Assembly: GCF_020097815.1 (NCBI RefSeq)
Contig: NZ_CP083663.1
Coordinates: forward strand, 434,001 to 498,000
Direction of reading: 5' to 3'
Length of the DNA stretch: 64,000 bases
Source of the DNA: Haloprofundus salinisoli
GTDB taxonomy: Archaea > Halobacteriota > Halobacteria > Halobacteriales > Haloferacaceae
This document shows, piece by piece, positions 1 to 64,000 of this stretch. The notes below the pieces were generated by a model, which was not told the DNA's origin, did not search any database, and saw only the letters and a list, made by a program, of their open reading frames with translations. Made by a program: the position numbers and the translations under genes. Position 1 is the stretch's first letter. Each line of letters begins with the position of its first letter.

Positions 1-119
1 AACTGCGTCTGAAACGTCGCACCGAACAGCGCCGCGGTCAGCGCGAGCACGACGACGAACGAGACGACCGTCGGCGAACGCAGGCGTGAGCGGAGGTGCG
101 AACGGAGGGCTGGTGCCAC
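1..119 (-). CDS. N-terminal fragment of a membrane protein (truncated by window edge)
   Basis: A GTG start at 119 lies 3 bases after the stop codon of the upstream ATPase gene and reads open to the window edge for 39 codons. The visible protein begins MAPALRSHLRSRLRSP and continues into a hydrophobic stretch (TVVSFVVVLALTAALFGATF) typical of a first membrane helix after a basic cytoplasmic end. The tight spacing suggests it is the last visible gene of the peptide-ABC operon. Its function cannot be told from this fragment; an accessory membrane component of the transporter is possible. The reading is too short to appear in a normal ORF scan, so it rests on position and hydropathy only. Confidence 0.55.
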   Translation of the reverse strand, partial: MAPALRSHLRSRLRSPTVVSFVVVLALTAALFGATFQTQ

Positions 120-122
120 GAG

Positions 123-1481
123 TTACTCCGCGTGCGGGGTTGCGGGGGTCCGCTCGGCGTCGTCGCCCTCGTAGAGGTGACAGGCGACCCGTCGTCGGTC
201 GAGCGGCCGCGGTCTCGGCACCTCGTTCGCACAGACCGTCGTGAGCGCGTCCAACTCCGTTACGGCACCCACTCTGTCGCCGTCGAGGTAGATGCGCGTC
301 GCCGACCGCAGCGACGATTCGATCTCCGGCGGGAGGTCGAGCTCGTCGACGTCGACGCCCATTCCGGTACCGCGTAGTTCGGAGCTGTGACGGTACTCCT
401 CCGGTACGTCGAGGGCGAGACCCAGACTGAGCATCCGTTCGACGGCGTCGTCGCCGTCGAACTCCTCGCGCTCGAACTCCGCCTCCCGGAGGCGTATCTT
501 GTACTGATACGCGCGGCGGAAAGCGTCCTGGCTCCCGCGCCAGTCGTCCGGCGGGATGATGTGGGCGCACCGCGGGTGGTACCGACATCCCGACGGCGGG
601 TTCCGCGGACTCGGCACCTCGCCGGTGGCGTTGGCACGGCGGCGCTCCTCGGCGATCTCCACGTCGGGAACCGCGTCGAACAACGCCTTCGTGTACGGGT
701 GTTTCGGGTCCTCGACGAGGTCGTCGGTCGGCCCCTGCTCGATGACGTTGCCGAGGTACATGATGGCCGTCCGGTCGCACATGTAGCGGATGAGCGAGAG
801 GTCGTGGCTGATGAAGACGTACGTCAGGTCGTACTTGTTCTGCAGTTCCTTCATCAGGTTCAACACGCCGGCGCGGATGGAGACGTCGAGCATCGACACC
901 GGCTCGTCGGCGACGACGAAGTCGGGGTCGACGACGAGCGCGCGGGCGATGGCGACGCGCTGGCGCTCGCCGCCGGAGAGCTCGTCCGGGAAGGCGTCGA
1001 GGTACACCTCGGCGGGCCCGAGACCCACGTCGTTGAGCACCGTCTTCACGCGTTCGCGGCGCTCGTCGTAGGAGTCGGTCATCCCGTTTATCTGCAGCGG
1101 CTCCGCGATGGCGTCGAACACCGTCATCCGGGGGTTGAGACTCTCGAAGGGGTCCTGGAAGATCATCTGGACGCGCTGGCGGAACTCGCGTTCCTCCTCG
1201 CGGCTCAGATTCGAGATGTTCTTGCCGTCGAAGCGGATCTCGCCGTCGGTCGGCTCGTACAGTTTGACGAGCAGTTTGCCGAGCGTCGTCTTCCCGCACC
1301 CTGATTCGCCGGCGATACCGACGATGTCGCCCTTCTGGATGGAGAGGTCGACCCCCTCGACGGCGCGGACCGGTTGCGCTTCGCGCCCGAGGACGGTGTC
1401 CAGGATGCCCCGGGTCATGTCGAACCACTTGTGGACGTTCTCGATTTCGACTAGTGACTCTGCGTTGCGGTTTCCTTCCAT
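123..1481 (-). CDS. Dipeptide/oligopeptide ABC transporter ATP-binding protein (DppF/OppF type)
   Basis: Cytoplasmic ATPase that powers import through the two permeases encoded upstream. A Walker A motif (GESGCGKTT, residues 58-66), signature LSGGERQR (168-175) and Walker B FVVADEP (188-194) are all intact. The C-terminal oligopeptide-transporter domain begins at a CRYHPRC motif near residue 315. Between this cysteine pair and the late cysteines (near 420 and 435) lies an acidic insertion of about 100 residues, so the 452-residue protein is longer than bacterial OppF (about 330). The start overlaps the preceding ATPase gene by 31 bases, which indicates translational coupling. The substrate is not predictable from the ATPase; dipeptide, oligopeptide or metal-chelate uptake all fit. 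Confidence 0.93.
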   Translation of the reverse strand: MEGNRNAESLVEIENVHKWFDMTRGILDTVLGREAQPVRAVEGVDLSIQKGDIVGIAGESGCGKTTLGKLLVKLYEPTDGEIRFDGKNISNLSREEEREFRQRVQMIFQDPFESLNPRMTVFDAIAEPLQINGMTDSYDERRERVKTVLNDVGLGPAEVYLDAFPDELSGGERQRVAIARALVVDPDFVVADEPVSMLDVSIRAGVLNLMKELQNKYDLTYVFISHDLSLIRYMCDRTAIMYLGNVIEQGPTDDLVEDPKHPYTKALFDAVPDVEIAEERRRANATGEVPSPRNPPSGCRYHPRCAHIIPPDDWRGSQDAFRRAYQYKIRLREAEFEREEFDGDDAVERMLSLGLALDVPEEYRHSSELRGTGMGVDVDELDLPPEIESSLRSATRIYLDGDRVGAVTELDALTTVCANEVPRPRPLDRRRVACHLYEGDDAERTPATPHAE

Positions 1482-2605
1482 GTTTCCTCCTTCATCGACT
1501 GCGTTCGTATCTCGTCCAGTTCGTCACTGCGGTAACACGCCGACCCGTGACGGCGGTCGTCCATCGACTCCTGCAGTCGCCCGGTCTCCTCGACGGCGGC
1601 GATGTCGTACATCGGCGGGTGGCTCCGCTCGCAGTCCTCGACGGCGAACGGACACCGCTTGCGGAACCGACAGCCGGGGTCGGGGTCGCGCAGGTGCGGC
1701 GGCGACCCCGGGATGGAGACGAGCTGTTGCTGTTTCTGCGTGATGGTCGGGAACGAGTTCTTCAGCCCGAGCGTGTAGGGGTTCGCCGTCTCGCGGAAGA
1801 TGTCGTCGCGCGTGCCGCGCTCCATGATCTTCCCGCCGTACATGACGGCCATCCGGTCGCAGATCTCGGCCATGACGCTGATGTCGTGGCTGATGACGAG
1901 AATGGAGACGCCGAACTCCTCCTGAATCTTCTCCAGTTCCTCCAGGATGCGGTCCTGGATGATGACGTCGAGCGCCGTCGTCGGTTCGTCGGCGATGAGC
2001 AGGCTCGGGTTGCACGCCATCGCCATGGCGATGACCGCGCGCTGTTTCATCCCGCCGGAGAACTCGTGGGCGTAGTCGTCGGCGCGCTCGGGGTCGATGC
2101 CGACGCGTTCGAGCAGGTCGCGGGCGCGCTCGTCGGCTTCGCGCTTCGTCGTCTGCGGTTCGTGTCGGAGGATGGCCTCGACGATCTGGTCGCCCACCTT
2201 GTAGACGGGGTTGAGCGCGTTCATCGCGCTCTGGGGGATGAGCGCCACGTCGCGCCAGCGGATGTCCCGAATCTGTGAGTCTGTCAGCTGCGCGAGGTCG
2301 GTCATCCCGTCGGCGCGGACCGGGTAGCGGTCGTCGTCGATGATCTCCTGTCTGGGACTGCCGTTGCCGTCTTCCCACTGCGGGAGCGTTCCGTCGAACC
2401 ACATCTCGCCGCTTTCGATGTAGCCGTTCGAGTCCAGGAGGTGGAGGATGCTCTTTGCGAGCGTCGTCTTGCCACAGCCGGACTCGCCGACGAGGCCGTA
2501 CGTTTCACCCGCGTCGACGGTGAAATTCGCGCCGTCGACGGCGTGGACGTCCGCGTCTTCGACTGCGTATCGTATCGAGAGGTCGTTTACTTCCAGTAGC
2601 GTCAT
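1451..2605 (-). CDS. Dipeptide/oligopeptide ABC transporter ATP-binding protein (DppD/OppD type)
   Basis: Second ATPase of the importer; DppD and DppF type subunits normally form a heterodimer below the permease pair. Walker A GESGCGKTT sits at residues 40-48, a FSGGMKQR signature and LLIADEPTT Walker B follow, and the late CRFRKRCPF motif marks the oligopeptide-type C-terminal domain. About 50 extra acidic residues lie after the Walker A helix (near 65-115), where bacterial proteins have a short loop. It begins 4 bases after the DppC-like permease and overlaps the next ATPase gene, so all four genes look like one transcript. Length 384 residues. Confidence 0.93.
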   Translation of the reverse strand: MTLLEVNDLSIRYAVEDADVHAVDGANFTVDAGETYGLVGESGCGKTTLAKSILHLLDSNGYIESGEMWFDGTLPQWEDGNGSPRQEIIDDDRYPVRADGMTDLAQLTDSQIRDIRWRDVALIPQSAMNALNPVYKVGDQIVEAILRHEPQTTKREADERARDLLERVGIDPERADDYAHEFSGGMKQRAVIAMAMACNPSLLIADEPTTALDVIIQDRILEELEKIQEEFGVSILVISHDISVMAEICDRMAVMYGGKIMERGTRDDIFRETANPYTLGLKNSFPTITQKQQQLVSIPGSPPHLRDPDPGCRFRKRCPFAVEDCERSHPPMYDIAAVEETGRLQESMDDRRHGSACYRSDELDEIRTQSMKEETWKETATQSH

Positions 2606-2609
2606 TTGA

Positions 2610-3575
2610 TTATCTCTGTGGGTTGGTCACGTCCTCCATCGAGAAGCCGATGAAGTAGAACGCCGTTGCGATGAGCATGATGGCGAGACCGGGCGGAATC
2701 AGCCACCACCAGGCGGTGAAGATGTACCCCTCCGACTGGATGTTCTCCAGCATGATACCCCACGACAGCGTCGCGAAGTCCGCCAGTCCGAGGTACGCCA
2801 GCGCCGCCTGCGTCAGGATGGCAGCGGCGGCGTCCTGCGCGAGGTAGACGAACGACAGCGGGAGCACGTGCGGCATGATGTGTCGGAAGACGATGCGGAG
2901 GTCGCTCGCGCCGGCGACTCTCGCGGACTCGACGTAGGCGCGCGTCCGCAGCGAGAGCGTCTCGCCGCGGATGACGATGCAGTTGTTGAGCCAGGAGGTG
3001 ACGGCGATGCCGATGATGATGTTTGTCGTCGTCTGGCCGCGGATCGCCACGAGGACGATGAGCAGCGGCAGAAACGGCAGTCCGTACATCACGTCGACGA
3101 AGCGCTGGATGGTCTCGTCTATCCAGGTGTCGCCGTAGAAGCCGCTGATGAGGCCGAGCGGCACGCCGACGAGACTCGACAGCAGACCCGCGGCGAGACC
3201 GATGTACATCGCCGTCGACGCCGAGTACACGAGCAGCGTCGCGATACCGCGGCCGTAGGAGTCGGTGCCTAACGGCGCGAAGAACGGGTCGCCAAACTGT
3301 TCGCCGAACGCGGGCGGGTGCGGCAGCGTCCGCACCTGTTCGCCGGTCAAGCGCGCGTTCTCGTAGCCGATGTAAGCGATCCAGTCGGGGGTGTGCGGTG
3401 CGAACCAGCTCGGGACGATGGCCCACAGCGAGAAGATCACCAGGATGACGAGGCCGATGACGCCCATCCGGTGTTCGGTGAAGCGGTCCCAGCCGCGGCG
3501 AAGCCGCTCGACGCGCGGTTCCCACTGTCTCTTGTACGATTCGAGTCCTGTCGTTGATTCTCCTTCGGTAGCCAT
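2610..3575 (-). CDS. Peptide-type ABC transporter permease (DppC type)
   Basis: Membrane permease of the importer, 321 residues. A charged cytoplasmic N-terminus (about 45 residues) leads into a first helix (MGVIGLVILVIFSLWAIV), followed by a long extracytoplasmic loop and the five-helix transport core. The EAA-type loop that docks the ATPase is seen as ARVAGASDLRIVFRHIMPHV. This layout is typical of DppC/OppC. It starts directly after the stop codon of the DppB-like gene (positions 3575/3576) and is followed by the two ATPase genes. The substrate remains open. Confidence 0.92.
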   Translation of the reverse strand: MATEGESTTGLESYKRQWEPRVERLRRGWDRFTEHRMGVIGLVILVIFSLWAIVPSWFAPHTPDWIAYIGYENARLTGEQVRTLPHPPAFGEQFGDPFFAPLGTDSYGRGIATLLVYSASTAMYIGLAAGLLSSLVGVPLGLISGFYGDTWIDETIQRFVDVMYGLPFLPLLIVLVAIRGQTTTNIIIGIAVTSWLNNCIVIRGETLSLRTRAYVESARVAGASDLRIVFRHIMPHVLPLSFVYLAQDAAAAILTQAALAYLGLADFATLSWGIMLENIQSEGYIFTAWWWLIPPGLAIMLIATAFYFIGFSMEDVTNPQR

Positions 3576-4565
3576 CTAGTTCTCCTCCCCGAATTTGATG
3601 CGCGGGTCGAGGTACGTGTACGCGATGTCGGTGATGAGGCGCATGAAGACGACCAGTACGGCGAGCATGAAGAACGCCGCCTGCGTGACGGGATAGTCGT
3701 TGTTCAACACCGCCTCGACGAGAATCTGCCCCATCCCCGGCCAGGTGAAGACGGCCTCGGTGATGACCGCGCCGTCGATGAGGAAGGCCAACCCGACGAT
3801 TGCGCCAGTCGCAACCGGGATAAGCGCGTTCCGCGCCGCGTGTTTGATCATCACTGTGCGTTCGTCGAGTCCCTTCGCACGCGCCAGGAAGACGTACCCT
3901 TCGTCGACGACGTTGTTCATCGACGGGCGCATGATGAGCATCGCGCCGACCCAGCCGATACACGAGAGACTGATGAGCGGGAGCGCGATGTGAACGAGCA
4001 CGTCGGACATCACGGTGACGGCGTTCCACTCGAACTCGGGGAACTGCGTCAGCATGTAGGCGCTCGGGAGCAAGCCCATCTCGTAGTCGAAGAACCAGAT
4101 GAACAGCCAGCCGAGCCAGAACGCGGGCATGGAGTACACCATGAGCGAGGTGCTGAAGATGGTCTTGTCCTTCTGGCTACCGCGCCACCAGCCGAGATAC
4201 ATCCCGACGAGCGGTCCGACGATGTAAGCGACGATGTACGCCGCGCCGAAGAGGATGAGCGTCCGCGGCATCCGGCGGAGGATGAGGTCCCAGACCGGGA
4301 CGTTCCACGTCGGCGACCGGCCGAAGTTACCGGTCTGGTAGTTTATCATGAAGTTGAGATACTGTTTCCACAGCGGTTCGTTGAGTCCCCAGACTTCCTG
4401 AATGCGCTCGACCTGCTCTCTGGTCATCTCCGGGGAGATCATGCTGTCGATGAACGTCCCGGGGGCGCTGCGGATGAGCGCGAACAGCAGGGTCATGATG
4501 AGCAGGAGGGTGAGGTAGGAGACCACAAGCCGCTTTGCGAGGTACTTTCCACTGATTCTGGTCAT
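3576..4565 (-). CDS. Peptide-type ABC transporter permease (DppB type)
   Basis: First permease of the importer, 329 residues with six predicted membrane helices and the long loop after helix 1 usual for DppB/OppB. The EAA-type coupling loop reads ARAKGLDERTVMIKHAARNAL. The first helix (LVVSYLTLLLIMTLLFALI) follows a short basic start. It lies 185 bases downstream of the binding-protein gene; a pyrimidine-rich tract in that gap could attenuate read-through, which would give the usual excess of binding protein over permease. That regulatory reading is inference. Confidence 0.92.
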   Translation of the reverse strand: MTRISGKYLAKRLVVSYLTLLLIMTLLFALIRSAPGTFIDSMISPEMTREQVERIQEVWGLNEPLWKQYLNFMINYQTGNFGRSPTWNVPVWDLILRRMPRTLILFGAAYIVAYIVGPLVGMYLGWWRGSQKDKTIFSTSLMVYSMPAFWLGWLFIWFFDYEMGLLPSAYMLTQFPEFEWNAVTVMSDVLVHIALPLISLSCIGWVGAMLIMRPSMNNVVDEGYVFLARAKGLDERTVMIKHAARNALIPVATGAIVGLAFLIDGAVITEAVFTWPGMGQILVEAVLNNDYPVTQAAFFMLAVLVVFMRLITDIAYTYLDPRIKFGEEN

Positions 4566-4696
4566 AGTTTCGAGGTCACGGTTTTCTTAGTACGCGTGCT
4601 GTTTGCGTTTCTGTGGCATGATTGGGAAGCGTGGTTATGAATGTGTTGGATTACTACGTTTTCGCGGAAAGAAAAGGCCGAAGCGGGCGCTACAAC

Positions 4697-4720
4697 GGCG
4701 GATAAAGAGAGAGAAAGAAA
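4697..4720 (-). terminator. Pyrimidine-rich tract after binding-protein gene, possible attenuating terminator
   Basis: On the minus strand the sequence about 30-55 bases after the binding-protein stop codon is a run of T and C (TTTCTTTCTCTCTCTTT). Haloarchaeal termination often relies on T-rich tracts with little hairpin structure. Because the permease genes follow on the same strand, a leaky terminator here would lower their expression relative to the binding protein. No strong stem-loop precedes it, so confidence is low. Confidence 0.3.
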
Positions 4721-4750
4721 CGACGAGTGTCGGCGAAAGTCGCCGTCGAC

Positions 4751-6799
4751 TTAGCTGTCCTTCTGGTGGACCTGCATGATGTTCGTGCCGAGGTAGCTGT
4801 CGCCCGGACCCGGGATGTTACCGACGAAACCGGTCCAATCGCCGGAGTTGACCGGCCACTGCACCTGCGTGTACGAAGTGATCATCGTCGGGAAGTCGAG
4901 GTAGATCTGCTCGACGGCCTGCTTTGCGAGATTGTTGCGCGTCTCGGTGTCCATCTCGGTGCGGCACTGCGAGATGAGGTCGTCGGCCGTCGCGTCCTCG
5001 AAGAGACCGTAGCCCATCGGGTTGTTGAGCAGCGTGTCCGTGTTGGTCTCGCCGTTTTCGTTCTCTTCGCTGTGGTCGTCGGCGTTGTCGCTGTGGAAGA
5101 GGCCGTAGAGCGAACTCGCACCGAACGGCGAGAGGCTGCTCCACGACATCGGGTAGATGTCGAAGTCCTCGTTGGCGTAGACGGCGTTCAGCATCGTGTT
5201 GAACGTCATCACTTCGCGCTCGATGGGGATCCCGATGGAGCGGAGGTTACCGACGTACCGTTCGACCATCTGGGCGGTCTTCGGCGAGTCCTTCGCCGGG
5301 TAGATGAGCATCTGCAGCGGACCGTCGTTGATCTCGGTGATGGTCTCGCCGTTGATGCGAATCTCCTGGTCGGTGTCGGCGTCCTGCAGGACGTCGGATT
5401 CGACTTCGCCGAAGGTGTAGTCGTGTTTCGCCTCGCTCTGGCCTGCGGTCACGTCGGTGAGGCTGCCGGGGTAGTCGAGGCCGACGTAGGTGCCGCTCTC
5501 GCCGTTGACGACCTGCCCGTCGGTGAGGAACTGGCGGATGCCCTCGACGTCGACTTCGGAGCTGGTCGCGTCGACGCCGCGGAAGGTGAACGCCTGGCTC
5601 GCCGCGCCGGTCAGCAGTTCGCCATCGTCGCCCGCGTCCGGACGCACCGCGGAGTAGCCGGGCGGCATGACGAAGTCGCCTTCCTGAACGTAGCCGCGCT
5701 GGAGCTGCTGGGTCCAGTAGATGTCGTCGAAGGCGAAGCCGAGCACCTGACGGAACGCGAGGTCGTCGAGCGGCGTCCGGCGGAGGTTGAACGAGTAGTG
5801 GCCGTACCCGGTGTCGTGCCCCTGGACGATGCTCATGCCCTCGGTGTTCTCGACCTGCTCGACCTTCGAGGTCTCGATGCTCTGGTAGAGGGTGTCGATT
5901 TCGCCGTTGAGGAACGCCTGCGTGAGCGCCGACTGGCTGCCGTAGATTTTGAAGCGAACCGAGTCGATGAACGGACCGCCCGCCAGCAGGTTGTCGTGGT
6001 CTTTGATCCACTGGAGGTTCTGCAGCGGCGCTTCGTCACGGAACGTGACTTCGATGGCGGTGTCGGGGCTGTACGTCGTGATTTCGCCGGGGCCCGCACC
6101 GATGGGGCCGCCGTTGTCCTGGGGCTGGTACGCCTGGTAGTCGTCGACTTCCTCCCAGATGTGTTTCGGCAGCAGCGGAACCTGGAGCTGCGTCGAGTCG
6201 TAGGTGCCGATGGGCTGGGAGAGCTTCATGTGAACGTCCCAGTCGTTGTCGGCCTCCTCGACCGTCTGGACGGGTTCCATCGCCGAGACGTAGCGCCCCG
6301 GCTTCTTCTCCATCAGGTAGTTGTACGTGAAGATGACGTCCTCGACGGTCAGGTCCTCGCCGTCGCTGAACGTGAGACCCTCGCGGACGTTGAAGTAGAC
6401 GTCGGGTTCCGCGTCGTCGCCGTCGGCGTTCTCGACGGTCCACTCCGTGTAGGCGCTCGGATGTACCTCGAAGTTGACTGGGTCGATAGTCGTCCCCCAG
6501 CAGTAAACGAAGTCGAGGATGCTCCACGAGTACGCCGAAGAGGTCGAAAGCGGGTTGATCCCTTTCGGCTGCTGGTCCATCCCGACGGTGAACGTTCCGC
6601 CGCGCGTCACTTCGTCGGGGTTCGTCGTGTTCTGTTGAGGGGTGTCGTCCTCAGAACTGTCTCCGCTCTGGTCGTCTCCGCTCTGGTCGTCTCCGCTGTT
6701 GCCATCGTCACTGCACCCGGCGAGTGTGAGGGCTACAGCGCCTGCACCGGAGGCTTTGAGGAACCGGCGGCGACTACCGTTCATCGAATCGTCAGACAT
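4751..6799 (-). CDS. Peptide-type ABC transporter substrate-binding lipoprotein (Tat-exported)
   Basis: Extracellular solute-binding protein, family 5 (DppA/OppA type), 682 residues, longer than most bacterial members (about 540). The N-terminus carries a twin-arginine signal (RRRFLK, residues 10-15) and a lipobox LAGC with the lipid-anchor cysteine at 29, followed by an Asp/Ser-rich linker of about 35 residues. Tat export of folded lipoproteins is the rule in haloarchaea. The fold-typical segment VREGLTFSDGEDLTVEDVIF is present. It captures the ligand and hands it to the permease-ATPase complex encoded downstream. A clear TATA box precedes the start. Peptides are the default guess for the ligand; binding-pocket residues do not settle it. 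Confidence 0.93.
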   Translation of the reverse strand: MSDDSMNGSRRRFLKASGAGAVALTLAGCSDDGNSGDDQSGDDQSGDSSEDDTPQQNTTNPDEVTRGGTFTVGMDQQPKGINPLSTSSAYSWSILDFVYCWGTTIDPVNFEVHPSAYTEWTVENADGDDAEPDVYFNVREGLTFSDGEDLTVEDVIFTYNYLMEKKPGRYVSAMEPVQTVEEADNDWDVHMKLSQPIGTYDSTQLQVPLLPKHIWEEVDDYQAYQPQDNGGPIGAGPGEITTYSPDTAIEVTFRDEAPLQNLQWIKDHDNLLAGGPFIDSVRFKIYGSQSALTQAFLNGEIDTLYQSIETSKVEQVENTEGMSIVQGHDTGYGHYSFNLRRTPLDDLAFRQVLGFAFDDIYWTQQLQRGYVQEGDFVMPPGYSAVRPDAGDDGELLTGAASQAFTFRGVDATSSEVDVEGIRQFLTDGQVVNGESGTYVGLDYPGSLTDVTAGQSEAKHDYTFGEVESDVLQDADTDQEIRINGETITEINDGPLQMLIYPAKDSPKTAQMVERYVGNLRSIGIPIEREVMTFNTMLNAVYANEDFDIYPMSWSSLSPFGASSLYGLFHSDNADDHSEENENGETNTDTLLNNPMGYGLFEDATADDLISQCRTEMDTETRNNLAKQAVEQIYLDFPTMITSYTQVQWPVNSGDWTGFVGNIPGPGDSYLGTNIMQVHQKDS

Positions 6800-6825
6800 G
6801 CAGCACCACGTTGACGTATCCCATA

Positions 6826-6834
6826 CTTATATTT
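6826..6834 (-). promoter_or_regulatory. TATA box of the peptide ABC operon
   Basis: AAATATAAG on the minus strand, centred 31 bases before the ATG at 6799. With transcription starting about 26 bases after the TATA centre, the mRNA would have a leader of only about 5 bases. This supports the chosen start of the binding protein. Confidence 0.65.
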
Positions 6835-6907
6835 GATGGTATTCTCATCAGAGTTCAGTGTGTAGTTAGCTCACAAGTAACGAAAGAGTCGGTCGAACGC
6901 CCCGGAT

Positions 6908-7180
6908 TTAGCGGTCTCTGAGCGTCGAGTGGCCTTCGATGAAGAAGTACATGCTCATCACTACTGCGGATCCTGACATAGCCAGATAGATATCTCCGGG
7001 TACCTGCGTGGGGCCGGTCCGCGACAGCGCCATCCCCATGAGGCCCCAGAACGCCGCCAGCGCGAACCCGCCGCCGAGCAGAAAGAACGCCTCGACCTCC
7101 CGCCCGCGCCGATAGGAGAACATTCCGGCGAGAAACGCTACGCTGACGAGAATCGCCAGCACGCCACGAGTATCGAGCAT
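6908..7180 (-). CDS. Small membrane protein, function unknown
   Basis: A 90-residue protein with three hydrophobic segments (about residues 5-22, 32-51 and 63-80) and basic loops. I do not recognise a family. The start is backed by a TATA-like sequence (TATTATGTAG on the minus strand, about 27 bases upstream at 7201-7212), which fits a leaderless mRNA. It lies between the peptide ABC operon and a divergently transcribed DJ-1/PfpI gene, and no functional link to either is visible. Confidence 0.72.
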   Translation of the reverse strand: MLDTRGVLAILVSVAFLAGMFSYRRGREVEAFFLLGGGFALAAFWGLMGMALSRTGPTQVPGDIYLAMSGSAVVMSMYFFIEGHSTLRDR

Positions 7181-7362
7181 ATCGAGTCGGTACGGCCGAC
7201 TCTACATAATACCTCCGTGCTCGCACGCGCGACCCGGCGACGGACGCCTCCGACCGCGTCCCGGTCGCTCGCCGCTTCGTCTCCGGACCGTTGGAGTTTC
7301 GGTCCTGACGATTCCACGCTCGCCCCATCGCTTTTGCGGTTCAGGACCGTACGCTTCGAACG

Positions 7363-8058
7363 ATGGTATCCGCACTGTTCATCGTCAGCGAGGAGGGGTA
7401 CTGGGCCGAGGAGTGCATCGAACCGCTCACCACGCTCTCGGAGGCGGGTGTCGACGTCACCGTCGCCACTCCGAGCGGGTCGCCGCCGGTCGTCGACGAG
7501 CGCTCGCTCGACCCCGACACCGTCGGCGAGGAGGAGTCCGAACGGCTCCGAGAGATCCACGAATCAGACGACAGACTGACCGATCCCGAACCGATCGCGA
7601 CGGTGTCGGCGTCCGGCTACGACGTCGTCGTCTTCCCCGGCGGGCACGGCACCGTCTGGGACATCAACCAGGACAAACACGCGAGAGCGATTCTGCGCGA
7701 TGCCGTCGCCGGCGACGAAGGGAAGGCGCTCGTCGTCTGTCACGCCGTCGGCATCCTCGGGTTCGCGCACACCGAAGAGGGCAAGTACGTCGTCAACGAG
7801 CGCGACGTGACCGGCTTCCCCAACGAGTGGGAAGACGACATCGTCGACGAGAACGACGTGATGCCGGACGGCCGGAAACTGCCGTACTGGGTCGAAGACG
7901 AGGTCATGGCCGCGGGCGCGAACTGGGACGCCGAACTCGACGCCGACACCAGCGTCACCGTCGACGGCGACCTCATCACCGCGCGCGGGCCCGAATCCTC
8001 GCGCGCGGCGGCGACGACGCTGCTCGACGAGTTGGGTATCGAAGCGAAGAGCACGTAA
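7363..8058 (+). CDS. DJ-1/PfpI family protein (Hsp31-like glutamine amidotransferase fold)
   Basis: Cytoplasmic 231-residue protein of the DJ-1/PfpI superfamily. The nucleophile elbow is VVCHAVGILGF with Cys126, the oxyanion-side glycines are GGHGTVWD (93-100), and a conserved acidic pair EE lies at 16-17. This Hsp31-like branch includes glyoxalase III, protein/nucleotide deglycase and chaperone activities in characterised relatives; which one applies here is not predictable. A T-rich TATA-like element (CTTTTGCGG) is centred about 28 bases before the ATG. Neighbours are unrelated, so context adds little. Confidence 0.88.
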   Translation: MVSALFIVSEEGYWAEECIEPLTTLSEAGVDVTVATPSGSPPVVDERSLDPDTVGEEESERLREIHESDDRLTDPEPIATVSASGYDVVVFPGGHGTVWDINQDKHARAILRDAVAGDEGKALVVCHAVGILGFAHTEEGKYVVNERDVTGFPNEWEDDIVDENDVMPDGRKLPYWVEDEVMAAGANWDAELDADTSVTVDGDLITARGPESSRAAATTLLDELGIEAKST

Positions 8059-8090
8059 GCGGCCGCGAACGAGCGCCGGCCCCGCCGGTC

Positions 8091-8378
8091 TCACTCGATT
8101 TTGAACACCGCTTCCTCGATGCTCTCGCTCCGGCAGTCGGGACACCGCGAGGGGTAGTTCACCGGGTCGTCGAAGTTCGAGAAGCCGCAGTTTCGACACT
8201 CCGGCGGAGCAACCAGAAATCGCTCGTCGGTGCCGTCGAGCGACTGGGCGACGTGTCGGAGATGGTCGTAGACGACCGACCGAGGCGCGTCCACTCGCGT
8301 CGAGAGACCGCTCGCCGTCAGCGGTTCGTCTCTCAGCGCGTCGGCGATTCGCTGTCGGGTGGTCTCGGTTTCGTTCAT
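8091..8378 (-). CDS. Small winged-helix protein with C-terminal zinc ribbon (predicted transcription regulator)
   Basis: A 95-residue protein. Residues 1-50 look like a winged helix (TRQRIADALRDEPLTASGLS followed by a recognition-helix-like segment DAPRSVVYDHLRHV). Residues 60-85 hold two CxxC pairs (CRNCG and CPDC), the ligands of a zinc ribbon. This HTH-plus-ribbon design is common among haloarchaeal DNA-binding proteins. The start at 8378 was chosen because upstream in-frame codons lie inside the divergent nucleotidyltransferase gene and do not look like protein. It is convergent with the DJ-1 gene. Target unknown. Confidence 0.82.
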   Translation of the reverse strand: MNETETTRQRIADALRDEPLTASGLSTRVDAPRSVVYDHLRHVAQSLDGTDERFLVAPPECRNCGFSNFDDPVNYPSRCPDCRSESIEEAVFKIE

Positions 8379-8468
8379 AGCTTCGAGTACGGCCGAGCGG
8401 CCAAATTCTTTTTCAACATCGTCAATTCGGGCAAAACAGTCATCATGGCTGGCATTGATTGTTCGCTC

Positions 8469-9437
8469 ATGAAGGCAGTCGTCCTTGCCGGAGGCTACGC
8501 CACACGACTTTGGCCGATTACCAAGCAACGCCCGAAGATGTTCCTCCCGGTGGGGGAGTCGACAGTCATCGACACGATATTCGCCGACCTCGAAGCCGAC
8601 GACCGAATCTCCGAGGTGTTCGTGAGCACGAACGAGTACTTCGCCGACGAGTTCGAGGCGCACCTCGCCGACTCCGAGTTCGAGAAACCGACGCTGTCGG
8701 TCGAGGAGACCAGGGCCGAGGACGAGAAGTTCGGCGTCGTCGGTGCGCTCGCGGAGTTAGTCGAGCGCGAAGGCGTCGAGGAGGACCTGGTCGTCATCGC
8801 CGGCGACAACCTCATCAGTTTCGACGTCGCCGAGTTCGTCGACTTCTTCGAGGAGAAGGAGTCGCCGATTCTGGCCGCCTACGACGTCGGGTCGCGCGAG
8901 CGCGCGAAGTCGTACGGTCTCGTCCGTCTCGACGGCGACCAGGTCGTCGAGTTCCAGGAGAAGCCCGAAGACCCCAAGAGCACGCTCGTCTCCATCGCCT
9001 GCTACGCGTTCCCCGCCGAGACGCTGCCGAAACTCGACGAGTATCTCGAATCCGACAACAACCCCGACGAACCCGGCTGGTTCCTCCAGTGGCTGCAGTC
9101 GCGCGACTCCGTCTACGCGTTCAGTTTCGACGAAGCCTGGTACGACATCGGGACGCCCGAGAGCTACCTCGAAGCCGTCGCGTGGAAACTCGGCGGCGAG
9201 AACTTCGTTCACGAGGACGCGACGGTCGAGAACAGCGAACTCGGCGAGAACGTGCAGGTGCTGGCCGGAGCCGAGGTCCGCGACTCGGCGCTCGAACGTT
9301 CCGTCGTCTTCTCGGACGCGACGGTCCGCGACTCGACGCTACGCGATACGATCACCGACCAGGAGACTCGTATCGAGGGTCTGCAGTTGACCGAGACGCT
9401 CGTCGGCGAGCACTCGAAACTGGTCGGCGAGGAGTGA
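8469..9437 (+). CDS. Sugar-1-phosphate nucleotidyltransferase
   Basis: Predicted enzyme that activates a sugar-1-phosphate with NTP to make an NDP-sugar and diphosphate, feeding glycan or surface polysaccharide synthesis. The nucleotide-binding N-terminus is textbook: KAVVLAGGYATRLWPIT, then KPMFLP-like (RPKMFLPVG). A metal-binding Asp lies in VIAGDNL. The last 60 residues (HEDATVENSELGENV onward) resemble left-handed beta-helix repeats. Length 322 residues. Another in-frame ATG at 8445 would add MAGIDCSL; I prefer 8469 because homologues begin at MKAVVLAGG. N-glycosylation of the surface glycoprotein in this window would need such NDP-sugars, but no direct link is visible. Confidence 0.88.
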   Translation: MKAVVLAGGYATRLWPITKQRPKMFLPVGESTVIDTIFADLEADDRISEVFVSTNEYFADEFEAHLADSEFEKPTLSVEETRAEDEKFGVVGALAELVEREGVEEDLVVIAGDNLISFDVAEFVDFFEEKESPILAAYDVGSRERAKSYGLVRLDGDQVVEFQEKPEDPKSTLVSIACYAFPAETLPKLDEYLESDNNPDEPGWFLQWLQSRDSVYAFSFDEAWYDIGTPESYLEAVAWKLGGENFVHEDATVENSELGENVQVLAGAEVRDSALERSVVFSDATVRDSTLRDTITDQETRIEGLQLTETLVGEHSKLVGEE

Positions 9438-9457
9438 CGAGGATCCCGCTCGGGTAG

Positions 9458-9468
9458 TCTCTTTTTCC
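9458..9468 (+). terminator. T-rich terminator after the nucleotidyltransferase gene
   Basis: The sequence CTCTTTTTCC about 25 bases after the stop codon is the type of T-run at which archaeal polymerase stops. It lies in the short gap between two convergent genes. Confidence 0.45.
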
Positions 9469-9505
9469 TCACCGACTGCCCGTTCACTCGCCCGCAGACG
9501 AGCCG

Positions 9506-10222
9506 CTACCTCTCCCCGAGTCGCGCCTCAGTCACCCGAATCCGTCCTCGGGTCCCCTCCCACTCCGTCTCGTACTCCAACTCGATGGGCCGGGACATGT
9601 GCGGTCCGTCGGTCACCAGCGTCTCGAACTCGCCGCCTTCGCCGAGGATGTGCACGCCGTACTCCTCGTTGAGTTCCTCCAACTCCGCGAGCGCGTCGGC
9701 GTCGAACGCGCGGCCCACCCACGACTCGTCGAGGCCGTGCGCGGCGACTTGGACGATGGTGATCTCGAAGCCGGCGTCGAGCATCGCGTCGGCGAGTTCG
9801 CGCGGATTCTCCTGCCACAGCGGCGCGAACAGATCGATGCCGAGGCGGTCGCACATCTGTTGAATCCGGTTCGTCTGGAACTCGCTTTCCACTGCGCCTG
9901 CGGTGACGCCCGCCAAATCGAGTTCGCCCCGTAGCTCGCGCAGTGCGGCTTCCATCGGTTCGAGCTCGGCGTCACCCTGTTCGCCGGAGTCGGTCGCCGA
10001 ATCGGCCTCGAAGGAGTCGGGTTCGACTTCGACGAGTTCGATGCCGACGCTCTCGGCGGCGAGTCGCGCCAGTCGCGTCTCGGGGACGTGATACATGTAC
10101 GAGTCGCCCTCGGGGTGGACGGTGAGCAGTCGGCTCACGTTCAGTCCGTCTTCGAGCGCCCGGTAGAGCGCCCACGAGGAGTCTTTGCCGCCCGAAAAGA
10201 GGCTCACCCAGTCGTCGGTCAT
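9506..10222 (-). CDS. Dph6-like ATP-binding protein (diphthine-ammonia ligase family)
   Basis: A 238-residue PP-loop ATPase. The adenylation motif SGGKDSSWALYRAL is at residues 9-22, and the family-typical segment DLFAPLWQENPRELADAML follows. Members amidate diphthine on translation elongation factor 2 to complete diphthamide. The diphthine synthase gene dphB lies elsewhere in this window (49971-50777). The start MTDDWVSLF was chosen over upstream codons, which are arginine-rich and out of keeping with the acidic protein. A regulator-like winged-helix gene lies just upstream on the same strand. Confidence 0.85.
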   Translation of the reverse strand: MTDDWVSLFSGGKDSSWALYRALEDGLNVSRLLTVHPEGDSYMYHVPETRLARLAAESVGIELVEVEPDSFEADSATDSGEQGDAELEPMEAALRELRGELDLAGVTAGAVESEFQTNRIQQMCDRLGIDLFAPLWQENPRELADAMLDAGFEITIVQVAAHGLDESWVGRAFDADALAELEELNEEYGVHILGEGGEFETLVTDGPHMSRPIELEYETEWEGTRGRIRVTEARLGER

Positions 10223-10299
10223 TGGAAACGGTAGTGACGAACGGGGTTTACGCGCTACGATTCGGCGCTCTCGTCGGGTTCTCGAACACCTCCTCCGCG

Positions 10300-10566
10300 T
10301 CAGTACGCGTCGCGCTCCGTTTCGAGCGACTGCCACCAGAGGTGGCCTCGCTCTCGTACCTCCATATGTTCGAGCACACCCGTCTCGGTCAACGCTTCGA
10401 GCCGTTCGTACATCGCCCAGAGCGGCACGCCGAACCGCTCTGCGAGGTAGCCCGTGTTGACGACCGGTTGCGGCGCGCACCGAATCACTTCGACGATGTC
10501 GCTCGTGGGGATTTCGGCCTCGGAGACGCAGTCGGGTACCGAATCGGGGTCGTCGTTCGCGTCCAT
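10300..10566 (-). CDS. Small winged-helix DNA-binding protein
   Basis: An 88-residue acidic protein with a helix-turn-helix core: SDIVEVIRCAPQPVVNTGYL, then AERFGVPLWAMYERLEALTETG as recognition helix and wing. No ligand domain is present. I start it at MDANDDPDSV (10566); a longer reading would include a low-complexity stretch without protein character. It precedes the Dph6-like gene by 77 bases on the same strand, so the two may be co-transcribed. Targets unknown. Confidence 0.75.
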   Translation of the reverse strand: MDANDDPDSVPDCVSEAEIPTSDIVEVIRCAPQPVVNTGYLAERFGVPLWAMYERLEALTETGVLEHMEVRERGHLWWQSLETERDAY

Positions 10567-10690
10567 AGTCGGTGTACTCGCTTTGGGGTCAAATGGGTAT
10601 AGCGAGGTGAGGGGGAGAGTGTTCAGAACCAGACTATTCCCGTCGACCGGGGAGTTGGCCCGCCGCCGCGACATCCCGCCTGAGCGAGTC

Positions 10691-11017
10691 TCACCGGTAC
10701 TCCTCCCGTGGCGGGGAGAACACGTCGATAACGGTGCCGGATTCGAGAACTCCGTAGCTGTGCTCGACCCCTCCCGGTATCGAGTAGCTGTCGCCGGTTT
10801 CGAGAATCTCGTCGCGGTCACCGAACCGAAGACGGTAGCGACCCGAGACGACGTAGCCGCTCTGCTCGCTTTCGTGACTGTGAGGCGGCACGTCGTTTCC
10901 CTTCTCGAAATGCATCTTCGTCACCATCGACTCCTCGCCGACCGCGAGTACGTCGAAGTTGACGCCCTGAAACTCGTTTTGTTCGGCATCTGCTGCCTTG
11001 ACTATCGACCCGTCCAT
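10691..11017 (-). CDS. Cupin-domain protein
   Basis: A 108-residue single-domain cupin. Metal-binding motif 1 is seen as PPHSHESEQSGYVVSG (two His and a Glu) and motif 2 as PGGVEHSYG. Such small cupins are often sugar or small-molecule binding proteins or isomerases; the substrate cannot be told. The promoter is unusual: two perfect inverted repeats and a TATA box sit in the 32 bases upstream of the start, a layout expected for tight repressor control. It stands alone on the minus strand. Confidence 0.85.
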   Translation of the reverse strand: MDGSIVKAADAEQNEFQGVNFDVLAVGEESMVTKMHFEKGNDVPPHSHESEQSGYVVSGRYRLRFGDRDEILETGDSYSIPGGVEHSYGVLESGTVIDVFSPPREEYR

Positions 11018-11042
11018 ACGTTTAATCTAAACGAATGTTCGT
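11018..11042. promoter_or_regulatory. Overlapping palindromic operator upstream of the cupin gene
   Basis: Two perfect inverted repeats share bases: CGTTTA-N3-TAAACG (11018-11032) and AACGAA-N2-TTCGTT (11029-11042). They start at the base next to the cupin start codon and run up to the TATA box. In a leaderless archaeal promoter this is where a repressor such as a TetR-type protein would block initiation. The palindromes are seen directly; the repressor is inference. Confidence 0.55.
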
Positions 11043-11050
11043 TATATAAG
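11041..11050 (-). promoter_or_regulatory. TATA box of the cupin gene
   Basis: GCTTATATAA on the minus strand, centred about 28 bases before the ATG at 11017, consistent with leaderless transcription. Confidence 0.6.
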
Positions 11051-11331
11051 CGTGTCTGCTGGGCCTGCATCCGATTTTCCGTCAGAGATGTCGTTTTGCG
11101 CTACTCGACTGAATCTGTCGGTCGAATCGGCCCGAACGGTCGACCACGACGATTCACCTACTGAGCGGACGATCCCACGATCTCAGAGAATAGGAGATAA
11201 GGCGGGCCTTTATTCATCGTATACTGAGCGGATGGTTTGAAAATAGCCCGCCCTCTGAAACCGAATTCGGGCGACACGTGATTGCGTATCGCGCGAAAGG
11301 GTTTATCGAATCGGGTCGATTCGCCGAGCGC
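11043..11331. other. Intergenic region between cupin promoter and PP-loop gene 1
   Basis: I see no gene here. It holds the cupin TATA box at its left end and, near its right end, an inverted repeat that may end transcription of the PP-loop gene. Base composition dips below the local average around 11160-11260. Confidence 0.5.
11307..11323 (-). terminator. Inverted repeat downstream of PP-loop gene 1
   Basis: A perfect hairpin CGAATCG-GGT-CGATTCG lies 9-25 bases after the minus-strand stop, followed on that strand by ATAAACCCTTT. It is a plausible but weak terminator. Confidence 0.4.
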
Positions 11332-12285
11332 TCACATGTATCCCAGGTCGCGCAACCGGCCCATGATGTTCTCTTTGTCCTGTGCGCGGCCCTCTCGCTC
11401 AGTCGTTCCGTCCAAATCCTGCATCCACGCCGGGCGCTCGTCGGACTTCGCAGAGCCCGACTCGGTGCCGAGTGAGCGGAAGCCCTCGAAGTACTTCGGC
11501 GAGACGGGGAGGTCCTCGGCGGCCAGGCCCTCGGGCAAATCCTCGCGCGACTCGGGGACGTGTCCGGCCGGGTAGCCCTCGACGGTGTCGGGGACCACGA
11601 ACTGCCAGAAGGCGTCCCAGACGTCGCCTTCGTCGAACTGAAGGATGGTGTGGATGCGGTCGTGCGGCGGGTACTTCTCGGAGTCGTGCCGCGGGCTGAA
11701 GAACGTCTCGTCGGCGCGGGACTCCTGTTCGTCCCAGCGGACGCCCGAGAAGATGCCGTCGAATCCGTACTCGGTGAGCGTCTCGTTCAGCGCGACGGTT
11801 TTCAGCAGGTGGTTGCCGACGAACGTGTCGGCGTCGAGGACGAGCGTCTCGTCGTCGTACTCCAGTCGAGTGAGCTCCTTCTGCGTCGCTTCGCTGAGTT
11901 CGCTCACGGTGAACTCGTCGCCGGGCTCCGCGCCGAGGCGGGCGAACTCCTCGTTGCGCGCGACGACGAGTTCGAGGTCCCACTCGTCGACCCAGCGGTC
12001 GACGAACGCGGTCACTTCGGGGAAGTGCTCGAAGTGGTCGATGAAGACGACCGGCGGTACGTCGCGGCCGTTCTCGCGGGCGACCTCCATCACGACGTAG
12101 AGGACGAGCGTCGAGTCCTTCCCGCCGGTCCACATCACCGCCGGGTTGCGGTACTGTTCGAGCGCCGTCGCGGTCAGCTCGGCGGCCTTCTCGACCTTGT
12201 CGGCGAGCGACGGGTAGTCGGCGGCGGTCTGGGAGGCTCCGGCGTCGTAATCCACGTCGATGTACTCGGGGAACTGCTCGGTCAT
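11332..12285 (-). CDS. PP-loop (PAPS reductase-like) protein, paralogue 1
   Basis: A 317-residue member of the adenine-nucleotide alpha-hydrolase family that includes PAPS/APS reductases, CysD and tRNA-modifying PP-loop ATPases. The nucleotide-binding loop is WTGGKDSTLVLY. A second conserved block, FSGVRWDEQESRADETFFSPR, is shared with paralogue 2 and resembles the GxRxxE(S/A)xxR region of PAPS reductases. It lacks the C-terminal catalytic cysteine signature of canonical PAPS reductase; the tail instead is RAQDKENIMGRLRDLGYM, almost identical in both copies. Start at MTEQFPEY; an ATG 12 bases earlier (12297) is possible. Function is therefore open: sulfur assimilation, tRNA thiolation or another adenylation. 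Confidence 0.83.
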   Translation of the reverse strand: MTEQFPEYIDVDYDAGASQTAADYPSLADKVEKAAELTATALEQYRNPAVMWTGGKDSTLVLYVVMEVARENGRDVPPVVFIDHFEHFPEVTAFVDRWVDEWDLELVVARNEEFARLGAEPGDEFTVSELSEATQKELTRLEYDDETLVLDADTFVGNHLLKTVALNETLTEYGFDGIFSGVRWDEQESRADETFFSPRHDSEKYPPHDRIHTILQFDEGDVWDAFWQFVVPDTVEGYPAGHVPESREDLPEGLAAEDLPVSPKYFEGFRSLGTESGSAKSDERPAWMQDLDGTTEREGRAQDKENIMGRLRDLGYM

Positions 12286-12471
12286 CGACCGATACATCCA
12301 CTGCCGAGACCATCTACCTTTCCGCGGCTACTGGCTGGCATAGAACACGGTCGAGCCGGCGATTTCGTTCGACGCCGCTGTCGCTCGTTCGTCGGCGAAA
12401 TCGGAAGAAAGCGATGCGTCGGCCGGGCCGTCTCGACACCGAGACGGGTCAGCGGCAGTAACCTGCCGACT

Positions 12472-13443
12472 TCACATGTAGCCGAGGTCGCGCAGGCGCT
12501 CCATCAGGTCCTCTTTGTCCTGGGCGCGGCCCGCGCGCTCGGTCGTGTTGTCGAGGTCCTGCAGCCACGCGGGCGTGGACTCCGTCTTGTCGGTGGAGAC
12601 CTCGCTACCCAGCGAGCGGAAGCCCTCGAAGTACTTCGGCGACACCGGGATATCCTCGTGAGTGAGACCGTTCGGCAGGTCGTCGTAATCCTGCGGGACG
12701 TACCCTTCGTCGGGGAACTCGTCGACGCTTTCGGGCACGACGAAGTGCCAGAACGCCTCCCAGACGTCGGCCTCGTCGAACTGGAGAATCGGTTGAATAC
12801 GGTCGTGCGGCGGGTAGATCTCCGGGTCGTGACGCGGCGAGAAGAACGTCTCGTCGGCGCGGGCCTCCTGTTCGTCCCAGCGAATGCCGGAGATGATGCC
12901 GTCGATGTCCTCGGATTCGAGGGTGTCGTTCAGCGCGACGGTCTTCAGCAGGTGGTTGCCGACGTACGTGTCGAGCAGGAACGGGAACGTGTCCTCTTCG
13001 TACTCGAGGATGTTCCGGACGTGGTGCTGGTTGTGTTCGGAGAGCTCCGAGACCGGAATGTCGTCGCCGGGGGTCAGCCCGTGTTCGTCGACGTAGTCGC
13101 CGACGTCGGTGTTGCGAGCGTACTTCACGTCGAGGTCCCACTCGTCGGCCCAGCGCTCGACGAAGTCGAACAGGTCGTCGAAATGCTGGTAGTGGTCGAT
13201 GAACACCGCAGGCGGCTTTTCGAGGTCGTAGCGCTCGGCGACCTCGTTGACGAAGTACAGCGTCAGCGTCGAGTCCTTCCCCCCGGTCCACATCACGGCG
13301 GGGTTCTCGTACTCTTCGAGGCCGGTTTTCGTCACCTCGATGGCTTTCTCTATCTTGTGCTGGATGCTCGGATAGTCCTCAGCGGTCTCACCCTCACCGT
13401 CGGTGTACTCTACGTCGAGATAGTCTGGGAAGCCTTCGGGCAT
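12472..13443 (-). CDS. PP-loop (PAPS reductase-like) protein, paralogue 2
   Basis: A 323-residue paralogue of the next gene downstream; the two align over their whole length, with the same WTGGKDST loop, GNHLLKTVALN block, RWDEQEARADETFFSPR block, VSPKYFEGFRSLG block and RLRDLGYM end. They form a tandem pair 186 bases apart. I start it at MPEGFPDYL (13443), matching the MTEQFPEY start of the paralogue; the longer in-frame extension is basic and looks non-coding. An inverted repeat ATCTC-N5-GAGAT (13442-13456) spans this start codon. Retention of two diverged copies side by side suggests a heteromer or distinct substrates; this is inference. Confidence 0.83.
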   Translation of the reverse strand: MPEGFPDYLDVEYTDGEGETAEDYPSIQHKIEKAIEVTKTGLEEYENPAVMWTGGKDSTLTLYFVNEVAERYDLEKPPAVFIDHYQHFDDLFDFVERWADEWDLDVKYARNTDVGDYVDEHGLTPGDDIPVSELSEHNQHHVRNILEYEEDTFPFLLDTYVGNHLLKTVALNDTLESEDIDGIISGIRWDEQEARADETFFSPRHDPEIYPPHDRIQPILQFDEADVWEAFWHFVVPESVDEFPDEGYVPQDYDDLPNGLTHEDIPVSPKYFEGFRSLGSEVSTDKTESTPAWLQDLDNTTERAGRAQDKEDLMERLRDLGYM

Positions 13444-13618
13444 CTCGTAATGAGATATAATTACTGGAGTAAAGTGTCTTATGGCTCTTCGCAATCTGTG
13501 CGTTGGCATGCGTGCGAATCACACGCTCTATCCATCGAACGCGTCGAACGCACCGGACGTGTCGAAGGCCGCGTAACCGCTCGTTCGGATTCGGTCTGCC
13601 GGGAGAAACTGTCGCCGT

Positions 13619-14185
13619 TCAGTTGATGAACTTGTTGTCGCGCCAGTTGATGCCGTTTCCGTTCGAGCTGTTCTGCTGGGGGTTCTCGACGACTTCGACG
13701 CTCGCCGGGCGAACGTCGCCTTCGACGATGCGGGTCGCGCGCAGGTCGCCTTCCTCCTCCGTGATTGCGGTGAGCGTTCCTTTCTCGGCGAGCTTCGCGA
13801 TCTCGCACAACACCTGAAACATCGGGAACTGCAGCGCCGTGTTCTGCAGTACCGTCTCTCGGTCGCCCTTGAAGCAGGCGAACTCGACGAGTTCGGAGGG
13901 AATCTCCTCCTCCTCGTCCTGGGCCCACTGCGGGCCGCCGGCGCGCGGTGGTTCCTCTTCGTACACGCGCGTCTCCGTGACGCTCGCCTTGAGCTGTGCC
14001 GTCGGCGTGTACTTACTCAGGCTCTCGTCGTCGGAGATGGCTTTGATGATGAGGGTGTTGTTTCGTCGTGTGATGTCGATGTCGGCGACCTCCGCCGGCA
14101 GGTCGGGATTCTCGTCGAAGTAATCCTCGACATCTTCGAGTGGCAGTTCGAGCGTCGAATGGAGTCGATATACGCGGCCTGACAT
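13619..14185 (-). CDS. Conserved haloarchaeal protein, function unknown
   Basis: A 188-residue acidic, soluble protein starting MSGRVYRLHSTLELPLEDVE, with a beta-rich look, an Asp/Glu linker near residue 90 and a poly-Asn/Gly patch near the C-terminus. I believe it belongs to a haloarchaeal family of unknown function (possibly DUF7110), but cannot verify this. It lies upstream of the PP-loop pair on the same strand, 175 bases away, so a shared role is possible. Its promoter carries an inverted repeat between TATA box and start site. Confidence 0.75.
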   Translation of the reverse strand: MSGRVYRLHSTLELPLEDVEDYFDENPDLPAEVADIDITRRNNTLIIKAISDDESLSKYTPTAQLKASVTETRVYEEEPPRAGGPQWAQDEEEEIPSELVEFACFKGDRETVLQNTALQFPMFQVLCEIAKLAEKGTLTAITEEEGDLRATRIVEGDVRPASVEVVENPQQNSSNGNGINWRDNKFIN

Positions 14186-14249
14186 TTTCTTGTGCTTCTG
14201 ATGGGGGTGGGTCGGTACTGCGCGATACTGCGCAAATGCCGGTACGCGT

Positions 14250-14278
14250 GTCCACTAGGGGCGGTGGACATATAGTGG
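14250..14278 (-). promoter_or_regulatory. TATA box with inverted repeat at the start site
   Basis: CCACTATATG (minus strand, 14269-14278) is a good TATA box for the gene starting at 14185. The perfect inverted repeat GTCCAC-N8-GTGGAC (14250-14269) fills the space between TATA and the expected transcription start near 14247. The resulting leader of about 60 bases contains a direct repeat TACTGCGC-N2-TACTGCGC (14216-14233). The layout suggests repression and a structured leader. Confidence 0.45.
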
Positions 14279-14315
14279 CTACCCTTCAATTCTCGGGAGA
14301 AAACACACGAAGAAA

Positions 14316-14660
14316 TTACGACGAGTCGAGTGTCGCTTCGAGTTCGCCGCGTTCGTCGAGTTCGGCGAGGATGTCGCTTCCGCCCACGAACTCACCGTTC
14401 ACGTACGTCTGCGGAATCGTCTCCCATCCGCTGTGCTCCGACAGCGCGGCGCGGTACTGGTCGAGTGCGGGGAGCACGTCGACCGTCTCGAACCCCTCGC
14501 GGTGCTGACCGATGAGTTCGACCGCTCGCATCGAGTAGCCGCACTGCGGCATCAGGCGGTTCCCCTTCATGAACAGCACGACGTCGTTCTCCGCGATGAT
14601 CTCGTCGACTCGCTCTTGGACCTCGTCGGCGTCGAGGCCGCTTTCCGGTTGGAACGTCAT
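14316..14660 (-). CDS. Monothiol glutaredoxin-type protein
   Basis: A 114-residue thioredoxin-fold protein. The core VVLFMKGNRLMPQCGYS carries a CGYS active site, close to the CGFS of monothiol (Grx4-type) glutaredoxins, and the glutathione/cis-Pro segment IPQTYVNGEFVGGSDI is intact. Monothiol glutaredoxins bind and deliver iron-sulfur clusters rather than reduce disulfides. An N-terminal helix of about 25 residues precedes the domain. It stands alone with about 300 non-coding bases upstream. Confidence 0.87.
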   Translation of the reverse strand: MTFQPESGLDADEVQERVDEIIAENDVVLFMKGNRLMPQCGYSMRAVELIGQHREGFETVDVLPALDQYRAALSEHSGWETIPQTYVNGEFVGGSDILAELDERGELEATLDSS

Positions 14661-14955
14661 GCGAAGGGGTATGACACCCCGACAGATAGGGGTTCCGCCC
14701 CGCGCGGTGGAACGATCGGTCCCTTCGCAGGTAGCGACGACCTGCCGCTCTCACGAACTACGACTCACGGGCGGTGCGAAGCTTCAACTGCGAACACGGG
14801 GCCACCTTCCCGCGTGTCGTGACCACCGACCGCGGGCGGCTCGAGGGTGCGCGGCCACCCGCTCGCGGAGATGAATTCGATACCGGTTCGGCCGCCTGTT
14901 CGCCGCGCGAGAGGTCACTGGCCCGTCTGTTACTCGGGGTCGGTGGCGCTGCCGG

Positions 14956-15336
14956 TCAATCGAGATACGTCGTCTCGGTCTGCGTCAACTCGTCGTCGAC
15001 GTCGCCGGTGTTTCTCGTCGCCGCCGGTTCGAAGAGCAGAATCTCCGCTTCCGCGTCGGCGACGGGCCGATGTTCGACCCCTGCCGGCACGACGAGCAGT
15101 TCGCCCGACTGGAGCGTCACAGCTTCGGCGTCACGGAACTCGATACGGAGTTCCCCCGAGCTGACGAAGAACAGTTCGTCGGCGTCGTCGTGGCTGTGCC
15201 AGACGAACTCACCTTCGACTTTGGCGAGTTTCACCGCCTGACCGTTCAGTTCGGCGGCGACGCGCGGAGACCACTGCTCGTCGAACGAGTCGAACGCCTC
15301 TGCGAGCGAAACTTTCGCTGGCGGCAGCGCGCTCAC
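14956..15336 (-). CDS. Cupin-domain protein downstream of gfcR
   Basis: A 126-residue cupin. Motif 1 reads FVWHSHDDADELFFVSSG and motif 2 VPAGVEHRP, so the usual His/Glu metal ligands are present. The GTG start at 15336 overlaps the gfcR stop in a GTGA sequence, so it is translationally coupled and part of the gdh-gfcR transcript. A role in sugar metabolism or in sensing is likely from context, but the substrate is unknown. The sequence upstream of GTG in this frame belongs to gfcR and does not look like protein. Confidence 0.85.
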   Translation of the reverse strand: MSALPPAKVSLAEAFDSFDEQWSPRVAAELNGQAVKLAKVEGEFVWHSHDDADELFFVSSGELRIEFRDAEAVTLQSGELLVVPAGVEHRPVADAEAEILLFEPAATRNTGDVDDELTQTETTYLD

Positions 15337-15980
15337 TCCTCGCCGACGCGGACGACGTTGATGAGCGAGTACACCGGGACGCCGTCTATCTCCTCGATGC
15401 CCTGCTTGTCGACGATGACGACGGCGGCCTCGACGGTCCCGCCGTGGTCGTGGACGGCTTCGATGGTTTGGCGCATCGTCGTGCCGCTCGTGATGGTGTC
15501 GTCGACGACGTAGCAGCTGCGGTCGCGAATCTGCGCGAAGTTCCGGGAGAAACTGCCGCCGAGGTCCTCGATGTCGCCCTCCTCCCACTGGTGTTTCGCG
15601 GGGGCGAACGTTCCGAGGTCGGTGTCGAGTTCGCGGGCGACCACCGTCGCCAGCGGTGCACCGGCTTTCTCGATACCAATGGTGAGGTCGACGTCATCGC
15701 CCTCCTTTCCGAGCAGGTCGGCCATCGCCCACGCCACGTAACTGAGACGAGCGCTGTCGCGGCCGACGGTGTTCCAGTCGACGTGGATGTCGTCGGGCCC
15801 GGTGCCGCCGGAGGGAGCGGTGCTCGTCGTCTCGGGTTCGGAACTCGTCGCGCCGCTGCGCTCGACGAGCCAGCTCGCCGTCTCGCGGGAGACGTTCAGT
15901 TCGTCGGCGATCTCGCCCTTCGAGAGGCCGCGTTCTGCCAACTCCGCCGCACTGGAGATGAGGTCATCGACGTTCTTCAT
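15333..15980 (-). CDS. gfcR: GfcR-type transcriptional regulator of glucose catabolism (PRTase-like)
   Basis: A 215-residue fusion of an N-terminal helix-turn-helix (AAELAERGLSKGEIADELNVS with ETASWLV) and a phosphoribosyltransferase-like domain containing the PRPP motif CYVVDDTITSGTTM. Proteins of this design were once called PyrE-like; in Haloferax volcanii GfcR activates genes of the semiphosphorylative Entner-Doudoroff pathway (established knowledge). Its start lies inside the end of the glucose dehydrogenase gene (17-base overlap), so regulator and enzyme are coupled. Assignment rests on domain order plus this context. Confidence 0.88.
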   Translation of the reverse strand: MKNVDDLISSAAELAERGLSKGEIADELNVSRETASWLVERSGATSSEPETTSTAPSGGTGPDDIHVDWNTVGRDSARLSYVAWAMADLLGKEGDDVDLTIGIEKAGAPLATVVARELDTDLGTFAPAKHQWEEGDIEDLGGSFSRNFAQIRDRSCYVVDDTITSGTTMRQTIEAVHDHGGTVEAAVVIVDKQGIEEIDGVPVYSLINVVRVGEE

Positions 15981-17049
15981 ACGTACTGAATTGAACGGCG
16001 GTTTTTATAGTGGTGTCGTCGTCGTCGAACGCCCGCCCGAACTCGTCGAGGCCGTAGATTCCGGTGACGAGCGCGTCCAAGAGCCACTCCGGCATCGACG
16101 CCAGCGACTCGGTCGCCGCCTCGAAGTGCTTGACGTGGGAGTTGACGCTGCCGACGAGCGCCTTGTTGTGCAGGACGAGCTCGCTGTGGAACGCGCCTCC
16201 GTCGACTTCGAACTCCCAGTCGCTCGGCACGCCCAAGAGCGCCGCGACGCCGTTCGGCGCGAGCGCGTGAACCGACTGGAAGACGTGTTTCGGGAATCCG
16301 GTCGCCTCGTAGATGTAGTCCATCGGTTCGTGAACGTCGGGAATCTCGTCGACCGGCGTCTCTCGGGAGTCGACGTACGTCGCCCCCAATTTCTCGATGA
16401 CGTCGATGGTCGCGTCGGGGCGGTCGCGACGTCCTAGACAGTAGAGGCGGTCGGCGTCGTAGCCGTACTCGATACCGAGCATCGCCAGCGTGAGTAGGCC
16501 GAGACTCCCGTTGCCGAGCACGAGCGCCGTCTCGGGGTTCCACTCGAACGCGGAGCGCGAGGCGTAAGCGTGTTCGATGGCCTTCTCGGAGATGGAGACG
16601 GGTTCGACGAGGAAGCCGACCGACGCGAGCTCCGCGGGGATGGACACGAGATACTCCTCGGGACTCGTGAAGTACTCCGCCATGAAGCCGTGTGCGCCGT
16701 CGATGCCGCGTTCGTGGTACTCGCCCGCCGGGGCCATGTCGGGCTCGCCGCGCTCGAAGTACTCGTTGGGACCGTTCGGCGGCCGGCGAACGGTGGGAAC
16801 GACGACGTCGCCGCGTTCGAGGCCGGTGCCGTTGGGGTCCTCGACGACGCCGACGGCCTCGTGGCCGAGCACGAGATACTCCTCTCCCTCGGGGAACCCA
16901 CCGTGGCCCCCACTCAACACCTCGTGGTCGGTGCCGTCGACGCCGACGCGAAGCGTTCGGACGAGCGCTTCCCCCGTCGACGGCTCCGGCTTCGGGACGT
17001 CGACGACGCTCGGTTTCCCGTCTCCCTCGTACACCGCTATCGCTTTCAT
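15964..17049 (-). CDS. gdh: Glucose 1-dehydrogenase (semiphosphorylative Entner-Doudoroff pathway)
   Basis: A 361-residue zinc-dependent medium-chain dehydrogenase that oxidises glucose to gluconolactone, the first step of haloarchaeal glucose breakdown. Visible features are the GHEAVGVVED zinc/structural region, the DMAPAGEYHERGIDG block typical of archaeal glucose dehydrogenases, and the Rossmann segment ALVLGNGSLGLLTLAML. It starts at MKAIAVYEGD. The gene overlaps gfcR at its end, and the cupin gene follows, so the three form one unit. A TATA box lies 31-41 bases before the start. Confidence 0.92.
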   Translation of the reverse strand: MKAIAVYEGDGKPSVVDVPKPEPSTGEALVRTLRVGVDGTDHEVLSGGHGGFPEGEEYLVLGHEAVGVVEDPNGTGLERGDVVVPTVRRPPNGPNEYFERGEPDMAPAGEYHERGIDGAHGFMAEYFTSPEEYLVSIPAELASVGFLVEPVSISEKAIEHAYASRSAFEWNPETALVLGNGSLGLLTLAMLGIEYGYDADRLYCLGRRDRPDATIDVIEKLGATYVDSRETPVDEIPDVHEPMDYIYEATGFPKHVFQSVHALAPNGVAALLGVPSDWEFEVDGGAFHSELVLHNKALVGSVNSHVKHFEAATESLASMPEWLLDALVTGIYGLDEFGRAFDDDDTTIKTAVQFSTYEERR

Positions 17050-17079
17050 ACTCGGGCTAAGATCCTGACCACCAAAACA

Positions 17080-17090
17080 TTTATTCTATA
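17080..17090 (-). promoter_or_regulatory. TATA box of the gdh-gfcR operon
   Basis: TATAGAATAAA on the minus strand, centred 36 bases before the gdh ATG, predicting a leader of about 10 bases. An inverted pair GATCCT (17061-17066) and AGGATC (17104-17109) brackets it. These could be regulator half-sites, though the spacing is wide. Confidence 0.5.
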
Positions 17091-17281
17091 CCGAGTAAAC
17101 ACTAGGATCGTCGGTGAGCGCCGTGCGCGACGCTTCAGCCCCGTCGCGTGACTCGCAACCGCGAGCGTCATCCAGCCAGCCACGTGAGCGCTCACCGCCA
17201 CCCCGTGGCTCTTTCGCGGCTCTTCTTCGGAAGCGAGCGTCCGCAACGGAGTTTATCCGACGCGGTGTCCTACAGTAGAGG

Positions 17282-18022
17282 GTGTGCACACTAACGCTCG
17301 CGTGGCAGGTGTTTCCAGACGCGCCCGTCGTCGTCGCGGCCAACCGCGACGAAGCGTTCGGCCGCCCCTCGGAACCCCCGGCGCGCATCGAGGACGATCC
17401 GGCAGTCGTCGCCCCGCGCGACGCCGAGGCGGGCGGCACGTGGGTCGGCTACAACGAGCACGGTCTGTTCGTCGGCATCACGAACCGATGGATAGACGCA
17501 GACCCGGCGGCGGACCGCTCCCGCGGACTGCTCGTCCGCGACGCACTCCGTCGGGAGTCCGCCGAAGCCGCCGCCCGGTTCGTCGAACGCGAACTCGACG
17601 AGCGGAGCTACGACGGCTTCAACCTCGTCGTCGCCGACGCGAACGCGGCGTTTCTCTTCGAGTGGGACGGCCGTCTCCGCGTCCCGCGGTTCGACCCCGG
17701 CGTCCACGTCGTCGTCAACGTCGGTGCCGACGACTCCTTCACCATCCCGTCGTTCCGCGCCGAAGCGGGCGAACGACAGGCCGAGAACGCCCGCCGCCTC
17801 CGCGAGGCGCTGCAGCCCGAGCCCGGCGAGTCCTCGGAGGCGTGGCACGACCGGGCGGCGTCGGCGCTCGGAAACCACGAGTACGGCGTGTGCATCCACG
17901 GAGACGGTTTTGGGACTCGGTCCTCGTCGCTCGTCGCCATCGGCGAGGAGGGCGCGAGCTATCGGTTCGCCGACGGCCCCCCCTGCGAAACCGACTACGT
18001 TCCGGTCGAAAGCCACATTTAA
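17282..18022 (+). CDS. NRDE family protein (TANGO2-like)
   Basis: A 246-residue protein of the NRDE/TANGO2 family, named for the motif visible here as ANRDEAFGRP (residues 19-28). The GTG start gives MCTLTLAW, so Cys2 would be the N-terminal nucleophile of an Ntn-hydrolase-like fold after Met removal. Eukaryotic TANGO2 is linked to haem and lipid handling; the prokaryotic role is unclear. A TATA-like GTTTATCC is centred about 30 bases before the GTG. It points away from gdh, so a divergent promoter region separates them. Confidence 0.85.
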   Translation: MCTLTLAWQVFPDAPVVVAANRDEAFGRPSEPPARIEDDPAVVAPRDAEAGGTWVGYNEHGLFVGITNRWIDADPAADRSRGLLVRDALRRESAEAAARFVERELDERSYDGFNLVVADANAAFLFEWDGRLRVPRFDPGVHVVVNVGADDSFTIPSFRAEAGERQAENARRLREALQPEPGESSEAWHDRAASALGNHEYGVCIHGDGFGTRSSSLVAIGEEGASYRFADGPPCETDYVPVESHI

Positions 18023-18023
18023 G
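18016..18023 (+). promoter_or_regulatory. TATA-like box of the 18.05-kb microORF transcript
   Basis: CATTTAAG, centred 29 bases before the ATG at 18048 and overlapping the stop codon of the NRDE gene. The distance fits leaderless transcription of the microORF. Confidence 0.45.
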
Positions 18024-18047
18024 CGGGTCGCCGGACGTGTATCCAGT

Positions 18048-18086
18048 ATGAATCTGCGCACGCCACAGACGGAGGTGTCCGCGTGA
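18048..18086 (+). CDS. Putative 12-residue upstream microORF (leader peptide)
   Basis: ATG followed by 11 sense codons and TGA, encoding MNLRTPQTEVSA. The TGA overlaps the GTG start of the next gene in a GTGA junction. A TATA-like box is at leaderless distance, and a Shine-Dalgarno sequence for the next gene lies within it. This suggests that ribosomes load on the leaderless ATG and re-initiate on the downstream regulator gene. It could instead be a chance ORF in a short leader; there is no comparative evidence here. Confidence 0.4.
   Translation: MNLRTPQTEVSA
18071..18077 (+). promoter_or_regulatory. Strong Shine-Dalgarno sequence deciding the GTG start at 18083
   Basis: GGAGGTG, the full complement of the archaeal 16S rRNA 3' end, is placed 5 bases before GTG at 18083. 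This strongly supports that start. It is notable because many first genes in haloarchaeal transcripts are leaderless. Confidence 0.7.
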
Positions 18087-18436
18087 GCGCCACGAACCTC
18101 GAAGCGGACCTCACCACCGAGGAACGCCGCGGACTCGAGCTCATCCGCGAGACGCGGGGCATCCACCAGAGCGACTTCTGGAAGCAACTCGACATCGGCT
18201 CTCGAAAGGGGAGCCGCATCGCCGAGCGACTCGCCGAGACGGGTCTCATCAAGCGCTCGGAGACCGTCTACGAGGGCCACAACACCTACTTCCTCGAACC
18301 GGCGGCCCGCGACCTCGACTTCTCGCTGTTGATGGCCGGCGACATGCTCTCGCCGTACATCGGCGAGGAGGAGATCGATCCCAAGAGCGACGCCTTCTCG
18401 CAGTGGCTGATGAACCTCGCGTACGACGAGTACTAA
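18083..18436 (+). CDS. Winged-helix (MarR-like) transcriptional regulator
   Basis: A 117-residue protein with a winged helix at about residues 10-75: RRGLELIRETRGIHQSDFWK, the recognition part DIGSRKGSRIAERLAETGLI, and the wing KRSETVYEGHNTYFLEP. The C-terminal 35 residues are acidic and probably mediate dimer contacts. This resembles compact MarR/Lrp-type haloarchaeal regulators. The GTG start is preceded by a perfect Shine-Dalgarno sequence and the microORF. Targets unknown. Confidence 0.82.
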   Translation: MSATNLEADLTTEERRGLELIRETRGIHQSDFWKQLDIGSRKGSRIAERLAETGLIKRSETVYEGHNTYFLEPAARDLDFSLLMAGDMLSPYIGEEEIDPKSDAFSQWLMNLAYDEY

Positions 18437-18466
18437 CTCCTGTTTCTCGATCCGTGTTCTTTCGCG

Positions 18467-18901
18467 CTACTCGGTTCTGAGATACATCGCTTTCGACGCC
18501 GGTCTGGTCTCCTCGAAGCCGAAGCGCTCGTAGAAGCCGTCCACGTCGGCGACGAGGTTGACGTACGCGTTCGCCGGTGTCTCCTCGTCGAGAAACGCGA
18601 GGAGTTCGTCCAGTATCTTCGTCCCCAGGCCTTCGCCCCGATGGTCGGGGAGGACGGCCATATCGACAATCTGGTAGACGGTCCCGCCATCCCCGACGAT
18701 TCGACCCATCCCGACGGGCGTCTCGTTGGCCTCTCCGTCGCTTTCGCTCGCGCCGTCGACGGCGAACGCGGTCACCGCGTAGAGGCTGTTCGGCAGGCCG
18801 CGCTCGGCACCCGCACGAGAGCGCGGACTCATCCCGGCGGCCTCGCGGAGCGACAGATACGTCTCGACCGAGGGTAGCGTCGCTCGAACGTCGTAATGCA
18901 T
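18467..18901 (-). CDS. GNAT family N-acetyltransferase
   Basis: A 144-residue acyl-CoA-dependent acetyltransferase. The acetyl-CoA motif A is clear: DMAVLPDHRGEGLGTKILDELL (Q/RxxGxG/A form), and motif B is seen as DGFYERFGFEET. Substrate unknown. It lies 61 bases downstream of the proteasome alpha gene on the same strand and may be read-through expressed with it. Confidence 0.87.
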   Translation of the reverse strand: MHYDVRATLPSVETYLSLREAAGMSPRSRAGAERGLPNSLYAVTAFAVDGASESDGEANETPVGMGRIVGDGGTVYQIVDMAVLPDHRGEGLGTKILDELLAFLDEETPANAYVNLVADVDGFYERFGFEETRPASKAMYLRTE

Positions 18902-18962
18902 ACCGGAGAAACGCCGCGGGGGGGAGAGTTCGGTTTCGGTTCGCTGCGGGCGGAGGAGTCGT

Positions 18963-19715
18963 TTACTCGGCGTCCTCGTCGTCGCTCGACAGCAGGTCGT
19001 GTTCGGAGAGATACGACTCGATTTCGTCGGTGGAGCGCTCGGTGTACTGCTCGGACTCCACGTCGATGGTGGCGAGGCCGACGCCCTCCGGTTGGAGACC
19101 CTCGTCGTTCGACTCCGCGAGCGCCGAGAGCGCGAGGCCGATACCGCCGTCGAGGTCCGCGTCCTCGGTGTAGTGCTCTTCGAGGTAATCGCGGATATCT
19201 GCGCGGTTCGCGCCGATGGAGAGCGCCTGCCACTCGTACGGCGTCCCCGACGGATCCGTCTCGAACAGGCGCGGTTCGCCGTTCTCGATGCCGCCGACGA
19301 TGAGCGCGACGCCGAAGGGGCGCGCGCCGCCGACCTGCGTGTACTGCTGGATGTGGTCGGTGACCTCCTTCGTCAGCGACTCGATGCCGATGGCCTCGCC
19401 GTAGCGGAGGCGGTTGACCTGCGCGCGTTGGCGGGCGAAATCGATGAGTTGGCGCGCGTCGGCGACGTGACCGGCCGAGGCGATGCCGACGTGTTCGTCG
19501 GCCTTGTGGAGTTTTTCGACGCTCGAGGGCTCCATCAGCGGTGAGCGACTGCGTTTGTCCGCAGCCAGCACGACGCCGCCGGCGGTTCGGACGCCGACGC
19601 TCGCCGTGCCTCGCTTGACTGCCTCGCGTGCGTACTCGACCTGGTACAGTCGGCCGTCGGGCGAGAAGATGGTGATGCCGCGGTCGTACGCCTGCTGTTG
19701 CGCTTGTCCCTGCAT
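18963..19715 (-). CDS. psmA: Proteasome alpha subunit
   Basis: A 250-residue outer-ring subunit of the 20S proteasome; alpha rings gate entry to the proteolytic chamber. The N-terminus MQGQAQQQAYDRGITIFSPD matches haloarchaeal alpha subunits, including the YDR gate motif, and the RPFGVALIVGG block is present. The C-terminus is acidic (DDEDAE). I start at ATG 19715; a GTG at 19724 would add three residues and overlap the preceding stop. It is last in the Rpp30-methyltransferase-Pop5-proteasome string, an arrangement in line with the archaeal exosome/proteasome superoperon (established knowledge), here without exosome genes. Confidence 0.95.
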   Translation of the reverse strand: MQGQAQQQAYDRGITIFSPDGRLYQVEYAREAVKRGTASVGVRTAGGVVLAADKRSRSPLMEPSSVEKLHKADEHVGIASAGHVADARQLIDFARQRAQVNRLRYGEAIGIESLTKEVTDHIQQYTQVGGARPFGVALIVGGIENGEPRLFETDPSGTPYEWQALSIGANRADIRDYLEEHYTEDADLDGGIGLALSALAESNDEGLQPEGVGLATIDVESEQYTERSTDEIESYLSEHDLLSSDDEDAE

Positions 19716-19720
19716 AGGTA

Positions 19721-20200
19721 TCACTCGAAATCGAGTTCCGTCGCGCCGAGAACGCCCGAGGGGAGGCGGACGAAGCGTACGTCGTCGCGTACGACCGCCG
19801 GCCGCTCGGAACCCTCGAACACGACCTGTCTCTTCTCGGAAGATGCGGCCGCGCCGCGTAAATAGCTTTCTTCACAGGCGCGCACGGTTCCGGAGACGCC
19901 GCGGACGCGCACCCCGATTTCGGCGTCGCCGACGCTGTTCAGACAGGCGAGCGCGGCGCGGGCGTCGTCGACGCGGCCGCGTCGGACGCGGACGACCGCT
20001 TCACCGACGCCATCGCCGAGTTCGAAGCCGTACACCGTGAGGTCGGCGTCGGCGCTCCCGACGTCGCCGAGCAGGTTCTGGGCGGCGTACCAGAGCTCGC
20101 GCTGGAACTCACCGCGGCCGAACCCCGCGTCGGGCCACGTTTCGATCCCGACCGCGAGATAGCGCCAGCGCGGTCGGAGATGCTTCGGCAGGTGCTTCAT
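19721..20200 (-). CDS. rnp2: Ribonuclease P protein component 2 (Pop5 family)
   Basis: A 159-residue protein subunit of archaeal RNase P, which trims tRNA 5' leaders. The opening KHLPKHLRPRWRYLAVGIE and the RVRRGRVDDARAALACL segment are typical of Pop5. Pop5 pairs with Rpp30, encoded two genes upstream, to form the catalytic-core activating pair, so their co-localisation is functional. It ends 5 bases before the proteasome alpha start. Confidence 0.88.
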   Translation of the reverse strand: MKHLPKHLRPRWRYLAVGIETWPDAGFGRGEFQRELWYAAQNLLGDVGSADADLTVYGFELGDGVGEAVVRVRRGRVDDARAALACLNSVGDAEIGVRVRGVSGTVRACEESYLRGAAASSEKRQVVFEGSERPAVVRDDVRFVRLPSGVLGATELDFE

Positions 20201-20209
20201 CGGCGGTGG

Positions 20210-20848
20210 TTACTCGTCGCTTCCGTCGGAGTCGTCGCCCCCGCCGAACCGCTCGGCGACGAGCACGCCCACCTGGTCGTGGACCCGCTCGACGGCCGTC
20301 AGCGCGAACCCGGCACCGGTGAGACAGTCGACGAGGTGACCGACCGTCGAGGGGTCGTCGACCTCGGGACTGTAGAACGGCTCTTCGGGGTCGGGTTCGC
20401 CGAAGAACATCACGTCGCCGAGGACGAACTTCCGGGGCCGGAGCTCCGCGATGACCTCGATGGCCTCGCGCTTCTGCTCGTCGGAGAGGTGGTGCATGGC
20501 GAAGTTCGAGACCACCACGTCGACCTCGCCCTCGTAGTCGGGTTCGCGGAACGACCCGCGGCCGAACTCGACGTTCGCTATCCCCTGTTCCCCGGCTTTC
20601 GTTTCCGCCTGTTCCATCATCCCCTCGCTGATGTCGCGGCCGACGACGCGCTTCGCCTTCGGCGCGAGCGCGAGCGCGATGGCGCCGGTGCCGGTGCCCA
20701 AGTCGAGCACCACGTCGTCGGGGCCGGGGTCGGCGTGGTCGACGACGAGTGACGCGCAGGCCTTGTACTCGTCGGAGTCCTGGCTCTCGTCGTAGTCGGC
20801 GGCGATCTTCGAGAAGCGGGCGGCGTGTTCTTCAACCGTCTTCTTCAT
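20210..20848 (-). CDS. Class I SAM-dependent methyltransferase
   Basis: A 212-residue Rossmann methyltransferase. Motif I is DVVLDLGTGTGAIALALAP, and motif IV-like DVVVSNFAMHHLSD follows. The overall pattern is like UbiE/small-molecule methyltransferases, with no RNA-binding domain. It sits between the two RNase P protein genes and overlaps rnp3 by 17 bases; this association suggests an RNA or translation link but does not prove it. Confidence 0.86.
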   Translation of the reverse strand: MKKTVEEHAARFSKIAADYDESQDSDEYKACASLVVDHADPGPDDVVLDLGTGTGAIALALAPKAKRVVGRDISEGMMEQAETKAGEQGIANVEFGRGSFREPDYEGEVDVVVSNFAMHHLSDEQKREAIEVIAELRPRKFVLGDVMFFGEPDPEEPFYSPEVDDPSTVGHLVDCLTGAGFALTAVERVHDQVGVLVAERFGGGDDSDGSDE

Positions 20849-21530
20849 ACCTGCCTCGTTTGACCCCCGGGGCTATGAACGACTCGGACGTTCGCTCGCG
20901 GTTTCGCGCCGCGAGGCGGCCCCACTCGCGGAGGCCGGTCTCCATCTGGTCGGCGGAGAACCCCACGCGTTCGCCGACGGCGACGAGTTCCCGCGGCGCG
21001 CGCAGTTGCAGGTGCGAGGTGGGGTTCGCGCTGACGACGAACGGGACGTCGTAGTACTCGACGAGTTCGCGGAGTTTCCGCATCGACTTGAGCGCCTGTA
21101 CGCGCCGGCCGCCGTCGGCGCGGAGCACCCGTCGAAAGTCGAACTCGACGCGGACGCCGTTTCGTTTCGCGGATTTGGCGAGCACGTGGTTGAAGTCGCC
21201 GCCGGCCATCGGCCGCGACAGCACGTCGATTCGCGCCTGCTCGGTGGCGAAGCGGTTCAGTTTGTCGTCGCCGCCGCGGAGAATCAGGAGTGTGGTCTTC
21301 GGCCGGAAGTTCCCGACCGACCCGCTTGCTTGCTCGGGGTTCGCGGCGACGACTTCGACGGCGTCGACGACGTCGACTCCGTAGCGGTCGCTCGCGCGCT
21401 CGCAGGCGTCGACGTCGGGTGCGCTCTGCGACCGGACGACGACGCCCTCGAAACCGTAGTCGGCCGCGGTGCGGGCGAAGCGCGAGGGGGTGCTGTCGCC
21501 GTCGGGGTAGGCGTGGACCGCTTCGTACAT
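20832..21530 (-). CDS. rnp3: Ribonuclease P protein component 3 (Rpp30 family)
   Basis: A 232-residue TIM-barrel-like RNase P subunit. The start MYEAVHAYPDGD, the RPKTTLLILRGGDDKLNRFA block and EFDFRRVLRADG match archaeal Rpp30. It partners Pop5 (19721-20200). A TATA-like ACAAAAATC on the minus strand (21545-21555) lies at leaderless distance, making this the first gene of the operon. Confidence 0.9.
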   Translation of the reverse strand: MYEAVHAYPDGDSTPSRFARTAADYGFEGVVVRSQSAPDVDACERASDRYGVDVVDAVEVVAANPEQASGSVGNFRPKTTLLILRGGDDKLNRFATEQARIDVLSRPMAGGDFNHVLAKSAKRNGVRVEFDFRRVLRADGGRRVQALKSMRKLRELVEYYDVPFVVSANPTSHLQLRAPRELVAVGERVGFSADQMETGLREWGRLAARNRERTSESFIAPGVKRGRYEEDG

Positions 21531-21670
21531 CTTGGGCTGTCTGATTTTTGTCGTCGTTGTGGGTGCTTGTCGGTTTCGGGATTTAGCGGGGGCTGTGGTC
21601 CGGTCCTGTCACCGTGTTGTGCGTAGCGGTTACACCCTGTCTCCCCTCTGTAGACACACAGACGTGTTGG

Positions 21671-22321
21671 CTAGTACGTGTAGTAGAGCAGTATCGGTGA
21701 CCCTGCACCGGGTCCCGCAAGCTGACGGCAGAGATTGTAGATGGTCTCTACTGCGTGTCCGACGACTGCGTTCCGTCCCTGCTCTCGTTTATCCAGAGTC
21801 TCGTAGAACGTCGGGAGCTTCGGGAGTACCGGCTCCAACGCACCCGACATCTCACTCAGTTCGTCTCCCTGGAGGAAACCACCGTGGCCGAGGCGGTACT
21901 CTGTCCCACCGACGACGAACGGAACCCACTCGCTGTCACCTATTCCTCCGAGCAATTTCTGCCACAGTGCGTGAGCAACGGGTGACTCTTCTTCGAGGAA
22001 GTCACAGAATCTCCGGCTGAGAACTCTCCACGACGGTTGCCAGTACGCCATCGAGTAGATGACCGGGCTTCTGAGAGCGGGGTTCCCCTCGACACACAGT
22101 GCAAACTCAGCGAAGTCGAAGGGGTTTTTCGCCGGAGGGAGTTCGAGTGTTTCGTACAGTTCTGAGAGGGATTCCGCTGACCGACGAAGCAGTTCGAGGT
22201 GTCTAGGAGTTGCGTCGCCGAGAAGATGCTCCATTCCCCAGCGTGTGTAGTAGGCAGTATCGACCGCAGTTGGATGAACTGCATCCATATCTACGGCCAG
22301 AAACGCACAGTCGGTACTCAT
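21671..22321 (-). CDS. Hypothetical soluble protein, atypical composition
   Basis: A 216-residue protein with no family I recognise. It starts MSTDCAFLAVDMDAVHPTAV and is helix-rich with many aromatic residues (for example YSMAYWQPSWRVLSRRFCDF). Its GC content and its charge are lower than those of neighbouring genes, which suggests recent acquisition. An inverted repeat lies 5 bases upstream of the start (22327-22347). Transcription is toward the RNase P operon but separate. Longer in-frame readings upstream are arginine-rich and were rejected. Confidence 0.62.
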   Translation of the reverse strand: MSTDCAFLAVDMDAVHPTAVDTAYYTRWGMEHLLGDATPRHLELLRRSAESLSELYETLELPPAKNPFDFAEFALCVEGNPALRSPVIYSMAYWQPSWRVLSRRFCDFLEEESPVAHALWQKLLGGIGDSEWVPFVVGGTEYRLGHGGFLQGDELSEMSGALEPVLPKLPTFYETLDKREQGRNAVVGHAVETIYNLCRQLAGPGAGSPILLYYTY

Positions 22322-22326
22322 TAGAT

Positions 22327-22347
22327 GAAGTTGCACAGGACAACTTC
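22327..22347. promoter_or_regulatory. Inverted repeat adjacent to the 22321 start codon
   Basis: GAAGTTG-N7-CAACTTC, perfect 7-base arms, 5 bases before the start. Its position covers the expected start site of a leaderless mRNA, as an operator would. Confidence 0.4.
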
Positions 22348-22463
22348 TTGAATAGATGGGCATTTCGCCGATGTTTCCTAAAGCGGTACCTAACGAGCGA
22401 GTCGAACACGGCTGCCGGGCGCACCGAGACGACCGCACCGCCGCCTCAGACCTCCCCAGCCTC

Positions 22464-22487
22464 GTCGGGCGCATAAACGCGCCCGAC
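22464..22487. repeat. Perfect 9-bp hairpin with AT-rich loop
   Basis: GTCGGGCGC-ATAAAC-GCGCCCGAC. The stem is GC-rich and the loop AT-rich. It stands 143 bases from the nearest start codon. It may be a hairpin of a non-coding transcript, a protein-binding palindrome or a terminator relic. Confidence 0.5.
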
Positions 22488-22626
22488 TCCCTCGCGCATC
22501 TCTCGGGCGGACGGAGCCACCCTCCGGCGCGCGCCGCTGCAACTCTCACCTTCGTCTCGACCCGACCTGCGTCCGTCGCCACCCCGCAACCCGGCGTTTT
22601 TCGCTACTCTCGCTCACAGCGAACGG

Positions 22627-22637
22627 AAAATACATAT
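22627..22637 (+). promoter_or_regulatory. TATA box of the 22660 membrane-protein gene
   Basis: AAAATACATAT, centred 28 bases before the ATG, predicts a leaderless mRNA and supports the start. Confidence 0.6.
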
Positions 22638-22659
22638 CGACGAACTGACGACCGGAATC

Positions 22660-22881
22660 ATGGCAACGGACGTACAGGTGTTCGGTGTGCTGCTGCTGTC
22701 GTTCGGTCTCCCGAGCGCGGTCTGGCCCTCCCGGGTGGCGAAGTTCGAAGAACGACTCGACTCCATCGGAAGCAAGCGCTCGTGGTCCGAAATCGAACCG
22801 GCCGACTGGAAAGTTAGCCTCACGCGCGTCGCCGGAATCGTGATGGTGCTCGTCGGAATCGTCTGGGTGGTCTCCCCGTAG
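22660..22881 (+). CDS. Small two-helix membrane protein, function unknown
   Basis: A 73-residue protein with hydrophobic helices at about residues 5-22 and 53-70 and a charged loop containing PSRVAKFEERLDSIGSKRSW. I recognise the general type (similar small proteins occur across haloarchaea) but no function. The TATA box at leaderless distance supports expression. It is convergent with the folate gene. Confidence 0.72.
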   Translation: MATDVQVFGVLLLSFGLPSAVWPSRVAKFEERLDSIGSKRSWSEIEPADWKVSLTRVAGIVMVLVGIVWVVSP

Positions 22882-22921
22882 CTCCTCTGCCGACTCCGGT
22901 TCGAGGCTGCGCTCGTCTCCT

Positions 22922-25459
22922 CTACTCGAACCGCCCCGGATTCCTCGTCGCCTCCGCGACCCGAACGGCCGCGACGTTCTCGGGCACGTCGTGGACGCGG
23001 ACGATGTCCGCGCCGCGTTCAACTGCTAGAGCAGTTCCCGCGATGGTCGCTTCGAGGTTGTCGCCCGCGTTCTGCCCGACGAGTTCGAACATCGATTTGT
23101 GCGAGTGGCCGACGAGAGTCGGACAGCCGAGCGCCGCGAACTCGGAGAGTCGAGACAGGAGCTCGAAGTTCTCGGGTTTGGACTTGCCGAAACCGAGGCC
23201 GGGGTCGACGATGACGCGCTCTCGCGGGATACCCGCCTTCTCGGCCAGGAGGACGCGCTCGTTCAGTTCCTCGATGACGTCCTCGACCACGTCGTCGTAG
23301 TCGATATCCCTGTCCGGCACGACGGGCGCGTCGATGCTGTGCATGACGATGACCGGAACCTCGCGCTCGGCGGCGAGAAACCGCATCTCCGGGTCTTCGA
23401 GGCCGGTCACGTCGTTGAGGATGTCCGCGCCGGCGTCGAGCGCCGCCCGGCCGACTGCCGCTCGCCGCGTGTCGACGGAGACGGCCACGTCGAGTTCGGA
23501 GATGGCCTCGATGACCGGCACGACCCGCCGAATCTCGTCTTCGACCGACACCGGGTCCGCGCCGGGGCGGGTGCTCTCGCCGCCGACGTCGATGACGTCT
23601 GCGCCCGCGTCGACCATCGCCCGCGCTTGCTCGACGGCGTCGTCGGCGTCGAAGAACTCGCCGCCGTCGTGAAAGGAGTCGGGCGTCACGTTCAGAATCC
23701 CCATCACGGAGACGCTGTCGGTCCACGGGTACGCCGAGTCAGCGGACTCGCCGCTGCCCCCGGTGTCGCCGAGTTCGAGACGCTCGCGGAGGTCGGCGGC
23801 GACCTGCGAGAGGCCGAACGGACCGCCGTCGGACTCGTTCGAGTCGGATGAGGGTTCGTTCGCTCTGCTCACGAACCCGCCGTCGATGCGGGCGAGCAGT
23901 CGGTCGAACTGCCCGAGCGTCCCCGAGAGGACGACGTCGTGGAGTTCGCCGTCGCTGTCGAGTCCGGCGGCGACGCACTGCCCGCCGAGACGGGCCATCT
24001 CGGTTTCGAGCGCTCGCGCCTGTCGGCTCTCGACCTGCGTCTTCACGACGCGGTGGACGATGTCGTCCTCGGCGGCGGCGACGGCCTCGGGCGCCGCCCC
24101 CGCGCGCTCCAGCGTCGTCCGCGCCTCGACCCGAGAGTCGACCGCCTTCGGAACCTCCAATCGCGTCCAACGCCGCCGCGCCTCGGCGACGCAGAACAAG
24201 GAACCGGTGAGGAGCACGCAGTCGTCGGGACCGGCTCGGTCGAGGGCGTTCGACAGCGCGTCGGAGACCGAACTGACGCTGTCGACCGATTCGACGCCCG
24301 TCCGCTCGAAGACGCGGGCGAGGATCTCGGGGTCTTCGGCTCGGCTGAGATTCGGTCGACACGTCGTCACGGAGTCGGGCGTCGGCAGGGCGGCGGCCAT
24401 CTCGCGGTGGTCCTTGTCGTGCATCGCGCCGAAGACGAGGTGGAGTTCCTCGTAGTCGAACTCCGAGAGCACGGCCGCGAGAACCTCGAACGCCCCCGGG
24501 TTGTGCGCGCCGTCGAGGACGACCATCGGCTCTCGCTGCATCACCTCGAACCGTCCCGGCCAGTGCGCGTTGCGGAGGCCGCGGGCGACTGTCTCCGCGT
24601 CGAGGTCGACGCCGACCTCGTCGGCCGCCTGACGGGCCAGCGCGACGGCGACGCCCGCGTTTTTCGCCTGGTACGCGCCGAGCATCGGAATCCGGGCTTC
24701 GACCTCGAAGCTCCCCTGCGAGGCGATGACGACGGACTCGGTGTGGTTGACCCGACCCTCGTAGCTCACTCGGAGGTCGGGGTTTTGGGGGGCGTCTGCG
24801 TCGCTCGCATCCGAGACGGTAACTACGTCGCCGGCCTGCGCTCGAACGGCAGCCAGTGCCTCGCCCGTCGCGGCGGTGACGAGCGGTCGGTCCGCGGGCG
24901 CGACGTGGGCTTTCGTCGTCGCAATCTCCTCGATGGTGTCGCCGAGCACCGCCGTGTGTTCGAGCGTGACGTTCGTGACGGCGCTGGCGACGGGGTCGAC
25001 GACGCTCGTCGCGTCGAGTTCGCCGCCCATCCCGACCTCCAGCACGGCGACATCGACGTCGCTGCGGCCGAAGTACCAGAGGCCGAGCGCCGTGACCGTC
25101 TCGAAGAACGTGAGCGGTTCGCCCGCCGCCGCGCGGTCGACGAGGTACGGCTTCGCCTCCTCGACGAACTCGCAGAGCGCCGACTCGGGCATCTTCCGCC
25201 CGTCGACGCGGACGCGTTCGCGGAGGCTGTCGAAATGCGGCGAGGTGTAGAGTCCGACGTTGCACCCCGCCTCTCGGAGCGTCGACTCGACCATCCGCGC
25301 GGTGCTTCCCTTCCCGTTCGACCCCGCGACCTGGACGAACCGGACGTGTTCGTGGGGATCTCCGAGGTGGGCCAGCAGCGCCCGAACCGACTCGGTCCCC
25401 GGCTTTACCTGAAAGCGGCGGAGGTCGAAGAGAAAGTTCGCCGCCTCGGAGTAGTTCAT
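22922..25459 (-). CDS. folCP: Bifunctional folylpolyglutamate synthase / dihydropteroate synthase
   Basis: An 845-residue fusion. Residues 1-430 are a FolC/MurC-type ligase (P-loop GSNGKGSTA at 46-54; GDTIEEIATTKAHVA; DGAHNPGAFEVLA), which adds glutamate to (dihydro)pteroate or folates. Residues from about 575 to the end are dihydropteroate synthase (MGILNVTPDSFHDGGEFF; DVGGESTRPGA; DPGLGFGKS; VGHSHKSMF), which joins pterin and p-aminobenzoate. A domain of about 100 residues lies between (430-530), followed by a Ser/Asp linker. The FolC-FolP fusion is known from haloarchaea. A single transcript gives both activities; no other folate gene is adjacent. Confidence 0.93.
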   Translation of the reverse strand: MNYSEAANFLFDLRRFQVKPGTESVRALLAHLGDPHEHVRFVQVAGSNGKGSTARMVESTLREAGCNVGLYTSPHFDSLRERVRVDGRKMPESALCEFVEEAKPYLVDRAAAGEPLTFFETVTALGLWYFGRSDVDVAVLEVGMGGELDATSVVDPVASAVTNVTLEHTAVLGDTIEEIATTKAHVAPADRPLVTAATGEALAAVRAQAGDVVTVSDASDADAPQNPDLRVSYEGRVNHTESVVIASQGSFEVEARIPMLGAYQAKNAGVAVALARQAADEVGVDLDAETVARGLRNAHWPGRFEVMQREPMVVLDGAHNPGAFEVLAAVLSEFDYEELHLVFGAMHDKDHREMAAALPTPDSVTTCRPNLSRAEDPEILARVFERTGVESVDSVSSVSDALSNALDRAGPDDCVLLTGSLFCVAEARRRWTRLEVPKAVDSRVEARTTLERAGAAPEAVAAAEDDIVHRVVKTQVESRQARALETEMARLGGQCVAAGLDSDGELHDVVLSGTLGQFDRLLARIDGGFVSRANEPSSDSNESDGGPFGLSQVAADLRERLELGDTGGSGESADSAYPWTDSVSVMGILNVTPDSFHDGGEFFDADDAVEQARAMVDAGADVIDVGGESTRPGADPVSVEDEIRRVVPVIEAISELDVAVSVDTRRAAVGRAALDAGADILNDVTGLEDPEMRFLAAEREVPVIVMHSIDAPVVPDRDIDYDDVVEDVIEELNERVLLAEKAGIPRERVIVDPGLGFGKSKPENFELLSRLSEFAALGCPTLVGHSHKSMFELVGQNAGDNLEATIAGTALAVERGADIVRVHDVPENVAAVRVAEATRNPGRFE

Positions 25460-25618
25460 GCAACGGGTGAGTCTGCGACTCCGCTTAGGCCTATCGGACC
25501 ACTCAACGGACTCGCCGGTCGGATAGAGAGGTCGTCGCGTCCGGTTCGAACTATCTTGCTTGTAAATACCAGGAACGAACGGAACTACGTGGAACTCCTA
25601 CTTTCTCTCCCGACTTTC

Positions 25619-26719
25619 ATGAGTGCTGCGCTTTCGACGTCCATCGGAGAAGTGGCGGCGACGTTCGTCGACTGGTCACCGTTCGAACAGACCGTCGCCG
25701 TCGCCATCGCATTTCTCGTCGGCTTCGTGCTGATAACCCGTTTGAGACCGGAAGTCGAGGCGAGATACGACAGCGATATCGCGGAGATGGTGACGGTGAC
25801 GCTGCTGGTCGCCGAGCTCGCGGCGGCGGTGTTGGCGCTTGCGGCCGTCTGGAACCTCGTCGTCGTTTTCGACGTGCTCGCGCAGGCGGTTCTCGTCGAC
25901 CGGTGGACGGCGGTCAGACAGGTGGTGACCGTCGCGGTGTTGGCTACGGCGTATCTGGTCGTTCGACTGGTCAACCGCTCTATCGACCGCCTGGCGGCGA
26001 CCGACGCGCTGACCAAACATCAGAGCGAGGTCGCCTACCACGTCACCAACGTCGGTATCTTCGGCTTCGGCGTCACCGTGTTGCTCTACCTGTGGGGTAT
26101 CCAACTCGGCGACCTGTTCATCGGCGCGGGGGTCGCAAGCGCCGTCATCGGCCTCGCGGCCCGCGAGACGCTCGCAGCGATAATCGCAGGGTTCGTCCTG
26201 CTGCTCTCGCGGCCGTTTCGCGCCGGCGACTGGGTCGAAGTCGACGGCCGTTCCGGTATCGTCGAGGATGTGACCATCATCAACACGAAACTGCGGACGT
26301 ACAGCGACGAACATCTGCTCGTCCCGAACGACCACATCACCAACAACCAGTTGATGAACTACTCGCGCAGCGACCGCCTCCGCATCGAACTGGAGGTCGG
26401 CGTCGACTACGAAACGGACCTCGAACACGCACAGGAGGTCGCTGAGGCGGCGATACGCGACGTCGATACGGTCCGCGACGTTCCCTCGCCGCGGGCGATT
26501 CCGCAGGAGTTCGGTGAGTCGTCGATACTGCTCGAACTCCGCTTTTGGATCGGCGAACCGACGATGCGACGGTTCTGGAAGGCCAAAGGTGCGGTCATCC
26601 GGGAGGTGAAGGCGGCGTACGAGCGCGAAGACATCTCCATTCCGTTCCCGCAGCAGACGCACTCCCGGAGAAACCCCTCCGACTCCGTCGCTACCCAGAT
26701 ACCCGCTCGGGACAACTGA
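25619..26719 (+). CDS. MscS family mechanosensitive ion channel
   Basis: A 366-residue membrane protein that would release solutes on hypo-osmotic shock. Four hydrophobic segments precede the pore helix (IGAGVASAVIGLAARETLAAIIAG), then the MscS beta-domain (FRAGDWVEVDGRSGIVEDVTIINTKL; VPNDHITNNQLMNYSR) and an alpha/beta C-terminal domain. A GTG at 25589 is in frame and lies 25 bases after a TATA-like TGTAAATAC (25561-25569), so the true start may add ten residues (MELLLSLPTF). It points away from the folate gene. Confidence 0.9.
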   Translation: MSAALSTSIGEVAATFVDWSPFEQTVAVAIAFLVGFVLITRLRPEVEARYDSDIAEMVTVTLLVAELAAAVLALAAVWNLVVVFDVLAQAVLVDRWTAVRQVVTVAVLATAYLVVRLVNRSIDRLAATDALTKHQSEVAYHVTNVGIFGFGVTVLLYLWGIQLGDLFIGAGVASAVIGLAARETLAAIIAGFVLLLSRPFRAGDWVEVDGRSGIVEDVTIINTKLRTYSDEHLLVPNDHITNNQLMNYSRSDRLRIELEVGVDYETDLEHAQEVAEAAIRDVDTVRDVPSPRAIPQEFGESSILLELRFWIGEPTMRRFWKAKGAVIREVKAAYEREDISIPFPQQTHSRRNPSDSVATQIPARDN

Positions 26720-26787
26720 CCGGATAAAAACACCCTGAGCGAACAAGCCCACATCGGTTCCCGCTGGCGCGGCGTTATACAGACGAG

Positions 26788-27135
26788 ATGCTCGGTACCG
26801 TCACTATCGGTCGGAAGGCGGCGAAGTACGGCTACAAAAAGTACGGCGTCCCGGGTGCTGTCGTCGCCGGAGGCGCCGCGGCCGGCGGCGTCTACGTCGC
26901 CAGAAAGACGCTCAAATCGAAGTTCGGCGGCGAGGCGGCGACGTTCGACGAGGCGGCATCGGCGGAGAGTGAGTCCACGGAGGCGTCCGTCGACGACCCG
27001 ACGGAGGGCGACGGCGACGACCCGTCGGAGACTGAAGCCGCCGACCGCGAGGACGTCGACAGACACGAAGACGTAGACGAGAGCGAAGTCGACGAGTCGC
27101 GCGAGGGGAGCGACGATTCGAACGACGAGACGTAA
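26788..27135 (+). CDS. Small membrane-anchored acidic protein, function unknown
   Basis: A 115-residue protein. A basic start (GRKAAKYGYKKYG) and a Gly/Ala-rich hydrophobic stretch (VPGAVVAGGAAAGGVYVARK) suggest one membrane helix, followed by about 65 residues that are almost all Asp, Glu, Ser and Thr. Low-complexity acidic tails are common in haloarchaea. No family recognised. It follows the MscS gene by 68 bases on the same strand. Confidence 0.6.
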   Translation: MLGTVTIGRKAAKYGYKKYGVPGAVVAGGAAAGGVYVARKTLKSKFGGEAATFDEAASAESESTEASVDDPTEGDGDDPSETEAADREDVDRHEDVDESEVDESREGSDDSNDET

Positions 27136-27180
27136 GCGGAGGTGCCACCGGGAGCCGGTGTCGATTCGACCGCCCCAACG

Positions 27181-27190
27181 AATAATATTC
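27181..27190 (+). promoter_or_regulatory. TATA box deciding the GTG start at 27210
   Basis: AATAATATTC centred 25 bases before GTG 27210, as expected for a leaderless mRNA. Confidence 0.55.
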
Positions 27191-27209
27191 CTGGCGTGGT
27201 GTATTTCGT

Positions 27210-27551
27210 GTGACAGAGTACACGCTACACGAGCCGACGATTCGTGGCGCGACGAAGGACGCCCCGAACCGCTCGCTCTCCGAGAGCGACTTCGCCACGG
27301 ACGACCTCGCGGACCTCGACGACTACTTCCTGCTGTCGACGTCCGGCATCCCGCCGGAGTCGTTCGAAGACCTCTACCTGCCGGTCGTCCACCTGGACCA
27401 GCGACTGAGCCTCCCGCTGCTCAGACAGGCGCTCAACGACGTGGAGACGCTAAACGACCTCGACGCCGAGACGAAACGGGACACGATAGATCTGTTGCAC
27501 TCGCTCGGCGAGTGCTTCCCGAACGACCACCTTCGCAACGACGAGAGCTAA
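27210..27551 (+). CDS. Small acidic protein, function unknown
   Basis: A 113-residue soluble protein with GTG start; helix-rich C-terminal half (LPLLRQALNDVETLNDLDAE). No domain recognised. The start is set by a TATA box 25 bases upstream. It is convergent with the next small membrane-protein gene. Confidence 0.65.
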   Translation: MTEYTLHEPTIRGATKDAPNRSLSESDFATDDLADLDDYFLLSTSGIPPESFEDLYLPVVHLDQRLSLPLLRQALNDVETLNDLDAETKRDTIDLLHSLGECFPNDHLRNDES

Positions 27552-27580
27552 TCGTCACGCGACGACGCCGCCCGCGCCCG

Positions 27581-27766
27581 TCACTCGGGCCGGAGTCGTT
27601 CCCCTTCTCGCCGCACGCTCCGGTCGGTGTCCAGCACCACGCCGAGCGTGAGGAAGACGACGCCCAGTGCGAGCCAGACAGGCGTCGAGCCGGTGTCGCC
27701 GCCGACACCCATGTACGCCCCGATGCTGAGAAACACCGCGCCGACGACGAGAAACGCAACGTGCAT
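27581..27766 (-). CDS. Small two-helix membrane protein
   Basis: A 61-residue protein: helix 1 VAFLVVGAVFLSIGAYMGV, short Gly/Thr loop, helix 2 PVWLALGVVFLTLGVVL, then a basic tail. Start at MHVAF (27766); a longer reading from 27781 adds MRNVT and is possible. Function unknown. Confidence 0.65.
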   Translation of the reverse strand: MHVAFLVVGAVFLSIGAYMGVGGDTGSTPVWLALGVVFLTLGVVLDTDRSVRREGERLRPE

Positions 27767-27850
27767 GGTAACATTTCGCACGGAAGCCTGATAAAACTAC
27801 CCACGCGAATCTCTCGCTGAGTGACTGGACGTGAAATGGGTCGCTACCGC

Positions 27851-27874
27851 TCAGTCGTGACTAAAACACCATCG
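27851..27874 (-). repeat. Degenerate copy of the purN-purH 3' end
   Basis: These 24 bases match the last 24 bases of the purine gene (27912-27935) at 20 positions. Translated on the minus strand the copy ends RWCFSHD-stop against RRCFRHD-stop in the gene. It lies 61 bases downstream of the original, not in the same frame as the gene. Confidence 0.6.
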
Positions 27875-27911
27875 TTGCGCTTTGCTCCACGACGAGCTTC
27901 AGGCACTCCTT

Positions 27912-29495
27912 TCAGTCGTGTCTGAAGCACCGTCGGCCGGTGAACACCATCACCATGTCGTGCTCGTCGGCGGCCGCGACGACGTCGTCGTCGTTGACCG
28001 ACCCGCCGGGCTGAATCACGGCGTCGATCCCGGCTTCGGCAGCCTCCTCGATGCCGTCGGGGAAGGGGAAGAACGCGTCGGAGGCCATCACCGCGCCGTC
28101 GGCGGATTTGCCCTCTGCGTGCTCGTCGGCTTTCATCGCCGCCAGGCGGACGGCGTCGACGCGGCTGACCTGACCCATGCCGACGCCGACTGTCTCCGTT
28201 CCGTCGGCGAAGAGGATGCCGTTGGACTTGACGTGCTTGAGCACCTTCCACGCGAACAGCATCGTCTCCAGCTGTTCGTCCGTCGGTTCGCGCTCGGTGA
28301 CGACTTCGAGGTCGTCGACGGTCGGACTCCACAGGTCGCGCTCCTGGACGAGTCGGCCGCCGACGAGGGGTTTCTCGGTGAAGCGTTCTGAAATCCCGCC
28401 GAGTTCGCCGACGTCCAGCACGCGGAGGTTCTTCTTCTCGGTCAGCACCGAGAGCGCGTCGTCGGTGTAGCCGGGGGCGACGACGACTTCCTTGAAGGAG
28501 TCGGCGACGAGTTCGGCCGTCTCGGCGTCGCACTCGCGGTTGAGCGCGACGATGCCGCCGAAGGCGCTCATCGGATCCGTCGAGAGCGCGCGCTCGTACG
28601 CCTCCGCGAGCGTCTCGGCGGTCGCACAGCCGGCGGGATTGGTGTGCTTGATGACCGCCGCCGCGGGTTCGTCGAACTCCTTGATGAGGTTGAGCGCGCC
28701 GTCGGCGTCGTTGTAGTTGTTGTACGACAGCGCCTTCGCGCCCTCGTTCAACTGCGGGGCGCTCACGACGTTGGCCTCCTCGCAGGCGTCGTCGACGTAG
28801 ACGGCGGCGTCCTGGTGCGGGTTCTCGCCGTAGCGCAGCGTGTCGCCGCGGCGCTCGGAGACGACGCGGCGCGAGGGGAGGTCGCCGCCCTCGTCGCCCT
28901 CGACTGCGACGCGACCCGACTCCGAGTCGACGGTCACGCGGTCCTCGGCGAACCAGCGAACTGCGCGGGGGTAGGCGGCGAACTCGGCGTCGTACAGCAC
29001 GCGCTCTTTCAGCGACGCCTCGTCGTCGTCCTCGAAGACGGGAACCGCTTCCTGCGTGACGATGGGGCCGGCGTCGACTTCCTCGGTGACGACGTGGACC
29101 GTACAGCCGGTCGTCCGGACACCGGCTTCGAGCACCTGCTCGTGGGCGTCGTTGCCGGGGAACGACGGGAGCAGAGAGGGGTGGACGTTCAGCGTCGTCG
29201 GCGCGGCGTCGAGGAACTCGCTCGTGAGCACGCGCATGTAGCCGTCGAGGCAGACGAGGTCGAACTCGTAGTCGTCCAATGCGTCGAGGATGCGACGCTC
29301 GTGGGACTCGCGGGACTCTCCGTCCTCGCGTTCGACGCTCTCGGTCGGGACGTCGCGCTCGGCGGCCGCGTCCAGCACCGGCGCGTCGGCGCGGTTCGAC
29401 AGCACGACGCTCAACTCCGCGCCGCCGGGCACCGCGTCCGCGATGTGTCGAAGGTTCCGTCCGCGATTGCTCGCCAGACCCGCGATTCGTAGCAT
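27912..29495 (-). CDS. purNH: Bifunctional GAR formyltransferase (PurN) / AICAR formyltransferase (PurH C-domain)
   Basis: A 527-residue fusion of two folate-dependent purine enzymes. Residues 1-190 are PurN (RIAGLASNRGRNLRHI; LNVHPSLLPSFPGNDAHEQVL; VHVVTEEVDAGPIV), formylating glycinamide ribonucleotide. Residues 205-527 are the AICAR formyltransferase part of PurH (RYGENPHQDAAVYV; NNYNDADGAL; IKHTNPAGCA; FPDGIEEAAEAGI). The IMP cyclohydrolase domain of bacterial PurH is missing; archaea commonly use PurO for that step, not seen here. Both halves use formyl-tetrahydrofolate, and the folCP gene is 2.5 kb away. Start at MLRIAGLAS; the in-frame upstream stretch is not conserved-looking. Confidence 0.93.
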   Translation of the reverse strand: MLRIAGLASNRGRNLRHIADAVPGGAELSVVLSNRADAPVLDAAAERDVPTESVEREDGESRESHERRILDALDDYEFDLVCLDGYMRVLTSEFLDAAPTTLNVHPSLLPSFPGNDAHEQVLEAGVRTTGCTVHVVTEEVDAGPIVTQEAVPVFEDDDEASLKERVLYDAEFAAYPRAVRWFAEDRVTVDSESGRVAVEGDEGGDLPSRRVVSERRGDTLRYGENPHQDAAVYVDDACEEANVVSAPQLNEGAKALSYNNYNDADGALNLIKEFDEPAAAVIKHTNPAGCATAETLAEAYERALSTDPMSAFGGIVALNRECDAETAELVADSFKEVVVAPGYTDDALSVLTEKKNLRVLDVGELGGISERFTEKPLVGGRLVQERDLWSPTVDDLEVVTEREPTDEQLETMLFAWKVLKHVKSNGILFADGTETVGVGMGQVSRVDAVRLAAMKADEHAEGKSADGAVMASDAFFPFPDGIEEAAEAGIDAVIQPGGSVNDDDVVAAADEHDMVMVFTGRRCFRHD

Positions 29496-29664
29496 ACGAG
29501 AGACGCCCACCGCCGCAGGAAAAACAGTTGCGGTCTCGAGACCGAGATTATACAGATACGTGTACACAATCAGCAAAAACACCGCCACTACCTCGACCTA
29601 ATATGCACAGAAATGGGTTGCACTCATCGACACGCTTTTGCCGCGTCCGCGGGCACACCCGTGC

Positions 29665-31083
29665 ATGACAGACCTCTCTCGGAACGACCCACTGTCGGCC
29701 GTCTCGCCGGTCGACGGGCGGTACGCGCGCCGAACCGCGCCGCTGGTTCCGTACGCCAGCGAGTCGGCGCTGATGCGCGCCCGCGTCCGCGTCGAAGCCG
29801 AGTACCTCGTCGCGCTCGCGGACCTCGACGCGACGCCGCTCTCGCTCTCGGCCGACGAACGCACCGCCCTCGGCGACTGCTACGAGTCGTTCGACGGCGA
29901 CGACGCCCGCCTCGTCAAGCGCCTCGAAACCGAAGGCACCGAGGAGTACTCGGCGACGAACCACGACGTGAAAGCCGTCGAGTACTTCCTGCGGGTTCGA
30001 CTCGGCGAGTCCCCGGACGTCGACGACGCCGAGCGACTCCACCCGTGGATTCACTTCGGCCTCACGAGCGAGGACGTGAACAACCTCGCGCAGCGACTGC
30101 TCGTCAAACCCGCCGTCGAGGACGTGTTGCTCCCGGCGCTCGCAGACGTGCGCGACGAACTGACGACGCTGGCGCGGGAGCACCGCGCGACGCCGATGCT
30201 CGCGCGAACCCACGGCCAACCCGCGACGCCGACGACGTTCGGCAAGGAGATGGCCGTCGTCGCCGCGCGCCTCGGCCGGCAGATGGGCCGGGTTCGGGAC
30301 GCGAGCGACGCGCTTTCGGGGAAACTGGCCGGCGCGTCGGGAACGTATGCTGCCCACGTCGCCGCCTACCCGGGCGTCGACTGGCGCGCCTTCTCCGAAT
30401 CGTTCGTCGAGTCGCTCGGCCTCCGCCACACGGCGCTGACGACGCAGGTGAACCCCTGCGACGACCTTTCTACCCTTTTCGACGCGCTCCGCGGCGCGAA
30501 CAACGTTCTCCTCGATTTGGACCGCGACGTGTGGCTCTACGTCTCCGACCGCTACCTCGGTCAGCGAACCGTCGAGGGCGAGACGGGGTCGTCGACGATG
30601 CCGCACAAGGTCAACCCCATCGACTTCGAGAACAGCGAGGGGAACCTCTCGAAAGCCAACTCCGACCTGACGTTCCTCGCGGACTACGTTACGACCTCGC
30701 GCCTTCAGCGCGACCTCTCGGATTCGACGGTGAAGCGAAACATCGGCGCGGCGTTCGCGCACTGTCTCATCGGCTACGGCAAGACCGAGACCGGACTGGG
30801 CAAGGTCGTCCCGAACGAGAAAGTGATGCGTGAGGAACTGGAGGCGACGCCCGAAATCATCGGCGAGGCGGTCCAGACCATCCTCCGGCGCGAGGGCGAC
30901 ACCGAGGCGTACGAACGGGTGAAGGAGCTCACTCGCGGCCGCGACGTGACCATCGAGGACTTCCGCACGCTGTTCGACGACCTCGACGTCTCGCTCGACG
31001 TGCGCGAGGAGCTGCGCTCGCTCTCGCCCACCGGCTACACGGGCGTCGCCAACGGCCTCGTCGACGAACTCGACGGGAACTGA
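29665..31083 (+). CDS. purB: Adenylosuccinate lyase
   Basis: A 472-residue enzyme that splits SAICAR and adenylosuccinate in purine synthesis. The fumarase/aspartase signature GSSTMPHKVNPIDFENSEGN is complete, the N-terminus LSAVSPVDGRYARRTAPL is typical, and the catalytic His region ARTHGQPATPTTFGKE is present. It is divergent from purNH across about 170 bases, so the two purine genes may share control. Start at MTDLSRND; an ATG 27 bases earlier is in frame but adds a Pro/Arg-rich stub. Confidence 0.95.
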   Translation: MTDLSRNDPLSAVSPVDGRYARRTAPLVPYASESALMRARVRVEAEYLVALADLDATPLSLSADERTALGDCYESFDGDDARLVKRLETEGTEEYSATNHDVKAVEYFLRVRLGESPDVDDAERLHPWIHFGLTSEDVNNLAQRLLVKPAVEDVLLPALADVRDELTTLAREHRATPMLARTHGQPATPTTFGKEMAVVAARLGRQMGRVRDASDALSGKLAGASGTYAAHVAAYPGVDWRAFSESFVESLGLRHTALTTQVNPCDDLSTLFDALRGANNVLLDLDRDVWLYVSDRYLGQRTVEGETGSSTMPHKVNPIDFENSEGNLSKANSDLTFLADYVTTSRLQRDLSDSTVKRNIGAAFAHCLIGYGKTETGLGKVVPNEKVMREELEATPEIIGEAVQTILRREGDTEAYERVKELTRGRDVTIEDFRTLFDDLDVSLDVREELRSLSPTGYTGVANGLVDELDGN

Positions 31084-31124
31084 GCGGAGTCGAGTCGTCA
31101 CCACGAGAGTCGAGACGTCGAGAA

Positions 31125-31134
31125 GATATTTATC
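31125..31134 (+). promoter_or_regulatory. TATA box deciding the start at 31156
   Basis: GATATTTATC centred 26 bases before ATG 31156. GTG 31135 and ATG 31147 are too close to it for transcripts starting at normal distance, so 31156 is preferred. Confidence 0.6.
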
Positions 31135-31155
31135 GTGTCAGCACAGATGACAGAT

Positions 31156-31383
31156 ATGGTCTCCGACCACAGCCCATCCAGCGCACAGACCCGCGGCGGG
31201 TGCGAGAAATGCGGTCACGACGAAGCGATGACGGACTCGATCTCGACGACCGGCAGCGGCCTCTCGAAGTTCTTCGACATTCAGACGAGACAGTTCACCG
31301 TCGTCTCGTGTACGAACTGCGGCTACTCGGAGCTGTATCGAGGAACTTCGAGCGGTGACGTCGTCGATATCTTCCTCGGGTGA
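31156..31383 (+). CDS. Zinc-ribbon protein of the DUF2082 (YpzJ-like) type, copy 1
   Basis: A 75-residue protein with a CEKCG pair and a late CTNCGYSE pair flanking the stretch TTGSGLSKFFDIQTRQFTVV. This matches the DUF2082 layout (CxxCG, GxGLSKxFDxQ, CxxCGYxExY), annotated as predicted nucleic-acid-binding. The role is unknown. A second copy lies at 32012-32275, and two other zinc-ribbon microproteins lie between. The start is fixed by the TATA box. Confidence 0.82.
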   Translation: MVSDHSPSSAQTRGGCEKCGHDEAMTDSISTTGSGLSKFFDIQTRQFTVVSCTNCGYSELYRGTSSGDVVDIFLG

Positions 31384-31456
31384 GCGAGTCGCTCGCTCAG
31401 ACGCGGACGCCAACTTTCGATTTCGAGGATATCGAGCTCGCCGCTGCGTAACGGCG

Positions 31457-31606
31457 TCAGGGGGAGTTCCCCTTGACTTGAACCGCTACGAACGAGTCGT
31501 TTCCGCACACGCGGCACGTCTCCGGCGCCTGATACCGGGCGTACGCGATAGAGCAGTCCTCGCACGCGTAGAGCGGCCGGCCGAGTTGATTGTACCGGTC
31601 CGACAT
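31457..31606 (-). CDS. 49-residue zinc-ribbon protein
   Basis: Below usual ORF-length cut-offs. It starts MSDRYNQLGRPLYACEDCS, has a second pair CRVCGND about 13 residues later, and ends VQVKGNSP before TGA. Two CxxC pairs at this spacing make a rubredoxin/zinc-ribbon-like knuckle. On the minus strand a T-rich element (GCTTTTGGA) lies about 30 bases upstream. Good codon character and the cysteine pattern support it; partner and function are unknown. Confidence 0.68.
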   Translation of the reverse strand: MSDRYNQLGRPLYACEDCSIAYARYQAPETCRVCGNDSFVAVQVKGNSP

Positions 31607-31697
31607 GAGGTGGGATACGGTCCTGTCGTCCAAAAGCGCCCCCTTCGATACGCCAGCGAACGCTTATCCGTCCCCGCCGTCTCTACGGAGAGAACTC

Positions 31698-31877
31698 ATG
31701 GGAATTTTCAACGAGCTGGGACGCCAAGCCGAGCAGTTCAAACGGACTGTACAGACGACGGCCGAGGAAAACGCAGCGTACCGGTGTCGGGAGTGCGATG
31801 CGCGGTTTCACACGCATCTCGACCAGTGTCCGGAGTGCAAGTCGACGAGAGTCGGACCGGCGACGACCGAGGAGTAA
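31698..31877 (+). CDS. 59-residue protein with C-terminal zinc ribbon
   Basis: Starts MGIFNELGRQAEQFKRTVQT, an amphipathic helix, and ends with a ribbon: YRCRECDARFHTHLDQCPEC. A TATA-like CTTATCC is about 27 bases upstream. This helix-plus-ribbon microprotein type is widespread in haloarchaea. Function unknown; interaction with a larger protein is likely. Confidence 0.75.
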   Translation: MGIFNELGRQAEQFKRTVQTTAEENAAYRCRECDARFHTHLDQCPECKSTRVGPATTEE

Positions 31878-31976
31878 GTAGCTGCGACCGCGACCGCTCG
31901 TTACCCGCCCTCGCCCACCAGCGACCGCAACGTCTCGGTCACCGCGTCGGCAAACCCGACGAGACGGACGGGAACG

Positions 31977-31986
31977 AAAATATTTA
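31977..31986 (+). promoter_or_regulatory. TATA box deciding the GTG start at 32012
   Basis: AAAATATTTA centred about 30 bases before GTG 32012, consistent with a leader of zero to four bases. Confidence 0.6.
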
Positions 31987-32011
31987 GCTCCGCGTCGAGA
32001 CTTCCCCGCCC

Positions 32012-32275
32012 GTGAGCCCTCGATACGGGACCGACGAGCGAATCGTCGTGACGGACGGCGGAACGAGTACGACCGGCGGGTGCGGGAAATGCGGCGGCGA
32101 CGACGCCGCCGTGGGGAAGGTCGCGACCACGTCGCCCGGGTCGTCCACCCTCCTCGGCGTCGAAGACCAGACGTACCACGTCGTCACCTGCACCAACTGC
32201 GGTTACTCCGAGTTTTATGATGCGTTCGTCCAACCCGACGACGAAGCGTCTCTCGTCGACCAGTTCTTCGAGTGA
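32012..32275 (+). CDS. Zinc-ribbon protein of the DUF2082 type, copy 2
   Basis: An 87-residue paralogue of the 31156 gene: CGKCGGDDAA, then SPGSSTLLGVEDQTYHVV, then CTNCGYSEFYD. The N-terminus is extended by about 20 residues. The GTG start is supported by the TATA box. The two copies point the same way and sit about 630 bases apart. No function is assigned to the family beyond predicted nucleic-acid binding. Confidence 0.82.
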   Translation: MSPRYGTDERIVVTDGGTSTTGGCGKCGGDDAAVGKVATTSPGSSTLLGVEDQTYHVVTCTNCGYSEFYDAFVQPDDEASLVDQFFE

Positions 32276-32333
32276 GACTGAGCGGTCAGACGAGTACGAC
32301 ACCGCACCGGGAGAAAACCTCTCCGAACACCGA

Positions 32334-33464
32334 TTACGTGCCGAGTAGCGACCCAAGCGCCTCCGTCACCGCATCTGCGGCCGCTCGAACCTCACTGACC
32401 CGCACGTACTCGCGGTCGGCGTGCGCCACCGGTCCCTCGCCGTCGGCGAGGACACCGGGGCCGAACACGACCGTCGGTGCGGGCGAGAAGTACGACGCCT
32501 CCGTCGCGGCGGTAAACGGACGAACGCCCCGCCCGGCGGCGTCGGCGAGCGTCCGGACGAGTTCGTGGTCGGGGTCGGTCGAGAAGGCCTCCAAGAAGGG
32601 CGTCTCGCGCTCGGTGAGCGCGAACGCGACGCCCACGTCCTCGGGGACGTGCGCTCGGACGTGCGCTTCGAGCGCTTCTCGAAATTCCTCCGCCGTCTCC
32701 GGCGGGACGCTCCGGCGGTCGACGGTAATCGAACACTCGTCCGGCAGTTGGTTCGTCGCTTCACCGCCGGAGATGACCGTCGGCGTCAAAGAGGGCGCGC
32801 CGAGTTGGTCGTGCGTCGGCGGCGCGGCGTCGACGGTTTCGTCGTAAGTCCGAACCGCTTCGAGCGCGCCTTCCGCGGCGGCGACGGCGTTGATTCCCGA
32901 CGCCGATTCGGCGGCGTGAGCGTTCTCGCCGGAGAGTTCGAGAGTTCCCTCGAATCGACCTTTCGCCGCGGTACACACGTCCAAGCCGGTCGGTTCGCCG
33001 ACGACGTACAGGTCGCCGTCGAGGTCGAGCGCGTGCGCGCCCGTCGATAGCGTTTCCTCGTCGGGCGTGACCGCGAGCGTCACTTTGCCGCCACCATCGC
33101 CGCTATCGCCACCAGTACCGACGTCGACAGCGAAGAACCCCGCGAGCAGCGCCGCGAGCGGCCCCTTCGCGTCGCACGACCCGCGGCCGCGAATCACTTC
33201 GTCGTCGCCGCTGCCCTCGCGCTCGTACTCGACGTGCGGCGAGACAGTGTCGATGTGCGTGTTCAGCACGATATGGGGTACGCCCTCACCGCGGGAGGCG
33301 AGCGTGTTCCCGGCGTCGTCGACCGTCGCGTCGACGCCCCGTGTCTCGATGGTCTCGACGAGCAGCTCGCGCATCGCCGTCACGTCCTCGTGGGACTCGA
33401 CGCGGACCGCCCGGTCGAGGAACTCGACGGGGTCGAACGCCTGTGTCTCGGAGTCGTCGCTCAC
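32334..33464 (-). CDS. dapE: M20 family deacylase, predicted succinyl-diaminopimelate desuccinylase
   Basis: A 376-residue zinc metallopeptidase-fold enzyme, last gene of the dap operon. Metal and catalytic residues are visible: NTHIDTV (His70, Asp72), GRGSCDAKGPLA (Asp98), and TPDEET (Glu136/137). In the succinylase route it removes succinate from N-succinyl-LL-diaminopimelate. Its GTG start forms a GTGA overlap with the dapF stop. The M20 family has many substrates; DapE is assigned because it completes the operon with dapD. ArgE-like activity is the alternative. Confidence 0.85.
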   Translation of the reverse strand: MSDDSETQAFDPVEFLDRAVRVESHEDVTAMRELLVETIETRGVDATVDDAGNTLASRGEGVPHIVLNTHIDTVSPHVEYEREGSGDDEVIRGRGSCDAKGPLAALLAGFFAVDVGTGGDSGDGGGKVTLAVTPDEETLSTGAHALDLDGDLYVVGEPTGLDVCTAAKGRFEGTLELSGENAHAAESASGINAVAAAEGALEAVRTYDETVDAAPPTHDQLGAPSLTPTVISGGEATNQLPDECSITVDRRSVPPETAEEFREALEAHVRAHVPEDVGVAFALTERETPFLEAFSTDPDHELVRTLADAAGRGVRPFTAATEASYFSPAPTVVFGPGVLADGEGPVAHADREYVRVSEVRAAADAVTEALGSLLGT

Positions 33465-34414
33465 CGTTCCGGCATGGCGGCGAGTCGGCCCTCGTACTCC
33501 GCCTCGACGGGACCGCGGAGCGTCGCGCTGCCGCGGTCGGGCACCGTGATTTCGAGGTCGCCGCCCGGCGGCGAGACGCGAACCGGGTCGTCGCCCTCGA
33601 CGTAACCGAGGCGCTTGGCCGCGGCGACGATGGCGACCGCACCCGTCCCGCAGGAGCGCGTCTCGCCCTCGACGCCGCGCTCGAAGGTGCGCTGGCTGAA
33701 GCCGCCGTCGTCGTCGCGGGAAGCGAGCGTCACGTTCGCCCCGGCGGGGAACGCGTCGGCGTGACGGACCGCGGGCGCGACGGCTTCGAGGTCGACGTCC
33801 GCTACGCCGCCGGACTCTGTCCGGCGTGCTCCCGACTCGCGCAGCTCGTCGGGAACGTCGTCGACGAACGCGACGGCGTGGGGAACGCCCGTGTTGACCG
33901 CGGTGACTTCGAGTCCTTCGACCTCCTCGGCGACGAGTTCGCCGTCGCGGTCGGCCGCGAGCGGAACGTCTCGCGGTTCGAACGTCGGATGTCCCATCTC
34001 GACGGTGATGTCGGCCGGGTCGTCGCCACCCGGGTTGCCGCGGACGACGGCGCGCTTGGTCCCCGACTGGGTGTCGATCATGAACTCCGAGGCGTCGGTC
34101 CGGGCGGCCGCCCACGCCGCGGCGCAGCGCGCGCCGTTGCCGCACATCGCGGCGACCGAGCCGTCGGGCTGGACGAGCGTCATCACGATGCGCGGGGGGT
34201 GGAAGCGGTCTTCGAGCGCCAGAAAGAGGACGCCGTCGGCACCGCGTCGGTCGTGTGCGCCGCTCCCGTCGGTGACGCCCGTCCCGCGGTCGCAGTACGC
34301 CTCGGCGAACCTGCCGCGGTACGGGACCGAGTCGGCCGCGTCGACGACGACGAAGTCGTTGCCGGTTCCGTGGTACTTCTCGAACGATACGCTGTGGTTG
34401 AGTGCTGGGCTCAT
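33461..34414 (-). CDS. dapF: Diaminopimelate epimerase
   Basis: A 317-residue enzyme converting LL- to meso-diaminopimelate. The two catalytic cysteines lie in their usual settings: MCGNGARCAAAW (Cys91) and SCGTGAVA (Cys255). The start FEKYHGTGNDFVVVDA is diagnostic. It overlaps lysA and dapE by 4 bases each. A Shine-Dalgarno GGAGGT (34424-34429) lies 9 bases before its ATG, inside lysA. Confidence 0.95.
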   Translation of the reverse strand: MSPALNHSVSFEKYHGTGNDFVVVDAADSVPYRGRFAEAYCDRGTGVTDGSGAHDRRGADGVLFLALEDRFHPPRIVMTLVQPDGSVAAMCGNGARCAAAWAAARTDASEFMIDTQSGTKRAVVRGNPGGDDPADITVEMGHPTFEPRDVPLAADRDGELVAEEVEGLEVTAVNTGVPHAVAFVDDVPDELRESGARRTESGGVADVDLEAVAPAVRHADAFPAGANVTLASRDDDGGFSQRTFERGVEGETRSCGTGAVAIVAAAKRLGYVEGDDPVRVSPPGGDLEITVPDRGSATLRGPVEAEYEGRLAAMPER

Positions 34415-35718
34415 CGTGATTCTACCTCCGTGAGGTCCGTCAGGGTCTCGCGCCGCCGGACCAACGCGGCGTCTCCGTCCTCCAAGGCGACCTCCGCGGG
34501 TCGCGGTCGGGAGTTGTACGTGCTCGCCATCTCGTAGCCGTACGCCCCCGCGTTGCCGACGGCGAGCAGGTCGTCCCGTTCGGGACGCGACAGGGGGCGG
34601 TTCTCGCAGAACACGTCCGAGCTCTCGCAGATGGGGCCGACGACGGTCGCGCCGACCGTCTCACGGGCGTCGCCCGCACCGTCGCCACTCTCGGACGTGA
34701 GATTCCGAATCGCGTGGTACGCGTCGTACATCGCGGGCCGAAGCAGCGTCGTCATCCCGGCGTCGACGCCGGTGACGACCGTCTCGGGCGTCTCCTTGAC
34801 GGTGTTGACCCGCGTGAGGAGCACGCCAGCGTCGGCGACGACGTAGCGCCCGGGTTCGACCGCGAGCGTCGCGTCGATGCCGCCGATTGCCTCGCGCGTC
34901 GCCTCGGCGACGGCCGGCAGGTCGAGCGCCGGTTCGTCTTCCTCGTACGGAACGCCGAAGCCGCCGCCCACGTCAACGAATTCGAGGTCGACGCCCGCGG
35001 CCGAAATCTCGCGGGCGAGGTCGCCCATCCGGCGGACGAGCTCGCGGTGGTTCGCCAGGTCGTCGCCGGAGATGCCGCTGCCGGCGTGGGCGTGGACGCC
35101 GACCACGTCGAACTGTTCGCTCGCCGATTCGACGAGGTCGGCGGCGCGGTCGTACGGGACACCGAACTTCGCGTTCGCGCCGGTCCGGACCTTCTCGTGG
35201 TGGCCCGCGCCGACGCCGGGGTTGACGCGGACGCAGAGGCGACCGTCGAAGCCTCGCTCTCGGAGTCTGTCGACGGTGTCGGCCGCGCCGACCGTGATCG
35301 TCAGGTCGGGGTGCTCGCGCCAGGCGTCGACGACGTAGTCGAGGTCCCCGGCGGGCGGGTGAACGGCGGTGTACTGGACTTCGGCACCCGAGAAGCCCGC
35401 GCCGAGCGCCCGGTGGACCTCGCCCGCCGACGCGCACTCGGCGGGAAGGCCGGCGTCACGGACGGTTTCGAGCACCGCCCGACCGGTGTGGGCCTTCGCC
35501 GCGTAGCGGACTTCGGCGTCGGGGAACGCCTCACGCAGGCGAGCGCAGTTCTCCCGAACCCGACCGAGGTCGGTCACGTACAGCGGCGTGCCGTACTCGC
35601 CGGCGAGGTCGGCGAGTCGGGCGGCGTCCCAGTCGGCGAGTCGCCGGACCGCCGGATTGTCGCGACGGGAGTCGCCGCGGTGTTCTCCGCGCGATACCCC
35701 CTCGGATGAGTCGCTCAT
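34411..35718 (-). CDS. lysA: Diaminopimelate decarboxylase
   Basis: A 435-residue PLP enzyme, final step from meso-diaminopimelate to lysine. The PLP lysine is in RYAAKAH (Lys75); VHAHAGSGI, DVGGGFGVPY and the substrate-site segment ICESSDVF follow. Starts MSDSSEGVSRGEH with a Ser/Arg-rich lead of about 25 residues. It overlaps dapD upstream and dapF downstream by 4 bases each. Longer in-frame reading upstream is the shadow of dapD. Confidence 0.95.
   Translation of the reverse strand: MSDSSEGVSRGEHRGDSRRDNPAVRRLADWDAARLADLAGEYGTPLYVTDLGRVRENCARLREAFPDAEVRYAAKAHTGRAVLETVRDAGLPAECASAGEVHRALGAGFSGAEVQYTAVHPPAGDLDYVVDAWREHPDLTITVGAADTVDRLRERGFDGRLCVRVNPGVGAGHHEKVRTGANAKFGVPYDRAADLVESASEQFDVVGVHAHAGSGISGDDLANHRELVRRMGDLAREISAAGVDLEFVDVGGGFGVPYEEDEPALDLPAVAEATREAIGGIDATLAVEPGRYVVADAGVLLTRVNTVKETPETVVTGVDAGMTTLLRPAMYDAYHAIRNLTSESGDGAGDARETVGATVVGPICESSDVFCENRPLSRPERDDLLAVGNAGAYGYEMASTYNSRPRPAEVALEDGDAALVRRRETLTDLTEVESR
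34424..34429 (-). promoter_or_regulatory. Internal Shine-Dalgarno for dapF
   Basis: GGAGGT on the minus strand within lysA, 9 bases before the dapF ATG. It allows initiation at the 4-base overlap. Confidence 0.6.
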
Positions 35719-36560
35719 TCCCGGAGCGCCTCCTCCCGACGGGTCGCGTCGAGGGTGTCGTCTTCGACGTCGAGGGCGACGACGGCGGGCTTGAACGCGC
35801 CGCCGGCGAACAGGTCGTGGTCGCCGAGAGAGGATTCGACGAAGCGCGTGAAGGCGCGGCGCTCCGGCGGCAGGTGACCGTACACCACCTCCTCCTCGAC
35901 GAGGTCGTAGACGGGAATCCGCGGCGTCAGCAGCGTGTTCTCGCCGACGATGCTGTTCTCGCCGACGACGAAGCCGGAGGTGACCCGGCAGCCAGCGCCG
36001 AGCGAGACGCCGTCTTCGACGACCACAGGAGCATCCTCGACGGGTTCGAGGACGCCGCCGATGAGCGTGTTCGCGCCGAGTTTGACGTTCGCGCCGATCT
36101 GGGCGCACGAGCCGACGGTGTCGCAGGAGTCGACGAGCGTGCCGTCGCCGACGTGCGCGCCGACGTTGAGAAACGCCGGGCTCATGACGATGCAGTCGTC
36201 GCCGAGGTGCGCGCCGCGGCGCAGGACGGTGCCGTCGGGTGTGTTCCGCGTGCCTCGCTCGGCCAGGTCGGTCGTATCCCGCAGCGGCAGCACGTCGTGA
36301 TAGGTCACGCCGCCGTACTCGCGGGGTCGGGTCTCGCGCAGGCCGAAGTTGAGGAGAATGCCCCGCTTGACCCACTCGTTGGCCTCCCACGAGTCGAGCG
36401 AGGAACCGGTCTTCTCGGCCGCCCGAACCTCGCCGGCTTCGAGCGTGTCGAGGAACACGTCGAGCGTGTCCAGTTCGTCGCCGCCGGCCGTCTCGGCGTC
36501 TATCTCGTCGTCGTCGTAGCGCTGCCACAGGTCGTCGATGTCGGATTCGAGTGTCGTCAT
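35715..36560 (-). CDS. dapD: Tetrahydrodipicolinate N-succinyltransferase
   Basis: A 281-residue left-handed beta-helix acyltransferase: hexapeptide repeats such as GDDCIVMSPAFLNVGAHVGD and LGAGCRVTSGFVVGENSIVG fill residues 110-210. It succinylates tetrahydrodipicolinate from the DapB product. Its presence, with dapE, shows the succinylase variant of the DAP route. It overlaps dapB by 4 bases and is preceded by a Shine-Dalgarno. Confidence 0.93.
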   Translation of the reverse strand: MTTLESDIDDLWQRYDDDEIDAETAGGDELDTLDVFLDTLEAGEVRAAEKTGSSLDSWEANEWVKRGILLNFGLRETRPREYGGVTYHDVLPLRDTTDLAERGTRNTPDGTVLRRGAHLGDDCIVMSPAFLNVGAHVGDGTLVDSCDTVGSCAQIGANVKLGANTLIGGVLEPVEDAPVVVEDGVSLGAGCRVTSGFVVGENSIVGENTLLTPRIPVYDLVEEEVVYGHLPPERRAFTRFVESSLGDHDLFAGGAFKPAVVALDVEDDTLDATRREEALRE

Positions 36561-37351
36561 TGTGAACCTCCGATTACGTCAGAAAAGTCGTACCGACCGG
36601 CCTCGCGGCCGGCGAGCCACACCGCCGCGTCGAGCGCTCCCGCGGCGAAAACGCCGCGAGAGCCGGCGCGGTGAGTGAGCGAAAGCACCTCGTGGTTGCC
36701 GGCGAGCAGTACCTCGTGTTCGCCGGTCACGTCGCCGGCGCGGCGCGCGTGGACGCCGATTTCGCCGGCTTCTCTCGGTTGGTCGCCCTCGCGGCCGTGG
36801 ACGCGCCCCGTCGTCTCGCGTTCGGCCTCGATGTCGTCGAGGAGGGTGTTGGCCGTCCCGCTCGGGGCGTCGCGCTTGCCGTTGTGGTGGGTCTCCGTCA
36901 CCTCGATATCGTAGCCCGGAAGCGCGGAGACCGCCTCGCGGACGGCGCGGCGAAGTCCCGCGACGCCGCGCGAGAAGTTCGCCGCCTTCAGGAGCGGAAC
37001 CGACTCGCTCGCGTCCTCGAGCGCCGACTCCTGTTCCTCGGAGAAGCCGGTCGTGCCGACGACGACGGGGACGTCGGCTTCGACGCAGGCGGCGACGTAC
37101 TCGACGCTCGACTCGGGGCCGGTGAAGTCGACGAGCGCGTCCGGGTCGCGTTCTGCGAGCAGCGGCGGCAGGTCGGCCGCGCCTTCGACCGCGTCGTCCG
37201 CGTCCGCGCCGCTGCGCGCGACGGCGAGCACGAGGTCGACGTCGTCGCGGTCGGCGGCCAACTCGCGCAGTTCGCCGCCCATCCGACCCGTCGCGCCGGT
37301 GATGGCGACGCGGACCGGTCGGTCTCGTCCTCCGTCGCCGCCCGCGCTCAT
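36557..37351 (-). CDS. dapB: 4-hydroxy-tetrahydrodipicolinate reductase
   Basis: A 264-residue NAD(P)H-dependent reductase. Nucleotide-binding VRVAITGATGRMGGEL, VGTTGFSEEQ, and the family motif ETHHNGKRDAPSGTA (catalytic His and Lys) are all present. It reduces the DapA product. It overlaps dapA and dapD by 4 bases each. The first 12 residues (AGGDGGRDRP) are a flexible lead. Confidence 0.95.
   Translation of the reverse strand: MSAGGDGGRDRPVRVAITGATGRMGGELRELAADRDDVDLVLAVARSGADADDAVEGAADLPPLLAERDPDALVDFTGPESSVEYVAACVEADVPVVVGTTGFSEEQESALEDASESVPLLKAANFSRGVAGLRRAVREAVSALPGYDIEVTETHHNGKRDAPSGTANTLLDDIEAERETTGRVHGREGDQPREAGEIGVHARRAGDVTGEHEVLLAGNHEVLSLTHRAGSRGVFAAGALDAAVWLAGREAGRYDFSDVIGGSQ
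36566..36571 (-). promoter_or_regulatory. Internal Shine-Dalgarno for dapD
   Basis: GGAGGT on the minus strand, 5 bases before the dapD ATG, encoded by the last codons of dapB (GGS). Confidence 0.6.
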
Positions 37352-38253
37352 CTGCTCGTCGCCTCCGCTTCCCGCGCTTGGAGGCCGTCGAGCAGTTCTC
37401 GCAGGCGGTCGCGGTGCTCCTCGGAGAGCCGCGTCAGCGGCGCGCGCAGGTCGGCGGGACCGTAGCCGCGCATCTCCATCGCCTCCTTCACCGGGATGGG
37501 GTTCGTCTCGACGAACAGCTGCCGGGTGAGTTCGCCAAGTTCGTGGTGAATCTCGCGGGCGCGGGCGTAGTCGTCGTCGAGCGCCGCCGAGACGAGTTCG
37601 ACGGTCCGCTCGGGTTCGACGTTGGCGACGACGCTGATGGTTCCGGTGCCGCCGACCGAGAGGACGGGCAGGGTGAGTCCGTCGTCGCCCGACAGCACCG
37701 AGAACGCCTCGTCTCGGGTGCGCTCGACGAGTTCGGAGATCTGATTCAGGTCGCCGCTGGCGGCCTTGTAGGCGGCGACGTTCTCGTGGCGAGCGAGTTC
37801 GGCGACGGTGTCGACGGTCATGTTTCGGCCGGTTCGGGAGGGGACGTTGTAGACGATCTGCGGCACGTCCACCTCGTCGGCGATGGTGCGGTAGTGCTCC
37901 AGCATCCCGGCGGGTTCCGGCTTGTTGTAGTACGGCGAGATGAGAAGAAGCGCGTCCGCGCCGGCGTCCGCGGAGCGCCGCGAGAGTTCGAGCGCCTCGC
38001 GCGTCGAGTTCGAGCCGGAGCCGGCGATAACTGGTACGTCGACGGCGTCGACGACGGCCTCGACCACTTCGACGTGTTCGTCGTGGGTGAGCGTCGCGCT
38101 CTCGCCCGTCGAGCCGACGGGGACGAGCCCCGCGACCCCGGCGGCTTCGAGGCGTCGGGCGTCGGTCTGCAGTTGTTCGAAGTCGATGCGTCCTTCCGAG
38201 GTGAACGGCGTGGTCATCGCCGGGTACACCCCGCGGAACTGGTCGGTTGTCAT
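37348..38253 (-). CDS. dapA: 4-hydroxy-tetrahydrodipicolinate synthase
   Basis: A 301-residue TIM-barrel aldolase joining pyruvate and aspartate semialdehyde, the committed step to diaminopimelate and lysine. Schiff-base lysine in AAYKAASGD (Lys163), catalytic tyrosine in YNVPSRTG (Tyr135), and GSTGESATLTHDEH are all present. First gene of the operon; start MTTDQFRGVYP. About 170 transcribed bases appear to precede it (see leader). Confidence 0.95.
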   Translation of the reverse strand: MTTDQFRGVYPAMTTPFTSEGRIDFEQLQTDARRLEAAGVAGLVPVGSTGESATLTHDEHVEVVEAVVDAVDVPVIAGSGSNSTREALELSRRSADAGADALLLISPYYNKPEPAGMLEHYRTIADEVDVPQIVYNVPSRTGRNMTVDTVAELARHENVAAYKAASGDLNQISELVERTRDEAFSVLSGDDGLTLPVLSVGGTGTISVVANVEPERTVELVSAALDDDYARAREIHHELGELTRQLFVETNPIPVKEAMEMRGYGPADLRAPLTRLSEEHRDRLRELLDGLQAREAEATSR

Positions 38254-38425
38254 TGGTGCTGTGTGGTGTCGAGAGAGACGGTAGTGTATCGGTGCGCGTC
38301 GAGGCTCACCCGGGACGGGGTCGCCACCCCCGCCGCGAGCAATCAGTACGCGCGTTTTTTCAGAAGAGTCGGCGGCGTCGCTGTCGCGGGGCGCGTCCCG
38401 AACGCGACGACCGAGTGGGTCACGT
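38254..38425 (-). promoter_or_regulatory. Predicted long 5' leader of the dap operon
   Basis: The best minus-strand TATA box upstream of dapA is far away (38447-38456), giving a leader of about 170 bases, unusual here. It contains GGGGT-N4-ACCCC (38317-38330); another stem, GTGGG-N7-CCCAC (38415-38431), overlaps the start site; and a six-T run on the plus strand (A run in the RNA) lies at 38355-38360. It could be a cis-regulatory leader, or an unrecognised closer promoter may exist. Confidence 0.35.
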
Positions 38426-38446
38426 TCCCACCAAGGGTGTCTGCGA

Positions 38447-38456
38447 GATTTATACC
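38447..38456 (-). promoter_or_regulatory. TATA box of the dap operon
   Basis: GGTATAAATC on the minus strand is the clearest TATA box upstream of dapA. The distance to the dapA ATG (about 195 bases) implies a long leader. Confidence 0.5.
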
Positions 38457-38580
38457 TTACGTCGTGTGCTAATCCTGCCGTTCGCCGCCGTTCGGGGGTC
38501 GATTCGGATGCGTCGGCGACGGAGTTCCGCGACACCGCCGAGAACGAGGGATTAAATCGGGGCCGTCCGAGTATGGAGTC

Positions 38581-39078
38581 ATGACCGAGATTCACCCGAA
38601 CCAGCGTGTCGCCGTCTTGGTCGACGCGCAGAACCTCTACCACACGGCACAGAGTCTCTACTCTCGAAACATCGACTACTCCTCCCTTCTCGAAAAGAGC
38701 GTGCAGGATCGAGAACTCACCCGCGCCATCTCCTACGTCATCCGCGCGGACGCCCCCGACGAGGAACGCTTCTTCGAGGCGCTCGTCGACATCGGCTTCG
38801 AGACGAAGATAAAGGACATCAAGACGTTCGGCGACGGGTCGAAGAAGGCCGACTGGGACGTCGGAATGAGCCTCGACGCCGTGACGCTGGCGAGCCACGT
38901 CGACACCATCGTCCTCTGCACCGGCGACGGCGACTTCTCTCGTCTCTGCTCGCACCTGCGCCACGAGGGCGTCCGCGCGGAAGTGATGGCGTTCAAACAG
39001 TCGACGGCCGAAGAGCTCATCGAGGCCGCAGACTCGTTCGTGGACCTCTCGGAGCGAGAGGACACGTTCCTACTCTAA
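38581..39078 (+). CDS. NYN-domain protein (LabA/DUF88 family, predicted RNase)
   Basis: A 165-residue PIN-like NYN domain. The acidic residues expected for metal-dependent RNA cleavage are in AVLVDAQNLYHTAQS, ADWDVGMSLDA, and CTGDGDFSRL. Such proteins act on RNA or regulate it; the target is unknown. A TATA-like ATTAAATC is 27 bases before the start. Its end overlaps the convergent membrane-protein gene by 4 bases. Confidence 0.88.
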   Translation: MTEIHPNQRVAVLVDAQNLYHTAQSLYSRNIDYSSLLEKSVQDRELTRAISYVIRADAPDEERFFEALVDIGFETKIKDIKTFGDGSKKADWDVGMSLDAVTLASHVDTIVLCTGDGDFSRLCSHLRHEGVRAEVMAFKQSTAEELIEAADSFVDLSEREDTFLL

Positions 39079-39902
39079 GCGGCGGACGACCCCACCGCTT
39101 CGGCGCTCGCGGCGTTCCCCCGCACGTCGAGGAAAAACGCCGTCGCGAACGTCTGCTGGAACGCGAACACGACCACCGTCGAGAGGAACGCAAGACCGAT
39201 GAGCGCACCGAGAACCGCCGCGGGCGGTTCGGCGACCGCCCCGGAGGCCGTCAGCGCGTCGACGGCCGAGAGCGCGAACGTCGGCAGTTGGACGGCGACG
39301 CCGATGACGACTGCCAACAGCGTGTAACCGAAGACGCTCAGCAGGTTCGACCGGACGAGGCCGTAGCTTCGCTTGAACCCGTCGACGACGCCTGCCCCCT
39401 CGACGACGATGGCGACGGTGTAGAACTGGAAGAAGAACTGAAAGAGAAACGCGACGAGGAAGACGAGCGCGAGCAAGCCGAAGAAGACGACGCCGACGCC
39501 GAGTCCGAGACCCGCTGTCGGGTCCGGCGCGAACACTCCCACGAGCGCGAACACCGCGAGAGCGGCGACCCCGAAGACGAGAAAGCCGACGAACACCAGC
39601 GCGAACTGCAGCACGTTCGCCAGCAGCAGCGTCACGTAGTTCTTCTTCCCCTCGGCGGTGAACGTCGACAGCGACGCGCGGCCGCCGAGCGCGTCCCGCG
39701 CCATGCCGACGATACCGCCGACGAAGAAGGGTGCGGCGAGGACGAGTAACAGCGACCCGACGGACCCGACGAGCGGGGCACCCAGTAGCGGCAACACGAC
39801 CGCCGGAAGGGCCAGTAGCGCGTAGACGACCGCCGGGGCGAACAGCGCTGGCTGTTTCAGGACGGTTCGGAGGGACTGTGTAAACGATTGGATTACCGAC
39901 AC
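39075..39902 (-). CDS. Polytopic membrane protein, function unknown
   Basis: A 275-residue protein with about six hydrophobic helices (for example residues 20-60, 75-130, 140-165, 200-225 and 240-265) and few charges. It resembles the haloarchaeal DUF7847-type membrane proteins, but I cannot verify this. The segment GFKRSYGLVRSNLLSVFGYTLL between helices recalls glycerophosphoryl-diester-phosphodiesterase membrane domains. No functional context. Confidence 0.75.
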   Translation of the reverse strand: MSVIQSFTQSLRTVLKQPALFAPAVVYALLALPAVVLPLLGAPLVGSVGSLLLVLAAPFFVGGIVGMARDALGGRASLSTFTAEGKKNYVTLLLANVLQFALVFVGFLVFGVAALAVFALVGVFAPDPTAGLGLGVGVVFFGLLALVFLVAFLFQFFFQFYTVAIVVEGAGVVDGFKRSYGLVRSNLLSVFGYTLLAVVIGVAVQLPTFALSAVDALTASGAVAEPPAAVLGALIGLAFLSTVVVFAFQQTFATAFFLDVRGNAASAEAVGSSAA

Positions 39903-39995
39903 AAACCGACGTTGGATGCAGGGTGTGATAAAGATACGTGCCCGTCCGGACTCGGAAGTCGAAGCGTTTTCGCCGCCCGGCGGTCAGACCCGAGT

Positions 39996-40469
39996 ATGAG
40001 CGATGCTGCGGACGTGGCGGATTTGCGCGTCGTCGCCGACTACCAGTTCGGCGCGGGTGCCGGCGCGGCGCTGTTTCCCGACACCGGCGACTTCGAACTC
40101 CGGCGGACGAAGAGCGGCCGTCCCCGACAGGTGTACGACGGCGACGACAGAGTCGTCTCCTACGGCGTCGACGGCCGGTTCCGCCTCGGTATCGCGGGCG
40201 GTCGTCGCCTCGTCGAGACGCTCGACGCGCCCGCCTGCCGGGTCGTCGTCGGCGACGAGAGCGAACCGTTCGTCCGCGACGGCAAGAACGTCTTCGCCAA
40301 GTTCGTCCAGGCGGTCGGCGGCGAGATTCGACAGGGCGACGAGGTGGCCGTCGTCCACGAGCGCGGAGACGTGCTGGCCGTCGGCCGCGCGGAACTGTCG
40401 GCGTCGGCGATGCTCGACTTCGAGTCGGGGATGGCCGTGAAGGTCCGAGACGGCGCGGGCGAGACGTGA
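39996..40469 (+). CDS. PUA-domain RNA-binding protein
   Basis: A 157-residue protein. The C-terminal 75 residues form a PUA-like domain (LDAPACRVVVGDESEPFVRDG; KNVFAKFVQAVGGEIRQGDEV; VHERGDVLAVGRAELSA), as in archaeosine transglycosylase and other tRNA/rRNA-modifying enzymes. The N-terminal half (YQFGAGAGAALFPDTGDFEL, RTKSGRPRQVY) resembles the small domain found beside it in ArcTGT-related proteins. Likely binds tRNA or rRNA. It ends one base before the convergent presenilin-like gene. Confidence 0.83.
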   Translation: MSDAADVADLRVVADYQFGAGAGAALFPDTGDFELRRTKSGRPRQVYDGDDRVVSYGVDGRFRLGIAGGRRLVETLDAPACRVVVGDESEPFVRDGKNVFAKFVQAVGGEIRQGDEVAVVHERGDVLAVGRAELSASAMLDFESGMAVKVRDGAGET

Positions 40470-40470
40470 C

Positions 40471-41529
40471 TCAGAGGTACGGCGCGATGCCGAGCGCCTG
40501 CACCAGCGAGACGCCCGCGAGCAGCGACCCGAGGAGGTAACCCCCGATGGCCCCGCCGTTAAGAAGCGGCAGCCCGGCGTGGGCGCGACCTTTCGCGACG
40601 GCCCACATCAGCACGCCCAGACCCAGGAACGTGCCGACCATCGCCGAAAGCGCCGGGAGGTTGAGCGCGGGGATCGCGCCGACACCGAGCGCCGCCGCGG
40701 GCGAGAAGAAGGCCGCGCTGGCGACGAGCACCGTCGGCATCACCGCGTCGCCGAGACCGATGAAGAACGCGTCGCGTCCGGCGTCGTCGGGGGCGCTCTC
40801 CTCGGATTCCGCACCATCGCCGTCGGCGACGGGCGTCGGCTCCTCGCCGTTCTCGCGCTCGCCGTCGCCGCCCTCGTCCTCCTCGTTCTCGTGAACGTCG
40901 CTCGCGCCCGAGAAGTCGTCGTCGAGAAGCGAGTACGAAAGCGAGAGCGGAATCACCAGCACGACCGGAACTCGCAAATCCATCACGCCCTCGGCGAGAC
41001 TGAGCATGTGTTTGGTGCCGTAGACGCTGATGGCGTCGTAGACGGCCAACACGGCGAGAAGGACGATAGCCGGGAGGACGCCGAAGCTGATGCCGAACAG
41101 GCCGGCCGCACCCGCGCCCATCACCACTCCCGCGGTGTCGACAACGTACCACTCGGGATAGAAATACAACGCCAGCGAGACGCCGGCGGCGAGCGCCAGC
41201 GAGAGGAGTTCGACGTAGCCCCAACCGGTTTCGACGACGAAGACGGGCGGGACGATGGCGCTGAACACGTACCACGAGAGCAGGCCGCTGCTGAACAGCA
41301 CGACGGCGCGAACCGTCCACGCGGCGTCGTAGCGGAAGGCCAGAAGCATCGCGGCGGTGGCGACCAGAATCGCGCCGATGTAGACGAAACTGTTCGTCGG
41401 GTCGGAGGGGTTCTCCACGGCCTGATAGCCGGCCGCTTCGAACGTCGGGACGAGCGCGAGCGCTCCGAGTTGGACGAGGAGGAAGATGAGCGCGGCCAGG
41501 GCGGTGCCGCGGAACATGCGAGGGTCCAT
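40471..41529 (-). CDS. Presenilin/signal-peptide-peptidase-like intramembrane aspartyl protease
   Basis: A 352-residue membrane protein. The two catalytic aspartates are in AVYDAISVYG (YD, 164-165) and FIGLGDAVMP (GLGD, Asp261), and a relaxed PAL-type motif GLPLLNGG follows at 319-326. Eight to nine hydrophobic helices fit the family. Between the catalytic helices lies a highly acidic cytoplasmic loop of about 45 residues (206-250). Archaeal relatives (PSH) cleave membrane-anchored peptides. Start at MDPRMFRG; MFRG (41517) is also possible. Confidence 0.88.
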   Translation of the reverse strand: MDPRMFRGTALAALIFLLVQLGALALVPTFEAAGYQAVENPSDPTNSFVYIGAILVATAAMLLAFRYDAAWTVRAVVLFSSGLLSWYVFSAIVPPVFVVETGWGYVELLSLALAAGVSLALYFYPEWYVVDTAGVVMGAGAAGLFGISFGVLPAIVLLAVLAVYDAISVYGTKHMLSLAEGVMDLRVPVVLVIPLSLSYSLLDDDFSGASDVHENEEDEGGDGERENGEEPTPVADGDGAESEESAPDDAGRDAFFIGLGDAVMPTVLVASAAFFSPAAALGVGAIPALNLPALSAMVGTFLGLGVLMWAVAKGRAHAGLPLLNGGAIGGYLLGSLLAGVSLVQALGIAPYL

Positions 41530-41639
41530 CGACGACCGGTTCGCACGCGGATGGTTTGGTGGTTCCGCTTGGCGGCGAGAGAGCGACCGGTCGAGAAGTG
41601 AGCGGCGGGTGACCGGTCGAGAGACGAGACGGAACGAGG

Positions 41640-41867
41640 CTATCGCGCGTAGAGCTTCGTGCCGACCATCGACGGGAGCTTCGCGCGGTCCTTCGGCGTC
41701 ACCGCGACGTACGGGGCGTCGACGGGGCCGAACACGTCGACGATGCGGCCCGCCGACGAGAGGCTCTCGTCGACGACGCTGGTGCCGATTCGCGGGTCCT
41801 CGTCGCCCTCCCAGCGGACGATCGCGAGTCCCTGTGCCGTCCGGGAGACGGTGCCGACGCGCCGCAT
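41640..41867 (-). CDS. gar1: H/ACA RNA-protein complex subunit Gar1
   Basis: A 75-residue beta-barrel protein of the box H/ACA ribonucleoprotein that guides pseudouridylation. Typical run: VGTVSRTAQGLAIVRWEG, then SAGRIVDVFGPVDAPYVAVT. It overlaps the SRP19 stop by one base, an arrangement I recall from other haloarchaea. Length fits the family core. Confidence 0.9.
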   Translation of the reverse strand: MRRVGTVSRTAQGLAIVRWEGDEDPRIGTSVVDESLSSAGRIVDVFGPVDAPYVAVTPKDRAKLPSMVGTKLYAR

Positions 41868-42145
41868 CAGTCGCGGAGGATGCCGACGTAGGCGGCGACG
41901 GCTTGCACGAGGTCGTTCTTGGTGGCGTCGTCGGCACCCTGCACGAGGACGCAGCCGCGGGTCTCGTACTCCCGGGAGTACGTCTTGTCGCGCTCGATGA
42001 CGGCGTCGTAGCCGACCTGCTGGACGGCTTTTGCGATCTCGTCGACAGTCGGATTCTCGACGGCGGCCTTCAGCGGGACGCGTCGCCCCTTCGAGCGGGT
42101 CTTCTCGGCGTCGAGATAGGCGGGCCAGATGACGTTTTCGACCAT
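41867..42145 (-). CDS. srp19: Signal recognition particle subunit SRP19
   Basis: A 92-residue protein that binds 7S RNA and primes SRP54 loading. The opening [20 protein letters not shown] is diagnostic, followed by [15 protein letters not shown]. It is translationally coupled to gar1. The 7S RNA itself is not recognised in the window. Confidence 0.93.
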
Positions 42146-42219
42146 AATCGGAGTGGACGCGCCGGCGAAAAGACGGTTGTGGTCGCCGGTCGCGGTCTGA
42201 CGGTCGGGAGTCGGTCCGG

Positions 42220-43431
42220 TTAGCGACGCCGCATCGACAGCGCGACGGCGACTAAGGCGGCGACGGCGACGGTCACGCCGAAGCCGGGTCCGGTGGTGTC
42301 GGTCGAGTCGGCGTCGGTCGACTCGGTGTCCGTCTCACCGCCGTCGGTGACGGCGGGCGCTTCGGTTTCGGTTTCCTCATCGGTCTGCGTCGTCTCGGTC
42401 GATGCCGAGGAGTCGTCGTCGCTCTCATTGGCGGTCGTACTCGCGTTCGCCCGGAACTCCGCGCGAGAGACGAACGCCGCGTCGGCGTCGGGGTGGAAGC
42501 CTTCGGTCATGTTCTGCACCGCGTAGACGACGCTCCGCGGCGCGGGTTGGTTGAGGTAGTTCTGGTCGACGACGACGTACCGCTGGTTCTCACCGGCGGC
42601 CGTGCTGGCGTACGGTTCCGTCGTCACGTACTGCTGGCCGGCGGCCTCCGTCTGGACGAGCAGTATCTCGGGGTTCGCCTCGACGACGACCTCGTCGCTC
42701 ACTTGCGGGTAGCCGCTCAGTCCTCGCTCGGCGGCGACGTTCGACCCGCCGGAGGCGTTAATCATCGCGCTGATGAACGTGTTGCCGCCGGCGACGTAGC
42801 CGCCGCCGAGCGGGTAGAGCACGGAGGGTCGTTCGGCGTCGGTCGTCGCGTTCTCGGCGGCGTCGACGTTCTGGGTCATCCACGCGTTCGCCTCGGCCGC
42901 GCCCTCGCAGTTCCCGGTGAGTTGGCCGATGAGCGTCGTCTTCTCGCGGATGTCCTCGACGGTCGTCGCCTCGGACATGTAGAACACCGTCTGCCCGGAG
43001 TTGCGAAGCGCCTCGACGGTCTCGACGGGCGTCGCGTTCGGCGCGAGCACGAGGTCGGGGTTCGTGCCGACGACCTTCTCGTTGTTCACGCCGAAGCCGG
43101 CGGCGGAGACGTTCGTCCGACTCTCCGCGCCGTCGAGGTAGAACGCGAACTGCGAGACGCCGACGACCTGGTCCTCGCCGCCGATCTCCCACATCGTCTG
43201 GGCGGCGCTGGGGTTGAGCGTCGTCACGCGCTCGGGTCGTTCTTCTATCGTTACTTCGGTTCCCGTCGCGTCGGTCGCGGTGAAGGGGAACGCGCAGTCG
43301 GCTTGCACCGCCGGAGAGACGCCGTGGTGAGTGTCTGCGGTGCCGACGCCCGTCAAAGGTGTCGCCGCCGCGGGTGCGACGAGCGAGAGGACGACGAGCG
43401 TCGTGAGAATCGCGGATACTGTCTGTCGCAT
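42220..43431 (-). CDS. btuF: Cobalamin-type ABC transporter binding protein with PGF-CTERM anchor
   Basis: A 403-residue extracellular binding protein of the BtuF/FepB class ([33 protein letters not shown]). It has a Sec signal peptide ([20 protein letters not shown]) and no lipobox. After the domain comes a Thr/Glu/Asp-rich stalk (about 335-375) and a PGF-CTERM tail, [17 protein letters not shown] then basic residues. The archaeosortase gene in this window would process it. Divergent from btuCD across 64 bases. Cobalamin is inferred from the gene arrangement; a siderophore is the alternative. Confidence 0.88.
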
Positions 43432-43495
43432 CGTACGGAGGACGAACCACTAATCCAATAAGTATTTGTCTAATGCAACCAGGCTTTCGTAACAG
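43432..43495. promoter_or_regulatory. Divergent promoter region btuF / btuCD
   Basis: Only 64 bases separate the two starts. A shared AT-rich core (AATAAGTATTTG, 43458-43469) sits about 27 bases from each start, so one regulator could control both directions. No cobalamin riboswitch-like structure can fit. Confidence 0.5.
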
Positions 43496-44590
43496 ATGCG
43501 TACTGCGACACGCGCGGGCCTCTGGTCCGGCGCTCTCTCCTGTGTTCTGGTGGTCGTCGTCCTCGTGAGCGCCGGTATCGGCCCGGTCGCGATCACGCCG
43601 GCGACGGTCACAAAAGCGACGCTCAACGCCGTCGCCGTTCCCGCGTCGCTCTCGTTCGAGCAGTCGACGGTCGCCGGCGTCGCCGTTCCGACGCCCGCCG
43701 TCGGCTATGCTCATCCCTTCTCGTTTCCCGTCGAGGGCCCCCACCAGGTCATCGTGACGACGATTCGACTCCCGCGCATCCTGCTCGGGGCCGTCGTCGG
43801 CTTCGCGCTGGCGACGGCGGGCGTCGTCATGCAGGGTTTTTTCCGGAATCCGATGGCCGACCCCTCTATCATCGGCGTCTCCTCGGGTGCGGCCGTCGGT
43901 GCCGTCGCGTTTCTCGTCGCGCCGTTCGCGCTCCCGTTCGGCATCGGCCTGCAGGGGGCGGCGTTTCTCGGCGCGCTTCTCACGGCGTTCGGCGTCTACC
44001 TCATCGCCAGCGAAAACGGGAAGACACCCGTCGCCACCCTTCTTCTCGCGGGCGTCGCAGTCCAGACGTTTCTCGGCGCGGTCATCTCGTTCATGCTCCT
44101 GCACAGCGGCGAGAGCCTCCGACAGGTCGTCTACTGGCTGATGGGCCACCTCGACAACGCCTCGTGGGGTGACGTCGGCGTCGCGGCGCTCGTCGTTCCG
44201 CCGCTGTTTCTCCTGCTGCTCGCCTACGGTCGAGACCTGAACGTTCTCCTCCTCGGCGAGGAGGACGCCCACAGCCTCGGTATCGAAGTCGAGCGGACCA
44301 AACGCGTCCTCCTGGCGGTGTCGAGTCTCGTCACCGCGGCGGCCGTCGCCGTCTCCGGGGTTATCGGCTTCGTCGGCCTCATCGTCCCGCACGTGATGCG
44401 CCTCGTCGTCGGCCCGGACCACCGGGTTCTGTTGCCGACGAGCGCGCTCGCGGGCGCGGCGTTTCTCGTCGCTACCGATACGCTCGCCCGGTCGGGAACC
44501 GCAGAATTGCCGGTCGGCGTCGTCACCGCGGCGCTGGGCGCGCCCTTCTTCCTCTATCTGCTGCGGACGCAGGAGGTGCGCTCGCTGTGA
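43496..44590 (+). CDS. btuC: Cobalamin-type ABC transporter permease
   Basis: A 364-residue permease of the FecCD/BtuC family with about ten helices. Family blocks: [74 protein letters not shown]. The stop overlaps the btuD start in a GTGA junction, so permease and ATPase are coupled. Confidence 0.92.
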
Positions 44591-45927
44591 GCGACCGAAA
44601 CGGTGAGGAGAAGGCGACTGCCATCCGCGTCGACGACCTCGCGGTCGAACTCGGCGGCGTCTCCGTCCTCGACGGGGTGGACGCGACGGTCGAACGCGGC
44701 ACGTTCGTCGGTCTCGTGGGGCCGAACGGCGCGGGGAAGACGACGCTGCTTCGCTCGCTGTCGGGGCTGATTCGACCCGACCGGGGGGCGGTCACCGTCG
44801 ACGGCGTCCCCATCGCGGGTCGGTCGTCGAAGGAGGTCAGTCGACTCGTGGCGACGGTTCCCCAGGACACCTCGCTGTCGTTCGACTTCGACGTGCGCGA
44901 GACGGTCGCCATGGGTCGCTCGCCGCATCTCGGCCGGTTCGAGCGCTTCGGCCCCGAGGACGAACGCGCCGTCGACGACGCGATGGCCCGCACGGCGGTC
45001 ACGGAGTTCGCCGACCGGTCGGTGACCGCGGTCAGCGGCGGCGAACGTCAGCGGGTGCTCCTCGCGCGGGCGCTGGCGCAGGACGCACCCGTGCTCCTGC
45101 TCGACGAACCGACCGCGAGCCTCGACATCAACCACCAGGTGCGGACGCTCGAACTCGTCCGCGACCTCGTGGCGAGCGGGAAGACGGTCGTCGCGGCCAT
45201 CCACGACCTCAACCTCGCGGCGCACTACTGCGACGAACTCCTGCTTCTGGGCGACGGCCGGGTGCTGGCCGCCGGCGACCCCGAGGCGGTGCTCACCGAA
45301 GCGAACTTGGAGACCGCCTTCAGGGCCAACGCCGTCGTCTCCCGGCATCCGGTGACGGGCTCTGTGTACGTGACGGCGCTGCCCGACGACCCCCGCCGCG
45401 ACCGCGGCGACGAGGGCCGCGTCCACGTCGTCGGCGGCGGCGGGAGCGCCGCCCGTCTCCTCTATCTCCTCGACGCCGCGGGCTACGAGGTGTCGGTCGG
45501 CGCGCTCAACGAAGGTGACTCCGACACCGAAACGGCCCACAGTCTCGGACTGGACGCGGTGACGGTGCGACCCTTCGCGGCCGTCGACGGCGAGGCGCGC
45601 GCGGAAGTCGAATCTCGCATCCGCGAGGCCGACGTGACCGTCGTCGCCGACGTGGAAGTCGGCGAGGGTAACCGGGCGAACCTCGAAGCGGTTCGCGCCG
45701 CGTCGTCGGTCGTCCTCGTCGAGGAGCGACCGTTCGAAGAGCGGAACTACTCAGGGACCGACGCCGCCGAGACGTACGCCGAACTCCGAGAGCGGGCGAC
45801 GGTGGTCTCGCCGAGTCGCGTCGTCGGTGCGGTCGCCGCCGCGGTCGACGAGGGGCGGGAGGCGACGGACGCCACCCGGTCCGCTCAGTCCTCGTCGCCG
45901 TCTCGCTCCTCCGACCAGCGGTCGTAG
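44587..45927 (+). CDS. btuD: Cobalamin-type ABC transporter ATPase with C-terminal extra domain
   Basis: A 446-residue ATPase. The ABC domain spans residues 12-255: Walker [10 protein letters not shown] (45-53), signature VSGGERQR, and Walker [13 protein letters not shown]. An extra C-terminal region (about 275-430) begins [20 protein letters not shown] and looks like a Rossmann-type alpha/beta domain, absent from E. coli BtuD (249 residues). It may sense or bind a cofactor. The last 43 bases overlap the convergent small gene. Confidence 0.9.
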
Positions 45928-46178
45928 AGCGCGTCGCCGACGACGGAACCGACGATGCCGGGGAGCAGAAACAGCGACCCGAGGAAGACGGCGGCGATAC
46001 TCAGCCAACGCGAGTACGGCTCCGTCGGCGGCCACAGCAGCGGCATCCACCGGACGACGAACTCCCAGAAGACGGCGATGAGCAGAAACGAGAGCACGGT
46101 CGTACAGCCGAGACGGACGGCGAGGCGTCTCGCGGACGGTCCCGGCTGGGGTTCGGGGAACTCGAAATCGTCGGCCAC
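45885..46178 (-). CDS. Small two-helix membrane protein
   Basis: A 97-residue protein with helices TTVLSFLLIAVFWEFVVRWM and LSIAAVFLGSLFLLPGIVGSVVG and acidic ends. The GTG start at 46178 is chosen because a strong TATA box is 26 bases upstream; an upstream ATG at 46262 would lie before that promoter. Function unknown. Its end overlaps the end of btuD on the other strand. Confidence 0.72.
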   Translation of the reverse strand: MADDFEFPEPQPGPSARRLAVRLGCTTVLSFLLIAVFWEFVVRWMPLLWPPTEPYSRWLSIAAVFLGSLFLLPGIVGSVVGDALYDRWSEERDGDED

Positions 46179-46198
46179 AGTCGCAGTTCGTGTGCGAC

Positions 46199-46208
46199 CG
46201 ATATAACC
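46199..46208 (-). promoter_or_regulatory. TATA box deciding the GTG start at 46178
   Basis: GGTTATATCG on the minus strand, centred 26 bases before GTG 46178. Confidence 0.65.
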
Positions 46209-46260
46209 GACACGCGAAGCGTCAGCCTTACTCGCCGCCGGAGCGACGCTCTCGACAGAC

Positions 46261-47286
46261 ATGACGGTGCCCTGCGTACGCGTGCCCGCCTCCGCGGGCG
46301 AGGAGACCCGACAGGCGCTCGTCGAGGCGGGGGTTGTCGACCACGGTCACGACATCGTCGCCGACGACGGCGTCCTCTTCATCCCCGTGACCGACCCGAC
46401 GGGCGTCCCGGCGGAGTACGAGGTGGTCGACCGCGACGTCCCCACCCGACGACAGCAGCGAACGCCCGCGGATATCCTGGGCTTCGAACCCTCCTACGAG
46501 CGACTCGGCGACATCGTCATCCTCGACGAGGACGACCCCGAACGCGCCCGCGAGATCGCCGACGCGGTGAGGGACTCCGACGTACGCGCGAAGACGGTGG
46601 TCAACCGCGCCTCGAAGATTCGGGGCGAACTCCGCGTCCGCGACTGGGACGTTCTCTCCGGGAGCGTCCCCGACGGACCCTCGGGAGGCAGCGAGACGGA
46701 GTCTCGCCCGCGAACCGAGACGGTCCACCGCGAGTACGGCTACGAGTTCCTCCTCGACATTTCGACGGTGTACTTCTCGCCGCGACTGGCGACCGAACGC
46801 CACCGCGTCGTCGAACAGGTCGAACCGGGCGAACGCGTGTTCGACATGTTCGCCGGAGTGGGGCCGTTCGCAGTTCCGTTCGCCGACGCGGGCGCAGACG
46901 TCGTCGCCGCCGACCTGAACGAAGCGGCCGTCGAGTATCTCCGCGAGAACGCGAGCCGAAACGGGGTTTCGGAGCGCCTCACGGCGATTCAGGGAGACGT
47001 CCGCGAGGTCGGACGCGAGTACGAAAACTGGGCCGACCGCATCGTGATGAATCTCCCGCACAGCGCCGGCGAGTTCCTCGACACCGCCGTCGCCGTCGCG
47101 GGCGACGACTGCGTCATCCACTACTACGATATCCAGCACGAGGACGACCCCTTCGGTCCCGGCGAGCGGGCGATTCGCGCCGCCGCCGCGCCCGAGTACG
47201 AGGTGACCGTGCTGAACGAGCGCGTCGTCCGCTCGTACGCGCCCCACGAGTACAACGTCTGTCTGGACGTTCGGCTCTCCCGCTAA
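46261..47286 (+). CDS. trm5: tRNA (guanine-N1)-methyltransferase Trm5 type
   Basis: A 341-residue SAM methyltransferase modifying G37 of tRNA. N-terminal Trm5 domains (CVRVPASAGEETRQALVEAG; PTRRQQRTPADILGFEPSYE), motif I VFDMFAGVGPFAVPFA, and the substrate motif NLPHSAGEFL are present. An acidic/Ser insert (about 140-155) is a haloarchaeal touch. It lies directly upstream of a tRNA gene, probably by chance. Archaeal Trm5 variants can also act in wyosine synthesis. Confidence 0.9.
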   Translation: MTVPCVRVPASAGEETRQALVEAGVVDHGHDIVADDGVLFIPVTDPTGVPAEYEVVDRDVPTRRQQRTPADILGFEPSYERLGDIVILDEDDPERAREIADAVRDSDVRAKTVVNRASKIRGELRVRDWDVLSGSVPDGPSGGSETESRPRTETVHREYGYEFLLDISTVYFSPRLATERHRVVEQVEPGERVFDMFAGVGPFAVPFADAGADVVAADLNEAAVEYLRENASRNGVSERLTAIQGDVREVGREYENWADRIVMNLPHSAGEFLDTAVAVAGDDCVIHYYDIQHEDDPFGPGERAIRAAAAPEYEVTVLNERVVRSYAPHEYNVCLDVRLSR

Positions 47287-47381
47287 TCGCTCGCGGTGAC
47301 TGCGCTTCTGTCTGGCACGCGGCGTCTCGTTTCGGAACCCTTATTGGCCCGATGGCGGTACGTTGAGGTGCGCGATACCGC

Positions 47382-47454
47382 GCCGGTGTAGCTCAGCTGG
47401 CAGAGCGATTCCTTCGTAAGGAATAGGCCGAGGGTTCAAATCCCTCCACCGGCT
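47382..47454 (+). tRNA. tRNA-Thr (anticodon CGT)
   Basis: A full cloverleaf: acceptor GCCGGTG pairs with CACCGGC, D arm GCTC...GAGC, anticodon stem ATTCC/GGAAT with loop TTCGTAA (anticodon CGT, reads ACG), T arm GAGGG-TTCAAAT-CCCTC, discriminator T. CCA is not encoded and no intron is seen. A TATA-like CCCTTATTGG lies about 40 bases upstream and a short T-rich stretch (CTCTTTCT) follows. Its 3' end is partly repeated downstream. Confidence 0.95.
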
Positions 47455-47490
47455 CTTTCTGCGACGAACTTCGTGAGGAGCGAAGCGACC

Positions 47491-47514
47491 CGCGAGGGAT
47501 TCGAATCATGGAGC
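47491..47514 (+). repeat. Degenerate copy of tRNA-Thr 3' end (B)
   Basis: CGAGGGATTCGAATC followed by a short GC-rich end resembles the tRNA T arm CGAGGGTTCAAATCC. The match is weaker than copy C but in the same orientation. Confidence 0.4.
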
Positions 47515-47531
47515 GGCTTCGCTCCGACCGT

Positions 47532-47554
47532 GGTTCAACTCCTTCCGCCGGTCT
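47532..47554 (+). repeat. Degenerate copy of tRNA-Thr 3' end (C)
   Basis: GGTTCAACTCCTTCCGCCGG matches GGTTCAAATCCCTCCACCGG (tRNA, 47433 onward) with three mismatches, 99 bases downstream, same strand. It looks like an old attachment-site duplication from integration at the tRNA. Confidence 0.6.
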
Positions 47555-47652
47555 GCGCTGCGCGTACAGTTACACTGAGAACCGTAGTGTCTCTGTATAT
47601 CGCTTCTTCTCCGGAGAACCCCCGTGTAGTTGAGTTTCGCCATGATATTGCC

Positions 47653-47746
47653 GCCACCAGGTAATGGCGACCGTCAAAAGAAGTCTGCCCGTGTGCCTAA
47701 TACGGGGCAGACCCCTTTCTCGGAGTCGCCACCTATGAGACAATAG
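47653..47746 (+). pseudogene. Decayed duplicate of the HalOD1 gene start and promoter
   Basis: GCCACCAGG (47653) and TGTGCCTAATACGGG (47692-47706) recur at 48072 and 48113-48127 with nearly the same spacing. Read from GTG 47693, the remnant encodes MPNTGQTPFSESPPMRQ-stop against MPTTGKIPQ in the intact gene. So this is a broken paralogue of 17 codons with its promoter region; the TATA part is degenerated. Confidence 0.55.
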
Positions 47747-48080
47747 CCAGACTATAAGCACTCATCGGATAATCTAAAAATCAATCTATAATTCGGTGAG
47801 AACGGCGTGTCTCTCCCGAGGTCAAAGCGGTTCGAGACACTTTCGGGTCTCGTCACCGAGCGAATCAGCGATTCGCGAGGTTTGCGAACGCGGTTCGCCC
47901 GATCACCGACGAACTTCCGTCTTCCAAACGACCCCAAAGACACTCGCCTTGCTTCTCTGTAGATGGCCGCGTTCGGTGAGAACTGCAGTGAGTTTGAGAC
48001 TGAAAACGCCCAGTCGGTGAATGGCCCCCTGTTCACCCCCGATCGCGGTTGGCATGTTTGTAGCTAACGTGGCCACCAGG

Positions 48081-48091
48081 CAATTTATCAT
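48081..48091 (+). promoter_or_regulatory. TATA box of the HalOD1 gene
   Basis: CAATTTATCAT centred 28 bases before GTG 48114, which decides the start. Confidence 0.55.
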
Positions 48092-48113
48092 GCCCACGAT
48101 CATACAATCTTAT

Positions 48114-48464
48114 GTGCCTACTACGGGTAAAATTCCACAAAAAATCACGTCGCCCGGCGTCAGCGTCCCGACATACGCGATAGACATAACAGAAACGATG
48201 GCCGATCAGGACACTTCCACGGCTATCATCATGTCAATCGCGGCCATCGAAGGACGCGACCCGCTCGACCTCGACCCGATGTTCGGTGATATCGAGACCG
48301 ATTCGCTGAACATGCTGTTCAACTCCCCATCGAACAATCTGTACGTCGAATTCACCACGAACGGATGGAACGTGCAACTACACGGCTCGGGTGAGGCCAT
48401 TTTCGAGCGTCAGATCTCTCTGTCTGAGGCTTCCGAGTTGAACTCCGAGAAATCGACTGCGTAG
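48114..48464 (+). CDS. HalOD1 output-domain protein
   Basis: A 116-residue protein made of a polar lead (about 40 residues) and one HalOD1 domain: TSTAIIMSIAAIEGRDPLDL, DPMFGDIETDSLNMLF, then VEFTTNGWNVQLHGSGEAIF. HalOD1 is a haloarchaea-specific domain thought to be an output or partner module in signalling. The GTG start gives MPTTGKIPQK and is supported by the TATA box; ATG 48198 would cut the lead. A decayed copy lies 420 bases upstream, so the locus has seen duplication. Confidence 0.75.
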   Translation: MPTTGKIPQKITSPGVSVPTYAIDITETMADQDTSTAIIMSIAAIEGRDPLDLDPMFGDIETDSLNMLFNSPSNNLYVEFTTNGWNVQLHGSGEAIFERQISLSEASELNSEKSTA

Positions 48465-48537
48465 CAACACCGCTGACGAAGTTATTTTGGTATTTCGGTG
48501 GAACAACTCTCGGTTCGGAAAATAGTTACTAGGTCGA

Positions 48538-48723
48538 CTACTGTTGCGATTTGCGGTCTCTTCGTCGGGCATCGACTAACCGCTGGAGCCACGCGATCTG
48601 TTCGCCGCTGATTCCGTCTTCGACTCTGGTTTGTGGGGGTTTCCCGAGTTTGAGTTCTTCACTCGGTCGTCGAGGGTGTCTTTTTGTGCGGCTTGGTTCT
48701 CGACGAGGTGCAGTCTCCCTCAT
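48538..48723 (-). CDS. Small basic protein, function unknown (tentative)
   Basis: A 61-residue ORF rich in Arg and Lys, unlike the acidic haloarchaeal norm; ends GEQIAWLQRLVDARRRDRKS. Its ATG lies about 30 bases after a TATA-like ATCTTTATTTTC on the minus strand (48749-48760), at leaderless distance. The basic composition could mean nucleic-acid binding, or a chance frame. It lies in the accessory-like stretch. Confidence 0.4.
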   Translation of the reverse strand: MRETAPRREPSRTKRHPRRPSEELKLGKPPQTRVEDGISGEQIAWLQRLVDARRRDRKSQQ

Positions 48724-49277
48724 GCATGTCTTTTCTCTTCATTTCTAGAAAATAAAGATTACCCAGACGAGAATAGATGAGTACGCCAGTGGCTGCTCTG
48801 TATTCCGCTGGCACGTGACGTTCTCCGAACGGCGAGCTCGTCGCCCAGGATGTGAGAGCGGTCGGGGGATGGTGACCCCGGACGTAGACACACAACGCAC
48901 GGGGGAGACAGATTGCGCGTCGAGTCCCGCCAAGTCCTACAGGAACCTATCGCGTGGCGGGTACTCCTCGTTCACTACCTCAGGTACCGACATCGAAATG
49001 GTGGGTGTAGTTCGCTGCAGACGGGGCGAGAAGCTACCTTTAGACCCGTTTTCCCCAGCTCTTGCGGAGGTGCGAGTTCCGGTTTCGACCGCGCTGGCCG
49101 GCGATTTCGGTGGTACAACTCCGTCTACCGAGCGGACTTCGGCGGCCGTCCACGGTTCGCGGGCCGACGTAACTCCCCCGGCTCCGCGGCGGTACAGACT
49201 GTCCGGACGAGAGACGCACCGTGCGCTCTCCGCGCACCGTCGTGCTCCTGTCGGGTCGAGTCTTCAAATTCCCGTCG
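48724..49277. other. Long non-coding stretch with a large stem-loop
   Basis: Reading frames on either strand do not look like haloarchaeal protein. It contains a long imperfect stem-loop at 48922-48966. It may be a decayed gene or host a non-coding RNA; I do not recognise RNase P RNA or 7S RNA in it. Confidence 0.45.
48922..48966. repeat. Large stem-loop, candidate structured RNA
   Basis: GAGTCCCGCCA pairs with TGGCGGGTACTC over 11 base pairs with one bulged T. The 22-base loop itself holds a TCCT-AC-AGGA hairpin. Confidence 0.45.
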
Positions 49278-49610
49278 TCAGGGCCACCCGGTCGGGAGTT
49301 CGTCTCGGTGTTCGTCGAGGAGTTCGAGAAGTGGTGTCACCTCGTCGAACCGGGGACCGCGTCGTATCGTCTGATGCTCCTGGTCCCAGTCGACGAACTC
49401 CACCTCGTCGAGTCGCGGCAGGTGGACGTGGTAGAAGTCCTCGGTGGCGACGTTCATCTCGGCCACCTCGGCGGCGAGCCGTTCCAGTTCGATGCCTTCG
49501 TCGGCGACGCCCTCCCGCACCAGAAAGACGAGGATGCGTCGGCGCGATTGGTGGCCCAGCGCACGGAAGAGTCGGTCCAGTGTCGCCGCGCACTGGTCGT
49601 GCTCGCTCAC
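49278..49610 (-). CDS. Winged-helix protein of the DUF7344/ArsR-like type
   Basis: A 110-residue protein. ATLDRLFRALGHQSRRRILV is the classic opening of haloarchaeal ArsR-like winged helices; a recognition-helix region (LERLAAEVAEMN) and wing (HVHLPRLDEVEFVDWDQEH) follow. No ligand domain. GTG 49610 places the domain at the usual distance; a longer form from 49679 is possible. Targets unknown. Confidence 0.75.
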   Translation of the reverse strand: MSEHDQCAATLDRLFRALGHQSRRRILVFLVREGVADEGIELERLAAEVAEMNVATEDFYHVHLPRLDEVEFVDWDQEHQTIRRGPRFDEVTPLLELLDEHRDELPTGWP

Positions 49611-49970
49611 CGGACGATGCCTCCGAACTGTCTCAGTTGGTTCTGCGAGACTGTCATCTGCGTACGAACTACCACACACGGGGCAATCAACTACGACCTA
49701 CATTGATACAGTACTTTTTACCGCCCGATATATCGGCCGCACCCGAGTTTACGCCCTCGACTGTCTCTCCGAACTTCGCGTTCGACCATCTCGACTGCCT
49801 GTCCGCTCCACCGCTTCACCGCCCGTCCGCCGATGGGGCGATGTCGTCACGCTGCCCGACGTACCATCTCGAACGCCGATTCAGTGTCGCCGCCCCGAGT
49901 TATCCGCCTATCCGTGCGCCGACCCGATGCAGACGGTTTATGCGCGCGTGTCGCCGACTCCGACTACACG
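49611..49970. other. Intergenic region before dphB
   Basis: No gene seen. It holds a T-rich block, the perfect palindrome CCGATATATCGG (49725-49736), and near the right end a TATA-like GGTTTATGCG (49935-49944) that suits the dphB start. Confidence 0.5.
49725..49736. repeat. Perfect 12-base palindrome CCGATATATCGG
   Basis: The symmetric AT-rich centre could serve as a protein-binding site or a bidirectional TATA element. It lies 115 bases from the winged-helix start and 235 from dphB. Confidence 0.4.
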
Positions 49971-50777
49971 ATGCTCACGTTCATCGGACTCGGTCTCTAC
50001 GACGAGCGGTCGATAACCGTCGAGGGACGGGAGGCGCTTCGAAGCGCCGACCGCGCGTTCGCGGAGTTCTACACCAGCAAACTCATCGGAACGACCGTCG
50101 AGGAACTCGCCGACCACCACGACGTCGACATCGACGTCAGGGACCGCGCGGGCGTCGAACAAGACGCGGAAGCGATTCTCGACGCCGCGGACGACGGCGA
50201 CGCGGCGTTTCTCACCGCCGGGGACACGATGATTTCGACGACGCACGTCGACCTTCGGCTGCGAGCGCACGAACGCGGCATCGAGACGCGCATCGTCCAC
50301 GGCGTCACCGCGCAGTCGGCGGCGAGCGGTCTCACCGGCCTGCAGAACTACAGATTCGGAAAGGCGACGACGCTCCCGTTCCCGTACGCCCACGGTGCCG
50401 ACGGAACTCCAAAGAGCGTCGTCGACACCATCGGGGACAACCGCGAGCGCGGGCTCCACACGCTCGTCTACCTCGACATCAAAGTCGGCTACGAGCGCGC
50501 GGGCGTCGACGCCGACGACGAGTACATGACCGGCGAGTTCGCCGCGGGCGAGTTCGCCCGCGACTGGGACGGCGACGCGCTGGGCGTCGTCGTCGCCCGC
50601 GCGGGCAGTCCCGAACCCGTCGTCGCCGCCGACCGGCTCTCGGCGCTCGCGGAGCGCGAGTTCGGCGACCCGCTGCACATGCTGATCGTTCCCGCGTCGC
50701 TGCACGATCTGGAAGCGGAGGCGCTTTCGGCGTTCGGCGATGCGCCGTCGGACCTCATCGACGAGAACACCGTTTAG
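49971..50777 (+). CDS. dphB: Diphthine synthase
   Basis: A 268-residue SAM methyltransferase of the tetrapyrrole-methylase fold that builds diphthine on elongation factor 2. Opening LTFIGLGLYDERSITVEGRE and the blocks LTAGDTMISTTHVDL and HGVTAQSAASGLTGLQNY are diagnostic. The Dph6-like ATPase at 9506-10222 would do the last amidation. It is convergent with the archaeosortase gene, a pairing I recall from Haloferax. Confidence 0.93.
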   Translation: MLTFIGLGLYDERSITVEGREALRSADRAFAEFYTSKLIGTTVEELADHHDVDIDVRDRAGVEQDAEAILDAADDGDAAFLTAGDTMISTTHVDLRLRAHERGIETRIVHGVTAQSAASGLTGLQNYRFGKATTLPFPYAHGADGTPKSVVDTIGDNRERGLHTLVYLDIKVGYERAGVDADDEYMTGEFAAGEFARDWDGDALGVVVARAGSPEPVVAADRLSALAEREFGDPLHMLIVPASLHDLEAEALSAFGDAPSDLIDENTV

Positions 50778-50812
50778 GCAGCAGTCGACGAGAAACCGAC
50801 GAGGAGACGACG

Positions 50813-51823
50813 TTAGTCGCCGTCGTCGCCGCCACGTTCTGCTTCAGCACCGCTCTCGACACCGACGTGTCCGCCGTCGGGTCGCATCTGTCCGCGACTA
50901 CCGGTTTGCGGGACATCGAGCGCGCTGTGGAGGTCGTACTCCTCGCGGGTCAGCATGAACAGCACGTCCTCGATGACGGTGAGCAGCTCCGGCAGCTCGC
51001 GGACGACGAGGTAGGTGATGCCGATGAGCGCGACGACGGCGAGCAGTTGGCTGATGACGCGGTCCGAGAGGAAAAACGACACCATGTACGGGTCCGAGGA
51101 GCCGAACAGCAACAGCACCTCGTCGACGAACCACTGCATGTACTGTTTCCCGAAGACGATGCCGATGAACGTCGTCCGCAGGAGGTTCAACGCGTAGATG
51201 ATGGGGATGGCGATGGCGAGCGCGCGGAGTTTCCGACCCAGCGGCGCGCGGACCGCGGCGATGAGCCCCGCGAAGATCGCCATGCTCCCGATACCGGTGC
51301 ACGCGAGGACGACCGAGAACACCAGAGTGTGTCCGTCGGTGTGGACGAATCGGAACGTGTTGTCGTACCCCTCCGAGCCGACGATGGGCGTCGGGTGGTA
51401 GCCGAGCAGGTTGATGAGGTAGCCGGTCTGGGCGGCGACGAGTTCGACCAACACCTCTCGGGGCGAGGGTATCGTCGTCGCGCCGACCGTTATCGCGGGT
51501 ATCGTCTCGAACGGGAGATAGACGATGCCCATCACGGCGACGGCGCGCGAGAGCACGAACAGGGTGTCGCGGCCGCGGTACAGCAACAGCCCCGCGTAGA
51601 GACAGAGCGGGACCGCCGCGAGGCTGAGGATACCCTCGATGTAGGATTTGTGCTCGAAGGCGAAGTGCGGGAACAGATTGAGCCAAAAGAGCGCGAAGGA
51701 GATCCACGCGCTCACCATCACGTACCGGGCGGCGCGGCGGTTCGCGCGCTCGAACAGCGCACCGCCGGCGAACAACGCGATGGCGACCCACGCGAGGGGG
51801 TCGGAGGGGACGACGCCGGGCAT
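50813..51823 (-). CDS. artA: Archaeosortase A
   Basis: A 336-residue polytopic membrane enzyme that removes the PGF-CTERM tail and links the protein to lipid. The catalytic set is visible: ACTGIGS (Cys175), LNLLRTTFIG (Arg216) and SDRVISQ (Arg255). These line up, with a two-residue shift, with the Cys173, Arg214 and Arg253 that I recall for the Haloferax volcanii enzyme. Start at MPGVVPSDPL. The neighbouring surface glycoprotein and BtuF carry PGF-CTERM tails. The extracytoplasmic/cytoplasmic tail (last 60 residues) is acidic. Confidence 0.93.
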   Translation of the reverse strand: MPGVVPSDPLAWVAIALFAGGALFERANRRAARYVMVSAWISFALFWLNLFPHFAFEHKSYIEGILSLAAVPLCLYAGLLLYRGRDTLFVLSRAVAVMGIVYLPFETIPAITVGATTIPSPREVLVELVAAQTGYLINLLGYHPTPIVGSEGYDNTFRFVHTDGHTLVFSVVLACTGIGSMAIFAGLIAAVRAPLGRKLRALAIAIPIIYALNLLRTTFIGIVFGKQYMQWFVDEVLLLFGSSDPYMVSFFLSDRVISQLLAVVALIGITYLVVRELPELLTVIEDVLFMLTREEYDLHSALDVPQTGSRGQMRPDGGHVGVESGAEAERGGDDGD

Positions 51824-51967
51824 ATCGCTATGCTTCGCGTGCGGGGCTAAATCCCTTGTCGTCTGCGGTGGTGCGGACGCACGAGTGGTCACGAGAGCCG
51901 ACTAGCTCGAACGCCGACCGACATGGCCGTCGCTCGTCGGCGTGGGTTCGATAAAGGAAGAAGGGCC

Positions 51968-51983
51968 GGGAACGGTCCCGGTG
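51968..51983 (-). terminator. Hairpin terminator after the surface glycoprotein gene
   Basis: CCGGGA-ACGG-TCCCGG, perfect 6-base stem, followed on the minus strand by CCCTTCTTCCTTTATC. It is about 40 bases after the stop and fits a strong termination site for a highly expressed gene. Confidence 0.55.
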
Positions 51984-52024
51984 GTTCTGCGTTAGCGCTC
52001 GAAAGCAGACTCAGGAGAGTCTAC

Positions 52025-54262
52025 TTAGTTGTCGCGGCGGACCGCGAGGAGCGCAGCGGCGAGGAGCGCGACGAGAGCGACGATGACACCGAAGCCGGGC
52101 GAGTCCGTCTCGGTCTGCTGGGTACCGTCGCCACCCGTGGTGGTTTCCTCGGGGGTCTCCTCAGGGGTGCTGGTCTCGGTCGGCGTCGTGTCGTCGGTCG
52201 CCGTCTCAGTCGTGTTGTTCGTGCCAGTCTCAGTGGTGGTGACGTTACCGTCGTCGCCACCCTGCGTGCCGTTCACGATGGTCGCGTCGTAGACGATGGT
52301 CTCCTCGTCGGAGCCGAAGCCAGGTCCGTCCTGGTCGTTGAGCGTGAGCGTGAAGTTCGTGCCCTGCTCAAGGTCCGAGAAGTCGAACGATGCGTTGAAC
52401 GTACCGTTCTGACCGACCGTCACAGTCTGCGTTTCGACGAACGTGTTGGATGCACCGGACTCACTCTGCGCGCGGACGCGGATCTCGGAGCCAGGCGCGA
52501 TCGAGGATTCGCCCTCAACCGAGCTGTTCTCGGAGGCGACAACCTCGACGACGTCGTCGTCGTTCACGTTGTTGAGCGAAGCATCACGGTCGACAACCTC
52601 GAACGTCGAGGAAACGGAGTCCTCGGGGAGTTCGCTGTCGGCACCGTCAGTACCCTGACCAACGTCGAGCGTGACGTTGAACTGGTCACCGCTCTCGAAT
52701 GCGAGACCGGTCTCACCATCTCGTTCAAGGTTCGAGTCGGAGGTATCGATGATGAGGAACAGGTTGTTGTTCTCGTCATCGACGACGTAGTCGACGTTGC
52801 TGGGTGCAAGCGTCTTTGCTTCGCGGTTCGCGGAGGGGTTCTCCTGCTCAACGGTCAGGTCGAGGTTGGTTTCGTCGAAGACGTACTCCTGAACGGTTTC
52901 TCCCTCTGCACCATTCTCTGCGAAGTCTTCCTCAGCGGATGCAATGTAGCCAGCGAGACCAGAGGATTCGACCTGCACAACTGCGAGGTCACCCTCTGCG
53001 ACGTCGCTACCCTGCGTGATGGTGCCGTCCTCGATGGCTTCGACAACATCGTCCTCGGTGGAAATGTCAGAGTCAGCGTTGACCGGAGCGGTCCACGTCT
53101 GCGCACCGTTGACGGACGCGTCCGTCACGGCGAGCGTCGAGATGTCGCTGGAGCCAGCGCCATTCTCCGTGTACCAGTTCTCAGGACCAACTTCGATGTC
53201 GTAGTTCGCGGTGTCGAGGATACCGGTCACACCAATGTTGTCGTTACCTTCGGTGGTATCGACATCGACTTCCGTATCATCGTCACCCGCTGTGACACCG
53301 TAGTTGTTGTCAACGTTCGGGTTGTACGTGTTGACCGTGACGTTTGCCACGCCGTCTCCGTCCGTGTCGGTGACGGTAGCGGTGACTTGGTAGCCATCAG
53401 ATTCGCTACCGATGACGATGTCTGCCGTGTCAGAGTCTTCCATGTTGACAGGGAAGGTCACGGTGTCACCAGCTTCGACGTTGATGTTGTTCGGGAGACT
53501 GTAGGATTCGTCCGTCTCCTCAACGTCGATAGAGGTCGTCGCTTCGGCCGTGGTGTCTTCAACGCTGAAGGTGAAGTTGTAGGTACCTGCGTCGCTGAAG
53601 CTCATGTCGAACTCATCCTTGTTGTTCGTCTGGACGCCACTGATGATGACATCGCCGTCATCCGTGGTGACTTCCTCGTTGACGAACGCACTCTGAAGCT
53701 CAGTTGCCGAGAGCTCGTCCGAGGAGACGCGGAGGTCGAACGTGCTACCACGGTTCGAGTCGACCGACAGAGTGGTCGTCTGACCCGTGTTGACGCTGTC
53801 CGAGTCGAACTCGGCGCTGAGGCTCTGCTCAGCAATTTCGAACTGGTTGTTAGACGAGGCGATGTTGACCTCGTTGCCATCTGTATCGGTCAGCAGGTAC
53901 TGACCGGCGTCGAGGTTCGACGTATCGATCTCGTAGTATTCCTCACCGCTGTCGTCCGTGGACGGGTTGATCGTCGTCTCGAAGGACGTCGATTCACCGT
54001 CGACACTGCGGAGCGTCAGCGTTTCGCCACTCTCAACAGGCGCTTCGCTTTCGCCTTCGCCTGCGGTCAATTCTGCTGCATCCAGGAAGAGTACACTCCC
54101 CTGGAAGTACGGACCGGCGCTGTCGAGCTGCTCGTCAGCGTCGGTTTCGTCAAAGTTAGCCGCAGCAGCCGTACCTGCAAACGCAACAGTGCCCGCGAAA
54201 ACGGAGAACACCATCAGCGCAGCAAGGAAAACTGCACGGAACTTCTGAGTTGTTTGTGTCAT
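52025..54262 (-). CDS. Surface (S-layer type) glycoprotein with PGF-CTERM anchor
   Basis: A 745-residue secreted protein. The signal TQKFRAVFLAALMVFSVFAG is the surface-glycoprotein type; cleavage after AGTAAA is likely. The body is acidic, beta-rich and Thr/Ser-rich, with about ten N-X-S/T sites, mostly in the last third. A Thr/Glu-rich stalk (about 675-720) precedes PGFGVIVALVALLAAALL and a basic end, the archaeosortase signal. It would form or join the cell-wall lattice. GC is visibly lower than in neighbours. A 117-base leader and a strong TATA box precede it. It may be the main S-layer protein or an additional surface protein. Confidence 0.88.
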   Translation of the reverse strand: MTQTTQKFRAVFLAALMVFSVFAGTVAFAGTAAAANFDETDADEQLDSAGPYFQGSVLFLDAAELTAGEGESEAPVESGETLTLRSVDGESTSFETTINPSTDDSGEEYYEIDTSNLDAGQYLLTDTDGNEVNIASSNNQFEIAEQSLSAEFDSDSVNTGQTTTLSVDSNRGSTFDLRVSSDELSATELQSAFVNEEVTTDDGDVIISGVQTNNKDEFDMSFSDAGTYNFTFSVEDTTAEATTSIDVEETDESYSLPNNINVEAGDTVTFPVNMEDSDTADIVIGSESDGYQVTATVTDTDGDGVANVTVNTYNPNVDNNYGVTAGDDDTEVDVDTTEGNDNIGVTGILDTANYDIEVGPENWYTENGAGSSDISTLAVTDASVNGAQTWTAPVNADSDISTEDDVVEAIEDGTITQGSDVAEGDLAVVQVESSGLAGYIASAEEDFAENGAEGETVQEYVFDETNLDLTVEQENPSANREAKTLAPSNVDYVVDDENNNLFLIIDTSDSNLERDGETGLAFESGDQFNVTLDVGQGTDGADSELPEDSVSSTFEVVDRDASLNNVNDDDVVEVVASENSSVEGESSIAPGSEIRVRAQSESGASNTFVETQTVTVGQNGTFNASFDFSDLEQGTNFTLTLNDQDGPGFGSDEETIVYDATIVNGTQGGDDGNVTTTETGTNNTTETATDDTTPTETSTPEETPEETTTGGDGTQQTETDSPGFGVIVALVALLAAALLAVRRDN

Positions 54263-54379
54263 GGTTTTGTACTGTGGTCGGCGACAGCCACTTTCGCCCG
54301 TGCCTGGATACCGAAACGCCCAACGCAATGTCGGACTTGGCGGGGGATACTCGTCGGTGCCACCATGGGTAGGGGTACG
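54263..54379 (-). promoter_or_regulatory. 5' leader of the surface glycoprotein mRNA
   Basis: The TATA position predicts a leader of about 117 bases, unlike the leaderless norm. From memory, the Haloferax S-layer gene has a leader of similar length. It may stabilise the mRNA or aid translation. Confidence 0.5.
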
Positions 54380-54823
54380 CTCAAAAGCTTAGCCTCTCAT
54401 TATAAATGCTTTGTGGTAGGTAGTGCGATTTGATACTCATCCACATACCCGAATTCAGGGGGGAGAAGCGCTCTCCTGCTGATACAGAGTTAAGTACTTT
54501 GTGTCTGACTACTCCAGTCCCTGATAACTGAAATCTGAGGTTTTCACCGTCTGACGTTCGGAAATCAGGCGTTTGCGCAACGCGATACCGGAATATAATG
54601 AATGGTATTTCGTGTCTCTGTGAATAATCGATAAAACAGATGTTCGTCTCAGTAAATGTCTGAATCAGCCACGAAGAGAGACATTTGGAACACTTCGTCT
54701 CGCCCATGCGCGCGTAGAGGAGCCTTATTCGAGAACCGAACTCGTTCTTTACGAGCGACTACTCGGACAGCACCGCGAAAAATCGGAAATCGGGAGGTCA
54801 GTCGTGTACGTGACCGTCAGCGC
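54380..54823. other. AT-rich intergenic region upstream of the surface glycoprotein
   Basis: About 440 bases of low GC, including the S-layer TATA box. One frame could encode about 108 residues but has no protein character. Likely an extended promoter or regulatory region. Confidence 0.5.
54399..54410 (-). promoter_or_regulatory. Strong TATA box of the surface glycoprotein gene
   Basis: GCATTTATAATG on the minus strand is the best TATA box in the window. It predicts transcription from about 54379. Confidence 0.65.
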
Positions 54824-55621
54824 TTACGCCGGGAACAGCGAGTCGGCGTCGAAGTTGCGCTCTATGATCTCGATCTCGTGACCGTCGGGGTCCGTCGTGA
54901 ACGCGTACTTCTCGTCGCACGAGGCGGGGTCGCGGTAGTCGTCGGCCTCGCGCTCCATCAGCGTCTCCCAGTACTCCGAGAGGTCGTCGGCGCGGACGGC
55001 GAGGTGGCCCCACGCGTCGCCCAGCTCGTAGCTCCGGCCGTCGTAGTTGTAGGTGAGCTCGACCGCCATCGCTTCCTCCGCGCTTCCCTCAGGCTTGACG
55101 AAGTAGTTGGCGAAGCTGTCCGACTCCCAGCGGCCGGTGTGCTGGTACTCGAACTTCCGCGTCCAGAAGCCGAGCGCCTCGTCGGCGTCCTCGACGCGGA
55201 TCATCGTGTGGTCGAGGCTCCAGCGCGCGCCGAGCTCCGGGTCGCGCTTGACGATCTCGATCTCGTGGCCGTCGGGGTCCTTGACGAAGGCGTAGCGCCC
55301 GCCGCAGGACTCGGGGTCTCGATAATCCTCGACGCCGTTGTCCATCAGCTCCTGGTACGCCGCTTCGAGTTCACCCTCGGGCACGCGGACGGCGATGTGC
55401 CCCCACGCGTCGCCGACGTCGTACTCGTCGGTGTCGTGGTTCTCGGTCAGTTCGAGCATCGCGCCCTCTTCGTGCATCTCCTCGGGGCCGATGTAGACGT
55501 TGGTGAAGGTGTCGGCCTCCCAGCGGTCCTTCTCCTCGTAGTCGAGATTCGTCTTGTACCACTCCAGCGACTCCTCCAGGTCGCCGACGCGAATCATCGT
55601 GTGGTCGAGTACTCCGGACAT
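54824..55621 (-). CDS. Two-domain glyoxalase/VOC-fold protein
   Basis: A 265-residue tandem fusion of two VOC domains (about 1-130 and 135-262). Each starts LDHTMIRV, has GDAWGH(I/L)AVR and ends YAF-x-x-DPDGHEIEI, so metal-binding His and Glu positions are kept in both halves. It resembles lactoylglutathione lyase (GloA), which in bacteria works as a dimer of such domains. The thiol in haloarchaea (gamma-glutamylcysteine) would replace glutathione; that is inference. Confidence 0.88.
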   Translation of the reverse strand: MSGVLDHTMIRVGDLEESLEWYKTNLDYEEKDRWEADTFTNVYIGPEEMHEEGAMLELTENHDTDEYDVGDAWGHIAVRVPEGELEAAYQELMDNGVEDYRDPESCGGRYAFVKDPDGHEIEIVKRDPELGARWSLDHTMIRVEDADEALGFWTRKFEYQHTGRWESDSFANYFVKPEGSAEEAMAVELTYNYDGRSYELGDAWGHLAVRADDLSEYWETLMEREADDYRDPASCDEKYAFTTDPDGHEIEIIERNFDADSLFPA

Positions 55622-55729
55622 ATGCGAGTCATGGGTCGGCGCGTCGAAAAGAATACCGGAGGCGGAACCGCCCCGCGGTCACTCGTCGACCCATTGTCGT
55701 CGTCCCGTATCGTCGGTCCGTAGTCGTCA

Positions 55730-55762
55730 ACCCGGAGTCGACCCGGAGTCGACCCGGAGTCG
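55730..55762. repeat. Three tandem copies of an 11-base unit
   Basis: ACCCGGAGTCG repeated three times without mismatch, just downstream of the antiporter gene. Non-coding; a likely slippage tract. Confidence 0.7.
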
Positions 55763-55770
55763 TCAGACTA

Positions 55771-57378
55771 TCAGTCGTCGGCGACGTCGCGCTCCTGCCG
55801 GGGTTGCCGCGACGCCTTCGGGGTGAGACCCTTCCGACGCGCGTCGAACTCCGAGAGGCCGTACACCAGCGCGACTAACAACCCGATCCCTAGGGGGAGC
55901 AACACCAGCGGCGTCACTCCGGTCATGCCGTAGACGAGAAGCAGCACCGCCGCGACGCACACGACGGTGACCGCGTAGTACAGTTGCGTGCGCACGTGGT
56001 CGATGTGGTCTGCGCCCGTGAACGTCGACGAGAGGATGGTCGTGTCGGAGATTGGCGAGGTGTGGTCGCCGAATATCGCGCCGCTGAACACCGTCCCGAC
56101 GGCGACGGGGATGAGCTCCGGCGACTGCCCGCCGATCCCCCACGCCATCGGCACCGCGACAGGCGTGACGATGGCCATCGTCCCCCACGAGGTGCCCGTC
56201 GAGAAGGCGATGAACGCGGATGCGAACAGGATGACGAGCGGGAGCAGCGTCGGCGTGACGACTCCCTGGGCGATGCCGGTGACGTAGTCGCCGGTGCCGA
56301 GCGCGCTCGTCGCGAGGCTGATGGACCACGCGAGCACGAGGATGGTGACGGCCGTCAGCATGATAGAGAAGCCGTCGACGAGCGAGTCCATGCACTCGTC
56401 GAGCGTGAGGACGCCCGAGACGCGCGCGAGCAGCATCGCCGCGACGACCATGAAGAACGACCCCCAGACGAGCGCCGAGGCGAAGTCGGCCTCGCCCGCG
56501 ATCTGGAGTATCGACCGGTCGGGCGCATAGCCGGTCCACACCGCGCCGGCGACGGCAACGACGATGAGCACGAGAACGGGGACGACGAACATTCGCAACT
56601 GCGGGTTCTCGCCGTTTGGTTCGCCGAGGTTCTCCTCGATGCTCTGCAGCGGCACCGCGTCCTCGCGGAGCACGTTGCCCGTCTCCCACGAGCGGTGTTC
56701 GGCGTCGAGCATCTCGCCGAAGTCGCGTCCGGTGACGACGACGATGAACACCATCGCGATCGCGAACAGGCAGTACATGTTGAACGGGATGCTCTGCAGG
56801 AAGGCGACGAACGCCGTCGGCACCTCCTCGCCGCCGGTGACGCCGATCTGCGAGTACCCCTCCTGTACCATGCTGATCTGGTAGGCGACCCAGCTGGAGA
56901 TGCCGAACGTGGCGACGGGCGCGGCCGTCGAGTCGACGATGTAGGAGAGCTTCTCGCGGGAGATGCGGAGTTCGTCGGTGATGTCGCGCATCGAACTGCC
57001 GACGACGGCGGTGTTGGCGTAGTCGTCGAAGAACCAGACGAGACCGAGTATCCACGCCATCAACCCGGCCTTTCGCTGACTGTCGAGGCGTTTCGTCGCA
57101 AAGCGGGTGATCGCCAACGACCCGCCGGTTCGCCAGATGAACGTCACGCCCGCGCCGAGCAACAGCGTGAAGATGAGAATCTGGGCGTGGAACACGTCGT
57201 TGCCGATCGACTCGGCGACCCAGGTGAACGTCTGGACGACGCCCAACCCGCCCGAGTGGATGACGCCGCCGGACCAGACGCCGAGAAACAGCGCCAGTAT
57301 CGGTTTCCGGGTGACGATGGCGAGCACGATGGCTAACAACGGTGGTACGAGTGACAGTGCGCCGAACTCCGACACCAT
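55771..57378 (-). CDS. NhaC family Na+/H+ antiporter
   Basis: A 535-residue polytopic membrane protein of the NhaC family, exchanging sodium for protons. Family blocks: DDYANTAVVGSSMRDITD, ISREKLSYIVDSTAAPVA, FSTGTSWGTMAIVTPVAVP, and FGDHTSPISDTTILSS. About twelve helices. Two ATGs at 57393 and 57432 lie upstream; I start at MVSEFGALSL because the added residues are not membrane-protein-like. Arginine/ornithine or malate/lactate exchangers are relatives, so ion specificity is not certain. Confidence 0.88.
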   Translation of the reverse strand: MVSEFGALSLVPPLLAIVLAIVTRKPILALFLGVWSGGVIHSGGLGVVQTFTWVAESIGNDVFHAQILIFTLLLGAGVTFIWRTGGSLAITRFATKRLDSQRKAGLMAWILGLVWFFDDYANTAVVGSSMRDITDELRISREKLSYIVDSTAAPVATFGISSWVAYQISMVQEGYSQIGVTGGEEVPTAFVAFLQSIPFNMYCLFAIAMVFIVVVTGRDFGEMLDAEHRSWETGNVLREDAVPLQSIEENLGEPNGENPQLRMFVVPVLVLIVVAVAGAVWTGYAPDRSILQIAGEADFASALVWGSFFMVVAAMLLARVSGVLTLDECMDSLVDGFSIMLTAVTILVLAWSISLATSALGTGDYVTGIAQGVVTPTLLPLVILFASAFIAFSTGTSWGTMAIVTPVAVPMAWGIGGQSPELIPVAVGTVFSGAIFGDHTSPISDTTILSSTFTGADHIDHVRTQLYYAVTVVCVAAVLLLVYGMTGVTPLVLLPLGIGLLVALVYGLSEFDARRKGLTPKASRQPRQERDVADD

Positions 57379-57488
57379 AATCTGAATTATCATTACAGAT
57401 TGGCAAAGGTGTTGTGTCGCGCTTGCAAGCATAGATTACGTCGTGACACTTCGACGACCTCTGGAGGTCGACGACCGATGGACGGAGA

Positions 57489-57944
57489 CTACCGATAGCT
57501 GAGCCACGCGACGACCCACAGCGCGAGAGCACCGACGGGTAACGCCACGCGTCCGGGCTGCTGAGCGAACCCCCACGCGAGCGATAACTGCCCGAGGCCG
57601 GCCAAAACCAGCAGGATAGCGGTTACTCGCGGGTCCTCCCGACCGACCAGCACGCCGCCGGCCGCGCTCGCCGTCGCCAGGAGAAACGCGACGACGCTCG
57701 TGGGCCACGCGCGGAGATATGCCGGTAGCGACCCGAATCCGCCCGTGAACTCGAACAGGTAGCTGTACAACGAGACGAGACGTCCGGAACTGGGGTCGAA
57801 CAGCCCCCACGGAAAGACGAGCGTCGCCGGGCGTCCGTCGACCAAGAGCACGCACCACGGCAGCAACCACAGCGAGAGGAGAATCAGGAGCGTCCGCGAC
57901 GTCGAGGTGCGAGTGGGTTCGCGTCCGTCCGAGGTGACCGCCAT
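57489..57944 (-). CDS. Four-helix membrane protein, haloarchaeal family
   Basis: A 151-residue protein with helices near 19-35, 60-75, 83-101 and 110-147 and a conserved-looking FPWGLFDPSSG loop. I think this is the haloarchaeal TIGR04206 family, unverified. It follows drg by 6 bases, so they are likely co-transcribed. Function unknown. Confidence 0.75.
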   Translation of the reverse strand: MAVTSDGREPTRTSTSRTLLILLSLWLLPWCVLLVDGRPATLVFPWGLFDPSSGRLVSLYSYLFEFTGGFGSLPAYLRAWPTSVVAFLLATASAAGGVLVGREDPRVTAILLVLAGLGQLSLAWGFAQQPGRVALPVGALALWVVAWLSYR

Positions 57945-57950
57945 CCGGTG

Positions 57951-59060
57951 TTACTTCCGGGCGACGATGCGGAGCACGTCCTCGTCTGCGAGTTCGTGGT
58001 CCTTGCCGACCTGCTGTTCGTCGTGTTTGGCGCTCGGCCCGGAGACGCGGGCGAACTTGAACCGGTCTTCGAGGTTCGCGCCGAGTTTCCGGCAGGCGTC
58101 GCCGACGGTCATCCCGCGGCGGATGACGAGCGGTTCCTCGTAGTCGGTGCCGCGTCCCGGCTTGTCCATGTAGACGCGGATGAGGCCGAGCGCCTCCCAG
58201 ATCTCGTCCTTGAGGCCGTCGAGGCCCTTCTCCATCTCGGCACTGATGAACGTCACCTCCTCGGGGTCGAGTCCGATTTCCTCGAGATTCTCGTACACCG
58301 TCGGCAGGTAGTCGCGGTCGATGAGGTCGGCTTTGTTCACCGAGACGATGGAGGGGAGATACACCCGGTTGTCCATGATGCCGTCGATGAGCTCGTCGAT
58401 GGAGGGGTTTCCTCGGACGGTGACCTCGGCGTTGACGTAGCCGTACTCGCGGAGCACGTCCTTGATGGTCTGCTCGTCGAGTTCGACGGAGTCGCTCTTG
58501 GTGACGTTGATACCGCCTTTGATCTGCTTGGTGATGGTGAGACTCGGCGGTTCGGTGTCGAGGCGAATCTTGTTGTAGTACAGTTCCTGGCTGAGTCGCT
58601 CGTACTGGTCGACCTCGAACACCGAGAGGACGAACACGACGAGGTCGGCCGTCCGGACGACGGAGAGCACTTCCCGGCCGCCGCCGCGTCCGCCCGCCGC
58701 GCCCTCGATGAGCCCTGGCACGTCGAGCACCTGGATGTTCGCGCCGCGGTACTGCAGCATGCCGGGGTTGACGTCGAGCGTCGTGAACTCGTAGGCACCC
58801 GTCTCGCTCTCGGCGTTGGTGAGCGCGTTGATGAGCGTCGACTTGCCGACGCTCGGGAAGCCGACGAGCGCGATGGTGGCGTCGCCCGTCTTCTCGACGG
58901 CGTAGCCCTGACCGCCGCCCGCGGAGGACTGGTTTTCGAGTTTCTCCTTCTTCTCCGAGAGCTTCGCCTTCAGCCGACCGATATGTGCCTCAGTCGACTT
59001 GTTGTACGGAGTGTTGGCGATCTCCTCTTCGATCGCGTCGATCTCCTCCTCCAGTCCCAT
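57951..59060 (-). CDS. drg: Developmentally regulated GTP-binding protein (Drg, Obg-HflX superfamily)
   Basis: A 369-residue translation-associated GTPase. G1 VGFPSVGKST (66-75), G3 DVPGLIEGAAGGRGGGRE, G4 SVNKADL, and a C-terminal TGS domain (VIRRGMTVGDACRKLGANLE). The N-terminal helical hairpin carries the NTPYNKSTEAHIGRLKAKL run of archaeal/eukaryotic Drg. It probably acts on ribosomes. A palindrome lies just upstream of its TATA-like element. Confidence 0.95.
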   Translation of the reverse strand: MGLEEEIDAIEEEIANTPYNKSTEAHIGRLKAKLSEKKEKLENQSSAGGGQGYAVEKTGDATIALVGFPSVGKSTLINALTNAESETGAYEFTTLDVNPGMLQYRGANIQVLDVPGLIEGAAGGRGGGREVLSVVRTADLVVFVLSVFEVDQYERLSQELYYNKIRLDTEPPSLTITKQIKGGINVTKSDSVELDEQTIKDVLREYGYVNAEVTVRGNPSIDELIDGIMDNRVYLPSIVSVNKADLIDRDYLPTVYENLEEIGLDPEEVTFISAEMEKGLDGLKDEIWEALGLIRVYMDKPGRGTDYEEPLVIRRGMTVGDACRKLGANLEDRFKFARVSGPSAKHDEQQVGKDHELADEDVLRIVARK

Positions 59061-59081
59061 CGTCGTAGCTTCCGCCGCGTA

Positions 59082-59123
59082 TGTCGAAAAACCCTTTCCT
59101 TCGACGCCGACCGCGGCGGTCGG
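59082..59123 (-). promoter_or_regulatory. drg promoter with 17-base palindrome
   Basis: A TATA-like GGGTTTTTCG lies about 27 bases before the start, and a perfect palindrome CCGACCGC-G-GCGGTCGG (59107-59123) lies just upstream of it, the usual place for an activator site or an upstream operator. Confidence 0.4.
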
Positions 59124-59313
59124 ACGTCCCTTGGGGACCTCGCTGTCGAACCCGTGGATGCGTCCGCCGCGCGTGTGCGCGTGAGACTGATATCGGGGGA
59201 GTCCGGTCGAGATCAGAGCCGCCGGCGAGTGTCTGAGTCGTCACGGTATCGCGCTGCCGTAGCGTCCGTACAGCCATCGAAGCGCTTCTTACGGTCGGGG
59301 CGTAAGAACCGCC

Positions 59314-59700
59314 ATGGACGAAAATCCGGGGCTCTCCGAACAGTACCGGACGGCCAGTCCGTGGCCGTTCTTCATCGCGCTCAGCATCCCACTGGCCGAG
59401 GCCGGCATCCTGTTCAATCTCTTCGCCGTCGCCGTCGGCGGATTGCTGTTGTTCTTCGGTTGCTGTGCCGGGATGCTTCAGGAAACGGGCTACGTCGACC
59501 GACCGTGGCGGGCGCTCGTCGGGTCGGCGATACTCGTCTTCGCGCTCGGCGGCCTCTTGCTGTACGCGGATACGCAGGTCGCAAACGAGGCCGTACAGCT
59601 CGCAGAGCGCGGCTACGCCGTCCTCGTCGCGGGCGTCATCCTCTTCGTCGGCGGCCTCCTCGGCGAGGTGTTCGTCGAGGACGAGGAGTTCGCGGTCTGA
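59314..59700 (+). CDS. Small membrane protein upstream of the oxidase gene
   Basis: A 128-residue protein with four hydrophobic helices, opening DENPGLSEQYRTASPWPFFI. I recall such proteins (DUF7541) beside haloarchaeal oxidase genes but cannot verify. It and the next two genes run the same way toward subunit I, so an assembly or accessory role is possible. Confidence 0.75.
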   Translation: MDENPGLSEQYRTASPWPFFIALSIPLAEAGILFNLFAVAVGGLLLFFGCCAGMLQETGYVDRPWRALVGSAILVFALGGLLLYADTQVANEAVQLAERGYAVLVAGVILFVGGLLGEVFVEDEEFAV

Positions 59701-59748
59701 CCGGGCGGAACCAACAATCTATTTGACCGGCGTCCGTAACAGGTCACC

Positions 59749-60210
59749 ATGGCGAACACGAACTCGAACAAAATCTTCGACAGGGAGACGATGCTCGACC
59801 TGACGGTGAACATCATCCCGCTGTTCATCATCCTGTTTTTCGTCGTGCTCTTTCTGCTCATCCAGCCGTGGGGCGGCGACCTCTTCCCGACGGCCATCAT
59901 GATTGGCCTCCACGTGGTCCCGTTCGTCGGCCTCGTAATCTTGACGTACTTCTCGGGTAAGGCCATCGCCGGCGCGGAGAAGTCCTCGACGGTGTACTAC
60001 CCCGGACAGGCCGGAATGTCGGGCGCGGAGGTCACCCACGGCGAGTCCGACGACCACGAGGAGACGCAGGCGCTCGAATCGGGCGCAGACCACGACGGCG
60101 AACTGACTGACGACGCGAGCGACGAGAGTACCGACGCCGCGGCCGAGAACGACGACGCGGAAACGGTCGACGACACCGCCGCCGAGACGGCCGAAGACGA
60201 CGAATCGTAA
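59749..60210 (+). CDS. Membrane protein with long acidic tail, oxidase-linked
   Basis: A 153-residue protein: two helices (LTVNIIPLFIILFFVVLFLL and AIMIGLHVVPFVGLVILTYF), a STVYYPGQAG motif, then about 70 Asp/Glu/Ala/Thr residues. Possibly DUF6684. A TATA-like CTATTTG is 28 bases upstream. Located 89 bases before the oxidase gene; an assembly factor is plausible. Confidence 0.75.
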   Translation: MANTNSNKIFDRETMLDLTVNIIPLFIILFFVVLFLLIQPWGGDLFPTAIMIGLHVVPFVGLVILTYFSGKAIAGAEKSSTVYYPGQAGMSGAEVTHGESDDHEETQALESGADHDGELTDDASDESTDAAAENDDAETVDDTAAETAEDDES

Positions 60211-60299
60211 TCCGGCGGAACGGGTGGACAGAACGACAGCAAGCGAGACGACGGACGCCACCCGAACCTTTCTTTACCCTGCAATTCCGAGCAGTTCCC

Positions 60300-62060
60300 A
60301 TGCAGTTGAACGGACAGTTAGCGCTGACGGTTCTCATGGGGCTCTTCCTCGTGGGTGTCTTCGCCTGGCTGACGCGGGTGGAAAACTGGAGCGGCTACAC
60401 CCCACTCAGCAGCGGCGGCGCAGTCGGCCAAGAATCCGGGTACGTCTCCGAGGAGAAACCCGCAGGAATCGCCCGGTGGTTGACGACAGTCGACCACAAA
60501 GATATCGGCCTGATGTACGGTGCCTACGGCATCTTCGCGTTCGTCGTCGGCGGCCTGATGGTCGTCTTGATGCGAACCGAACTGGCGACGCCGGAGACGG
60601 TCATCGTCCAACCGGGCTTCTACAACTCGTTGCTCACGAGTCACGGAATCACGATGCTGTTCCTCTTCGGGACGCCCATCATCGCGGCGTTCTCGAACTA
60701 CTTCATCCCGCTCATCATCGGCGCGGACGACATGGCGTTCCCGCGCATCAACGCCATCGCCTTCTGGTTGCTGCCGCCGGCAGCACTGCTCATCTGGGCC
60801 GGGTTCTTCCCGATTCCGAACCTCATCCCCGCGCAGACGGGGTGGACGATGTACACCCCGCTGTCGGCGGGTGTCGGACAGGGCAACCAGACGAACGCCG
60901 GCGTCGACCTGATGATGCTGGGTCTGCATCTCTCGGGTGTCTCGGCGACGATGGGCGCGATCAACTTCATCGCGACCATCTTCACCGAGCGCTCCGAGGA
61001 GGTGACATGGGCGAACCTCGACATCTTCTCGTGGACCATCCTCACGCAGTCGGGGCTCATCCTCTTCGCGTTCCCGCTTCTGGGTAGCGCGCTGCTGATG
61101 CTCATCGCCGACCGAAACCTCGCGACGACGTTCTTCGCCGTCGGCGAAGGTGGCGGGTCGATCCTCTGGCAGCACCTCTTTTGGTTCTTCGGCCACCCCG
61201 AGGTGTACATCCTCGTGCTCCCGCCGATGGGACTGGTCAGCTACATCCTCCCGCGCTTCGCGGGTCGCCGGCTGTTCGGCTTCAAGTTCGTCGTCTACTC
61301 GACGCTGGCGATCGGCGTGCTCTCGTTCGGCGTCTGGGCGCACCACATGTTCGCCACCGGGATGGACCCGCGCCTCCGCGCCTCGTTCATGGCCGTCTCG
61401 ATGGCTATCGCCATCCCCAGCGCGGTCAAGACGTTCAACTGGATCACGACGATGTGGAACGGCAACATCAGGCTCACAGCCCCGATGCTGTACTGCATCG
61501 GCTTCGTCTCCAACTTCATCATCGGCGGCGTGACGGGCGTGTTCCTCGCCTCCATCCCCGTCGACCTCGTGCTCCACGACACCTACTACGTCGTCGGTCA
61601 CTTCCACTACATCGTGATGGGCGCAATCACCTTCGCGGGGATGGCGGGCATCTACTACTGGTTCCCGCTCGTCACGGGACGGATGTACCAGCGGAGCCTC
61701 GCAAAGTGGCACTTCTGGCTGTGGATGATCGGGACGAACATCACGTTCCTCGCGATGATTCTGCTCGGCTACGGCGGCATGCCGCGTCGCTACGCGACCT
61801 ACCTCCCGCAGTTCGCCTCGCTGCACCAGATCGCGACGCTCGGCGCGTACATGCTGCTGCTCGGCGGCATCATCTTCGTGTGGAACATGGTCCAGTCGTA
61901 CTTCGAGGGCCCGGTCGTCGAGGACGGCGACCCGTGGAACCTCGAGGAGTCGAACCTCCGCACCGTCGAGTGGGACTGGTTCGACCGCAAACTGCAGACG
62001 AAGATCGCCGACGGTGGTGTCGAGAGCGAATCGAGCGACACCTCGTCGCAAACGGAGTGA
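60300..62060 (+). CDS. ctaD: Haem-copper cytochrome oxidase subunit I (A1-type)
   Basis: A 586-residue terminal oxidase core that reduces oxygen and pumps protons. Ligands visible: His115 (SHGITMLF) and His436 for low-spin haem; His299, His348, His349 for CuB; His434 for the active-site haem (VVGHFHYIVMG). The GHPEVY motif with Glu301 and Tyr303 marks an A1-type enzyme with cross-linked His-Tyr. It has the usual twelve helices plus one N-terminal helix. Subunits II and III are not adjacent. A TTTCTTTACC box lies about 28 bases before the start. Confidence 0.95.
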   Translation: MQLNGQLALTVLMGLFLVGVFAWLTRVENWSGYTPLSSGGAVGQESGYVSEEKPAGIARWLTTVDHKDIGLMYGAYGIFAFVVGGLMVVLMRTELATPETVIVQPGFYNSLLTSHGITMLFLFGTPIIAAFSNYFIPLIIGADDMAFPRINAIAFWLLPPAALLIWAGFFPIPNLIPAQTGWTMYTPLSAGVGQGNQTNAGVDLMMLGLHLSGVSATMGAINFIATIFTERSEEVTWANLDIFSWTILTQSGLILFAFPLLGSALLMLIADRNLATTFFAVGEGGGSILWQHLFWFFGHPEVYILVLPPMGLVSYILPRFAGRRLFGFKFVVYSTLAIGVLSFGVWAHHMFATGMDPRLRASFMAVSMAIAIPSAVKTFNWITTMWNGNIRLTAPMLYCIGFVSNFIIGGVTGVFLASIPVDLVLHDTYYVVGHFHYIVMGAITFAGMAGIYYWFPLVTGRMYQRSLAKWHFWLWMIGTNITFLAMILLGYGGMPRRYATYLPQFASLHQIATLGAYMLLLGGIIFVWNMVQSYFEGPVVEDGDPWNLEESNLRTVEWDWFDRKLQTKIADGGVESESSDTSSQTE

Positions 62061-62069
62061 AGCGACGGT

Positions 62070-62098
62070 GGTTCCGTCGAGGAAGGCGAGACGGAACC
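62070..62098 (+). terminator. Perfect 9-bp inverted repeat after ctaD
   Basis: GGTTCCGTC-N11-GACGGAACC begins 10 bases after the stop codon. It forms a strong mRNA hairpin; no T-run follows directly, so it may protect the 3' end rather than terminate. Confidence 0.45.
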
Positions 62099-62307
62099 GC
62101 GTCACGAACGCGAGTGAAGTGACGCTGGCGAAGAAGAGGCAGTGACGGTCGGCGGCGTCGTCGAAGGCGAGTCCGCGGACGAACTCGACGCCGACGAATA
62201 ACACGGCCACCCTCTTTCGTTTTTCACCCGGCGAGCGGACGCTTCGACGGGTCGATTTGCGCCCGAACACCGACGTGCCTTTGTCGTTCGCCCTCCGAGC
62301 GGTAGGT

Positions 62308-62391
62308 ATGTCCGACAAAGACCTCCTCGGCATCATCCTCGGGGCCGTCGCACTGATGATGTTTGCGACCGGTATCATCCTCGTCATCTGA
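62308..62391 (+). CDS. 27-residue single-helix membrane microprotein
   Basis: ATG and 26 further codons: MSDKDLLG then one hydrophobic helix IILGAVALMMFATGIILVI to the stop. The charged start and clean helix look like real small subunits of respiratory complexes. It lies 250 bases after the oxidase gene, same strand. A free-standing TATA box is not obvious. Role as a small oxidase subunit is inference. Confidence 0.6.
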   Translation: MSDKDLLGIILGAVALMMFATGIILVI

Positions 62392-62452
62392 CTCGGGCGT
62401 CGGCCGCGCGGTCGTCGAAAGCGCTAATCGCCTCGCGTTCGAGATTCGAGCC

Positions 62453-62719
62453 GTGAGCGTGACACGACTCGAGGGTCCGCGGTTCGTCCTCATCCTCTAC
62501 GTACTGCTCGTTGCGATTTCGGGCCTCGCCGGGTTTCTGACGGCGACGTTCGTCTCCGGACTCCGATCGCCGAAATTCCTCTTTCTGATTCCGTTTCCGC
62601 CGACGCAACTCGGCTTCGCGGCGTACGGCACGCTGACCGTCGCGTTGGTGCTCGGCGTCCCGCTGTTGCTCGTGGTGTACGTCTCCAGATACGTCGACGA
62701 CGCCGCCGCCCAGAACTGA
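62453..62719 (+). CDS. Small three-helix membrane protein
   Basis: An 88-residue protein (GTG start) with helices near 12-35, 44-58 and 60-78: FVLILYVLLVAISGLAGF, then PPTQLGFAAYGTLTVALVLG. It follows the microprotein on the same strand and may belong to the oxidase cluster. No function recognised. The next GTG, two codons later, is an equal alternative. Confidence 0.68.
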   Translation: MSVTRLEGPRFVLILYVLLVAISGLAGFLTATFVSGLRSPKFLFLIPFPPTQLGFAAYGTLTVALVLGVPLLLVVYVSRYVDDAAAQN

Positions 62720-62746
62720 TAAGCGCACGCCGCCGTATCTCTCGGT

Positions 62747-63145
62747 ATGTACCACGTGCTCGTTGGCGTCGACGACAACGTAGAGCGTGCCCGAACGTGC
62801 GCACGTGAAGTTGCCAATCTTCCCGGAAGTACCGGCGAGATGACGGTCACGCTTTTGCACACGTTCGACGAGGACCCAGGCGGCGCATCGGCCGCAGACG
62901 TCGAATCGGTTCGCGCCGCCGCCGACTACCTCGGCGACACCGGCGTGAGCTACGAACTGCTCGAATCCGGCGGCGACCCCGCGCAGTCGATTCTCGACGC
63001 CGCCAAGCGAGAAGACGCCGACCTCATCGTCGTCGCCGGCCGCAAGCGCTCGCCGGCCGGGAAAGCCATCTTCGGCAGCGTCAGTCAGTCGGTCATCCTG
63101 AGTTCGAGCCGACCGGTGCTGGTCGCCGGCGTCGCCGAGGCGTAA
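62747..63145 (+). CDS. Universal stress protein (UspA family)
   Basis: A 132-residue USP domain. VLVGVDDNVERARTCARE opens the fold, and the ATP-loop reads VAGRKRSPAGKAIFGSVSQS, close to the GxxG-x9-G(S/T) nucleotide-binding motif. Role in stress survival; exact partner unknown. A TATA-like CTGATAAGC is about 27 bases upstream. Confidence 0.9.
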   Translation: MYHVLVGVDDNVERARTCAREVANLPGSTGEMTVTLLHTFDEDPGGASAADVESVRAAADYLGDTGVSYELLESGGDPAQSILDAAKREDADLIVVAGRKRSPAGKAIFGSVSQSVILSSSRPVLVAGVAEA

Positions 63146-63154
63146 CGCCGCGCC

Positions 63155-63826
63155 TCAGAAGACGTCCTCGACGACGGCCGCGAACGCCGACGGCGAGAGG
63201 TATCCCTCGCGCGTCTCGACGTGGTCGCCGTCGGCGAAGAAGACGACCGCCGGTGCGGTGTTGACCGCGTGTCGAAGCCGAAAGCCTGAGGCCGAGGCAC
63301 CGTCGAGGCCGCCGACGGCGACGCGCTCCGGCACTGCGTCGAGCAGCGCCGGGAGGTCGGCTTTGAGCCGTTTGCACGGGTCGCAGTCGTGTTTCCAGAC
63401 GGTCACGACGGCGTCCGGATGGTCGTCGAGAAACGCCTCGTAGGAGTCGTCGTCGAGCGAGGCGACCGCCCGGGGAACCGGCGACGGCGGCGACACCTCA
63501 CAGACCAGGTGCGCCATCACGGCCGTCGTCTCCGGCGTCGGCGACGTGTCGAGAAACGACTCCACGGCGAGGTAGGCCGCCAGCTGCGCGCGCGTCACGC
63601 CGTTGGCGTCTATCTCTCTCGCTGCGGTCTCGGGAGCGAGTTCGAACGCCCCGGCGACGGCGTCGACGAACGTCTCGCGGTCGGCAGTTCGATACTGTCG
63701 GCTGTACTCCGCTCGCGTCGCCTCGAACGCTTCGGTGGTCGTGAGCGACCCGTCGTCGCCTTCGCGGACGACGCCGCCGTCGGTGAGACGGGCCAGCACG
63801 TCGCCGATCTCCGGCTCGTCCGTCAT
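63155..63826 (-). CDS. Thioredoxin-domain protein with N-terminal helical domain
   Basis: A 223-residue protein. Residues 125-223 form a thioredoxin fold with active site HDCDPCKRL (Cys148, Cys151) and cis-Pro segment VNTAPAVVFFADG. Residues 1-120 are helical and acidic, of unknown role. CDPC differs from the CGPC of classic thioredoxin. A nearly perfect palindrome abuts its start codon. Confidence 0.85.
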   Translation of the reverse strand: MTDEPEIGDVLARLTDGGVVREGDDGSLTTTEAFEATRAEYSRQYRTADRETFVDAVAGAFELAPETAAREIDANGVTRAQLAAYLAVESFLDTSPTPETTAVMAHLVCEVSPPSPVPRAVASLDDDSYEAFLDDHPDAVVTVWKHDCDPCKRLKADLPALLDAVPERVAVGGLDGASASGFRLRHAVNTAPAVVFFADGDHVETREGYLSPSAFAAVVEDVF

Positions 63827-63849
63827 CGACGTCTCCCCGGGGGACGTCG
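63827..63849. promoter_or_regulatory. Palindrome abutting the thioredoxin-like gene start
   Basis: CGACGTC-T-CCCCGGGG-GACGTCG, symmetric except one bulged T, begins at the base next to the start codon (63826). It may be an operator over the start site or an mRNA hairpin. Confidence 0.45.
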
Positions 63850-63922
63850 GGGGCCTCTCTCTCGGTCGGTGCGGTTCATCGTCTCGATGTACGGGCGGAG
63901 ACAGTTGATAGCCGTTGCGCCT

Positions 63923-63950
63923 CGGACGGCCGCCGCTCGGAGGCCGTCCG
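63923..63950. repeat. 9-bp inverted repeat near the window end
   Basis: CGGACGGCC-N10-GGCCGTCCG. No gene is visible between 63850 and the window end, so its transcript cannot be assigned. Confidence 0.5.
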
Positions 63951-64000
63951 GTCGCCGCGGGTGAGTGTACGGAGCGTCGACAAAAACCCCCCGACGGGAG

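Follow-up and report, generated by a model that had tools for sequence, protein, structure and literature searches.

Short non-coding units behind haloarchaeal tRNA genes may reflect an undescribed recombination process

We identified a family of short non-coding repeat units at tRNA genes of the class Halobacteria that may reflect an undescribed recombination process. The units occur almost exclusively behind tRNA genes and carry a copy of their own tRNA from nt 53 to nt 73. They are present at some and absent at other orthologous tRNA genes, they form tandem arrays and, as judged by eye, they swap modules. Three inversions end at T-loop cores, and where tail copies are repeated, the one closest to the tRNA is rarely the more degraded. 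We tentatively interpret the tail copies behind a tRNA-Thr gene of Haloprofundus salinisoli as the decayed remains of one such unit, and the units as class-wide non-coding recombination cassettes at tRNA 3' ends, a reading that we consider quite plausible, if still somewhat short of probable.

The window, a stretch of 64,000 nucleotides (C1:434001-498000) from the 3.42 Mb H. salinisoli genome, includes a tRNA-Thr(CGT) gene with a Trm5-type gene upstream (46261-47286) and a TP_methylase-family gene downstream (49971-50777). The features of this locus are listed in Table 1. The initial annotation had reported that the tail of the tRNA recurs in direct orientation 99 nt downstream (start 47532). 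This copy is confirmed, with 17 of 20 positions matching without gaps. Its local score is 28, whereas 300 dinucleotide shuffles of the following 500 nt gave 25 at most. A weaker copy had been placed between the two tails (47494-47508). It is present, but its orientation is inverted rather than direct (GAGGGATTCGAA compared with the reverse complement GAGGGATTTGAA, 11/12). At the Thr locus alone this inverted copy is weak evidence (its score was reached by 4 of 300 shuffles), and we consider it real because of the pattern seen across the family, not because of its own score.

Table 1. Features of the tRNA-Thr locus of H. salinisoli (positions in the window)
Feature	Positions	Strand	Basis
tRNA-Thr(CGT) gene	47382-47455 (ARAGORN); 47382-47454 (Rfam RF00005, 72.1 bits)	+	
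D1, functional tRNA tail (about nt 53-73), source of copies	47433-47454	+	sequence
Linker A, hairpin-forming spacer immediately 3' of tRNA-Thr(CGT)	47455-47493	+	
I, inverted copy of tRNA T-loop and 3' T-stem strand	47494-47508	-	11/12 inverted match
hB, inner hairpin module, constant pattern ..GGAG..CTCCGACCGT	47509-47531	+	
D2, degenerate direct tRNA-tail copy, 99 nt from D1	47532-47553	+	
Variable low-GC flank (HalOD1 ORF, DUF7344 ORF)	47554-49900	.	

The tail copies are specific to tRNA-Thr, as none of 51 other tRNA tails matches the 500-nt flank as well as its own tail does. Equal matches to unrelated tRNAs, which had been proposed as evidence against an integration site, were thus not found among these 51 tails. 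The reported drop in GC content was also reproduced, from about 0.68-0.70 to 0.53-0.58 across about 47.3-49.0 kb. The description of the flank as poor in genes is partly right, as it includes a HalOD1 ORF (48021-48464) and a DUF7344 ORF (49278-49679, minus strand). Broken copies, likewise reported, are present as pieces of the tRNA; elsewhere in the flank, 47601-47800 and 47981-48200 share matches of 15 nt at most. The initial annotation saw no integrase gene in view; the ORF scan made here covered four ORFs. No Rfam match was obtained outside the tRNA (0 up to E 1 in 47456-48130).

Similar arrangements are found behind many other tRNA genes of H. salinisoli. In a set of 52 tRNA genes (ARAGORN without introns, in the fetched loci of this genome), 20 are followed within 500 nt by a stretch that matches their own tail in at least 16 of 21-22 nt; these 20 include two in which the copy is a neighbouring tRNA gene (Asp, Gly) and one (Lys, L031) located in a tRNA cluster. 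For 17 of the 20 flanks, none of the 50-51 other tails tested matches as well. The upstream control yielded only three tails with 16 or more matches, each adjoining other tRNA genes. The architecture common to the flanks consists of tail, linker, inverted T-arm, a hairpin that has constant parts (CAGGGAG ... CGACCGTGG) and tail copy. The cluster that includes L031 (C1:2083000-2086300; also L087) consists of close-set, unusual tRNA genes for Gln, Glu, Pro, Lys, Trp and others.

We built a covariance model from 15 units of H. salinisoli and related genomes, the Thr locus included. Searched against the H. salinisoli genome, it returned 23 matches up to E 10, 19 of them at E ≤0.0144. One of the 19 spans neighbouring tRNA genes and another is an antisense reading of the Thr-locus unit. 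Judged by coordinates, 14 of the remaining 17 follow tRNAs at a short distance; the other three are separated from their tRNAs, Gly(TCC), Val(CAC) and Gln(TTG), by 5 to 31 kb and lie past islands. The Thr-locus unit is matched at contig positions 481494-481555 with an E value of 6.8e-14, this unit being among those from which the model was built.

The distribution of the unit is wide within the Halobacteria. Of 242 class genomes (≥90% complete), 226 contain a match to the model at E ≤1e-6, with 1 to 20 matches each. In a sample of the phylum, 49 of 294 genomes match, and all 49 are from the order of H. salinisoli; among those listed of the 245 genomes without a match, four are in this order and 16 in other groups. 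A sequence pattern for hB was found in 169 of the 242 genomes, and the same pattern written backwards in none among those listed. An exact pattern, which contains no tRNA requirement, detected at least 120 stretches in GTDB genomes. The 80 loci listed for it have haloarchaeal titles except L160 ('Euryarchaeota archaeon'). At these loci, 72 of 81 units are located 33-291 nt behind a tRNA gene on the same strand, and 24 isoacceptor types are represented. Six of the other nine are also behind a tRNA or a tail-like stretch. In four of them (L158, L179, L196, L217) the unit follows an own-tail copy or tail-like stretch of a tRNA missed by ARAGORN (L179 by eye), in L186 it is 415 nt behind tRNA-Leu, and in L194 about 3 kb separate it from the tRNA, a stretch that ends in a tail-like copy before the unit. 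The last three units (L169, L171, L225) are cut by the ends of their loci.

The exact pattern was not found in viral contigs (0 stretches). A looser pattern gave 11 stretches there, one of which is a unit (L268) beside tRNA-Glu. By eye, the other ten stretches and a single further one (L279) are unrelated sequence. On these results a virus-borne repeat was rejected. We found no description of the repeat in the open-access papers that we searched on it and on neighbouring topics, and Rfam has no match for it at the Thr locus.

The limits of the copied segment are sharp. We compared D1 and D2 in 59 of the 72 near-tRNA units (13 with an indel or fewer than 17/21 matches were dropped, which raises the level of agreement but does not create sharp ends). 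Identity per position is 0.86-1.00 from nt 53 to nt 73, the discriminator base, whereas the tails of other tRNA types, used as a control, agree in 0.19-0.77 at positions that vary between tRNAs. At nt 74 the agreement of D1 and D2 drops to 0.56 (control 0.50), and further on it is only slightly above the control; just before nt 53 there is no own-specific agreement. The inverted copy also follows its own tRNA. Its complementarity at the informative positions is 0.97, 0.86, 0.75 and 0.61, compared with 0.55, 0.58, 0.31 and 0.24 for other tRNA types at the same positions.

Alignment of the Thr locus with congeners, which had been suggested as a check on integration, shows that the flank is unstable inside the genus. 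In one relative (G001) the Thr flank is continuous with that of the window as far as its locus was read (81% over 2.7 kb), and similarity runs through I. In three others (G002, G003, G004) the similarity to the window breaks off no more than about 8 nt from where I starts. G003 has about 23 nt in place of about 1.05 kb of the window, a segment that contains I, D2 and the HalOD1 ORF. By eye, units are present behind tRNA-Thr in other genera and families (L093, L094, L095, L097, L109), and none was seen in the flanks of, for example, L098, L100, L101, L102, L106 and L110. A query with the Thr locus matches 113 of 116 genomes of the order. Apart from H. salinisoli, 15 genomes from four families have a match that begins at the tRNA start and reaches at least query position 150, although a shorter match does not imply that the unit is absent (G010, locus L095, has a unit, yet its match stops at query position 108). 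From the pattern of presence and absence among relatives, we infer that the unit was gained, lost or decayed repeatedly behind tRNA-Thr.

The initial annotation interpreted the locus as the scar of one or more elements that had integrated at the tRNA 3' end and then left or decayed. The role of the tRNA 3' end as a place of recombination is supported, and the tail copies and the unstable, low-GC flank agree with a scar; a departed gene-bearing element is not supported. Islands bounded by tail copies do occur at other tRNAs of H. salinisoli, in further agreement with such events. At Gly(TCC), an exact 42-nt tail copy lies 5.5 kb downstream (C1:373238-378756) with no I-hB before it, and a unit is found 143 nt past this copy. 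The stretch at Val(CAC), from C1:2314619 to about 2337000 (about 22 kb), ends in an exact 14-nt copy without I-hB, and a unit follows about 155 nt after it. The Glu(TTC) island (C1:2401169-2410108) has an exact 57-nt tail copy, again without I-hB, and no unit was seen there. Gln(TTG) has an exact 17-nt tail copy, and past it only a weak covariance match (E 6.8e-4) with no D copy of 15 or more. Their tail copies suggest that these four stretches are integrase islands. Two further unit matches in loci where ARAGORN found no tRNA (L121, L122) each lie behind a short tail-like stretch and may, by eye, be outer island ends.

Tail copies of 22 nt and 43 nt are reported for prophage-like insertions of Haloquadratum (PMC3119063), and a partial tRNA-Thr for viruses of the HF1 group (PMC7230728). 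Integrases are recorded to use both the T stem loop and the 3' end of tRNA genes as integration regions, and SNJ2 to have an att site of 14 nt (PMC8371274).

Where both are present, the unit is beyond the island; it is thus outside it and probably older. The ends of the islands differ from the unit and, where both are seen, are on its tRNA side. Islands therefore leave other tail copies, between the tRNA and the older unit, and the Thr copies are not the scar of one lost element. Also against a scar is the presence of the cargo-free unit behind many tRNAs, in this and in other haloarchaeal genomes. Inspection revealed no cargo of its own in the 78 of 81 units whose tRNA side is readable, the other three being those cut by locus ends. 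An integrase scar was rejected as the main account because of the genome-wide and class-wide cargo-free unit and the differing island ends, and we consider it very improbable that gene-bearing elements integrated at tRNA-Thr and then decayed. For annotation, the recurrence of a tail behind a haloarchaeal tRNA does not suffice as evidence of a lost provirus, and the unit can serve as a marker of the original flank when islands are delimited.

Units are also arranged in tandem. Behind tRNA-Lys of one genome (G065) there are four 111-bp units, identical by eye, followed by an older and different unit. In 29 genomes of the genus of G065, a few A and B modules (types grouped by eye) recur behind tRNA-Lys in varied combinations and numbers, and at 28 tRNA-Leu(TAA) loci of the same genus the modules are likewise shuffled and varied in number. 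Among the 57 loci parsed, 12 have no strict I-hB-D segment and 45 have 1 to 6 segments, some of them false. In some Lys arrays (L290 and others of genus g13), distal D copies resemble the tail of another tRNA (..CCCGTCGCGCCCG), as if exchanged.

For 52 of the 81 units (those within 100 nt of a tRNA and with a genus name), the nearest neighbour of linker A is from the same tRNA in 17 cases and from the same genus in 16, and that of hB in 8 and 12 cases (about 4% and 6% expected by chance for tRNA and genus, respectively). The likeness is thus due only in part to descent at one tRNA. By eye, the units behind Lys(CTT) (C1:2727521) and Ser(GGA) (C1:1089928) of H. salinisoli have near-identical hB modules, unrelated linkers A, and I and D2 copies specific to their own tRNAs.

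Module B is inverted between I and D in L365 and L368 (2 of 79 parsed segments), and a third inverted hB was found at tRNA-Asp of G004 (L311). The ends of the inverted piece coincide by eye with T-loop cores in all three cases, so that the segment occurs, if rarely, in both orientations between inverted cores. In the fetched loci, hB is in sense orientation in 159 units, antisense in 2 and unassigned in 7, a count made with a pattern outside which the L368 inversion falls. The seven unassigned, among the 148 units outside L373-L392, are the three cut by locus ends (L169, L171, L225), one with an element between tRNA and unit (L194), and L293, L255 and L238. The exact pattern misses inverted modules whose I ends in C, so the 81 units detected by it are uninformative on orientation.

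Preservation of the tail copies is polar. At a threshold of 17/21, in genes with at least two copies, the first copy surpasses the last in 31 cases, equals it in 31 and is worse in 3; at a threshold of 16 the corresponding counts are 38, 30 and 5. H. salinisoli by itself contributes one gene in each direction, and the genes in these counts cannot be treated as independent. The survey of tail copies covered 308 genes, mostly from loci fetched for holding units, and the proportion with a copy (199/308) is therefore not a prevalence. Matches to a wrong tail in this survey numbered 9 at threshold 17, 34 at 16 and 133 at 14.

Recombination at the T-loop core, beside the functional tail, best unites the copy borders (nt 53 and nt 73) with the intact tRNA, the polarity, the exchange of modules and the inversions at T-loops. 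A site-specific recombinase, probably of the tyrosine type, encoded elsewhere and perhaps not dedicated to this function, would use the palindromic T-loop (TTCRAAT) with the T-stem as its site of exchange. Insertion or duplication beside the functional tail would re-form an intact tRNA and push older tails downstream, where they would decay. Units would be duplicated or deleted when direct cores recombine, and hairpin B would be flipped when inverted cores do. A bolder version, in which the Halobacteria possess an undescribed recombination system of polar, shuffling, cargo-free hairpin arrays with the T-loop as a universal exchange site and an intact tRNA restored at every event, integron-like with the tRNA as the primary site, seems to us possible but rather doubtful.

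Several observations weigh against recombination cassettes. Neither a recombinase nor an autonomous version came to light in searches made by repeat sequence. A length of 100-130 bp is very short for a circular intermediate, and plain integration gives no explanation for an inverted copy that follows its own tRNA. With inverted arms of no more than about 13 bp on either side of a hairpin, the inversions could stem from template switching, and the excess of sense over antisense hB (159 to 2) implies that flipping is rare or selected against. The source of the polarity could be gene conversion by D1.

Errors of replication at hairpins, together with gene conversion, are a serious rival. The units may be a neutral or selfish hairpin satellite, in which palindromic T-arm DNA causes slippage and template switching, and whose spread among polyploid haloarchaeal chromosomes would need no dedicated enzyme, only unequal crossing-over and gene conversion. 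The identical tandem units, the strong differences within a genus, the rare inversions of hairpin loops and the near-identical hB at Lys(CTT) and Ser(GGA) are as expected for such a satellite, and small inversions at hairpins are a subject of papers on chloroplast genomes. However, constant parts are common to different families and tRNA types, and random slippage is not expected to produce copies that end sharply at nt 53 and nt 73. On balance we regard the satellite as rather unlikely.

The units are predicted to fold, and mainly on one strand. With RNA parameters, I-hB-D2 has a lower folding energy on the tRNA-sense strand than on the complement in 67 of 68 distinct units; for hB alone the sense strand is lower in 61 and the complement in 7 (n=68), and for linker A in 39 and 13 (n=52); with DNA parameters linker A has no strand preference (26 and 22). 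Folding energy is below that of mononucleotide shuffles for hB in 57 of 68 and for linker A (first units, other haloarchaea) in 46 of 52. By eye, the inner stems vary with pairing kept (CAGC/GCTG, CGGC/GCCG, CAAC/GTTG), and the sense strand has a tandem G.A mismatch, although the constant part of the selecting pattern itself includes a sense-favouring G.A mismatch.

These features could indicate a structured RNA. The unit would then be a putative conserved pre-tRNA 3' trailer in which I masks D2 or competes for D1 and which acts in folding, processing or termination of the transcript, with arrays arising by ordinary recombination, a proposal that we judge rather unlikely but worth weighing. 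In addition to the strand bias in folding, the G.A mismatch and the inner stems that vary with pairing kept, hB is sense in 159 of 161 assigned units, and I and D2 both track their own tRNA. The strand bias and the complementarity of I and D2 leave room for a role as trailer RNA. Such a role gives no reason for D2 to continue along the acceptor strand to nt 73, a part that is outside I, and many tRNAs and (by eye) orthologues have no unit; fold and orientation, moreover, were measured on units selected by a pattern whose constant part has the G.A motif. With tail copies in alternating orientation, this cargo-free family provides natural replicates of recombination at the same 21 nt in many tRNAs and hundreds of genomes. 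They allow a test of whether tRNA 3' flanks are shaped by an enzyme present throughout the hosts, by an RNA function or simply by the folding of DNA.

The proposed recombination cassettes at T-loop cores can be compared with several known systems. tRNA genes are favourite landing sites of mobile DNA. The att duplications of archaeal tRNA-targeting tyrosine integrases (SNJ2, HF1/HF2-type proviruses, Haloquadratum prophages) are alike in that the tail of the own tRNA is duplicated downstream. In contrast to these, the haloarchaeal unit is about 100-130 bp long, no cargo or integrase is seen between its tails, and it has an inverted copy, two hairpins and constant sequence common to many tRNAs. 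Integron cassette arrays have at their junctions attC sites, imperfect palindromes with a variable inner hairpin, and show polarity and shuffling of modules. The units share an imperfect palindrome with conserved mismatches and a variable inner hairpin, as well as polar arrays and shuffling. Unlike integron cassettes, the modules inspected contain no genes, each copy takes on the sequence of the tRNA that serves as the fixed site, and we know of no integron integrase for tRNA-tail units.

In invertible segments and shufflons, short inverted cores flank a segment found in both orientations. The units share the inverted cores and both orientations, but inversion in them is rare (three cases), and to our knowledge no invertase for tRNA-tail units has been reported. 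REP/BIME and MITE repeats are, like the units, short, non-coding and palindromic and present in several to many copies per genome; the units differ in being behind tRNA genes and carrying the tail of the neighbouring tRNA.

A second type of unit may be present in H. salinisoli. By eye, it occurs behind three tRNA-Arg genes (TCT, L014; CCT, L017; CCG, L025) and tRNA-Ala (L022/L023). Its inverted copy is complementary to the acceptor strand, and its hairpin starts with CGTAGT...
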